A program made the position numbers and the translations under genes. Below are positions 1-39,455 of a stretch of 39,455 nt of DNA, piece by piece. The DNA is taken from IMG/VR virus record IMGVR_UViG_3300044642_000594, positions 1 through 39,455 of that record, one strand, 5' to 3'. The DNA is from a virus. Under the pieces are notes generated by a model. That model was not told the origin of the DNA. It saw only the letters and a program-made list of their open reading frames with translations, and did no database searches. Position 1 is the stretch's first letter. Each line of letters opens with the position of its first letter.

Positions 1-273
1 GATCTAGAGAAGATTGAGATTATGGGGATTGAAGATGGCGGCCAATGGATTCCGTTTGCTTTCCATATAGGGATTGTGGTGGCATGTAAGCTCACTACGC
101 CAGATGAAGACTCTCCAGCATTTAATTGCACAACAATTTTTACAGAGCAGGGAGACACGTATATTATTGATACTCCTTACATTGAGTTTCTTAAGCTTTT
201 CATGATCCATAATAATACTACTCCTAAAGAAGAGAAAGAGGGGGATGATGAAAAGAATGATTTAGAATTTTAA
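1..273 (+). CDS. Hypothetical protein, 5' truncated by window edge
   Basis: The frame is open from the first base, so the true start probably lies to the left. The first internal ATG is at 22, and the seven codons before it read naturally as part of the same protein. The visible part (about 90 residues) is a compact domain with an acidic, lysine-rich tail (EEKEGDDEKNDLEF). I do not recognise the family. It ends 19 bases before the next gene in a co-directional row of small genes. I see no signal peptide or membrane segment in the visible part. Confidence 0.6.
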   Translation, partial: DLEKIEIMGIEDGGQWIPFAFHIGIVVACKLTTPDEDSPAFNCTTIFTEQGDTYIIDTPYIEFLKLFMIHNNTTPKEEKEGDDEKNDLEF

Positions 274-274
274 C

Positions 275-285
275 AACCAAACAAA
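275..285 (+). promoter_or_regulatory. A-rich leader motif before gene at 293
   Basis: AACCAAACAAA lies just upstream of the ATG at 293. The same 11-mer precedes the ATG at 10189, and a close relative precedes the ATG at 13313. No Shine-Dalgarno sequence is present. A-rich leaders of this kind are usual for Bacteroidota translation starts, so I read it as a translation-enhancing leader. Confidence 0.45.
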
Positions 286-292
286 AAAAACC

Positions 293-628
293 ATGAGTGA
301 AGAACAACAAGAAAAAGCAGTTCCTACAAAAGAGGAGATTGTATCTTTTATGAGGGAACAGATTGAAGTGAAGAGTGTACAGCTTGAGCTTCAAGAATTG
401 AACACGGGCTTGGCTGTCTCTAGGGCAGAAGAGCTAAAGGCTCTGGCTTTCATTGCACAGATGACACAGCCGGGGGGAAGACCAGAGGGTGTTCCACATA
501 CATTGACGCAGGAAGATTTGGATAATAATCCAGAACTTGCTAGTGGTGGATTTAAGGTGGGGGATGAAGTGATTGTCCCTAATGAAGCTCCTGCAGAGAA
601 GCAAAGAACATTAAAGAAGAACGCTTAA
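293..628 (+). CDS. Conserved-looking hypothetical phage protein
   Basis: This 111-residue acidic protein starts at the first ATG after an A-rich leader. Residues about 10-60 are predicted helical (KEEIVSFMREQIEVKSVQLELQELN...). The second half holds a short segment with FKVGDEVIVPNE, which looks like a small beta strand-turn element. The C-terminus is basic (KQRTLKKNA). No enzymatic motif is visible. It sits nine bases before the winged-helix-like gene and is probably co-transcribed with it. Function is unknown. Confidence 0.7.
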   Translation: MSEEQQEKAVPTKEEIVSFMREQIEVKSVQLELQELNTGLAVSRAEELKALAFIAQMTQPGGRPEGVPHTLTQEDLDNNPELASGGFKVGDEVIVPNEAPAEKQRTLKKNA

Positions 629-637
629 TTTATTACA

Positions 638-1000
638 ATGGCATTAGTTAATCAAGTAGATAAGAGAGTGAAGATGAGCACTTGGCAGATTGTCAAGTAC
701 CAGATTCTTACGCATTGTTATCTCTTTGATATACCAGCGAGTGAGGCAGACCTAAACTGCCTCACTTTTTTGGCCATAGAGGGAGAGCAAGAATTAACTC
801 ATTTTTGTAATAAAGCGTATGATAAGAAGATATTTTCTAGTACACAGTCTGTAAGGAATTGTTTGACAAAGGCAGAAAAGAAAGGATTGATTAAGAAGGA
901 AGGAAAGAATAAGAAAAAGATTTCTATCAATCCCACACTTAATGTGTATGCCAGCGGGAATATTTTATTAGATTATAAATTCTTAAGCGTTGAAGCCTAA
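638..1000 (+). CDS. Winged-helix-like DNA-binding protein (putative)
   Basis: This 120-residue basic protein has a C-terminal half that reads like a winged helix. A recognition-helix-like stretch (SSTQSVRNCLTKAEKKGLI, about residues 68-86) is followed by a lysine-rich wing (KKEGKNKKKISINP). The N-terminal half is helical. No catalytic motif is seen. The last 11 bases overlap the TTG start of the IHF/HU-like gene, so the two are likely translated together. A role in phage transcription control or DNA architecture is an inference from fold-like pattern and neighbour only. Confidence 0.65.
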   Translation: MALVNQVDKRVKMSTWQIVKYQILTHCYLFDIPASEADLNCLTFLAIEGEQELTHFCNKAYDKKIFSSTQSVRNCLTKAEKKGLIKKEGKNKKKISINPTLNVYASGNILLDYKFLSVEA

Positions 1001-1406
1001 AAAGTCTAAAGAATTAATTCCTAACGTTGCTAAGGATCTTGGCGTATCAGAGCAAATGGTGTCAGATGTAACATCATTTTATTGGCATGAAATTAGAAAG
1101 AGTTTATCTAGCCTAAAGCATGCTAGAGTTCATGTCACCAATTTAGGGGATTTTACAATCAAGCATTGGAAACTAGACGATAAGATAGACATGCTTGAAA
1201 AGTTTAAAGAAAACTTTAGACAAAAAGGACTACAAGAAATTGTAACAAGATTTAGAACAGACGAAACCTTATTTGATTTAAAAGCCATTAGAGAGTTAAT
1301 GGATGAGGAAAATCAAAGAAGGGATTTTATTAAATTACATAAAAACAACAATGAGCCTAAAAGAGAACATAATCAAAATTTGGAAATCAAAGGGGGCAAT
1401 ACTTGA
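990..1406 (+). CDS. IHF/HU-like DNA-bending protein
   Basis: This 138-residue protein has the N-terminal pattern of the HU/IHF family: helices around IPNVAKDLGVSEQMVSDVTSFYWHEIRKSL, then the strand and turn ARVHVTNLGDFTIKHWKL, which matches the HU 'hhhxxhGxF' core. HU/IHF proteins bind and bend DNA as dimers and are recurrent in crAss-like and related phages. The C-terminal 70 residues are a charged extension, KxKR-rich near the end. The start is a TTG at 990 giving MKPKKSKE. The next ATG lies inside the first helix and would remove the basic N-terminus, so TTG is preferred. It overlaps both neighbours. Confidence 0.75.
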   Translation: MKPKKSKELIPNVAKDLGVSEQMVSDVTSFYWHEIRKSLSSLKHARVHVTNLGDFTIKHWKLDDKIDMLEKFKENFRQKGLQEIVTRFRTDETLFDLKAIRELMDEENQRRDFIKLHKNNNEPKREHNQNLEIKGGNT

Positions 1407-1680
1407 GGGTGTAAAGAATTCTATATTTAAGAGAGAAGATGTAGAAGAGATTGCACGATATAGAATGCTTATTTGCAAATTCTGTGATGTCTATACAGAA
1501 GAGGATGAAGGATGCATGGTGCCCGGCACATCTCCATGTTGTAGTCAACTAAAAGGAGGATGCGGATGCTCACTACAGTTTAAGACAAGATCACTTTCTT
1601 CATGCTGTCCTTTAGGGAAATGGGATGCTGAGGTGAGCCAAGAAGAAGAGGATATAATCAATCAAAAACTAGGAATATAA
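1351..1680 (+). CDS. Cysteine-rich putative zinc-binding protein
   Basis: Starting at the ATG at 1351 the protein has 109 residues (MSLKENIIKIW...). An upstream in-frame start at 1303 is possible but would lie deeper inside the preceding gene. Nine cysteines sit in the second half: C42, C45, C55, C63, C64, C71, C73, C85, C86. They fall in the pattern CxxC...C...CC...GGCGC...CCPLGKW. This is a likely zinc-ribbon or knuckle fold. The first 40 residues are helical and basic. It overlaps the IHF/HU-like gene by 56 bases in another frame and precedes the nuclease gene by five bases. Function unknown; nucleic-acid binding is plausible. Confidence 0.7.
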   Translation: MSLKENIIKIWKSKGAILEGVKNSIFKREDVEEIARYRMLICKFCDVYTEEDEGCMVPGTSPCCSQLKGGCGCSLQFKTRSLSSCCPLGKWDAEVSQEEEDIINQKLGI

Positions 1681-1685
1681 ACACA

Positions 1686-2525
1686 ATGAGCATTATTAAA
1701 TTCACAGCACACGATCACAGTTACACAAGTTTAGATGAGAAGGACAACATTAAGTGGGTTTCTGTAACATCTTTTATTGGTAATTTTAAACAACCATTTG
1801 ATGCAGACAAGATTGCGTTAAAATCTTCTAAGTCTAAAAAGTCAAAATGGTACGGAATGACTCCAGAAGAAATCAAAGAGGCTTGGAACAACGAGTCTTT
1901 GCGTGCTACAACATTGGGTACATGGTATCACAATTGTAGAGAATCTGATATATGCTCTTTTGAAACCATGGAAAGACATGGTAAAACTATTCCTGTTTTT
2001 AAAACCATTGAGAATGAGGGAGTTAAGTTTTCTCCTAACCAAAAGTTAGTGGATGGCATCTACCCAGAACTAATGGTATATTTAAAATCATCTGGACTTT
2101 GTGGTCAATCTGATTTAGTGGAGGTGATAGATGGACATGTACACATTACAGATTACAAGACTAATAAGGAGATTAAGACTGAAGGATTTACAAACTGGGA
2201 AGGAATCACTACTAAGATGAATTTTCCTGTAAATCATTTAGATGATTGTAATGTAAACCACTATGCATTACAATTAAGTTTGTACATGTATATTATATTA
2301 AAGCACAATCCTAAATTAAAACCAGGAGTGCTCACTATACATCACATTGTATTTGAAACTGTAGGGGCAGATAAGTTTGGTAACCCAATTACCGCTCTTG
2401 ATACAAATGGAGATCCTATTGTAAAGGATATTGTTCAATACACACTTCCTTATTTGAAGAGTGAGATAATTAGCTTGCTACACTGGCTAGAAGACAACAG
2501 AGATAAGCTAAAAGAAAAACACTAA
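1686..2525 (+). CDS. PD-(D/E)XK nuclease, RecB/Cas4-like
   Basis: This 279-residue protein carries the ordered motifs of the PD-(D/E)XK superfamily: H82 in LGTWYH, D143 in CGQSDLVE, D156-Y-K158 in HITDYKTNK, and a RecB-type QLxxY motif (Q196...Y200 in ALQLSLYMY). Such nucleases cut or trim DNA using metal bound by the acidic residues, and phages use them in recombination, host DNA breakdown or genome processing. All the key residues appear intact. The gene ends in TAATG, sharing one base with the next start, which suggests translational coupling. Confidence 0.85.
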   Translation: MSIIKFTAHDHSYTSLDEKDNIKWVSVTSFIGNFKQPFDADKIALKSSKSKKSKWYGMTPEEIKEAWNNESLRATTLGTWYHNCRESDICSFETMERHGKTIPVFKTIENEGVKFSPNQKLVDGIYPELMVYLKSSGLCGQSDLVEVIDGHVHITDYKTNKEIKTEGFTNWEGITTKMNFPVNHLDDCNVNHYALQLSLYMYIILKHNPKLKPGVLTIHHIVFETVGADKFGNPITALDTNGDPIVKDIVQYTLPYLKSEIISLLHWLEDNRDKLKEKH

Positions 2526-3142
2526 TGGTATTAAACCACAACATTGATAATATAAAGTGTTTGGTAAGATTATCCCATTTTACAAAAAGGGAAGAGGATA
2601 AAGACACTTACCACAATGCTTATGCATTTGCTATTCAATCAATAGCGGGAAAGATTCTTACATTTCATATTATGACAGATTATGGGATGGTGAGAAGCAG
2701 GGTGCCGATTAGTGAGATATTTTTTTCAGAACCAACTAAAGATATTCCATTTCATTTTAAACAGCTATGGGATTGTTTTAGTGAAAATGTCTCTGTAATT
2801 TGTTATGATTACCTTTGTGAGAAAAGATGTCAGGTGGTGCTAAAAGATGGAAGTATGGTGTGGGCTAGTTACATGTTCACTGTAGATTGGTATAATAATG
2901 CTTATTCAGACGAACCTACAGATTATAAATGTGGACATATACTTATTGCGGACGATGGTTATTTTTTATGCCAGCCAAACAATAGAATATTTTGGAAAGA
3001 CTCTAATTGGGTTACAAAATCTTTTCCTATTGAACCAAAAGAAATAAAAGTTGATTCAGAACTACTATCTGTTGAGACAATTTCAGACAGATGGGTAAGT
3101 GATGATGGGGATTCATATTATTATAACATAACTAAAGAATAA
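2525..3142 (+). CDS. Hypothetical protein, 205 aa
   Basis: The protein is a mixed alpha/beta soluble protein rich in aromatic residues and cysteines, with no catalytic signature I can name. The N-terminal region (NIDNIKCLVRLSHFTKREEDKDTYHNAYAF) reads like a conserved phage domain rather than random sequence. The C-terminal part is rich in W, Y and D (FWKDSNWV, DDGDSYYYN). It is joined to both neighbours by TAATG overlaps, so it is probably made together with the nuclease and the SET protein. No function is proposed. Confidence 0.7.
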   Translation: MVLNHNIDNIKCLVRLSHFTKREEDKDTYHNAYAFAIQSIAGKILTFHIMTDYGMVRSRVPISEIFFSEPTKDIPFHFKQLWDCFSENVSVICYDYLCEKRCQVVLKDGSMVWASYMFTVDWYNNAYSDEPTDYKCGHILIADDGYFLCQPNNRIFWKDSNWVTKSFPIEPKEIKVDSELLSVETISDRWVSDDGDSYYYNITKE

Positions 3143-3516
3143 TGTTACTTATAGAAACTTATTTAGCAGAGTCACCTGGAATGGGACTTGGCTTATTTAC
3201 TAAAAACTTCATTAAAAAAGACACTGTAATATGGGAGTTTGTAGAAGGCTTTGATATAGAAGTGCACGTAGATGAATATAAAAATTTGAATGATGTTCAG
3301 AAGGCATTTATAGACAAGTACTTCTGGAAAGAAGGAGATTACTTATACGGTTCTTGTGACTATTCAAACTTTCAAAACCATAGTTATAATCCAAATTCTG
3401 TAGTGATAGGTGAAAAGATGTTAGCTGCAAGAGACATTTATCCACACGAGGAAATATTAGTAGATTATCAGACTTTTGATGATAACTTTGATTCTTATAA
3501 AGACATATTAAAATGA
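3142..3516 (+). CDS. SET-domain protein (putative protein lysine methyltransferase)
   Basis: This 124-residue protein is essentially one minimal SET domain. Visible landmarks are the N-terminal SPGMGLGLFT (residues 11-20, matching the 'GxGLF/A' cofactor loop), NHSYNPN (79-85, matching the NHSxxPN active-site knot) and EEILVDYQTF (103-112, matching the GEEIxxDY motif with the catalytic-region tyrosine). SET enzymes transfer a methyl group from S-adenosylmethionine to protein lysines. I see no pre-SET or post-SET cysteine clusters. It shares a TAATG junction with the gene before and an ATGA junction with the gene after. The substrate is unknown; the IHF/HU-like protein nearby or a host protein are only guesses. 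Confidence 0.8.
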   Translation: MLLIETYLAESPGMGLGLFTKNFIKKDTVIWEFVEGFDIEVHVDEYKNLNDVQKAFIDKYFWKEGDYLYGSCDYSNFQNHSYNPNSVVIGEKMLAARDIYPHEEILVDYQTFDDNFDSYKDILK

Positions 3517-4025
3517 TAAGATTATTTGATGTACAAAATGGTAAAGTGATTCCTAGTGAACATTGTTACACATTAAAGTTTTTAAAAGACATCATGGACG
3601 AGTATGGTGAAGAATCTACAAAGGTTTATGCATATTTGTTTTATATGACTTGCCCTAACCCAGATTTAAATCCTTTTTTTGATGTTCCTGAAACAGATAA
3701 AGAAGAGATTATTATAACTGAGGTGGATGGGGACTTTTCTACAGAAGATGATCTTGTAGTAAATGGATTAAGAATGTGCAAGAAGTTGTACGAAACACCT
3801 ACATACAGAGCATATCAGGGCATCAAGATTGCACTAGATAATATGGCTGGGTTTATGGCCACTGAAAGAGTGACATCTGGTAGAGACGGATCTGCAACAG
3901 CTATTCTTAGAATTGCTGAAAGATTTGACTCTGTTAGACAAAGTTTTAAAGGAGTGTATAGAGACTTGATGGAAGAACAACAATCACAAGTTAGAGGAGG
4001 ACAGAATTTAGCATACGATCAATAA
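3513..4025 (+). CDS. Conserved phage protein upstream of packaging genes; small terminase candidate
   Basis: This 170-residue acidic, mostly helical protein overlaps the SET gene by four bases (ATGA). A charged, loop-rich centre (PFFDVPETDKEEIIITEVDGDFSTEDD) separates an N-terminal helical region from a C-terminal helical region (residues about 85-155), which ends in QSQVRGGQNLAYDQ. I see no clear helix-turn-helix. Position just before the PhoH-like ATPase and large terminase would suit a terminase small subunit, whose sequences are poorly conserved. That assignment rests on synteny and size only and is weak. Confidence 0.65.
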   Translation: MIRLFDVQNGKVIPSEHCYTLKFLKDIMDEYGEESTKVYAYLFYMTCPNPDLNPFFDVPETDKEEIIITEVDGDFSTEDDLVVNGLRMCKKLYETPTYRAYQGIKIALDNMAGFMATERVTSGRDGSATAILRIAERFDSVRQSFKGVYRDLMEEQQSQVRGGQNLAYDQ

Positions 4026-4029
4026 TATT

Positions 4030-4680
4030 ATGAGAGAACCAAACAGAGAACGTAAGTCAGAAATTAAATACAATGTTACGCTTAATGATGAGCAAAAAGA
4101 AGCAAAGCGTTTAATCATTGATAATCAGATAGTTATAATTACAGGAAGAGCAGGTAGTGGTAAAAGTTTAGTATGTGCACTAACAGCATTAGATTTCCTA
4201 AACAAAAAACAGTGTGATCAAATCTTTGTAACACGTGCTACTATCGAGGTGGGGTCTTCATTAGGCTTTCTTCCAGGTACATTAGATGATAAGTTTAATC
4301 CCTATCTAGAAGCATTTCAGGAAAACTTAGTAAAGTGCACTGAAAAAGTTAGGGTGGAGAACCTAGTAAAAGAACATAAGATTATTGCCTATCCCGTGCA
4401 GTTTATTCGTGGCAAGACAATTGATGACATTCTTGTTGTAGAAGAAGCCCAAAACCTTTCTAAAACAGAAATGCTAGCTATTTTGACACGTCTAGGTAAA
4501 ACTGGAAAGATTATCATTAACGGTGATAATGAACAACAAGACACTAAATATGGGGTAACGGGTTTAAGTTATGCAATAGAGCTATCTAAAAAGATTGAAG
4601 AAATTAAATGGGTAAAGCTTAAAGAAAACCATCGTAGTGATATTGTGGGTAAAATACTAGAATACGAGTATAACTGTTAA
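4030..4680 (+). CDS. phoH: PhoH-like ATPase
   Basis: This 216-residue P-loop protein matches the PhoH family along its length. It has Walker A GRAGSGKS (residues 39-46), the following VTRATIEVG segment (67-75, as in PhoH 'RP.V..G'), LGFLPGTLDDKFNPY (78-92), a Walker B-like ILVVEEAQN (134-142), the NGD sensor region (164-166) and the C-terminal KENHRSDIVGKIL. PhoH proteins are ATPases with proposed RNA or nucleic-acid remodelling roles and are common in phages; their phage function is not settled. Start is the ATG five bases after the previous stop. A tRNA-like gene lies between it and the terminase. Confidence 0.9.
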   Translation: MREPNRERKSEIKYNVTLNDEQKEAKRLIIDNQIVIITGRAGSGKSLVCALTALDFLNKKQCDQIFVTRATIEVGSSLGFLPGTLDDKFNPYLEAFQENLVKCTEKVRVENLVKEHKIIAYPVQFIRGKTIDDILVVEEAQNLSKTEMLAILTRLGKTGKIIINGDNEQQDTKYGVTGLSYAIELSKKIEEIKWVKLKENHRSDIVGKILEYEYNC

Positions 4681-4689
4681 ATAGTACCA

Positions 4690-4799
4690 TGTAGAGTGAC
4701 GAAATTGGCAGACGTACCCACCTGTCTCGTGGGTGTGGAACAACTGATAAAGGAATTATCCCTAAAGTCCACTTGGTGGTTCGACTCCATCCTCTACAG
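4690..4799 (+). tRNA. Class II tRNA-like gene with oversized variable region, anticodon read as GTC
   Basis: A full cloverleaf can be folded by eye. The acceptor is TGTAGAG/CTCTACA (4690-4696 with 4792-4798). The D stem is ACG/CGT (4699-4701 with 4713-4715), with an AAATTGGCAGA loop as in bacterial tRNA-Leu. The anticodon stem is CCCAC/GTGGG (4717-4721 with 4729-4733) and its loop is CTGTCTC. The T stem is GGTGG/CCATC (4775-4779 with 4787-4791), with T loop TTCGACT. The anticodon by position is GTC (4724-4726), nominally Asp, although the D arm and variable arm look Leu/Ser-like and base 37 is T. The variable region (4734-4774, 41 bases) has an outer stem GTGGA/TCCAC and an inner GATAA/TTATC hairpin. 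CCA is not encoded. Identity is uncertain. Confidence 0.75.
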
Positions 4800-4828
4800 C
4801 AAATGTTCCTAATACTAATGGAAAAATA

Positions 4829-7021
4829 ATGTTTAAAGAAATACCTACATACGAAAATGGTAGTTGGAGTGTAACAACATTTGATACTAGAGAGGAATTT
4901 AAAGACTACCTCTTGTCTATTTTTAAGGAGCCCGGAAAATACGAGTTTAATGAGACTAGTAAAATTTTTAACGAAGAGGGCAGAAAGTTTCAGAAACAGG
5001 GGTTTTATTGTGCAGCTCCTGTAAAAACCAAAGATTTTATTGCATACTGGGACGATCAGAAAAGAAAATGTCGTAACGGCATTATTGTAAAAGACGGTGA
5101 TTATTCTTGGTATGTAAGTAGAGACTACTACATGTGGTTAAACTTTCTTCCAATTTATGACAAAGAGGAAAAAAGATTTGACTTTGCTAAGGTAAGAGAT
5201 GCACAGTATCACATGGCGTTGTACGAACATCTAGCTGAGATGCACTACAAGCATGCCATCATTCTAAAAAAGCGTCAAATAGCGTCTTCTTATTTTCACA
5301 TGGCTAAGTTGATAAACCAATATTGGTTTGAAGAAGGAGCTGTATTAAAGATTGGTGCTTCTCTAAAGGATTATATTAACGAGAAGGGCTCATGGAAATT
5401 CCTTAATGAGTATAAAAACTTCTTAAATGAGCACACTGCTTGGTATAGACCAGCTGAACCTGACAAGGTGGGGGCATGGCAGCAGCAAATTAAAGTGAGG
5501 ATTGGTGGTCGTGATACTTATAAAGGACTTAAATCTACGATTAATCTCTATTCTTTTGAAAAAGATCCAACCCATGGTGTCGGTGGACCCGTAACTTATT
5601 TCTTTCATGAGGAAGCTGGTATTGCTCCAAAGATGGATGATACATACGGATTCATGAAACCAGCTCTTAAGTCTGGTCACATGATTACGGGTCAATTTAT
5701 TGCTGCCGGATCTGTCGGTGATCTTGATCAATGTGAGCCAATGAAGGAGTATATTCTACACCCAGAAGAGAATGGCTTCTACGGGGTAGAAACTGACCTT
5801 ATAGACAAGGATGGAACAACTGGTATATCAGGACTATTTATTCCTGAACAGTGGTCTATGCCCCCTTATATTGACAAATACGGCAACTCTAAAGTGGAGG
5901 AAGCTTTAGAGGCTTTAGAGAAGGAATTTGATAAGATGAAAAAGGATCTTGATCCAGCAGCTTATCAGTTAACCGTATCTCAGCAACCAAGATGCATTGA
6001 AGAAGCATTTGCTACTCGTAAGATAAGTGTATTTCCTCCACACTTGGTGGCTAAACAAATGCAAAGGATTCAAGATAGGCAGTATCCTATAGAATATTTA
6101 GAGCTTTCTAGAAATGCAGAAGGCAAAATAATAGATAAGCCATCTAGGAAAACACCTATTATGGATTTTCCTATATCCAAAAAAACAGAAGATAAAGAAG
6201 GTGTAATCTGTGTTTACGAAAGACCGCACAAAGATCCTACATTTGGGATGTACTACGCTTCTGTGGACCCCGTTGGAGAAGGAAAGACCACCACGTCTGA
6301 ATCACTATGTTCTATATATGTATATAAAAACCCTGTTGAGATTATTAAGGATGAAGGGAACGGAAAAGTAAAAAACGAAATAGAACGTGACATGATTGTA
6401 GCATCATGGTGTGGACGTTTTGATGATCTTAACAAAACTCATGAAAGACTGGAGCTTCTTATAGAATGGTATAATGCCTGGACAATAGTAGAAAATAACG
6501 TAGCTTTGTTTATTCAATACATGATTAGTAAAAAGAAACAAAGATACCTTGTGCCAAAAGATATGATCTTGTTCCTAAAAGATATTGGAGCAAACAGAAA
6601 CGTTTTTCAAGAGTATGGTTGGAAGAACGTTGGTACATTATTTAAAGGAAATGTACTATCTTACGGTATTGAATTCTTAAAAGAAGAACTAGATTACGAG
6701 ACTAAAGAAAACGGAGACATTGTAAAAACAGTGTATGGCGTAGAACGTATACCAGACATTATGCTTCTTAAAGAAATGCAGGCTTATAGAGAAGGACTAA
6801 ACGTTGACCGGTTAGTAGCATTTTGTGCTCTTATAGCCTTTGCAAAAGTACAGCAGAGTAACAGAGGCTTGGCTAAACGTGTGGAAGTTACAAAAGAAAA
6901 CTTGGATAACTCCCAGAAATTTAGTAAATTAAACTTGAGCCCCTTTAGACATATTGGAGGTTCAAAAGGTAGTTCCTCTGGTATAAAAGCAACAAGAAAT
7001 CCTTTTAGAAATATAAAATAA
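4829..7021 (+). CDS. terL: Terminase large subunit (TerL), packaging ATPase/nuclease
   Basis: This 730-residue protein is the two-domain packaging motor that translocates phage DNA into the prohead and cuts it. The ATPase half has a variant Walker A KKRQIASS (about 147-154), related to the KARQxGxS form of other terminases but with alanine for the glycine. It also has a Walker B-like TYFFHEEAG (256-264) and a coupling motif AAGSVGDLD (292-300). The nuclease half shows the expected acidic residues: D480 in YYASVDPVGEG, E555 in TIVENNVALF and D660 in LNVDRLVAFCALIAFA. The start ATG follows the tRNA-like gene by 29 bases. It is two bases from the next gene. The N-terminal 130 residues are an additional region before the ATPase. 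Confidence 0.92.
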   Translation: MFKEIPTYENGSWSVTTFDTREEFKDYLLSIFKEPGKYEFNETSKIFNEEGRKFQKQGFYCAAPVKTKDFIAYWDDQKRKCRNGIIVKDGDYSWYVSRDYYMWLNFLPIYDKEEKRFDFAKVRDAQYHMALYEHLAEMHYKHAIILKKRQIASSYFHMAKLINQYWFEEGAVLKIGASLKDYINEKGSWKFLNEYKNFLNEHTAWYRPAEPDKVGAWQQQIKVRIGGRDTYKGLKSTINLYSFEKDPTHGVGGPVTYFFHEEAGIAPKMDDTYGFMKPALKSGHMITGQFIAAGSVGDLDQCEPMKEYILHPEENGFYGVETDLIDKDGTTGISGLFIPEQWSMPPYIDKYGNSKVEEALEALEKEFDKMKKDLDPAAYQLTVSQQPRCIEEAFATRKISVFPPHLVAKQMQRIQDRQYPIEYLELSRNAEGKIIDKPSRKTPIMDFPISKKTEDKEGVICVYERPHKDPTFGMYYASVDPVGEGKTTTSESLCSIYVYKNPVEIIKDEGNGKVKNEIERDMIVASWCGRFDDLNKTHERLELLIEWYNAWTIVENNVALFIQYMISKKKQRYLVPKDMILFLKDIGANRNVFQEYGWKNVGTLFKGNVLSYGIEFLKEELDYETKENGDIVKTVYGVERIPDIMLLKEMQAYREGLNVDRLVAFCALIAFAKVQQSNRGLAKRVEVTKENLDNSQKFSKLNLSPFRHIGGSKGSSSGIKATRNPFRNIK

Positions 7022-7023
7022 TT

Positions 7024-7317
7024 ATGTTAGATAAAGAACTTCATGCTGAAAAAGTAACTATTCTTTCTAGATTAATTAAAGAGAGCTCTCTTACATTAGA
7101 GGAGGCTCTCCTTCTTTTAAGAGAAGGGGAAGAAGAAAAAGAAGAAAATATTAAAACATCAAGCCTTCCTCTTACAGGATATGTTTATGCAAATGGTACA
7201 ATAGGAACAGGTACTACTACTCCAACTAGTCGAATGACCATTGGCTCAAATGGAACTGTAACTTTTAGTTCATCAACTGACTTAATTGCTGAAAACTCAG
7301 CTGACTTAAATACTTAA
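7024..7317 (+). CDS. Small protein with helical N-terminus and fibre-like C-terminus
   Basis: This 97-residue protein lies between terminase and portal, two bases after one and five before the other. Residues 1-45 are a charged helix (SLTLEEALLLLREGEEEKEE). Residues 50-97 switch to a glycine/threonine/serine-rich stretch, YVYANGTIGTGTTTPTSRMTIGSNGTVTF. This closely resembles the 'GxIGIGTTTPxSxLxV' units of the tail-fibre genes in this window (for example near 23190 and 28806). I do not know a family for the whole protein. It could be a minor head protein or decoration; function is not assigned. Confidence 0.65.
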   Translation: MLDKELHAEKVTILSRLIKESSLTLEEALLLLREGEEEKEENIKTSSLPLTGYVYANGTIGTGTTTPTSRMTIGSNGTVTFSSSTDLIAENSADLNT

Positions 7318-7322
7318 ATATC

Positions 7323-10079
7323 ATGCAGATATATAATGCTCTAGATCTCAAATCTGGTAAAAAGGCGGATTATAATAAAATGGGTACACTTACCCAGCCT
7401 ATCCAGTTTTTGCCTGAAAAGGAAAAAGATGATGAATGGAGAGCATGGAACCTAGATTGGCTAGAGTTCCAAGGTATGAAGCAACTTAGACGCAATGCTC
7501 GTAGACTAATGAAGAACTACAAGCTTGCTAAAGGCATTATTGACAAAGCAGATTACATTGTTGAGGAAGACAATGAAATGGCGGATCTTATTGATACGCT
7601 AACTAAAGAGGACGAGTCTGCACTAGAACTTAAGTTCTATCCCATTATTCCTAATGTAATTAACGTATTGTGTAATGAGTTTTCTAAGAGAAGCTCACGC
7701 ATTATGTTTAAAGCCGTTGATGATATTTCATACAACGAAATGATGGAAGAAAAGCGTTCTATGATAGAGAAAGTTCTTCTACAAGACGCTGAGAGGAAGA
7801 TGATGATGGAAATGATGGCAATGGGTATTGAGCTAGATTCTGAGGAAATGCAGAAAGCTACAGCTCCAGAGAGCCTACAGCAACTTCCAGAGATTGAAGG
7901 ATTTTTTAGAAAAGATTATAGATCTATGATTGAAGAGTGGGCTACCCACCAGATGTCAGTAGATGAAGAAAGATTTAAAATGCAGGAGTTAGAAGAGCGT
8001 GGCTTTAGAGACATGCTTATTACTGACCGTGAATTTTGGCATTTTAAAATGAATGAGGACGACTATGATGTTGAGCTATGGAATCCATTGCTTACGTTCT
8101 ATCACAAGTCTCCAGACGTTAGATACATCTCTCAGGGTAACTGGGTCGGTAAGCTCGATATGTTGTCTGTATCAGACGTTATTGACAAGTATGGATGGAT
8201 GATGACTCAAGATCAGTTAGAGTCTCTAGAAGCCATTTATCCGGTCCGTTCAGCAGGATATGCTGTACAAGGATACCAGAATGATGGAACATATTATGAT
8301 CCTACCAAATCCCATGATTGGAACACAGAAATGCCATCCTTGGGATATAGACAATATGCGTCTTTGTACGATACTAAGTTTGGTACAGGAGATATTGTAG
8401 AGTGGATTCTTGCAGACTCAGAAGACACTGTAGACTTTGGTAAGTCTCATTTGTTACGCGTAGCTACTATCTATTGGAAGTCTCAGCGTAAGATTGGACA
8501 CTTAACTAAGATTACTGAAGAAGGAGAAATTATTCAAGATATTATTTCAGAAAGCTACAAGGTTACAGATAAACCTATTTATAATACTACTATTTATAAA
8601 CAAAAGTCAAAAGATAATCTAATCTTTGGTGAACACATTGATTGGATTTGGATTAATGAAACTTGGGGTGGTATAAAGATTGGACCTAACAGACCGGCAT
8701 TCTGGGGTATGAATAACCCTGGAGGAATTAATCCTATTTATTTAGGTCTCAATGGTGGTAAACCAGGACGGATTCCTTTCCAGTTTAAAGGAGATGCAAC
8801 ACTTTATGGATGTAAACTTCCTGTAGAAGGATCTGTATTTGGTGATAGAAACACAAGAAGTATTTCTTTAGTAGACTTAATGAAGCCTTATCAAATTGGT
8901 TATAATATTGTTAATAACCAAATTGCTGATATTTTAGTAGATGAACTAGGAACAGTTATATTACTAGATCAAAACTCTCTACCTCGTCATTCTTTGGGAG
9001 AAGATTGGGGTAAAAACAATCTAGCCAAAGCTTATGTGGCTATGAAAAATTTCCAGATGCTTCCTTTGGATACATCTATTACAAACACCGAGAATGCTCT
9101 TAACTTTCAGCATTATCAAGTGTTGAACCTAGAACAAACTAATCGTTTGCTTTCTCGTGTTAACCTTGCTAGTTATTTTAAAAACCAAGCTTTTGAAGTA
9201 ATTGGTTTGAACCCTCAACGTATGGGTCAAGTAATATCTCAGCAGCAAACTGCTACAGGGGTAGAGCAAGCAATGAATGCTTCTTACGCACAAACAGAAC
9301 AGTATTTTATTCAACACTCTGATAATTTAATGCCACGTGTGCATCAAATGCGTACAGATTTGGCTCAGTATTATCACTCTAAGAAACCTAATCTACGTCT
9401 TCAGTACATCACTTCTAAAGATGAGAAGGTTAATTTTGAGGTTAATGGTACTGATTTATTGATGAGAGACTTGAATATATTCTGTACAACTAAAACAAAC
9501 TCTCGTGCTGTAATGGAGCAACTTAAACAACTTGCTCTTAGTAACAATACTACTGGTGCTTCTATTTACGATCTTGGTAATGTAATTAAATCTGAGTCTA
9601 TTGCAGAACTTACTGGTGTTCTTAAAAATGCTGAACAGAAAACTCAGGAGGCTAAACAGTCTGAAATGCAGCAGCAACAACAGATGCAGCAAGAAATGAT
9701 TGAGTCTCAAGAACGTCAAAAGCAAATGGATATGCAGTTTAGAGCAGAACAAGCTAATCTTGATAGACAAACTCAAATTACTGTAGCTGAAATTAGAGGT
9801 GCTGGATATGGTGCTGCTGTGGACATTAACCAAAATCAAATGTCAGATTACCAGGATGCTTTAGAAGGTATTCGTAGTGAGCAGCGTTATCAAGATCAAA
9901 TGAACTTAAAACGTGAATCTGAGCTAACTAGAAAAGAACAAGGAAGTCAAAAATTACAGATTGAACGTGAAAGACTTCAAACCCAGCGTGAGATTGCTGA
10001 TAAGCAATTACAGATTGCTCGTGAGAATAAAAATAAGTATGACTCAGGAGGAAAAGTTTCTGGCAAGAAAGGGAAATAA
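7323..10079 (+). CDS. Portal protein
   Basis: This 918-residue protein directly follows terminase, the usual portal position. Portals form a dodecameric ring at one capsid vertex through which DNA is packaged. The first 740 residues are a mixed domain with portal-like features: helical N-terminus (MKQLRRNARRLMKNYKLAKGIIDKADYIVEEDNE), a central beta-rich clip/stem region, and a long helical 'crown' approach (PQRMGQVISQQQTATGVEQAMNASYAQTEQYF). From about residue 760 to 900 it becomes a glutamine- and charge-rich coiled coil containing QMQQEMIESQERQKQMDMQF. It ends in a basic, glycine-rich tail (DSGGKVSGKKGK). Length and the coiled-coil extension resemble portals of crAss-like phages. No identity search was possible. 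Confidence 0.85.
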   Translation: MQIYNALDLKSGKKADYNKMGTLTQPIQFLPEKEKDDEWRAWNLDWLEFQGMKQLRRNARRLMKNYKLAKGIIDKADYIVEEDNEMADLIDTLTKEDESALELKFYPIIPNVINVLCNEFSKRSSRIMFKAVDDISYNEMMEEKRSMIEKVLLQDAERKMMMEMMAMGIELDSEEMQKATAPESLQQLPEIEGFFRKDYRSMIEEWATHQMSVDEERFKMQELEERGFRDMLITDREFWHFKMNEDDYDVELWNPLLTFYHKSPDVRYISQGNWVGKLDMLSVSDVIDKYGWMMTQDQLESLEAIYPVRSAGYAVQGYQNDGTYYDPTKSHDWNTEMPSLGYRQYASLYDTKFGTGDIVEWILADSEDTVDFGKSHLLRVATIYWKSQRKIGHLTKITEEGEIIQDIISESYKVTDKPIYNTTIYKQKSKDNLIFGEHIDWIWINETWGGIKIGPNRPAFWGMNNPGGINPIYLGLNGGKPGRIPFQFKGDATLYGCKLPVEGSVFGDRNTRSISLVDLMKPYQIGYNIVNNQIADILVDELGTVILLDQNSLPRHSLGEDWGKNNLAKAYVAMKNFQMLPLDTSITNTENALNFQHYQVLNLEQTNRLLSRVNLASYFKNQAFEVIGLNPQRMGQVISQQQTATGVEQAMNASYAQTEQYFIQHSDNLMPRVHQMRTDLAQYYHSKKPNLRLQYITSKDEKVNFEVNGTDLLMRDLNIFCTTKTNSRAVMEQLKQLALSNNTTGASIYDLGNVIKSESIAELTGVLKNAEQKTQEAKQSEMQQQQQMQQEMIESQERQKQMDMQFRAEQANLDRQTQITVAEIRGAGYGAAVDINQNQMSDYQDALEGIRSEQRYQDQMNLKRESELTRKEQGSQKLQIERERLQTQREIADKQLQIARENKNKYDSGGKVSGKKGK

Positions 10080-10123
10080 CTATAGCTCTATTATCCGCAC
10101 CTTAGATAAAAAAGATGCGTTAT

Positions 10124-10146
10124 ACATAAATTTTTAAGATTTATGT
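10124..10146. promoter_or_regulatory. Inverted repeat upstream of capsid operon
   Basis: ACATAAAT and ATTTATGT form a perfect 8-bp inverted repeat around a 7-base loop in the 109-base gap between portal and putative scaffold. No T-run follows that would make it a standard terminator. It abuts the TTGTATATT element, so it could be an operator or an RNA hairpin at the head of the transcript. Confidence 0.4.
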
Positions 10147-10154
10147 TGTATATT
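10146..10154 (+). promoter_or_regulatory. TTGTATATT element, putative promoter of head genes
   Basis: TTGTATATT starts 43 bases before the ATG at 10189. The same or a near-identical nonamer starts 41 bases before the ATG at 17033 and 40 bases before the ATG at 38978. TATATT resembles part of the Bacteroidota -7 box (TAnnTTTG), but no convincing -33 TTG is present. A phage-type promoter is an inference from position and recurrence. Confidence 0.35.
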
Positions 10155-10176
10155 AAATATGTAGAGATACACATAA

Positions 10177-10187
10177 AACCAAACAAA
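10177..10187 (+). promoter_or_regulatory. A-rich leader motif before putative scaffold gene
   Basis: AACCAAACAAA ends one base before the ATG at 10189 and is identical to the motif upstream of the gene at 293. It replaces a Shine-Dalgarno sequence and supports this start. Confidence 0.45.
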
Positions 10188-10188
10188 A

Positions 10189-11442
10189 ATGAATGACAAT
10201 CAAACAAATGTACAGACATCTGTACAGCAAGTAGATCTTGATATTGATAGTTGGTTAGGAGCCCCTGGTGCGGAAAGCATTGTAACTCCTTCCACTGAAG
10301 AAAAGAAAGAACAGAAGCCAAACATCTTTAGTCAGGGAAAGTTTGATACAAACTTTCTAGATGAGGAAGATGATGAAACTGAAGATGCAAAAAAGGATAT
10401 TAATCCTGAAGCTGCTAAAACGTTTATTGATGATCTTGTAAATGTAGATGAGGAAGAAGATGATGAAGATTCTTCTAAGTCTAGAAGAGGAAGACCTAAG
10501 ACAGAAAAGTCTGGATTAGTAGAATTTCTTAAGAAACGCATTGAGTCAAAGGAAATGTTTGCCTTTGATGACTACGATGAGAAGACGCAGTCTTTAGAAG
10601 ACTATTTAAGTGGTCTTGGAGAGAAAGATGTTGAGGAGCTATGGCAAGCCAACATTGATAACTTAAAACAAGAAGTTGCTGCTAAAACTCCTCAAGAGTT
10701 CTTTGAATCATTACCTGAAGAGTTGCAATATGCAGCTAAGTACGTAGCAGATGGAGGACAAGATCTAAGAGGTCTTTTCCAAGCTCTTGCTCAGGTTGAA
10801 CAAGTTCGTCAACTTGATCCTACTAATGAATATGACCAAGAGGGAATTGTAAGAAGTTATTTACAAGCCACTGGTTTTGGTTCAGAAGATGAGATTGATG
10901 AGGAACTAGCTACTTGGAGAGATCTAGGTGTACTAGAGAAAAAAGCCAAGCAGTTTAAACCTAAGTTGGATCAAATGCAAGAAGAGTATGTACAAGCTCA
11001 ACTTGCTGAACAAGAGAATAGAAAAATTCAGCAGGAACAAGCTGCTGATGCATACATGAAGAATGTATTTGAAGCTCTTAGACCAGCCGAGATTAACGGA
11101 CTTAAGCTTGATAAAAAGACTCAAGCTCAGTTATATAGTGGACTAGTTCAACCAAACTATCCTTCTATTAGCGGTAGACCAACTAATCAGTTAGGCCATC
11201 TTCTAGAGAAGTACCAGTTTGTAGAACCAAATTATCCACTTATTGCTGAAGCACTTTGGTTGCTTTCTAATCCTGATGAATACAGAGCTAATCTTGTAAA
11301 ACAGGGCAAGAACCAAGCAGTAGAACAAACTGTGAGACAGTTAAAAACTGAGCAAGCTCGTAAGAATGTTTCTACTTATCAGGAAGAAGAAGATACTAGA
11401 TCTAGAAAGATTGCTAGACCTGCAAACATATTTAAAAGATAG
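10189..11442 (+). CDS. Putative scaffolding / capsid assembly protein
   Basis: This 417-residue protein lies between portal and major capsid genes, the usual scaffold position. It is very acidic at the N-terminus (DEEDDETED about 58-66 and VDEEEDDED about 86-94). An AT-hook-like RRGRPK follows (99-104). The centre is helical, with a glutamine-rich coiled coil around 250-292 (AKQFKPKLDQMQEEYVQAQL). The C-terminus is basic (RSRKIARPANIFKR), like the capsid-binding ends of many scaffolds. Scaffold proteins guide capsid shell assembly and leave or are cleaved before maturation. No protease motif is seen. The stop is TAG. Scaffold is inferred from context and composition, not from a recognised family. 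Confidence 0.6.
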   Translation: MNDNQTNVQTSVQQVDLDIDSWLGAPGAESIVTPSTEEKKEQKPNIFSQGKFDTNFLDEEDDETEDAKKDINPEAAKTFIDDLVNVDEEEDDEDSSKSRRGRPKTEKSGLVEFLKKRIESKEMFAFDDYDEKTQSLEDYLSGLGEKDVEELWQANIDNLKQEVAAKTPQEFFESLPEELQYAAKYVADGGQDLRGLFQALAQVEQVRQLDPTNEYDQEGIVRSYLQATGFGSEDEIDEELATWRDLGVLEKKAKQFKPKLDQMQEEYVQAQLAEQENRKIQQEQAADAYMKNVFEALRPAEINGLKLDKKTQAQLYSGLVQPNYPSISGRPTNQLGHLLEKYQFVEPNYPLIAEALWLLSNPDEYRANLVKQGKNQAVEQTVRQLKTEQARKNVSTYQEEEDTRSRKIARPANIFKR

Positions 11443-11446
11443 AAAA

Positions 11447-11478
11447 ATTAACCCTTATAAAATTATTATTAACCCTTT
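11447..11478 (+). promoter_or_regulatory. Direct repeat ATTAACCCTT in the capsid gene leader
   Basis: ATTAACCCTT occurs at 11447-11456 and again at 11468-11477, just before the major capsid ATG at 11494. A relative (TATAACCCTT, 15516-15525) precedes the other probably abundant virion gene at 15539. This may be a leader or expression element for highly made proteins. Confidence 0.35.
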
Positions 11479-11493
11479 AAATTAAACAGCCTT

Positions 11494-13113
11494 ATGGCAA
11501 CTCCGGTTTTGAACAATGGTATATTTCTACGGGATACCAGCTATCAGACTAGCTCACACGTAGACAGCTACCACCTTTCAAACTTGCTTAAGTCAGCAGA
11601 ACCTACAGACCTTGGTCCAGTAGATTTGTGGGCAATGGCACAAAAAGTAGAAATGCCTTTGTACCAAATGTCTAGCTTTGGCGGTAAGAACGTTATCTCT
11701 GTAGATAACGCACGTGGTGAGTACAAGTGGCAGATTCCTGTTACCCAGGATCTTCCTTATGTAACTGAAGATATTGAATCAGGCAATGCTACTAAAGGTA
11801 TTGATGGTCAGTCCTTCAAGATCAAATTGAACAAGCGTTCTTTTGGTCACGGTGATATTATCACTTATGACAAGTACAATGGTGTTGAAATGTACATCAC
11901 TGCAGATGATATCATCCCTGCTGGTGACGGTTTTATCTACACTGTTCAGTTGGTAAACAATGACAATGCTAAGTTCTTGGATAACAAGTATCTTAAAGTT
12001 GGTACTAAGGTGTTCCGTAAAGGTTCTGCTCGTGGTGAGTATGGTGAAAGATTCTCTGACATCGGTAACATCAACGCTGGATTCCGTGAATTCTATAACT
12101 ATGTAGGTGGAGCTGAAGCTCACGTTCATTATTCTGTAAGCTCTAGAGCTGACTTGATGATGAAAGGTGGAATGAAAGCTGATGGCACAGTTCCAGTTAT
12201 TGAACTTTGGAGAAACTTTGACAAGAGCTCAGATCCTTCTGTTTCTTCTCTAGAAGACATGGCTTCTAAAATGGGTAAAGATTATGTAAAGAAAGCTTAC
12301 CAGTCTGGTCAGTTGACTCGTACATTCTTGACTACTATGGAAGCGGCTCATTTGACCAAAATTGCTAATGACATTGAGACCTACCTAATGTGGGGTCAGG
12401 GTGGTAAAGTTAAGCAGGATGGTCCTGATGATATCCGTCTATCTGTAGGTCTTTGGAAGCAGCTTGATAACTCTTACAAGCGTATTTACAACAAAGGTTC
12501 ATTCAATCTTGACTTGTTTAAGTCTGAGATCTTTAACTTCTTCAACGGTAAAGTTGAATTCCAAGGTCCAGATCCTAAGCGTCAATTGGTTGTACAAACT
12601 GGACTTGGTGGTATGAAGCTTGTTAACGAAGCTATTAAGAAAGAGGCTATCAACTCTGGCTTGGTAATCAATGCTTCTGAAGTAGGTGCTATCACTGGTA
12701 AAGGAATGGATCTAAACTTTGGATTTGCATATACTCAGTACGTTATTCCTTTCTTGGCTAACGTTAAGTTTGTGTTGAACCCAGCGTTTGATAACATTCA
12801 TACTAACGATATTGAGAACCCAATTATTGATGGTTTCCCATTGTCTTCTTACAATTTCATTATCTTTGATATTACTGAGAATACTAACGACAACATCTTC
12901 TTGTTGAAGCTTTCTTGGGATAATCAATTGAAGTGGTTCTATCAGAACGGTACTATGGATTACATGGGACGTACTCAAGGCTTCCAGTCTTCTGGACAGT
13001 TCAACGGTTACCGTGTATTCATGACTCAAACTATGCCAGCTATCTGGGTTAAAGACCCAACCAAGGTGTTGAAGATTGTCATGAGAAACCCAGTTACTGG
13101 AGGATCATTCTAA
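11494..13113 (+). CDS. Major capsid protein (HK97-fold, putative)
   Basis: This 539-residue protein follows the putative scaffold, where the major capsid gene is expected. It has no membrane or catalytic signature. An N-terminal arm-like region (to about 100) precedes a long mixed domain and a beta-rich C-terminus, NPVTGGSF being the last eight residues. An inserted strand-rich segment (about residues 130-200: MYITADDIIPAGDGFIYTVQLVNNDNAK...) could be a surface domain. Codon use differs from its neighbours: arginine is often CGT here, whereas AGA dominates in the fibre genes, which suggests strong expression. Length is in the range of crAss-like capsid proteins. Its leader has the repeated AACCCTT motif, and a structured RNA candidate follows the stop. 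Confidence 0.82.
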   Translation: MATPVLNNGIFLRDTSYQTSSHVDSYHLSNLLKSAEPTDLGPVDLWAMAQKVEMPLYQMSSFGGKNVISVDNARGEYKWQIPVTQDLPYVTEDIESGNATKGIDGQSFKIKLNKRSFGHGDIITYDKYNGVEMYITADDIIPAGDGFIYTVQLVNNDNAKFLDNKYLKVGTKVFRKGSARGEYGERFSDIGNINAGFREFYNYVGGAEAHVHYSVSSRADLMMKGGMKADGTVPVIELWRNFDKSSDPSVSSLEDMASKMGKDYVKKAYQSGQLTRTFLTTMEAAHLTKIANDIETYLMWGQGGKVKQDGPDDIRLSVGLWKQLDNSYKRIYNKGSFNLDLFKSEIFNFFNGKVEFQGPDPKRQLVVQTGLGGMKLVNEAIKKEAINSGLVINASEVGAITGKGMDLNFGFAYTQYVIPFLANVKFVLNPAFDNIHTNDIENPIIDGFPLSSYNFIIFDITENTNDNIFLLKLSWDNQLKWFYQNGTMDYMGRTQGFQSSGQFNGYRVFMTQTMPAIWVKDPTKVLKIVMRNPVTGGSF

Positions 13114-13129
13114 TAAAATAATATCTAAT

Positions 13130-13280
13130 GCAGGGGGATTTAGGTCTCCCTGCTGAAGATATGCCAATGCCTCCCCGTAGATAGTCTCTGCGGGCCACCT
13201 ATTGTACGCGTACCATGGTGATCACATGGGGAGCTCGCAACTCTCAATAGGTTCTAAACGTGAGGTCGCAAAATGCGACC
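13130..13280 (+). ncRNA. Structured RNA candidate between capsid and next gene
   Basis: The 199-base gap after the capsid gene is GC-richer than the sequence around it and folds by eye into four consecutive elements. A 9-bp hairpin is at 13130-13138 with 13145-13153 (one G-U). An 8-bp hairpin is CCCGTAGA/TCTGCGGG (13174-13181 with 13187-13194). A longer-range stem is ACCTATTG/CAATAGGT (13197-13204 with 13245-13252), enclosing CCATG/CATGG (13213-13217 with 13225-13229). A 7-bp hairpin is GGTCGCA/TGCGACC (13264-13270 with 13274-13280). No long open frame crosses it. No T-run follows the stems, so a plain terminator is unlikely. It does not fold as a tRNA. Possible roles are a stable 3' end protecting capsid mRNA, an attenuator, or a small RNA. 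Confidence 0.55.
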
Positions 13281-13295
13281 GCTAGTTGTAATAAA

Positions 13296-13312
13296 AACCA
13301 AATAAACCAAAC
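13296..13312 (+). promoter_or_regulatory. A-rich leader motif before gene at 13313
   Basis: Two AACCAAA-type units in tandem (13296-13302 and 13305-13311) precede the ATG at 13313, as before the genes at 293 and 10189. It is a Bacteroidota-style leader without a Shine-Dalgarno sequence and supports the chosen start. Confidence 0.4.
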
Positions 13313-14329
13313 ATGAGCGGAGTAACAATCGTGGAGAAGTATCCACAAAACAAAAAGTCCACTATTGCCATTAGACCATTCTTTGATCCAATGGTAGATA
13401 ACATGGGACTACAGAAGTATGGATTAAGTCTTTTTGATGGAGCTTTTCATGAGGAACAGCTAGCTTGTCTTGAGATTAACGGTATCAAACGATATATTAC
13501 AGGATTGAATGAGTTTTCACCTGAAGTTAAAAATTTGCCTGCTGAAGATCAAGAAGCTAAAATCAAACAGATTAGAGTAGTAGTAGCTCAGTTAGAAAGA
13601 GAACTAGCTGCCAATGTTGTAGAACCTACTGATGAGCAGTTCTGGAACAAAATTAAATTAATGAAACCTGATAATTCAGAGTTTTGGGATAAGATTAAAA
13701 TTAGATGCGGCAACGAACCTACTTATCTAGAACCTGATAAAGATCCATATGATTTAATTAGATTATATGCTATTGACGCAGGAGGATTTTCAATTGTAGC
13801 TAAAAGCTTGGAAGAAGCACGCAGAATGCCAGTTCCTCCAAAGTTTTATTTGGACAAGCTTGAAGAAACTGCATCAGTGCAAACAGAAGTTAAGAAGCTT
13901 CGTAATAAAGCTCTTTCCGAACTTCAGAAGTTGTTTGATAAGAATCAGAATAAGTTATTGTATGTAGCAAAAGTGCTAGATGCAAACAGTGCTCAGTATA
14001 AGAAGTCTACTCCTAATGATATTATCTATGACAACATGGATAAATACATCAATGGGGATCTTGTAGAAAAAGATAAGCGTAAAACCGCTCAGAGATTCTT
14101 AGATGCTGCTACACTTGATATGGAAACTTTAAAGATTAGAGCAATTGTTAAAGATTCATCATATTTTAAGTTTATTGCAACTAAAGCTGATGGGTTTATC
14201 TACCACATGGAAACTACAACAATGTTAGGACGAACTCCTTCTGATTGTGTAGAATACTTGAAAAATCCTTTGAACGAAGAGATTTTGGTAGACTTAACTA
14301 AGAAGGTTGAGAAGTATTGGAATCAATAA
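13313..14329 (+). CDS. Putative virion structural protein, 338 aa
   Basis: This 338-residue mostly alpha-helical protein comes immediately after the capsid gene. It opens with a short strand-rich region (SGVTIVEKYPQNKKSTIAIRPFFDP). It continues with a charged helical core (VVVAQLERELAANVV; ETASVQTEVKKLRNKALSELQKLF). A near-duplicated short motif occurs in the middle: FWNKIKLMKPDNSEFWDKIKI has the FW(N/D)KIK unit twice. The C-terminus reads RTPSDCVEYLKNPLNEEILVDLTKKVEKYWNQ. I do not recognise the family. Position between capsid and connector genes suggests a head-completion or internal virion protein. An 11-bp perfect hairpin follows its stop. Confidence 0.65.
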   Translation: MSGVTIVEKYPQNKKSTIAIRPFFDPMVDNMGLQKYGLSLFDGAFHEEQLACLEINGIKRYITGLNEFSPEVKNLPAEDQEAKIKQIRVVVAQLERELAANVVEPTDEQFWNKIKLMKPDNSEFWDKIKIRCGNEPTYLEPDKDPYDLIRLYAIDAGGFSIVAKSLEEARRMPVPPKFYLDKLEETASVQTEVKKLRNKALSELQKLFDKNQNKLLYVAKVLDANSAQYKKSTPNDIIYDNMDKYINGDLVEKDKRKTAQRFLDAATLDMETLKIRAIVKDSSYFKFIATKADGFIYHMETTTMLGRTPSDCVEYLKNPLNEEILVDLTKKVEKYWNQ

Positions 14330-14336
14330 AAACAGT

Positions 14337-14370
14337 ACCTGGATGCTTACTATAAGAACAGCATCCAGGT
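14337..14370 (+). terminator. Perfect 11-bp hairpin after gene at 13313 (terminator or mRNA stem)
   Basis: ACCTGGATGCT (14337-14347) pairs perfectly with AGCATCCAGGT (14360-14370) across a 12-base loop in the 52-base gap between two genes. The bases after it are CATTATAAAAT, without a U-tract. A true intrinsic terminator is therefore doubtful, and an RNA-processing or stabilising stem is equally likely. Confidence 0.45.
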
Positions 14371-14381
14371 CATTATAAAAT

Positions 14382-15086
14382 ATGAACAACAATCTGTTAC
14401 AAATTAAAATCAAGCAAAGGCTTAACAAGCTTAGCTCATTTGATTATGACAACATTGAATGTTGGATGATCCAAGAAGCTTTTAATAAAGCTCAGCTTGA
14501 GTGGGTAAGAAGAAGATTGCATGGGCTAAATGCTTTAAGAGAATCTTCTGAACAAAGTGTAACAGTTGTTGATGATGTTCAAATATTACTTACTGAAACA
14601 GAACTACGTGGTATAGAACAACTTAAGTTCTTTGAAACAGAAATTATTCCAGCTAATTACTTACATTTCGTAAGAGTTGGTGCTAATGTAAAGAATGATT
14701 GCTGTCCAAAAAGAGTGCTTTCTACAATTTATCAAGCTGAAGAAGCTAACGTAGATATGTTATTAGCTGATAGTTTTAAGTCTCCTTCATTTGAGTGGGC
14801 AGAAACTTTCTGCACAATTATTGGAGACAAGATTAGAATTTACACTAATGGTTTGTTTACTGTCCATGATGCTAAATTAGTGTATTACAGAAAACCAAAA
14901 GATATTCAGATTGCTGGATGCACAAATATTTCTACAGGACAAACTTTTCTAACTAATGTAGAATGTGAGTTAAAAGATGATATTTGTGAAATTATTGTAG
15001 ATGAAGCTGCTGCTATTTTAGCAGGTGATATAGAGTCTATGAATCAGTACCAAAGAGAAGTTCAAAACGCACAAAGAAATAGCTAA
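14382..15086 (+). CDS. Putative head-tail connector / adaptor protein
   Basis: This 234-residue protein starts with helices resembling the entry of head-tail adaptor proteins (LLQIKIKQRLNKLSSFDYDNIECWMIQEAFNKAQLEWVRRRL). A beta-rich middle follows (YLHFVRVGANV; KIRIYTNGLFTVHDAKLVYYRKPKDIQIAG). It finishes with CELKDDICEIIVDEAAAILAGDIES. The 'YYRKPxxI ... ELxDxxxExIVDxAAxI' ending is a pattern I associate with connector or tail-completion proteins in tailed phages. Position after capsid and head-completion genes agrees. The stop overlaps the next start as TAATG. Family level is uncertain; a P22 gp4-like tail tubular role is one possibility. Confidence 0.6.
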   Translation: MNNNLLQIKIKQRLNKLSSFDYDNIECWMIQEAFNKAQLEWVRRRLHGLNALRESSEQSVTVVDDVQILLTETELRGIEQLKFFETEIIPANYLHFVRVGANVKNDCCPKRVLSTIYQAEEANVDMLLADSFKSPSFEWAETFCTIIGDKIRIYTNGLFTVHDAKLVYYRKPKDIQIAGCTNISTGQTFLTNVECELKDDICEIIVDEAAAILAGDIESMNQYQREVQNAQRNS

Positions 15087-15499
15087 TGATGCAGAAATTA
15101 CAAAGACCTAGTATGATGGGACCATGTGCTGAAACAGCAATGATGTTGGCTCATGCACAAGCTTTGACAACTAGCATGCATCAGTTGCATCTTAAAATTA
15201 CTGGGCCTGGTTCTTATTCAGCTCATAAAGCTCTTAATGAATTTTATGATGCAATGCCAGATCTTGTAGACACTGTAGCTGAGCAGTATCAAGGAGCTCG
15301 TGAGAAGCTTTTAGATTTTCCAATGGTTGCTGCGTATAAGTGCAGTTCTGTACAGGAAGCAATTTCTCACATGAAAGATTTATATACTGAAGTTGTAGAA
15401 TTACAAAAAATTATGCCTTTTTCTGAAGTAGTAAACCAACTAGATGAGGTGAAAAGTTTGATTTCTTCAACTAAGTATAAGTTAATGTTCTTAAGTTAA
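15086..15499 (+). CDS. Small helical virion-associated protein (unknown)
   Basis: This 137-residue, almost entirely helical, methionine-rich protein is translationally coupled to the connector-like gene by TAATG. It opens MMQKLQRPSMMGPCAETAMMLAHAQALTTSMHQLHLKITG and ends in a helical KSLISSTKYKLMFLS. There is a conserved-looking central part (ALNEFYDAMPDLVDTVAEQYQGAREKLLDFP) resembling a four-helix, ferritin- or Dps-like sequence pattern. The metal ligands of that family are not convincingly present. Position suggests a minor head or connector protein. Function is unknown. Confidence 0.6.
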   Translation: MMQKLQRPSMMGPCAETAMMLAHAQALTTSMHQLHLKITGPGSYSAHKALNEFYDAMPDLVDTVAEQYQGAREKLLDFPMVAAYKCSSVQEAISHMKDLYTEVVELQKIMPFSEVVNQLDEVKSLISSTKYKLMFLS

Positions 15500-15515
15500 A
15501 ATTTATTTATTTATC

Positions 15516-15525
15516 TATAACCCTT
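15516..15525 (+). promoter_or_regulatory. AACCCTT leader motif before gene at 15539
   Basis: TATAACCCTT lies 14-23 bases before the ATG at 15539 and matches the repeated ATTAACCCTT before the capsid gene. Sharing between two probably highly expressed virion genes suggests a leader element. Confidence 0.3.
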
Positions 15526-15538
15526 AAATTTAAAAATT

Positions 15539-16894
15539 ATGTATTTTCCTAATGCATTTCGCAAGTCATTCTTGCCTGCTAGCACTACACTTGCTAGCTC
15601 AGGATCAACTGCTGCTTTGTCTGCTGGACAGATTGGTTTCTTTGATGCCAAAACTTTCCAAGTAGTATCTGCTCAGGCTGCTCCATTTATTTTGGCTGAA
15701 GGTAGCCGCTTTGCTTCTGACAAAATTGGTCCCGTTCATGGTGGATACAAAGAGTCTAAGAAGTCTAAAGTGATTAACCCTAAGTATGTTAGTCGTCTTA
15801 TTAAAGTAACTTCTGACGTTGCACAAAATCAGATTGTTTCTGTAGATCCTTCTGCAGCTACAATTAACAGTGACACTACTTATCGTCTACGTCTAGACAT
15901 CAAAGGTTCTCCAGCTCTTCGTTTTTTGAGCCACAATCTTTACAAAACTCTAGATGCTCACAGTGGTTGTGATACTGTTGCTGGTACTACTAACACAGTA
16001 GATCAGAACGTGATCTTGCTTAAGTGGAAAGATCAAATTAATGAAGCTCCATTGTTGAAAGACTTTGTAGTAGCTAAGGTATGGAACAGAACTACTGCTT
16101 CTGTAGCAATTAACCCAACTGCAGCTTCTGCAACTATTGTTGTAGCTAACGCTGATGCAGCTCTTTTCCAAGCTGGTGAGAAAGTAGTTCATGCTTCTTT
16201 GGCACCAAACTCTTTGGTAGTTTCTGTTGGAGCAGCTGATTCAGCTGGTTCTGGTAACGCAAACGTTGTGTTGAGCAAAGCTGCTGTAAATTCTGCAGAT
16301 GGTAACGCTGCAATTTTTACTGAAATTGCAACTGGTACTTATTCTCCTCAAACTGTAGCTAATAACATTGCTGCTGTAGATTCTCACCTAGAAATTACTG
16401 CTGCTTATGTTGAAACTACATTTGGTACTTGTACTTTCACTCCAACTGATTTTTATGGTCTTGAGCCATTGTTTATCTACACTTCTTTTGTAGATGAGTC
16501 TGGTGATCCTTGTGCTGTAAATGGTTTTGTATCTGCAGAGATTCAAGCTCCTAAGCAAGCATCTGGTCTTGGAGAAACTGTACTTCGTGAATTGATCCTT
16601 GATGGACGTTATTTGCAAAATGCATATCCTGATAGCTCTCGCGTAGATAGTTTACGTATGCGTGAGATTGAAGCTGATCCAGCTTTGGCAGCTGTAACTA
16701 GAACGGCTTTGTATGATCAAGTTTTGATCTTGCACAATGTTCCTCGTTTTAACAATCCTACTAGTACTTTTGACAATGATCAGTATTTGATCGTGATTCA
16801 CGTACCTGCTGGTACTAACACTGATTCAATTACTAACTTCATTGTATCTAGTACAACTTCTGCTGGAAACGCTGTTGCTCTAGAGACTGTTTAA
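15539..16894 (+). CDS. Probably abundant virion protein (tail tube/sheath or head surface candidate)
   Basis: This 451-residue protein is rich in Ala, Ser, Thr and Val and mostly beta. It opens MYFPNAFRKSFLPASTTLASSGSTAALSAGQIGFFDAKTFQVV. A separate Ala/Val-rich insert (about 195-265: SVAINPTAASATIVVANADAALFQAGEKVV...) looks like an Ig-like surface domain. The C-terminal 150 residues are mixed (LREL, DSLRMREIEADPALAAV). Codon choice (frequent CGT and GCT) resembles the capsid gene. An AACCCTT leader motif precedes it and a strong terminator follows, so high expression is likely. Tail tube/sheath and capsid-associated roles are both possible; sequence alone does not decide. Confidence 0.6.
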   Translation: MYFPNAFRKSFLPASTTLASSGSTAALSAGQIGFFDAKTFQVVSAQAAPFILAEGSRFASDKIGPVHGGYKESKKSKVINPKYVSRLIKVTSDVAQNQIVSVDPSAATINSDTTYRLRLDIKGSPALRFLSHNLYKTLDAHSGCDTVAGTTNTVDQNVILLKWKDQINEAPLLKDFVVAKVWNRTTASVAINPTAASATIVVANADAALFQAGEKVVHASLAPNSLVVSVGAADSAGSGNANVVLSKAAVNSADGNAAIFTEIATGTYSPQTVANNIAAVDSHLEITAAYVETTFGTCTFTPTDFYGLEPLFIYTSFVDESGDPCAVNGFVSAEIQAPKQASGLGETVLRELILDGRYLQNAYPDSSRVDSLRMREIEADPALAAVTRTALYDQVLILHNVPRFNNPTSTFDNDQYLIVIHVPAGTNTDSITNFIVSSTTSAGNAVALETV

Positions 16895-16916
16895 GGATAG
16901 TTAGTTTATAAACACT

Positions 16917-16952
16917 AAGGGAGAGGACACACGTCCCTCCCTTTTTGTTTTT
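16917..16952 (+). terminator. Rho-independent terminator
   Basis: AAGGGAG(A)GGAC (16917-16928) pairs with GTCCCTCCCTT (16933-16943) through 11 base pairs with one bulged A and an ACAC loop. It continues into TTTTTGTTTTT. It lies 23 bases after the stop at 16894 and closes the capsid/structural transcript. This is the clearest intrinsic terminator in the window. Confidence 0.85.
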
Positions 16953-16962
16953 GGACATGTCC
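16953..16962. promoter_or_regulatory. Palindrome GGACATGTCC after terminator
   Basis: This perfect 10-bp palindrome sits directly after the T-tract, 30 bases upstream of the TTGTATTCT element. It could be an operator for the downstream unit. It also repeats the GGAC/GTCC ends of the terminator stem, so chance or a competing RNA fold is possible. Confidence 0.3.
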
Positions 16963-16991
16963 CTAAAAATTAGTATATTATTATTGAGAAC

Positions 16992-17000
16992 TTGTATTCT
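16992..17000 (+). promoter_or_regulatory. TTGTATTCT element, putative promoter after terminator
   Basis: TTGTATTCT starts 41 bases before the ATG at 17033, matching in position the TTGTATATT elements before 10189 and 38978. Coming right after a strong terminator it is a sensible place for a new transcript start. It also overlaps a weak GAGAA/TTCTC stem. Confidence 0.35.
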
Positions 17001-17032
17001 CTGATCTACATAAATATTTAAAGTTTACAGCT

Positions 17033-17578
17033 ATGGCAAGCAAACACCAGCTAAGTTTAGAGCTTCCTGACACAAACAATATTAAGGTATTGCGTCTTTT
17101 TGACACAAGTATATATGCAACAAGCTTGCCTGTAGATTGTGGATCACTAAGAATCACTTCTCCTGGGTTTAACCTACCTGTAGGAATTGAAGTTCTACCT
17201 AACTTTAACATTGTCTTAAATGCGTGTAGTTTAGGACTACAACGTACCGGATGTGCAGAAGCATCACAACCATTACCTGATGGTATTTATGTGATTAACT
17301 ATTCTGTTAGTCCTAATACAAATGTTTTTGTAGAATATAATCATTTGAGAACTACACAAACAACAAATAAATATTTTAACTTACTTTGTGATTTAGAAAT
17401 GGCAGCCTGTGAACCAGATGCTGACGTTAAAGAAAAGCTTGAAGAGTTGCGTCTAATCAAAAGTTTTATTGATGCCGCTAAAGCTAAAGTAGAATATTGC
17501 CATGAACCATCTGCTGGTATGGAACTATTAATGTATGCTCAAAAAAGATTAAATAAGTATACTACAGAGTGTGCGTAA
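17033..17578 (+). CDS. Putative virion protein, beta-sandwich plus helical tail
   Basis: This 181-residue protein has two parts. Residues 1-110 are beta-rich (HQLSLELPDTNNIKVLRLFDTSIYA; SLRITSPGFNLPVGIEVLPNFNIVLNACSLG; LPDGIYVINYSVSPNTNVFVEYNHLRTT). Residues 115-181 are helical and cysteine-containing (LLCDLEMAACEPDADVKEKLEELRLIKSFIDAAKAKVEYCHEP...). Such an architecture suits a tail or neck attachment protein. It is the first gene after the terminator and has its own putative promoter, so it may open the adsorption block. Family not recognised. Confidence 0.65.
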   Translation: MASKHQLSLELPDTNNIKVLRLFDTSIYATSLPVDCGSLRITSPGFNLPVGIEVLPNFNIVLNACSLGLQRTGCAEASQPLPDGIYVINYSVSPNTNVFVEYNHLRTTQTTNKYFNLLCDLEMAACEPDADVKEKLEELRLIKSFIDAAKAKVEYCHEPSAGMELLMYAQKRLNKYTTECA

Positions 17579-17607
17579 AATAAAGATTTCATAAAAAACC
17601 AACATAT

Positions 17608-17805
17608 ATGAGAACTTGTACAAATTGCGGAACCACAATTACATGTGGATGCCAAGACAGAATAGCTTCAAACGGTGTAAGAGTTTGTGCTAATTGTATT
17701 GGAAGCTATGAAGCTCAAATTATTTTAAATAATTTTTCAGCTTCTCTCCAAAACATATCATCATCTTCTAAAACAAATAGTGAAAATGAGAAACCTTCTC
17801 TCTAA
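17608..17805 (+). CDS. Small zinc-ribbon-like protein
   Basis: This 65-residue protein has six cysteines in its first 30 residues: C4, C7, C13, C15, C27, C30 (CTNCGTTITCGCQDRIASNGVRVCANC). The spacing fits a small zinc-binding ribbon. The rest is a short helix and a serine-rich tail (NFSASLQNISSSSKTNSENEKPSL). Its end overlaps the next start by 20 bases. A role in tail assembly would be guessed only from position. Confidence 0.65.
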   Translation: MRTCTNCGTTITCGCQDRIASNGVRVCANCIGSYEAQIILNNFSASLQNISSSSKTNSENEKPSL

Positions 17806-18403
17806 AAAAGAAAAACACTATAAGCAGTTTGCAGATTCTTTAAGTAGAATTTGTAAAAAAATGCGTTATGGTATTGACTCATGCAGACCTGATCTTGATG
17901 ACGATCTTATTGAAATGAGAAAGCAGATAGTAGATTGGCAAGCTATTGAAGATGAAGGAGCTTTATCTCAAACTAATATCAATTATACAACCTGGTTACC
18001 AATTAGTTACAGAAATGATACTTCTGTACAATACGATACTAGTTATGATATTTGGGGTCCTGGTTATTATAAATCAAACAGTGCTACAGGACCACAACAA
18101 GTTGGTGTAGGTTATACGTATGGTAATGGGACACAAAACATTATAGAGGTAAATTCTGGAGGTTGTTTGACTAGAATTAATTTAAACCCGGCTATTACAA
18201 TTAGTCAAAATAGTTCATTTGTATTTACACAACAAACTCCTTCAACAGTTTGGGATATTGTTCATGGTATGAATTTAGCACCAAATGTAAGAACAGAAGA
18301 TTTAACTGGTACTGATATAAAAGGTGTTATTGAAAATATAGATAACAATAGGCTAAAAATTTATTTTAATCAAGCTGTAGCAGGTAGAGCATACTTATCA
18401 TAA
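17786..18403 (+). CDS. Tail-associated protein with shared C-terminal module (1 of 3)
   Basis: I chose the ATG at 17786 (205 residues, MRNLLSKKEKHYKQF); a GTG two codons earlier is also possible. Residues 1-55 are a basic helical region. A glycine- and tyrosine-rich middle follows (DIWGPGYYKSNSATGPQQVGVGYTYGNGTQN). The last 65 residues (FVFTQQTPSTVWDIVHGMNLAPNV... NNRLKIYFNQAVAGRAYLS) match the ends of the next two proteins, with the common core tW.I.HgxN..P.V and a final FxxxxxGxAylS. It is probably a virion adsorption component, with the C-terminal module as a small beta-sandwich. It overlaps the zinc-ribbon gene and is TAATG-coupled to the next. Confidence 0.65.
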   Translation: MRNLLSKKEKHYKQFADSLSRICKKMRYGIDSCRPDLDDDLIEMRKQIVDWQAIEDEGALSQTNINYTTWLPISYRNDTSVQYDTSYDIWGPGYYKSNSATGPQQVGVGYTYGNGTQNIIEVNSGGCLTRINLNPAITISQNSSFVFTQQTPSTVWDIVHGMNLAPNVRTEDLTGTDIKGVIENIDNNRLKIYFNQAVAGRAYLS

Positions 18404-18930
18404 TGGCATTACAGAAGATATACGTAGATTATGATTTTAATAAGAATAGTATTCTTAATGCTAAGTTACAACCTGTAACTACTGCAGAAAGAAATGCTTT
18501 GGCATCTGGATATAATTCTAATGATGCTGGTATTATTGTATATGACACTACACTTCAATTAGTATTTTCTTGGGATGGTAATCAATGGGATCAAGTAAGT
18601 ATTTCTTCTACTCAAATAGCTCAAATAGCTGAAGCTTTTAATAAAACTGTAGTTGATATTACAGTAACTGCTGATAATGAAAATAGAACAATTATTCTTA
18701 CGTACAGAGATACACTTTCTATACAAGAGACATATAAATTTTCTCATATTCATAATCAAACAGTATCATCTTCCACGTGGAACATTACTCATAATTTAAA
18801 TAAATACCCATCTGTTTCTGTAGTTGATTCTAGTAATGAAGAAGTTATTGGAGAAGTTCAGTATACCAATGCTAATTCTTTAGTAGTTAAATTTTCTGCA
18901 CCATTCAGTGGAAAAGCATTTGTGAACTAA
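18403..18930 (+). CDS. Short tail-fibre-like protein with shared C-terminal module (2 of 3)
   Basis: This 175-residue protein opens with DYDFNKNSILNAKLQPVT and ...GIIVYDTTLQLVFSWDGNQWDQVS. That matches the following protein (LDLTQNQILNV... GQIYFDTTPSVLRMFFWDGTQWVDMS), so the two share an N-terminal fold. A short linker (IAQIAEAFNKTVVDITVTADNENRTIILTYRD) leads to the C-terminal module (SSTWNITHNLNKYPSVSVVDSSNEEVIGEVQYTNANSLVVKFSAPFSGKAFVN). It looks like a minimal fibre: anchor plus tip. The start overlaps the previous stop as TAATG. Confidence 0.7.
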   Translation: MALQKIYVDYDFNKNSILNAKLQPVTTAERNALASGYNSNDAGIIVYDTTLQLVFSWDGNQWDQVSISSTQIAQIAEAFNKTVVDITVTADNENRTIILTYRDTLSIQETYKFSHIHNQTVSSSTWNITHNLNKYPSVSVVDSSNEEVIGEVQYTNANSLVVKFSAPFSGKAFVN

Positions 18931-18946
18931 TTATAATATAAATACT

Positions 18947-20158
18947 ATGTCTAAAAAGTTTTTAACCAATCTGGATCTAACGCAAAACCAGATTTTAAAC
19001 GTAGCGGTACACAACAAAGTTGGTCCACCGTCTAGTCCAGTAGTTGGTCAAATCTATTTTGACACTACTCCTTCAGTTTTAAGAATGTTTTTCTGGGATG
19101 GTACCCAATGGGTGGACATGTCAGGAGACATCCAAGATGTTCTTGGTGGTTCTGGTCTTACGGCATCTACATCTGCTAATGGAGATGTAATTACATTAGA
19201 TGTAAACGTAGATAATGCTACAATTGAAATTAACTCTGATAGTCTTAGAGTTAAAGATCTTGGTATTACTACTGGTAAACTAGCAGATTCTGCAGTTACA
19301 ACAATTAAGATTAATGCCAATGCTGTAACTTTTGATAAGTTACAACAGATTGCCAATCTAAGAGTAATTGGTAACGTATCTGGAGCTACTGCTAATCCAG
19401 CTGAAGTTACCATTATTACAGATATGGCTAACTCTAGTTCTACTACACTTGCCACATCTACAGCAATCAAAACTTATATTGATGCCAACGTAGGTAGTTT
19501 AGGTAATCTAGAAGGAGCTTGGGATGCATCTAGTGGTTCATTTCCTGTAGGATCAAGCCCAGTTGCTGGCACTAAAGCTGGCGATTACTGGTATGTATCT
19601 GTAGCAGGAACAACAGGCAGTGTAGCATTTAACGTAGGTGATGTAATTGTTGCCAAAGTTAATAATGCGTCTACTTCTTCTGCTGCTGATTGGATTCAAT
19701 TAGAGGTAAATAGAGATCAAGCCACTACAACTATTTTAGGTCTTGTATTTCTTGCCACAAACGCAGAAACACAAACTGGTACAGATGCAAATAAAGCAGT
19801 AACTCCTGCAGCATTATCTTCTAGAACAGCTACAGAAACTCGTACAGGTATTGCAGAAATTGCAACACAAGCAGAGACTGATGGAGGTACAGATGATGCT
19901 AGAATCGTTACTCCGCTTAAATTAAAAACTTTATTAGATAACAGAACTGGTGGTTATGCAGCAAACATTGGTGGAGCAGGTACTTCATATGCTCTATCTC
20001 ATGGCCTAAACACTATTGATGTAATTGTGATGATTAAAGATAATACAACATTGGAAGAAGTATTTACAGATGTAGTAATTACAGATGCTAACACAGTAAC
20101 TGTAAGTTTTGCTGTAGCTCCTTCAGCTAATGCGTATCGTGTAATCATCAAAAAATAA
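18947..20158 (+). CDS. Tail-fibre protein with Phage_fiber_2-like repeats and shared C-terminal module (3 of 3)
   Basis: In this 403-residue protein, residues 1-60 repeat the anchor-like domain of the previous protein. A beta-helical shaft follows (VTLDVNVDNATIEINSDSLRVKDLGITTGKLADSAVTTIKI...). Two phage tail-fibre repeats come next (LATNAETQTGTDANKAVTPAALSS and IATQAETDGGTDDARIVTPLKLK, about 285-340), of the type known from Phage_fiber_2 proteins. The C-terminus is the module shared with the two genes upstream (YALSHGLNTIDVIVMIKDN...VTVSFAVAPSANAYRVIIKK). It is probably a receptor-facing fibre. It lies ten bases before the giant fibre gene. Confidence 0.8.
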   Translation: MSKKFLTNLDLTQNQILNVAVHNKVGPPSSPVVGQIYFDTTPSVLRMFFWDGTQWVDMSGDIQDVLGGSGLTASTSANGDVITLDVNVDNATIEINSDSLRVKDLGITTGKLADSAVTTIKINANAVTFDKLQQIANLRVIGNVSGATANPAEVTIITDMANSSSTTLATSTAIKTYIDANVGSLGNLEGAWDASSGSFPVGSSPVAGTKAGDYWYVSVAGTTGSVAFNVGDVIVAKVNNASTSSAADWIQLEVNRDQATTTILGLVFLATNAETQTGTDANKAVTPAALSSRTATETRTGIAEIATQAETDGGTDDARIVTPLKLKTLLDNRTGGYAANIGGAGTSYALSHGLNTIDVIVMIKDNTTLEEVFTDVVITDANTVTVSFAVAPSANAYRVIIKK

Positions 20159-20168
20159 TAAAATCTAA

Positions 20169-23100
20169 ATGAAATTTCTATCTGACGTACTAGCTAAAGC
20201 TGGTCTGGTAGTAGATGGTGTAGTTACATTTAATAACACAGCTACAGGTCAGACTCCAGATGCTAACGATAACTCTACTAAGTTGGCCACAACCGCTTGG
20301 GTTAGAGGGTTTGTTACACCATATTCTTTACCAATTGCGTCAGGTGTTACTCTTGGTGGCGTTAAAGTAGGTAGTGGTTTGGCTATTGATGGAACAGGTG
20401 TTTTATCAGTATCAGCTTCTGGTGTTGGAGCTATTAGAGCTTTACAACAAATTACTGCTACGACAGGTCAAACTGTATTTACAGTCTCAGGTGGTTATAC
20501 TCCAGGACTCATTGACGTTTTTTTAAATGGTGTATTGCTTACACCAACAGCTATTACAGCAACTAATGGTACTACTTTTACATTAGCAGATCCTGCTGTA
20601 GTTAATGACCTATTAGACATATTTGTATACAATCCAATTTATAATGGATTTATAACTAGTACAGATCAAGTTCCTGAAGGTTCTGTAAATCTTTATTTTA
20701 CCAATACTCGTGCAAGAGCAGCTATTTCTCTTACTGTAACTGGTTCATCAGGAGCTTCTACATATAGTTCTATTACAGGTGTATTAAATGTACCAACATA
20801 TACTTTAGATGGTTTAGGTGGTGTACCGACATCTCGAACACTTACCATTAATGGTGTTACTTATGACCTTACAGCTAATAGATCTTGGTCTGCATTGCCA
20901 GTTGGTGGTGTAGCTGGTCAATTATTAGCTAAGGTGGATGGTACAGATTATAATGCTCAATGGATAAATGAAGCTCCTGCAGCTTCTTATACAAGTCAAG
21001 TAAAACATGTAGTAAAATCTTCTCAAGCTATTACTAAAGGACAAGCGGTATATGTATCATCTGCTGATGGTACTAATATGATTGTTTCTAAAGCGTCTAA
21101 TGCTACAGAAGCAACGTCTAGTAAGACAATGGGTCTTTTAGAATCTACAGTAGCTATAAATGGAACAGCTAATGTTGTAACAGAAGGTTTACTTGCAGGT
21201 TTAGATACTACTGGAGCTAATGCAGCAGGTGATCCTGTATGGTTAGGAACAGATGGTAATTTAATATATGGCTTAACTAATAAACCTTCAGCTCCAGCTC
21301 ACTTAGTATTTATTGGTGTTGTTACACGAAGAAATGCTAACAACGGTGAGATTTTTGTAAAGGTACAAAATGGATATGAGTTAGATGAACTTCATGATCT
21401 TTCTGTAAAGAATCCATCAGATGGAGACATGATTAAATATGTAGCATCTACAGGTCTATGGACTAAGGTTGCTGCATCAACTACAAACATTGTAGAAGGA
21501 ACAAACCTTTATTACACACAAGGAAGATTTGATACAGCCTTTGCTGCTAAGAGTACAACTAACTTAGCTGAGGGCACTAACTTATACTACACGGACGCAC
21601 GTGTAGGAACCTATCTTACAAATAATTCTTACGCTACTCAAACTTATGTAAACACAGCGGTTTCTAATTTAGTAGATGCTGCTCCTGGTACATTAGATAC
21701 TTTAAATGAGTTAGCGGCTGCTCTTGGAGATGATCCTAACTTTGCTACTACTGTAGCAACATCTATTGGCACAAAAGTTCCACAAACTCGTACTCTTACA
21801 ATTAACGGAACTACTTATGATTTATCAGCAGATCGTTCATGGACAATAGCTTCTGGTGTTACATCATTTAACACTAGAACTGGGGCTATTACTTCCGCTT
21901 CTGGAGATTATACTACCGCACAAGTTACTGAATCTGGCAATTTATACTACACAGATGCTAGAGCTAGATTAGCAATTAGTTTGACTACAACCGGTACGTC
22001 TGGTGCAGCCACATACGATAACGTTACAGGTGTTCTTAACATACCACAATATCAAGGTGGTGTTACTAGTTTTAATACTCGTACAGGGGCTATTACACTA
22101 TCCAGTACCGATGTTACAACTGCTCTTGGTTACACACCTGTAACAAATGCCAGAACATTAACTATTAATGGTGAAGCATATGACCTAACCGCAGATCGTA
22201 CTTGGACAGTTGGTGTCAATCCTTCAGCTAGAACAATACAAACTTATACAGCTACAGCTTCCCAGACTACCTTCACTGTAACAGGTGGATATGTAGTTGG
22301 ACTTGTGGATGTATTTATTAATGGTGTTAGATTAACATCAGCTGATTTTACAGCAACCAACGGAACTACTGTTGTATTAACTACAGGAACTGGTGTAAAT
22401 AACATTGTTGATGTAATTAAATATACATCAGCATTTACAGCTAGTAGTGCATTAAGACAAGTTACATATTTTACAGCTACAGCAGGCCAGACAACTTTTA
22501 CAGTTAGTTATACACCAGGACTAATAGATGTATTCTACAATGGTTCTAAGTTAGCATCTTCTGAATATACAGCTAGTAATGGTACAACTGTAGTTTTAAC
22601 TAATGCAGCTGTACTAAACGATACATTAGAAATCATAGCCTATGCTTATTCTGTAGGAGCGTTTACTGGACAAGCACAGCTTAATGGAACAGGGTTTGTT
22701 AAGGTAAGTGGTACTACAGTAACATACGATAATAGTACATACTTAACTACATCTTCTGCATCTTCTACTTACCAAACTATTCTTACAAATCCAGTAACTG
22801 GAACAGCAACAAGTGGACAAGTAGCTTATTGGTCATCTTCTTCTGCAATCACAGGTGGCTCAAATTTTTTATTTAATTCTAGTGAATCAAACCTTACAAT
22901 TGATAGAAGTTTATCAACACTTGGTAATGCTATTACAATAAGTAAAGGAAGTGATGCTAATCAAGCTTGGCTAGCATTTAGACAAGGTGGTGGAGGAAAT
23001 GGCACTTGGAGATTAGGGTATACTGGAGACCCTTATGATTTTACAATAAATGTAGGAACAGATTCTTCTATTGGTACGCAGACATTAAGAATATTTGAGG

Positions 23101-25034
23101 ATTCACAAAATGTAGTTATTGGAACATCAACAGGAGACAACACATCAAGACTACAAGTTGGAGGGGGAGCTACTTTTACAGGAAATGTTGGTATAGGTAC
23201 TACAACTCCAACTGCTTCCTTTAATGGTAGATTGAGTGTTAGAAACGAAGATGCTGCTAATAATCCCACATTAGTATTATTTAAAAATATTAACTCAGTA
23301 AGTACTGAAGATATTTTTAGAGTACAATCATGGAACGGATCGTTTAATACCGTAGCATCTATAAAGGCAAATGGTTCGTCTACTTTTGGAGGCAATATGC
23401 TAATTAGTGGAAATATTGAACTACCTAACGGGGCTAATAGGCAGATTACTATATCAAGTGTAACAAACTATAATTATAGATTAAGAACTGATAGTGATGA
23501 TTTTGTAATTTCAGAGGCTGGAATAACTGACAGATTAAGATACTCTTATTCTAATGTTAGATGGACCATGACTGGAGCTTTAACTGTTAGTGGTGCTGCT
23601 AGCTTTTCTAGTAGTGTAACAGCAGTAAATGGAATATTAAGTGGAACAGGAAGTGCATTTGGAGATGGATTAAGAATTAATAGAACTACTTCAAATTCAA
23701 CTCAATATACTGTTATAAATCATACAGGTGGTGCAACAAATATTGTGTCTGTTGATCAATCAGGAAATAATATTGCTGAAATTTACTTTGGCCGTTCAAT
23801 AAACGGAAGTACTATTTCAAATAGTATGATGATTAATAAAGACGGAAACGTTGGAATTGGGACGGCTAGTCCTGCTAGTTATTCTAGATTAGAGGTATCA
23901 GGTACAGCAGGAGCGCAAATAGACGCAGCCCAACAATTAGTCATAACAGCACCTACCACAACTGTAGGACATGGAGCAGGTTTAAGACTTAACGCTGCAA
24001 GTGGTGCTAAGGAAGCCGTAGGTATTGTAGGAATGGTCAATGAGACTAGTGGAAATCTAGGAGCTATGACTTTTCATACTTATGCAGGTGGTGCAAATAT
24101 TCCCGAACGAATGAGAATCACTTCAAGTGGAGATGTAAGGATTAATCATACAATAGATTTCAGTGCAACTTTTTCTGTTAGAAAAGCAACAGGAAGAAAT
24201 ATTGCAAACTTTAGTAATCAGACAGATGCTGATTTAACTTTTACAACGTCAGAGCCTGGTGCAACTCCATTTGCAAGAATAACTCCGTCTGTAAACGGTC
24301 AACCAATCCAATTAGGTGTTAATAACAACAATGTTTTGATTGGAACCACAACTGATAGTGGATATAGATTATATGTTAATGGAGCTTCTTATTTAAATGG
24401 ATATAATTATGCATCAAGTATTCAATACTTTAGACCAGTAAGTGATACTGTAAATCCAGCTGGTGGAGAAGGTGTTTTAATATTTTCAGGTGGACAAGCT
24501 GCAATTAGAATGAATTCTGCCTACACCATGAACTTTGATGTATATAATGGAGGAACTCAGCATACACCATTACAAATTAGACAAAACGGAAACACAGTTC
24601 GTGTTAATTCAGAAAATAATAGTTTGTGTTTAGCACTTGCATTTGGTGGAGCAGAACATGGATATTTGGGAGCAACTTCTGGTAATGGTAGATCTTTATT
24701 GGCATACTCTCAAAACGGAGGATATGTTTATTTATCATCATCTTCAACATGGGTTGCTGCATCTGATGTAAATAGAAAAAAGAATTTTGAAAGTTATAAT
24801 AAAGGACTTGCAGAAATTTGTAGTCTACAGCCTACACTATTTAATCTGAAAACTCAAAGTGATCACGAACCTAAAATAGCTGGTTTGATTGCACAACAAG
24901 TTGGTGAACATATACAAGAAGCATTTAGTGACGGAGAGTTTATTGGTATTGATTATAATGTTTTGACAGTAACTATCATTAATGCTATTAAAGAACTAAA
25001 AGCAGAATTAGACGAATTAAAAAGTAAGAACTAA
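20169..25034 (+). CDS. Giant tail fibre / adhesin with S74-type self-cleaving chaperone
   Basis: This 1621-residue protein is the largest of the window. The N-terminus carries the motif PDANDNSTKLATTAWVRGFV, shared with the fibre at 30414. Three copies of a 64-67 residue knob-like domain follow (20436-20636, 22230-22424, 22455-22645; core GQTTFTV..GYTPGLIDVFxNG). There are also SFNTRTGAIT and SRTLTINGxTYDLSADRSW units and a long LDELAAALGDD helix module. The C-terminal S74 intramolecular chaperone starts at S1532 (SDVNRKK, lysine at +5 as in known S74 Ser-Lys dyads) and ends in a helical KELKAELDELKSKN. In that family the domain drives trimer folding and then cuts itself off before the serine. 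The stop is a TAATG overlap. Confidence 0.88.
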   Translation: MKFLSDVLAKAGLVVDGVVTFNNTATGQTPDANDNSTKLATTAWVRGFVTPYSLPIASGVTLGGVKVGSGLAIDGTGVLSVSASGVGAIRALQQITATTGQTVFTVSGGYTPGLIDVFLNGVLLTPTAITATNGTTFTLADPAVVNDLLDIFVYNPIYNGFITSTDQVPEGSVNLYFTNTRARAAISLTVTGSSGASTYSSITGVLNVPTYTLDGLGGVPTSRTLTINGVTYDLTANRSWSALPVGGVAGQLLAKVDGTDYNAQWINEAPAASYTSQVKHVVKSSQAITKGQAVYVSSADGTNMIVSKASNATEATSSKTMGLLESTVAINGTANVVTEGLLAGLDTTGANAAGDPVWLGTDGNLIYGLTNKPSAPAHLVFIGVVTRRNANNGEIFVKVQNGYELDELHDLSVKNPSDGDMIKYVASTGLWTKVAASTTNIVEGTNLYYTQGRFDTAFAAKSTTNLAEGTNLYYTDARVGTYLTNNSYATQTYVNTAVSNLVDAAPGTLDTLNELAAALGDDPNFATTVATSIGTKVPQTRTLTINGTTYDLSADRSWTIASGVTSFNTRTGAITSASGDYTTAQVTESGNLYYTDARARLAISLTTTGTSGAATYDNVTGVLNIPQYQGGVTSFNTRTGAITLSSTDVTTALGYTPVTNARTLTINGEAYDLTADRTWTVGVNPSARTIQTYTATASQTTFTVTGGYVVGLVDVFINGVRLTSADFTATNGTTVVLTTGTGVNNIVDVIKYTSAFTASSALRQVTYFTATAGQTTFTVSYTPGLIDVFYNGSKLASSEYTASNGTTVVLTNAAVLNDTLEIIAYAYSVGAFTGQAQLNGTGFVKVSGTTVTYDNSTYLTTSSASSTYQTILTNPVTGTATSGQVAYWSSSSAITGGSNFLFNSSESNLTIDRSLSTLGNAITISKGSDANQAWLAFRQGGGGNGTWRLGYTGDPYDFTINVGTDSSIGTQTLRIFEDSQNVVIGTSTGDNTSRLQVGGGATFTGNVGIGTTTPTASFNGRLSVRNEDAANNPTLVLFKNINSVSTEDIFRVQSWNGSFNTVASIKANGSSTFGGNMLISGNIELPNGANRQITISSVTNYNYRLRTDSDDFVISEAGITDRLRYSYSNVRWTMTGALTVSGAASFSSSVTAVNGILSGTGSAFGDGLRINRTTSNSTQYTVINHTGGATNIVSVDQSGNNIAEIYFGRSINGSTISNSMMINKDGNVGIGTASPASYSRLEVSGTAGAQIDAAQQLVITAPTTTVGHGAGLRLNAASGAKEAVGIVGMVNETSGNLGAMTFHTYAGGANIPERMRITSSGDVRINHTIDFSATFSVRKATGRNIANFSNQTDADLTFTTSEPGATPFARITPSVNGQPIQLGVNNNNVLIGTTTDSGYRLYVNGASYLNGYNYASSIQYFRPVSDTVNPAGGEGVLIFSGGQAAIRMNSAYTMNFDVYNGGTQHTPLQIRQNGNTVRVNSENNSLCLALAFGGAEHGYLGATSGNGRSLLAYSQNGGYVYLSSSSTWVAASDVNRKKNFESYNKGLAEICSLQPTLFNLKTQSDHEPKIAGLIAQQVGEHIQEAFSDGEFIGIDYNVLTVTIINAIKELKAELDELKSKN
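20436..22645. repeat. Three diverged copies of a knob-like domain in the giant fibre
   Basis: The copies are at 20436-20636, 22230-22424 and 22455-22645, all in frame. Each reads 'TATxGQTtFTVsgGYtpGLiDVFxNGxxL...TATNGTTvvLt...vnnxlDiixY'. The last two are nearly adjacent. DNA identity is low at synonymous positions, so the duplications are old. Confidence 0.7.
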
Positions 25035-27847
25035 TGAGCAAGAATACAGACATAAGTGAGTTAATAAATTATATATCAGTTAATGGTAGTGGTCATGTAG
25101 TATTTACTACTGTACCATCTGCTGCGTCTAATACTGATAAATTTTTAGTATCTGATTCTGGCGTATTAAAATTTAGAACAGCTGCTCAATTATTATCTGA
25201 CATTGGAGCTCAAGCTTCTGGTAATTATCAAACTGCTCTTACTAATCCTGTTACAGGAACCGGCACTGCTAATTATCTACCTAAGTTTATAGGATCAACT
25301 TCAATTGCAAATAGTTTAATTTTTGACAATGGTACTAATGTACTGATTGGTACAACCACTGCTCCTACACCAGTTGCTGGTGTATCATTTCCACTATCTG
25401 TAACTTCTTCTGCTGTTACTAGAATCAGAATAGATTCTACACAAGCCACGCCAAACTCAGGATTTGGGCTATATGCTAGTAGTGTACAGAAATGGTCTAT
25501 TGCAATGTTTGGGACAGGTTCTGACTTTACTATTTATAATGATGCATTACTTGCCTCTGCAATTCTGGTAAAGGGAGCTAGCTCTAATGTATTAGTTGGT
25601 TATGGTACATCAACTGCTGATGCTGGCTATAAGCTAGACGTTAACGGAACGGGAAGGTTTTCTAGTAGCAGTTCTGTAAAATTAACTTTAAGTGGTGGAA
25701 CCAATCAAAATGGTATTGTTTATTCAGCAGTATCATCTGCTCCTCAATACTATTTAGGCTCAGGTTCAGGATTATTGGGAGGTGATTTTGGATTTATTAT
25801 TTTAGATGTTGCTGATAATAGAGGCGTTCTTTATGATAATAAAAGTACTGGAGAATTAAGATTAACCGCACCAACATTTCAAAGTTTTTATGTTAATTCA
25901 AGTAGCCGCATGGCTATTTTTAATGATGGAAATGTTACTATAAGCAACTCACCATCCAACGCAGGCTTTAAGCTAGATGTTAACGGAACAGGGAGATTTT
26001 CTAGTACTTTAACTAGTACAAGTTTAACTACAGGTACATCGAGTGGTTCTTCTGTTAATATTACAACAAATGGTAATAACGGCACATCTGGAAGTCCATT
26101 ACAAACTAATCTTAATTTTTATGGATTTAACTCAAATCTAAATGGTCAAATAAGAGTAGATGACATTGCTGGTACATCTCAAATTGGTACAATGAAATTT
26201 TATACTTGGAATTCAAGTCAAGTATTGGCATTAACATTATCTCAGACAGGTGCAGCTAGTTTTACAAATGATGTAACAGCAAATAGATATAGAGGAATTA
26301 ATAGTTTGACTTTAAACACTTATACAACTGTTAATCCATCTTCTAATGTTTATTTATATTCACAACCAAACGATAGAGATTCTTGGATTTATTTAGACTC
26401 AGCAGATACAGTTAGTAACTGGGGTATTTATCATAGACAAATTGATACAGCTGTTTCTGGATTACCTGGAAACTCTATTGGTTTTATTGGAGGAGGAGCA
26501 AGTGGATTACAAGCATGGATTTCTCTTGCTACAGGACAGGCTACTTTTAATAATAACATTGCAGCTACAAGCACAGGAGTTGATGGCATTTTTGCTGATG
26601 CATTTGTAGGAAGATATAACGCAAATAATAATGAGACAAATGCTATTCAAACAGCTGTTTCATCTGCTGCAGGTGGAAGTGGATTTAGATTCCAAGCAAG
26701 TAATGGTGGGGGATCAACAGGAAGAACTACAGTAGTAGATTTTTTAAGAGACAGACAAATTTTTTATGGTAATATAGGAATTGGAACCCCTAGTCCTGTG
26801 AATAAATTTCATCTTGAAGGTGGTAAGTTTATAATGACATCTAATGATGGTGGTTATGGACAATTTCAAATAAATGCTCCTGCAGGTGGGGAAGCAACAA
26901 TTTTATTAGGATCAACAGGTAGTGGTCAAAATAATGGAGGTTACACCAATGTAGGTGTGATGGGAATGGGAGCTTATGGTAATAATAGAGATACTTTAGT
27001 TTTAGGTACAGGATATAATGCAGGAACTATATTTTTAAAAAATAACAATGCTTTAATTGGAACTGCAACTGATGGTGGATATAGACTTGATGTTGCAGGT
27101 CAAATAAGATCTTTTTCAGGTACACCTCTGGTATTATCAATGACATCTAACCCAGCTAATGATGCAATAGTTGCAGCTAGATGGACTAGTGGTGTTGGTA
27201 TGGAAATGAGATATTTTCCTGATTTTGCTTTAGGATATATTGACAACACATATCCTGTTGCTTCTGGGCAAGTTTTTGGAGACATTCATTTTAGACAGAA
27301 TGTTGGTGGAACAATGACTAGTAGAGTTGTTTTAAAAGGTGTTAACGGTAATCTTCAACACCAAATGGCAAACAAAGCATTGACATTTGTTCAACTTACT
27401 TCAGTTGTAACTAAAACATTTACAACTTCTGGTGAAGCTACTGGAACATTTGCTGTTACTGATTTTAGTGGTATTCCTTCTAACGCAAAAGCTGTACAAG
27501 TATATGGATGGTATCATATAACAGGTTATAGTGTTGGTAGTGGACAAGGAGATCACGCAGTGTCTTGGTTTGGTATTTATAATGATGGTAGTCCTTATTC
27601 ATGGTCAGGTCCAGCAGCTCCATGGCCAGGCAGTAATTCTAGCTTTGTTTCAGCTTCTTATGGCTCTTTTGTAATGGAACATGATGGAGATGCATCTACA
27701 ACTGGTGCAAATATTAACTATTATGGATCTTGGCATCAAGGTATTATACATGTAAATTCTAGCGGAAATATTGCATATAGACTTGCTTCAGGAATAAGTG
27801 GAGGCACACATTATAATGCATTATATGCAACAGGATATTGGATTTAA
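25034..27847 (+). CDS. Tail fibre / adhesin without S74 domain
   Basis: This 937-residue beta-rich protein is coupled to the giant fibre by TAATG. Its N-terminus (INYISVNGSGHVVFTTVPSAAS) has the 'DxxGxhvhpa' anchor pattern of the other fibres. The shaft is built from LIGTTTxxxGYKLDVNGTGRFSS units. The C-terminus is unlike the S74 fibres: QLTSVVTKTFTTSGEATGTFAVTDFSGIPSNAKAVQVYGWYHITGYSVG... YNALYATGYWI, an aromatic-rich domain that looks like a beta-sandwich tip for ligand binding. It may need a separate chaperone; the small gene at 27859 is a candidate. Receptor unknown. Confidence 0.8.
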   Translation: MSKNTDISELINYISVNGSGHVVFTTVPSAASNTDKFLVSDSGVLKFRTAAQLLSDIGAQASGNYQTALTNPVTGTGTANYLPKFIGSTSIANSLIFDNGTNVLIGTTTAPTPVAGVSFPLSVTSSAVTRIRIDSTQATPNSGFGLYASSVQKWSIAMFGTGSDFTIYNDALLASAILVKGASSNVLVGYGTSTADAGYKLDVNGTGRFSSSSSVKLTLSGGTNQNGIVYSAVSSAPQYYLGSGSGLLGGDFGFIILDVADNRGVLYDNKSTGELRLTAPTFQSFYVNSSSRMAIFNDGNVTISNSPSNAGFKLDVNGTGRFSSTLTSTSLTTGTSSGSSVNITTNGNNGTSGSPLQTNLNFYGFNSNLNGQIRVDDIAGTSQIGTMKFYTWNSSQVLALTLSQTGAASFTNDVTANRYRGINSLTLNTYTTVNPSSNVYLYSQPNDRDSWIYLDSADTVSNWGIYHRQIDTAVSGLPGNSIGFIGGGASGLQAWISLATGQATFNNNIAATSTGVDGIFADAFVGRYNANNNETNAIQTAVSSAAGGSGFRFQASNGGGSTGRTTVVDFLRDRQIFYGNIGIGTPSPVNKFHLEGGKFIMTSNDGGYGQFQINAPAGGEATILLGSTGSGQNNGGYTNVGVMGMGAYGNNRDTLVLGTGYNAGTIFLKNNNALIGTATDGGYRLDVAGQIRSFSGTPLVLSMTSNPANDAIVAARWTSGVGMEMRYFPDFALGYIDNTYPVASGQVFGDIHFRQNVGGTMTSRVVLKGVNGNLQHQMANKALTFVQLTSVVTKTFTTSGEATGTFAVTDFSGIPSNAKAVQVYGWYHITGYSVGSGQGDHAVSWFGIYNDGSPYSWSGPAAPWPGSNSSFVSASYGSFVMEHDGDASTTGANINYYGSWHQGIIHVNSSGNIAYRLASGISGGTHYNALYATGYWI
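25622..26006. repeat. Two copies of a 46-bp segment in fibre shaft
   Basis: Positions 25622-25667 and 25961-26006 agree at 40 of 46 bases and code for AGYKLDVNGTGRFSS and AGFKLDVNGTGRFSS. Related units occur near 24358 (SGYRLYVNG) and 27071 (GGYRLDVAG). They are shaft modules that could allow recombination between fibre genes. Confidence 0.7.
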
Positions 27848-27858
27848 ATAAAATAGAT

Positions 27859-28182
27859 ATGACAAATAAAATAGAAATAACAGATGTTACTTATATAGAT
27901 GATGTATCTGTATTAAATGAAAAATACAATATTAAAGCACTATCAGTTGATGGAGTAGTAAAAGATTTAGAAGGTAATAATATTATATTACCAGATGATT
28001 TTGAAGTAAAACGCCAAGAATTAATTACAGAATATAATGCTTTAAGTTATCAAAGAAAACGCAAACTTGAATATCCTCCTGTTACTGATTATTTAGACGC
28101 TATTGTAAAAGGAGATCAAGCTCAAATAGATGAATATATTGCAAAATGTTTAGCTGTTAAAACTAAATATCCTAAACCTTAA
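27859..28182 (+). CDS. Small fibre-associated protein (YPP...VKTKYPKP type)
   Basis: I use the ATG at 27859 (107 residues). A TTG at 27838 would extend it into the end of the fibre gene and is less likely. The N-terminal part is strand-rich (KIEITDVTYIDDVSVLNEKYNIKAL). The C-terminal part, RKRKLEYPPVTDYLDAIVKGDQAQIDEYIAKCLAVKTKYPKP, resembles a short protein found beside tail-fibre genes in many aquatic phages (YPxxxxxLDxxxKGD ... VKxKYPKP). That suggests a tail-fibre cap or assembly partner. It follows the non-S74 fibre by 11 bases. Confidence 0.75.
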   Translation: MTNKIEITDVTYIDDVSVLNEKYNIKALSVDGVVKDLEGNNIILPDDFEVKRQELITEYNALSYQRKRKLEYPPVTDYLDAIVKGDQAQIDEYIAKCLAVKTKYPKP

Positions 28183-28234
28183 AGTGCAGCATAGAAGATT
28201 ATAATTATAAAATTATTGTAAAATAGATTAACTA

Positions 28235-30250
28235 ATGGGTAATACTAGAGACACCGGATACTTAAGAAACCTTGTAGCATACGATGCCAGTGGTAATATT
28301 GTATTACCAGCTAATCTTACTGTTACAGGAAGCATAGTAGGATATGCTACTACATCCTATGTAACCACTCAGATTAATAACTTAATTAACGGAGCACCCG
28401 GTTTATTAGATACATTAGATGAGCTTGCTGCTGCATTGGGTGATGATGCCAACTTTGCATCTACCATCACTACAAGTATAGCAGGTAAACAAGCTTCTCT
28501 TAGTGGAACCGGTTTTGTAAAAATTTCTGGTACAACTATTTCGTATGATAACACAAGTTACTTACCATTAACTGGTGGTACACTTGGTGGTGGTTTAACC
28601 ATTAATGGTAATACACAAGGCTATGGTAATTTAGAATTATTAAGTGGTAGTGGTCCATACACATTAATTGGAGAAGGTACAGGTGTAAACCAATATGGTG
28701 TTATAGATTGGGATGCTTCAAATAACAGGTTAAGAATAGCAACACAACCTTATGCTTTTGGTGCAAATGGTGGACAAATAACATTAACTACTGGTGGATT
28801 AGTTGGCATTGGTACAACAACTCCACAAAGCAAACTTGAAGTAGTTGATGGAACAGGATCTGTTTTTAGAGCAATAACCAATGGTACTAACATTATGGAA
28901 ATTGGAAATTATAAAGCTGGTGGTGCTGGATACCAACAACTTGATGTAGTTTCCGCAATATTAACTTTTGGAACAGGAACCGCAGGAGGTGGGTCGGCAA
29001 CTGAAAGAATGAGAATTACTTCAGGAGGCAATATTGGTATAGGATTTACAAATCCTCAATATATACTTCACGTTCAAGATAGTGCTAATACTGGAACAAT
29101 AGCTTTTGGACATCAATCTTTTCCTGGACTTATTTCTTGTAGTGCAACTACTGGAGAGTTAAGAATTGACAATAGATCCTCATCATCTGGATTTATTACA
29201 TTTTATCCTAATGGGCAGACTACTGTTGGATCAGAAAGAATGCGTATTACTCCAGGTGGTAATGTTGGTATTGGTACTTCAAATCCAGTTACACAATTAA
29301 ACGTTGGTCATCAATCTCATGGAATAGGTTTTGCATATTTAGGAGCTTCCTCTCTTCCATCAATAGCCGGTATTTTTACAAGTGATGGAACTGCAGGTGG
29401 TCAAACAGGATATGGTTCATTACTTCTAAAGGCAAGAAGTGATTTTGCTCCCTTTTATAGTATTAACTTTTTTACAGCTTCTTCTAGTAATACTCCTGCT
29501 GAACGCATGCGTATTACTGCAGGTGGTGTTACTATAGTTGGACATACAGCAGCAGCAGGAACAAACTTTTCACCACCCATCCAAGTTAAAGGAGGTGCAG
29601 GGATAGGTAATGGTTTTGGGATTATTTCTGGAAACAATGAAATGGTAGGAGGACTACAACTTGCTTCAAGTGGTTCTAATTCATTTAATATAGCTGCTGA
29701 TCCAGATAATTTAAGACCCTCCACTGAAATCGGTTTTACTATTGATGGTTCAACACGAATGACTATTAATTCGGGTGGTAATCTTGGCATTGGGACAGAT
29801 AGTCCTCAACAAAAATTATCAGTAGACGGATCAATAAGAGCAAACCGTTCTATATACTCATGGTATCAAGCAGGAACAAACTCATGGGACGGTTTTCAAT
29901 TTCTTCACTTAAAAACTAATATGTGGGCTGGAGGATCTCCAAATGGTAATATAGATTATACCATGTCTTTATTTTATGGTAGACTTTATTCCTATTCATC
30001 AAACTATGTACGAGAAGGGCATTTTGGATTTCATAACTGGAGCGGTCTTATATATGCTCCATCCACAAGTGGAACATTTTGGTCTGGAGGTTACACATCA
30101 TCAGATGGATTTGTTGTATTAGTAGTTGCTTTAGGTGGAGGTACATATTTTGGTGTAACAATAGATTGGTATCAAGCGTTTGGTTACCCACTTGTACAAA
30201 AAACTGTAACAGCAGCTACTCCATCAAATAGTGGATCAGGTGTATTTTAA
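28235..30250 (+). CDS. Tail fibre / adhesin without S74 domain
   Basis: This 671-residue fibre has an N-terminal anchor LVAYDASGNIVLPANLTVTG and then the widespread fibre helix module TQINNLINGAPGLLDTLDELAAALGDDANFASTITTSIAGK. The shaft holds repeated (E)RMRIT(S/P)GGN(I/V)GIGTxxP units of the type LVGIGTTTPQSKLEV. The C-terminal 110 residues (NRSIYSWYQAGTNSWDGFQFLHLKTNMWAGGSPN... YFGVTIDWYQAFGYPLVQKTVTAATPSNSGSGVF) form a separate aromatic tip with no S74 dyad. A 40-residue protein follows it after 13 bases and may be its partner. Confidence 0.8.
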   Translation: MGNTRDTGYLRNLVAYDASGNIVLPANLTVTGSIVGYATTSYVTTQINNLINGAPGLLDTLDELAAALGDDANFASTITTSIAGKQASLSGTGFVKISGTTISYDNTSYLPLTGGTLGGGLTINGNTQGYGNLELLSGSGPYTLIGEGTGVNQYGVIDWDASNNRLRIATQPYAFGANGGQITLTTGGLVGIGTTTPQSKLEVVDGTGSVFRAITNGTNIMEIGNYKAGGAGYQQLDVVSAILTFGTGTAGGGSATERMRITSGGNIGIGFTNPQYILHVQDSANTGTIAFGHQSFPGLISCSATTGELRIDNRSSSSGFITFYPNGQTTVGSERMRITPGGNVGIGTSNPVTQLNVGHQSHGIGFAYLGASSLPSIAGIFTSDGTAGGQTGYGSLLLKARSDFAPFYSINFFTASSSNTPAERMRITAGGVTIVGHTAAAGTNFSPPIQVKGGAGIGNGFGIISGNNEMVGGLQLASSGSNSFNIAADPDNLRPSTEIGFTIDGSTRMTINSGGNLGIGTDSPQQKLSVDGSIRANRSIYSWYQAGTNSWDGFQFLHLKTNMWAGGSPNGNIDYTMSLFYGRLYSYSSNYVREGHFGFHNWSGLIYAPSTSGTFWSGGYTSSDGFVVLVVALGGGTYFGVTIDWYQAFGYPLVQKTVTAATPSNSGSGVF

Positions 30251-30263
30251 AATATAAAATAAA

Positions 30264-30386
30264 ATGGAAGAAATATTAGATATTAACTCACTACCATTTC
30301 CTTCAGTTCAAGAAGGTGACAGAGTATTATATTATGAAAAATGGTACGTATACACCAATGGAACTTGGGTAGAAGAAATAAATTAA
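30264..30386 (+). CDS. 40-residue small protein between fibre genes
   Basis: An open frame from ATG at 30264 to TAA at 30384-30386 encodes MEEILDINSLPFPSVQEGDR followed by a Trp/Tyr-rich end (VLYYEKWYVYTNGTWVEEIN). Codon choice matches its neighbours, the start has an AAATAAA leader like other genes here, and it fills the gap in the right strand. The GDxVxxxxKWYVYxNGxWVE pattern recalls the 'WDGxQW' anchor segments of the fibres at 18403 and 18947. Probably a fibre accessory protein; function unknown. Confidence 0.6.
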   Translation: MEEILDINSLPFPSVQEGDRVLYYEKWYVYTNGTWVEEIN

Positions 30387-30413
30387 AAACTTATAAATAG
30401 ATAATAGTAGGTT

Positions 30414-33400
30414 ATGAACAAACAAAGGAAGACCTCCCATATACTTAACGTATTTCAGTATGACGCAGATGGACACGTTGTGTTACCAGCTAGTCTTACT
30501 TTGACCATAGCTCCGGGATCAGAGGATAATAATTCTAAAGTTCCTACTACAGCATGGGTAAGAGCTCTTATTTCTAGTTTGGGATACGTAACACTTGCCT
30601 CAGATCAAACAATCACAGGTCTTAAGACTATTGTAAGATCTGGAGATGTATTAAACTTTAAAATTGGTACTGATACTCTTTATGGGTTAAAAGTGGCTTA
30701 TAACCAAAATGAATTGGTTGAAAGTGGTGAAGCTACATGGAGTCTTGTTAATACATTCAACAGAAACGGCACTGGGTTTTCTGTAACTCCTATATCATTC
30801 TTTAGAGGTGTGCTTGTTACAGGAGAAAGACTTCTAAGTGCATCTGTAAATGCAAATCTTTTAGACTACTACTCAAATAATCCATCTGGTAGATATCCTG
30901 TATATGCTTACAATACTGGTGTACAACAGTTTTCTACTGGTATTATTGTTGGTAAAACTACTGGAGTTGTTAACGCTGCAACAGGTGCTATATCTGACTT
31001 ACCATCTGGCGTTGTTGGTAACTTTGGCGGACGGGTTATAGGAAGCAACGCTATTAACTCAAATGAGTTTGTTACACTTACTCAGCTTGATAGTTATGTT
31101 CCAACATCTAGAACATTAACAATTAACGGAACTACATTTGATCTTTCTGCTAATAGAACTTGGACTATTCCGGCAGGTGTAACAAGTTTTAATACAAGAA
31201 CAGGAGCTATCACTCTTTCATCAGGTGATGTAACTGGTGCATTAGGATATACACCATATAATAATACTAATCCTAGTGGATATATTACATCATCTGGATC
31301 TATTTCTGGTAATGCAGGTTCTGTTACATACTTAATGAATAGAACAGATTCAGCTGCTTATCCTGTTCTTTGGGGAGCTAATTATACAAATGGTATAGGA
31401 ACTATAGCGTATTCTTGTGCTGCAGTTACTATTCAATCTAGTACTGGTACTTTAACTGCAACAACGTTTAGTGGAGCTTTATCAGGTAATGCTACTACTG
31501 CAACAGCAGCACAAAATTCTAGTTTTTTAACACAAGCTAATGCTACATGGGGTGCTAGAATTCAACTAGGTGGAAATGGAGATCCAGGATCAATTGCTAA
31601 TCTTGCTGTTGTTCAAGCTACAGATGGCAATTTACATATGGATAGTGGTACTGGTAAATCTATGTATTTAAATTATTATCGTAATGGTATAATTTATTTA
31701 AATGGTGCCACATATTTCATTAGTGCTAATGGTTCACAATATAATGGTAACTCTGCAACTGCTACTACATCTTCTCAAGTTAGTATAAATTACAACAATG
31801 ATTCAAACTCTACATATCAATTATTGTGGGGTAGTGGTAATAGTGTATATGGATCAGCTCAGGTATATGTAAATCCTAGTTCTGACATTATATATGCAAG
31901 AGGTGGGTATATTAGTCCAGGTAATGCATGGGGTACTAGTGATTCAGCGTTTTTCCCTAATGGAATTACTACAGCAGGTACAACTAACTGGATATATGGA
32001 TCAACTACTCACATAGGTAACGCGACTGGTAATGGAGCAGGGCACGACTTTTATTCTAGTGGTAGTTCATACTCTACTGGAAATCTAGAGACAAATGGAT
32101 CTTTTAGAGCGCCTATATTTTATGATAGGAACGATACAGGATATTATTTAGATCCTAATTCTACATTGTCTGGTATATTAAGAGGTAATCTTAGATTTAA
32201 TGATTATGGAGCAGGAATAGTAGGTACCTATACATCTACTCGATATCAGGGAGTATTTGCAATGGGTGATGCATATAAGCTACCTATTGATGGTACTAGT
32301 GTTAGTAACTTGTATGGTATAACATGGTCGCATCCTAACGCTGGTGGTGTTGCTGGTAACCTGAATACACACGGGGCTCTTATCCTAGAAAACGGTACTT
32401 TTCTAGCTGCATTATCTGGATCTATTAGAGCTAGAGATGATATGCGTGCTCCTATTTTTTACGATCAAAATAATACTGGTTACTATATTGATGCAGCTAG
32501 TACATCGTATCTATATGATTTAACACTTGGAGGTTCTAAACATACATATCTTTATATTAATCCAGGAAATGGATATGAAGCTATGGTTCGCTATAATGGT
32601 GGATCAGGTAGTGGTTGGTATGGAGGAAAAAGAACTTCTGGCGGTATTAATTCCACTGCTGATTTTCATTTTTATTCAGAAGCAGTAGGTGCTGATGTAT
32701 TTGGTATATCTACAGGTGGAACTGCAATTTCCTCTGGAGACATGCGTTCACCAATATTTTATGATTCTAATAATACTGGATTTTATTTAGATCCTAATAA
32801 TACATCTAAACTAAGTACACTAAATGTAAATAATTTAAATTCTGGAAATGTAATTAACGTAGGTTCTACTAATAATGGAAATGAAAGCATAGCTACATCA
32901 AGTGCTAGAGGTCTTGAATTACATTCTGTAGGAGATAGAACTTACTGGATTGGAAAAAGAGAAGGCGCTTGGACACAACCATTAGATGTTTCGTTTTACA
33001 CAGGTATAAGATATCATGCTCATCAAGCATATAACGGGCATAGATTTTTTACAACTGGATACGATTCTACAGAATCTTTTTCTATAGGTAATGGAGATAA
33101 TAATGTAAGAGTAACTAATACGATTTTTGTAAGTGGTGATGCAAGAGCTCCAATATTTTATGACCAAAACGATACAGGATATTATTTAAATCCAAATGGA
33201 TTATCTTATTTGGATAGATTAGAACTTGCAGGATCAGCATATTTTAGACCTAGAAGCTGGATACAGTTTGATAGTAATTATGGTTTATATTGGCCAAATC
33301 ATTATGGAGCTCATTTATATCCAAATAATTATAACTCATATACTCAGTTTAGATTAGATGGTAATAAAAATGGATACGGAGGAATTGTAGATTCTTATAG

Positions 33401-34142
33401 TGCTGTTTCAGGAATGATGTACGATTCAGGCGGTAATGGTGGTGTATATCGTGAAGCCAATAGTAGATGGTATTTTTATTATCACCTTAGTAATGACTGC
33501 ATGGGGGTTGGTACATCTTCCACATCTTCTACTTATAGTCTTTACTTAAATAAAGGTATATATGCACCATCTAGAATTGATGCTACAATATTCTATGATG
33601 CAAGTAATACAGGGTATTATCTTGATCCTAATGGTGGGTCATATTTAGCTAGTTCTTTAGAGATAGCGAATGGATACATATTAACAAATGGAGTGGGCGG
33701 TTCTATGTATATGAATAGTGTTGCTGGTGGATTTGGTGGATATTTCCAATGTGCTAGACACTTAGTAATAGAAACACAACAAGCTGGTCACCATGTTTAT
33801 GTGCTTGATTCAAGTGGTACAGGTGTTGTAAAACTTAGTGGATCACAATCTTGGTCAGCGCATTCTGATATAAGAATAAAAACTGTACACTCAACTTTAG
33901 AAAATAATTTATCTAAACTAGAAAATATTAATCCAGTTAACTATTCTTTTAATAACTTTGATGATGATAGAAATAGAATTGGACTTGTTGCTCAGGAAGT
34001 GCAAGAACATTTCCCTGAACTTGTAACATTAGATCCTAAAACAGATTATTTAATGCTAGATTATACAGGTCTTATCCCAGTGCTTCTTGGAGCTATTAAA
34101 GAACTTAAAAACAAAGTGGAAATTTTAGAATCACAATTATAA
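30414..34142 (+). CDS. Large tail fibre with S74-type chaperone and five IFYD repeats
   Basis: This 1242-residue protein opens with the anchor ILNVFQYDADGHVVLPASLT and continues APGSEDNNSKVPTTAWVRALI, matching the giant fibre start. SRTLTINGTTFDLSANRTW and SFNTRTGAITLSSGDVTGALGYTP units follow. The distal shaft has five (R/D)(A/S)(P/T)IFYDxNxTGYYLDPN repeats between 32106 and 33632. The C-terminal S74 domain begins at S1151 (SDIRIKT, lysine at +5). It shows IGLVAQEVQEHFPELVTLDP..DYLMLDYTGLIPVLLGAIKELKNKVEILES, a standard form of this self-cleaving folding chaperone. Confidence 0.88.
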   Translation: MNKQRKTSHILNVFQYDADGHVVLPASLTLTIAPGSEDNNSKVPTTAWVRALISSLGYVTLASDQTITGLKTIVRSGDVLNFKIGTDTLYGLKVAYNQNELVESGEATWSLVNTFNRNGTGFSVTPISFFRGVLVTGERLLSASVNANLLDYYSNNPSGRYPVYAYNTGVQQFSTGIIVGKTTGVVNAATGAISDLPSGVVGNFGGRVIGSNAINSNEFVTLTQLDSYVPTSRTLTINGTTFDLSANRTWTIPAGVTSFNTRTGAITLSSGDVTGALGYTPYNNTNPSGYITSSGSISGNAGSVTYLMNRTDSAAYPVLWGANYTNGIGTIAYSCAAVTIQSSTGTLTATTFSGALSGNATTATAAQNSSFLTQANATWGARIQLGGNGDPGSIANLAVVQATDGNLHMDSGTGKSMYLNYYRNGIIYLNGATYFISANGSQYNGNSATATTSSQVSINYNNDSNSTYQLLWGSGNSVYGSAQVYVNPSSDIIYARGGYISPGNAWGTSDSAFFPNGITTAGTTNWIYGSTTHIGNATGNGAGHDFYSSGSSYSTGNLETNGSFRAPIFYDRNDTGYYLDPNSTLSGILRGNLRFNDYGAGIVGTYTSTRYQGVFAMGDAYKLPIDGTSVSNLYGITWSHPNAGGVAGNLNTHGALILENGTFLAALSGSIRARDDMRAPIFYDQNNTGYYIDAASTSYLYDLTLGGSKHTYLYINPGNGYEAMVRYNGGSGSGWYGGKRTSGGINSTADFHFYSEAVGADVFGISTGGTAISSGDMRSPIFYDSNNTGFYLDPNNTSKLSTLNVNNLNSGNVINVGSTNNGNESIATSSARGLELHSVGDRTYWIGKREGAWTQPLDVSFYTGIRYHAHQAYNGHRFFTTGYDSTESFSIGNGDNNVRVTNTIFVSGDARAPIFYDQNDTGYYLNPNGLSYLDRLELAGSAYFRPRSWIQFDSNYGLYWPNHYGAHLYPNNYNSYTQFRLDGNKNGYGGIVDSYSAVSGMMYDSGGNGGVYREANSRWYFYYHLSNDCMGVGTSSTSSTYSLYLNKGIYAPSRIDATIFYDASNTGYYLDPNGGSYLASSLEIANGYILTNGVGGSMYMNSVAGGFGGYFQCARHLVIETQQAGHHVYVLDSSGTGVVKLSGSQSWSAHSDIRIKTVHSTLENNLSKLENINPVNYSFNNFDDDRNRIGLVAQEVQEHFPELVTLDPKTDYLMLDYTGLIPVLLGAIKELKNKVEILESQL
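32106..33632. repeat. Five IFYDxNxTGYYLDP repeats in fibre gene
   Basis: The units start at 32106, 32445, 32745, 33144 and 33579 and are 54 bases each. Four are preceded by arginine (RAPIFYD, RSPIFYD) and the last reads DATIFYD. Spacings are 339, 300, 399 and 435 bases. They mark successive shaft domains, a pattern known from other phage adhesins. Confidence 0.8.
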
Positions 34143-34162
34143 ACTATTAAATTATTTAAGCT

Positions 34163-36739
34163 TTGTTTAATATTGATTCATTTGGCAACATTTATTTTAC
34201 TGGTGCAATAGCTGCTAACAGTTATCCTACTATTACTACTACACCAACTCATGTATTAGTAGCAGGGGCAGGAGGTATTATATCTAGAGTAGCTGTTAGT
34301 CAACTTGTTAGTAATACACAATCATTGTCTCCGGTTACTTCTGTATTTGGAAGAAAAGGAGATATTATGCCAAGTAGAGATGATTATAATAGCTCACTTA
34401 TAAAAGAAGGTAGTAATCTTTATTTTACAAATCCTAGAGCAAGGGCTGCTATATCATTAACTACTACAGGAAGTACTGGACCGGCTACATATAATCCTGT
34501 TACTGGTGTAATAAATGTTCCTCAATATCAAAGTGATCTAAATGGTGTAAGTAGTTTTAATAACCGCACTGGAGCCGTAGTCCTTACTGCTTTAGATGTA
34601 ACAACTGCTCTTACGTATACTCCTCTTGCTGTTGAAACAGATCCTGTCTGGACAGCACAAAAGATATTATATTATACTAAAGTAGAAACTGAATCATATG
34701 TAACAACTCAAATATCTAATTTAGTTGATTCTGCCCCTACAGCTCTTAATACACTTAATGAATTAGCAGCTGCTTTAGGAGATGATGCTAATTTTAGTAC
34801 AACTGTTACTAACTTAATTGGTACTAAAGAACCAATCATTACTCCAGGTACAACATCACAGTATTGGCGTGGTGATAAGACCTGGCAGACTTTACCAGTT
34901 TACACTTTATCAGGACTTGGTGGAGAACCTGCAATTACTGCTGGCACTACGTCACAATATTGGAGAGGTGATAAGACTTGGCAAACTTTACCTATTTATA
35001 CTCTTAGTGGGTTAGGTGGTGTACCTACTAGTAGAACATTAAGTATTAATGGAACATCTTATGATCTTTCTGCGGATAGATCATGGACTATTAATTCTAT
35101 GGTTTACCCATCAGCTGGTATTGCAGTATCAACTGGTACTGCTTGGGCAACATCTATTACAAATAATAGTACAAACTGGAATACAGCATATGGATGGGGA
35201 AACCATGCAAGTGCTGGATATTTAACTACAAGTGCAGCTGCTAGTACATATTTAACGCAAACAAATGCTTCTAATACGTATGTTAGTTTAACTGGAGCAT
35301 ATTCTAATCCAGCTTTTGTAGCATCATTAGCATGGTCTAAAATAACAGGTGCTCCTTCCTTTATTACTAGTTATACTGAGACTGATACTTTAGCAAGTGT
35401 TACAGCTCGTGGAGCTAGCACTAGTACAAATATTACACTTAATGTAGTTTATTTTAGTGATACTACAAATGGCATTTACAAGTCTGGTGGAAGACTTACT
35501 GTACGATCAGAGTCTACAGATGATGTAGCAAACTTTGCAAATTATGGTTTATACTTACCTAAAACAGGACAAACTGCAGGTCTTTATGTTGAAAGTCCTA
35601 TTGAAGCTAGAGGTGGCTTAAGAATAGGTAGTGGTGCTGTTAATGGAACTATTACCGTAGGAGCTGATACAGGTGTTACAGCTAGTCGATTAGTACAGCG
35701 TGATGGTAATGGATATATATATGCTAATCATATTAACTTTAATACTTCTGAATCTGAAAATCCAACCATTAGTAGTTTTATTACTTCTAATGGAGACGGA
35801 TGGTCTAGAAAGTCTAGTATTGCCCATGTTAGAAATCAACTAGGAAATTATGGAGGTTGGATAACTCAATCTACCGGGGATGGTAGATATTTAATGGGAA
35901 CAACTAATCCTGGTACTGTTAATAACTTTACAATATCTATAGGTAATAACGGTTCATACTCTTATGTACAATCTCATTCTAGTCAACCATTAGAACTAAA
36001 CCCAGTTGGAAATGCTGTAAGAATAGCTGGTAATGTTGTATGGCATCAAGGTAATCTTACTAATCTTAATCAACTTTCAAATGGACCTGGATATATTACT
36101 GGTTATGCAGAAACGGATACTCTTGCTTCAGTAACAGGCAGAGGGGCTAGTACAAGTACTGCAGTCACTTTTAATGGTGGTATTAATGTACCTGCAACTA
36201 TTTTTTCTAGTTTTGATAATAGTTGGGCATTAAGAATAAACAGAAGTAATACTAGCACTTATTTAGGTATTACATATGCTACAGGTGGAAATCTTGAATG
36301 GTATTTAGGTCCAAGAGAAGATGCAACTAATACATTTAGATTTTATAATTTTAATACAACTTTAAATGCCTGGAGCATAGATGTAAGCGGTAACTGTACA
36401 GCCTATGCTGATATTATTGCTTATTCTGATTCTAGAGTTAAAAAAGATATAAGTCCAATAACTACGGCTTTAGATAAAACTTTATTATTAAAAGGGGTCA
36501 GCTATAAAAGAATAGATATAGAACAGAATGTTACTAAAATTGGATTTATAGCTCAAGATGTAAAAGAAGTATTACCTGAAGTAGTTACCTATGATGAAGG
36601 TGCTGATAGATATGGTGTCTCTTATGGTAACATAACTGCTCTGTTAGTAGAAGCTATTAAAGAGCAACAGTTACAAATAGAAGACTTAAAAAACTATATT
36701 AAAGAAATAAATAATAAGATTAGTAAATTAGAAAACTAA
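34163..36739 (+). CDS. Tail fibre with S74-type chaperone (TTG start)
   Basis: This 858-residue fibre has an in-frame TAA at 34157-34159 and no ATG until about 34368. TTG at 34163 therefore gives the start LFNIDSFGNIYFTGAI, which matches the anchor pattern of the other fibres. It carries the 'LYFTNPRARAAISLTTTGSTGPATYNPVTGVINVPQYQ' unit, an LNELAAALGDDANF module, a 96-base tandem repeat (GTTSQYWRGDKTWQTLPxYTLSGLGG) and two ETDTLASVTxRGAST units. The S74 domain starts at S755 (SDSRVKK, lysine at +5) and includes KIGFIAQDVKEVLPEVVTYDEGADRYGVSYGNITALLVEAIKEQQLQIEDLK. It ends in TAATG with the next gene. Confidence 0.85.
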   Translation: MFNIDSFGNIYFTGAIAANSYPTITTTPTHVLVAGAGGIISRVAVSQLVSNTQSLSPVTSVFGRKGDIMPSRDDYNSSLIKEGSNLYFTNPRARAAISLTTTGSTGPATYNPVTGVINVPQYQSDLNGVSSFNNRTGAVVLTALDVTTALTYTPLAVETDPVWTAQKILYYTKVETESYVTTQISNLVDSAPTALNTLNELAAALGDDANFSTTVTNLIGTKEPIITPGTTSQYWRGDKTWQTLPVYTLSGLGGEPAITAGTTSQYWRGDKTWQTLPIYTLSGLGGVPTSRTLSINGTSYDLSADRSWTINSMVYPSAGIAVSTGTAWATSITNNSTNWNTAYGWGNHASAGYLTTSAAASTYLTQTNASNTYVSLTGAYSNPAFVASLAWSKITGAPSFITSYTETDTLASVTARGASTSTNITLNVVYFSDTTNGIYKSGGRLTVRSESTDDVANFANYGLYLPKTGQTAGLYVESPIEARGGLRIGSGAVNGTITVGADTGVTASRLVQRDGNGYIYANHINFNTSESENPTISSFITSNGDGWSRKSSIAHVRNQLGNYGGWITQSTGDGRYLMGTTNPGTVNNFTISIGNNGSYSYVQSHSSQPLELNPVGNAVRIAGNVVWHQGNLTNLNQLSNGPGYITGYAETDTLASVTGRGASTSTAVTFNGGINVPATIFSSFDNSWALRINRSNTSTYLGITYATGGNLEWYLGPREDATNTFRFYNFNTTLNAWSIDVSGNCTAYADIIAYSDSRVKKDISPITTALDKTLLLKGVSYKRIDIEQNVTKIGFIAQDVKEVLPEVVTYDEGADRYGVSYGNITALLVEAIKEQQLQIEDLKNYIKEINNKISKLEN
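34847..35026. repeat. 96-bp in-frame tandem repeat
   Basis: Unit one is 34847-34942. Unit two begins at 34943 and remains similar to about 35026. Both encode GTTSQYWRGDKTWQTLP(V/I)YTLSGLGG, and they differ mainly at synonymous third positions. Confidence 0.8.
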
Positions 36740-38502
36740 TGGCTAGTTTAAGTTTTTTTAATACTAACGATTTTATTTTTGTAACTATTACATCTAGTTG
36801 TAGTAGTCCTGTTTATGCAACTTATGATTTATATAAAGATAATTCATTTTATCAATCAGGTACTATATCTCCTTATGGTGCAAATTTAGGGCAATTTCCT
36901 TTAGGTACTTATAATATAGATGTTGTAGTTTTTGAAGGAGATCCTATATTTATATGTGATACTGGATCAGCAGATGGTGTGGTTATAAATACATTATTAG
37001 AATGTATTCCACTTAATCAAAACAATCTATCATTTAGTGCTCTTGCTGATTTTTATGATTTACAAACAGATCAAATTTTATTATCTGGACCAAATGATCC
37101 AGCTTCAGGAGCAACTATATTTGGATTATCTAGTTTACCTACAATGGGGTCTCCATCAAAAACAAGACCAAATGCAGTTTCTGAATTAAGAGGTGATTGT
37201 AGATATGTTACAGATGGTATATTTTCTTATGAAGCTTATTTGGAAAGTAACTTATCTAAATTTTTTATAGATAGTAGTGGTGGAGTTTATCCAGGAACCT
37301 GGGAAAGAGTAGTTTATGATCTTGTTTGGTTATCAGAAGCAAATGGTAGAACAACAAGTTGTCCATCAAATAACTCATCTGCTACTTTTTTTATTTATTT
37401 AGAGCATTTTAATACATCAGGAACTGTTATAACTGGTTTACCTTTTATTATTACAGTTAGAAAAAATGGATCAACAGTTGATAGTTTATCAAGATTTGCT
37501 GGATCGAATGGTTCTACTTCCAAAACTGTAACGGTATCTTTATCTCAAGGAGATCAAATAGAAATTTCATCAGATACACAATTACTTCCATTTGCATCAA
37601 ATTGTGGCAGAACATTAAATTATAGAACTAAGATAGAAATAAAAGATATCATATTAAATAATGCTCCAAAGTTTATAAGAAATAAAGTTATTGATAGTAC
37701 TAGAATATTAGATGCTCCTGCATGTTCTTCTCAAACAACTGTAATTTATTCATTTGAAGAATTAAGAGACGCAGAGAATTTAGGAGTTTTTGGCGATGCA
37801 GAATTGTATGTTAATAACGTTTTAGTTGATACCATATCATCAGGAATTGTAAAATCTATAGTAGTTAATCCTAACATTCCTGTAAAATTAAGAGTAAGGT
37901 ATAGTGGAAATAGTATACCTAGCAAATACACAGAGCCATTAGTTAGAATTTTATCTACACTAAATAATAATACAACTTCTCCTGCTTCTCAAAATTTAAT
38001 ATCAGGAGTACCTAGTTTTTTTGATAGAGAAATTTTAACACCTGCTAGTGGAGTAAATATATTAAGGTTAAGAGGTTATTTTGAGGTTAAAATTAATGAG
38101 AACCCTTGTGGCTTTGAAACAGAAATGTCTGATTTTATAACAGCTGAGCAGTATATAACTGATTATGTTTATGATTTAGGATCAAGCACAGGGAAAGTTG
38201 TACTTAAAGCAATACCTTATAGTGTACCTGATAGATTTCAAGTAATATGGAATAATCAAGTAGTAATTGATACTGGATATATAACAAGAAATATTAATCC
38301 TTTGTCAAACCAACTTGCTCAAGTTAATGACGCACTAGAAGATTTAGGAGAACCAACGGTCAATAATGTAAAGTTTGTATTATTTCGAGAGAGGCAAACC
38401 TTTAATAAAAATTTATCTTCGCCAACAACTGCTATTGTTAGAGTATTTTCACCAGTAATTGGTGTAAGTATTTATAAATTTAGTTTAAGTTGTCCATCAT
38501 AA
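36739..38502 (+). CDS. Beta-rich virion protein at end of fibre block
   Basis: This 587-residue protein has TAATG coupling to the preceding S74 fibre. It is Ser/Asn/Thr-rich and beta-strand-rich, without S74, LDELAAALGDD or GIGT units. It seems to contain several Ig-like or fibronectin-like segments (VTITSSCSSPVYATYDLYKDNSFYQSGTISPYGANLGQFPLGTYNIDVVVFEGD; FIITVRKNGSTVDSLSRFAGSNGSTSKTVTVSLSQGDQIEIS; VNVDT-type strands at the C-terminal half). Isolated cysteines occur throughout. The middle segment has FIYLEHFNTSGTVITGLPF. Adhesin, fibre-hub connector or baseplate-like protein are all possible. No family recognised. Confidence 0.65.
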   Translation: MASLSFFNTNDFIFVTITSSCSSPVYATYDLYKDNSFYQSGTISPYGANLGQFPLGTYNIDVVVFEGDPIFICDTGSADGVVINTLLECIPLNQNNLSFSALADFYDLQTDQILLSGPNDPASGATIFGLSSLPTMGSPSKTRPNAVSELRGDCRYVTDGIFSYEAYLESNLSKFFIDSSGGVYPGTWERVVYDLVWLSEANGRTTSCPSNNSSATFFIYLEHFNTSGTVITGLPFIITVRKNGSTVDSLSRFAGSNGSTSKTVTVSLSQGDQIEISSDTQLLPFASNCGRTLNYRTKIEIKDIILNNAPKFIRNKVIDSTRILDAPACSSQTTVIYSFEELRDAENLGVFGDAELYVNNVLVDTISSGIVKSIVVNPNIPVKLRVRYSGNSIPSKYTEPLVRILSTLNNNTTSPASQNLISGVPSFFDREILTPASGVNILRLRGYFEVKINENPCGFETEMSDFITAEQYITDYVYDLGSSTGKVVLKAIPYSVPDRFQVIWNNQVVIDTGYITRNINPLSNQLAQVNDALEDLGEPTVNNVKFVLFRERQTFNKNLSSPTTAIVRVFSPVIGVSIYKFSLSCPS

Positions 38503-38550
38503 TTTTATTTCTTTAACTATATTTATAACTTAAACTTTAAAAACATTATT

Positions 38551-38880
38551 ATGAATTACACTTGGAAAATTACTAGCATTAAAGGAATGGATCTACCTGA
38601 TCAACCAAATGCAATCATCCAAACTTTTTGGACAAAGACTGGAACGGATGAGCAAGGGAATGAAGGAACTTTCTCAGGAGCAACTCCTTTTAATCCTGAT
38701 GATATTGATCCTGAAACATTTGTGCCATATGCTCAACTAACAGAAGAGATTGTGCTATCTTGGATACAAGCTGTTGTGGTTGGATCTTATGAAGAACATG
38801 TAAATGCTCAGATTCAAAAGCAGATTGATAGTAAGAGAATTAGTGATAAGCCTCTTCCTTGGGCTCCGCCTGCTGAATAA
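38551..38880 (+). CDS. Conserved phage protein, 'MxYTWKIT...' type
   Basis: This 109-residue protein reads MNYTWKITSIKGMDLPDQPNAIIQTFWTKTGTDEQGNEGTFSGATPF... LTEEIVLSWIQAVVVGSYEEHVNAQIQKQI...LPW. This matches my memory of a small, uncharacterised protein beside tail genes in many aquatic phages (TW.IT..., WT.TG.D..GN.GTFSGATPF, VN.QI.KQI). Beta-rich N-terminus, helical C-terminus, no catalytic motif. It is separated by 48 bases from the gene before; no hairpin is seen in between. Function unknown; tail-associated by location. Confidence 0.75.
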   Translation: MNYTWKITSIKGMDLPDQPNAIIQTFWTKTGTDEQGNEGTFSGATPFNPDDIDPETFVPYAQLTEEIVLSWIQAVVVGSYEEHVNAQIQKQIDSKRISDKPLPWAPPAE

Positions 38881-38937
38881 CTGACATTTCGTCATTAACA
38901 TTTGTGAATAACTTTTTGGTCTATTAATTGTACATGT

Positions 38938-38946
38938 TTGTATATT
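38938..38946 (+). promoter_or_regulatory. TTGTATATT element, putative promoter before last gene
   Basis: TTGTATATT starts 40 bases before the ATG at 38978 and is identical to the element at 10146. An upstream TTTTTGG (38913-38919) stands about 22 bases ahead, near the spacing of a Bacteroidota -33 box. Promoter identity is an inference. Confidence 0.4.
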
Positions 38947-38977
38947 CGTAATAGATTAATCTAAAATATTAAAACAA

Positions 38978-39454
38978 ATGGAAAAAATTTCTCTTAAGTT
39001 GTTTGAGTTCTACAATCTAGATGCTGAGCTCAACGGTTTAACAAACCAGCAGACTGGTGAAAAGATTGCTTCTGGACTTGTTCAGGAAAAACTTTCTTTG
39101 GTTACTAAGTATTGGCTTTCTGAGCTTGCTAAAAAAGTAGCAGCTGAAAAAGCTAGTGTAGAAGAGCTGAAGAATGAACTTATTAAGAAGTACGGCAAAG
39201 AAGATGAGAACGGTGGTATTTCTATTCCTATGGTACTTGAACAAGTAGATGAGGAAGGAAATACTAAGAAGGTTCTTAATCCAGAATTTCAATCTTTTGA
39301 AAAAGAGTTTAACGAACTTCTTCAAGCTGAAAAAGAACTTGAGTATAAAGCTTTTACTCTTGAAGACTTTGAAAAGGTTGAGACATCAGAAAATTATCAA
39401 ACCTTCTTTAAACTTATTAAAGTTCAAGAAGCCAAAGTGCTTCCATTGAGCTAA
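38978..39454 (+). CDS. Conserved helical phage protein (DUF1617-like pattern)
   Basis: This 158-residue charged protein is mostly helical: LFEFYNLDAELNGLTNQQTGEKIASGLVQEKLSLVTKYWLSELAKKVAAEKASVEELKNELIKKYGKEDENG. It continues PEFQSFEKEFNELLQAEKELEYKAFTLEDFEKVETSENYQTFF. The pattern (coiled coil, then 'F.LEDF..vxT..nY..ff.Li') resembles small uncharacterised phage proteins of the DUF1617 type. It has its own 97-base upstream gap with a TTGTATATT element and an AAAACAA leader. No catalytic residues are visible. It may be the first gene of the next transcription unit, lying just inside the window edge. Confidence 0.7.
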   Translation: MEKISLKLFEFYNLDAELNGLTNQQTGEKIASGLVQEKLSLVTKYWLSELAKKVAAEKASVEELKNELIKKYGKEDENGGISIPMVLEQVDEEGNTKKVLNPEFQSFEKEFNELLQAEKELEYKAFTLEDFEKVETSENYQTFFKLIKVQEAKVLPLS

Positions 39455-39455
39455 C

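Follow-up and report, generated by a model that had tools for sequence, protein, structure and literature searches.

The crAss-like phages belong to the most abundant phages known, yet to our knowledge the way in which their capsid protein comes to be produced in large excess over the products of adjacent genes has not been established. At the 3′ end of the capsid gene studied here, 199 nucleotides of structured sequence separate it from the next cistron. The window, which is the whole stretch of DNA analysed, is a 39.5-kb virus record (39,455 nucleotides) that encodes a crAss-like terminase (phrog_6681), a portal protein (phrog_6547), and a major capsid protein (MCP; phrog_11589), all on the + strand. 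The MCP gene (11494–13113, + strand, 539 aa) has a product that matches the major head protein PHROG 11589 with an E value of 6e-31 and, by tblastn, is 22–30% identical to the capsid proteins of Cellulophaga phages phi17:2 and phi4:1, Crassvirales cr10_1, ProJPt-Bp1, and Leptolyngbya phage Lbo-JY46. The virus is a crAss-like virus of bacteria. The gene downstream of the gap, which we call gp338 (13313–14329, + strand, 338 aa), has no function assigned and no PHROG or Pfam match above cut-off. Elsewhere in the window, just 5′ of the terminase gene, positions 4681–4828 hold a tRNA-like sequence of class II appearance with a very long variable arm (D-loop GAAATTGGCAGAC, T-loop GGTTCGA, acceptor TGTAGAG/CTCTACA), which is called by neither ARAGORN nor Rfam.

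The gap at 13114–13312 is the longest and most GC-rich intergenic gap of the window (GC 0.46, compared to 0.354 for the window); an earlier note on this DNA had called it structured and GC-richer. Its minimum free energy is –66.5 kcal/mol, against a mean of –46.2 (sd 4.1) for shuffled sequences (z –4.91), and none of 200 shuffles folds as well; a second, independent folding run gave a z of –4.67. Chance structure is ruled out by these shuffles together with the covariation described below. The same note held that the other gaps are short and AT-rich, which is true of most of them but not of 14330–14381 (z –5.4) and 16895–17032 (z –3.4), both of which are structured. The former, 3′ of gp338, is a long hairpin (ACCTGGATGCT/AGCATCCAGGT) of the same type as the post-capsid hairpin of two related loci, L158 and L108.

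Four stems had been proposed within the gap, and each exists where it had been placed, on the + strand. The stem of hairpin A (13121–13162) has 10 bp (13130–13139/13144–13153) rather than the 9 reported, and it lies within an outer 6-bp stem (13121–13126/13157–13162) that had gone unmentioned. Hairpin B (13174–13194) has 8 bp and a loop of the AUAGUAU type, is preceded by a C-rich tract, and is kept in most, not all, relatives. The long-range stem was correctly seen to close over CCATG/CATGG; a further hairpin and a pseudoknot inside it had been missed. Hairpin D (13264–13280, 7 bp, AAA loop) is found 3′ of the extra gene and directly 5′ of gp338 in relatives that carry an extra gene, and an unstructured A/C-rich leader (13293–13312), of a type also seen 5′ of gp338 in relatives, abuts the gp338 start codon. 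What did not survive is the view of the four stems as a single unit, as only 13197–13252 constitutes the conserved core and hairpin A is the counterpart of a terminator hairpin found after the capsid gene in relatives. The reported absence of a U-tract was borne out for A, B, the core, and D, none of which combines a GC-rich hairpin with a U-tract directly after it, and the element is thus not an intrinsic terminator. Nor did ARAGORN or Rfam find a tRNA or tRNA-like match in the gap, again in agreement with the note.

The conserved core (13197–13252, + strand) is described by a covariance model, R1, which scores 75.6 bits in the window. Comparative evidence shows its transcript to fold into an 8-bp closing helix P1 (13197–13204 paired with 13245–13252), an optional hairpin P2, a hairpin P3, and a pseudoknot in which the junction strand that follows P1 pairs with the P3 loop. 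P2 (13213–13229) consists of the stem CCAUG/CAUGG (13213–13217/13225–13229) and a loop containing the self-complementary UGAUCA (13219–13224), while P3 (13230–13244) consists of the stem GGAG/CUCU (13230–13233/13241–13244) and the loop CUCGCAA. The pseudoknot joins GCG in the junction J1/2 (13208–13210) to CGC in the P3 loop (13236–13238). Few unpaired bases are invariant overall; conserved ones include UA in the junction and UGAUCA in the P2 loop. The nested-only minimum-free-energy fold contains the pseudoknot pairs but loses P3. A fourth pseudoknot pair, C13207–A13239, was considered and rejected, as across the family its 5′ base switches 14 times on the tree and the A never changes. In the window the CUCCCC tract could pair with GGGGAG to form a switch, a pairing that, by inspection, relatives do not keep.

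The covariance model that had been called for was built from this fold, and the compensatory changes and presence in close relatives on which the proposal had been made to depend were all found, in 54 distinct rows. Among the 21 aligned pairs, pseudoknot included, 92.5% of cells pair, and double changes occur at 19 of them (155 double-change cells, compared to 35 in shuffles). The covariation score is 0.421, whereas shuffled alignments give 0.189 ± 0.008 and none of 500 matches it; sliding the pairing partners lowers it to 0.116 or less. All eight pairs of P1 show double changes, and 97.6% of P3 cells are paired. Taken alone, the pseudoknot is paired in 97.5% of cells and scores 0.343 against 0.165, a value reached by none of 500 shuffles, although, with three pairs, significance is not reached by measures based on the number or the types of pairs. 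Its outer pair (alignment pair 19–54) shows at least nine compensatory switches on the capsid-gene tree, and the minimum number of Watson–Crick type switches per pair reaches 9 in P1, 11 in P2, and 8 in P3, counts that recombination of the gap with the capsid gene would inflate. The strand test gave 51 G–U against 52 A–C cells, most of the latter at positions that do not behave as pairs. The many mutations that preserve base pairs in this way show that the fold is maintained by selection, and the element is almost certainly real as a conserved structured RNA.

Homologues were collected by two protein-based scans of IMG/VR, which gave 160 loci and 95 distinct MCP-to-gp338 gaps. Hairpin A follows the capsid stop codon in almost all of these gaps, and the core recurs as a unit of about 56 nt, with R1 matches in 75 places. 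One strong match each was found in 19 of 24 long contigs, showing that the core is single-copy per phage; an apparent second copy in contig G008, a weak match on the other strand within an 897-aa open reading frame, was dismissed as chance. A DNA pattern run across the whole of IMG/VR returned 70 stretches, every one of which adjoins the MCP gene, gp338, or both on the same strand. The one pattern match in cellular genomes (10.9 bits) was likewise attributed to chance. Named phages gave no DNA match to the element, and R1 is absent from Leptolyngbya phage Lbo-JY46, Cellulophaga phi17:2, cr10_1, ProJPt-Bp1, and csAssE-Sib.

Natural variants indicate which part of the fold stays constant in the family. 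Some relatives have no P2 (L053, L055, L063, L052, and L044) or only a stub of it, and these keep P1, P3, and the loop–junction pairing. In others the junction strand forms the loop of a small hairpin of its own and kisses the P3 loop, a pairing read by eye in L137 (UACG:CGUA) and in L111, L118, and L143 (GUA:UAC). Because the P2-less and the kissing-hairpin variants both keep it, the predicted loop–junction pairing is the constant feature of the family. Of the 46 rows that have P2, 45 carry a self-complementary sequence at the centre of its loop, in most cases UGAUCA; GUAC, GGCC, and GUUAAC are found once each. Two further structures were seen in these gaps. At the start of the MCP-downstream gap, L048 carries a single hairpin with a P3-like loop (CTCGTAAC) and no junction strand, still located 5′ of a start codon. 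Beside the core in the MCP–gp338 gap of L084, L097, L098, L111, L113, L118, L128, L139, L143, and L148 lies another structured RNA module, about 70 nt long (GTACTCAG...CTGAGTC), which is not in the window and has double changes at 6 of 15 predicted pairs.

The core has a fixed place, between the capsid gene, together with its small satellites, and the late cistron that comes next on the same strand. Its distance from the capsid stop codon ranges among relatives from 31 to 1848 nt, whereas its distance to the next start codon is short, being 14–34 nt where an accessory gene follows (with one exception, L029, at 121) and 23–77 nt where gp338 follows directly. Small genes are variable on both sides of it. 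Given this combination of a variable distance on one side and a short one on the other, the core is a portable, leader-side boundary element. The gene after it may be gp338, a 74–78-aa gene, one of several genes of 150–180 aa, or a 556-aa gene, so the core is not a leader tied to any one gene. The 74–78-aa gene is conserved directly 3′ of the core in L158, L144, L030, L143, L118, and others; its function is unassigned, and the one member checked has no Pfam family above cut-off. Open reading frames of about 260–330 aa are inserted just after the capsid gene in L111/L015, L020, and L052, and those of L111 and L052 have, by eye, the look of LAGLIDADG-type homing endonucleases (DGD motif). Such insertions suggest that the post-capsid junction may be an insertion hot spot.

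What stands at this position in relatives without the core was addressed by a census of terminators in the 20-kb stretches 3′ of the capsid gene in 14 core-bearing and 9 core-lacking contigs, in which a looser scan was added to a strict one that misses bulged hairpins. None of the 14 core-bearing phages has a terminator at the MCP gene, and all 14 have a strong one 3.7–6.3 kb downstream, which in the window is the intrinsic terminator at 16918–16950 (+ strand), 3.8 kb away. Of the nine core-lacking contigs, by contrast, eight have a terminator predicted by at least one scan no more than 150 nt from the fetched start, the ninth (L285) having only a weaker prediction 270 nt in; further terminators lie 6–8 and about 12 kb downstream. 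Hairpin A followed by a U-tract, the textbook form of an intrinsic terminator, is found both in remote crAss-like phages and in the core-lacking clade near the window (about 83–85% capsid identity), where most loci have the hairpin and then 8–9 T in 10. Core-bearing phages are therefore without the post-capsid intrinsic terminator that their core-lacking relatives have, as an association at the level of clades. Compared to the terminator of related phages (e.g., L064 and L073; cr10_1; Cellulophaga phi17:2), which occupies the same position, the core-bearing clade keeps hairpin A, has lost or weakened the U-tract, and adds the pseudoknot core, usually together with hairpin B.

As the core sits where sister viruses have a terminator, it probably sets the output of the genes after the capsid gene. 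The account that we favour, with something short of an even chance of being right, is that a cis-acting intercistronic RNA assumed the terminator's role in uncoupling by serving as a nuclease-resistant mRNA boundary. The core would be transcribed as part of the late operon and would uncouple capsid from downstream expression without stopping RNA polymerase. As a compact boundary resistant to nucleases, it would act with hairpin A to block decay from the 3′ side from entering the abundant capsid mRNA, and the downstream mRNA would gain a defined, protected 5′ leader in which the structure ends just 5′ of the ribosome landing site. We infer in this way the mechanism by which the core would tune capsid against downstream expression. 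The proposal has weaknesses: as two changes suffice to explain presence and absence of the core on the capsid-gene tree, the terminator–core association reflects a very small number of independent events; 6–8 T remain after hairpin A in some core-bearing loci (L044, L053, and L157); and the need for a conserved pseudoknot and UGAUCA loop is left unexplained, since simple hairpins can stabilise mRNA. Two of the earlier suggestions, a stabiliser of the 3′ end of capsid mRNA and an attenuator of downstream genes, stay viable and lie close to this favoured boundary function.

An attenuator in the strict sense, whose co-transcriptional pseudoknot pauses or terminates RNA polymerase independently of a U-tract or with help from Rho at the C-rich tract, could also replace the lost terminator. 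Its site would be identical to that of the sister clade's terminator, nearly all relatives have the C-rich tract immediately 5′ of the core, and the fold is stable. However, a simple hairpin would be enough for this purpose, none of the core helices has a U-tract after it, and the 14–34 nt that separate the core from accessory-gene start codons tie its place to the leader, not to the end of the capsid gene; such an attenuator is doubtful as the main explanation. The same short, constant spacing would suit a translational or ligand-responsive operator, in which binding of a phage or host protein (e.g., excess structural protein) or of a small molecule to the pseudoknot controls the next cistron. 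Compact folds that combine a junction with a pseudoknot are typical of binding RNAs, and the conserved unpaired UA and UGAUCA would fit such a role, but the changing identity of the following gene argues against one dedicated target and leaves the operator rather unlikely. Processive antitermination of the EAR or put kind, in which modified polymerase would read through terminators further down the late operon, is suggested by a single-copy intercistronic core followed by about 26 kb of same-strand sequence, with a strong terminator downstream in 14 of 14 core-bearing phages. The EAR RNA of the Bacillus eps operon is likewise a structured cis-acting element between genes of a long operon, where it antiterminates distal intrinsic terminators (PMC7858274). 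Yet downstream terminators of the same kind occur in core-lacking relatives, so that the excess predicted for core-bearing phages was not seen in the census; moreover, neither EAR nor put gave an Rfam match and the host phylum differs from that of EAR, making antitermination improbable.

A self-complementary P2 loop centre (with other palindromes in three rows) and a location among head genes would suit a discrete, trans-acting RNA that dimerises by P2-loop kissing and acts in head assembly or packaging, in principle like phi29 pRNA, another phage three-way junction RNA with possible loop–loop contact. P2 is dispensable in at least five relatives, however, the core tracks start codons, no Bacteroidetes-consensus promoter was found in the gap (13114–13312), and UGAUCA could be conserved for other reasons; homology to pRNA is not detectable, and of the traits of a pRNA, a discrete, oligomerising RNA bound to the portal, the self-complementary loop is what was seen here. 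A packaging role is accordingly very improbable, and the phage small RNA of the earlier note is less likely for the same reasons of promoter and placement. Finally, a small three-way junction with a pseudoknot at an mRNA boundary recalls a self-cleaving ribozyme that would cut the late transcript between capsid and downstream cistrons. Against this, the junction reads UAYGC and the P2 loop UGAUCA instead of CUGAUGA, so that the hammerhead core (CUGAUGA/GAAA) is missing; no Rfam ribozyme matched, few unpaired bases are invariant, and kissing-loop variants tolerate rearranged junctions. The ribozyme is unlikely, and of everything weighed here it would surprise us most.

The Rfam search that the note had recommended found no family: Rfam 15 matched neither the window nor any of 11 diverse relatives, and a search of 13050–13400 down to E 5 returned nothing but a chance match to Xist. 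The literature searched contains no report of this element. Members of the R1 family share P1, P3, and a junction–loop pseudoknot with compensatory changes, at the boundary between capsid and late cistrons on the same strand, and on this comparative footing R1 is a new family of intercistronic RNA, putatively acting in cis, from the late operon of a crAss-like clade, outside all families tested. In its way of working it appears to resemble other intercistronic cis-acting RNAs. REP/BIME-type and other intercistronic mRNA stabilisers are structured RNAs between operon cistrons that are expressed unequally; compared to these, the core is single copy, with a specific three-helix pseudoknot and conserved nucleotides, at one locus of one phage clade.

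The family is well bounded, absent from Rfam, and comes with natural variants and a predicted pseudoknot, and a neighbouring clade with an ordinary terminator at the same place offers a ready-made natural comparison. The GCG:CGC pairing, in turn, allows exact break-and-restore mutations. A bolder possibility, to which we give little credence, is that a pseudoknot RNA that dimerises through its P2 loop or recruits a phage protein has replaced intrinsic termination clade-wide as the switch of capsid stoichiometry. If true, this exchange of a terminator for a pseudoknot would be a new mechanism of late-gene control.
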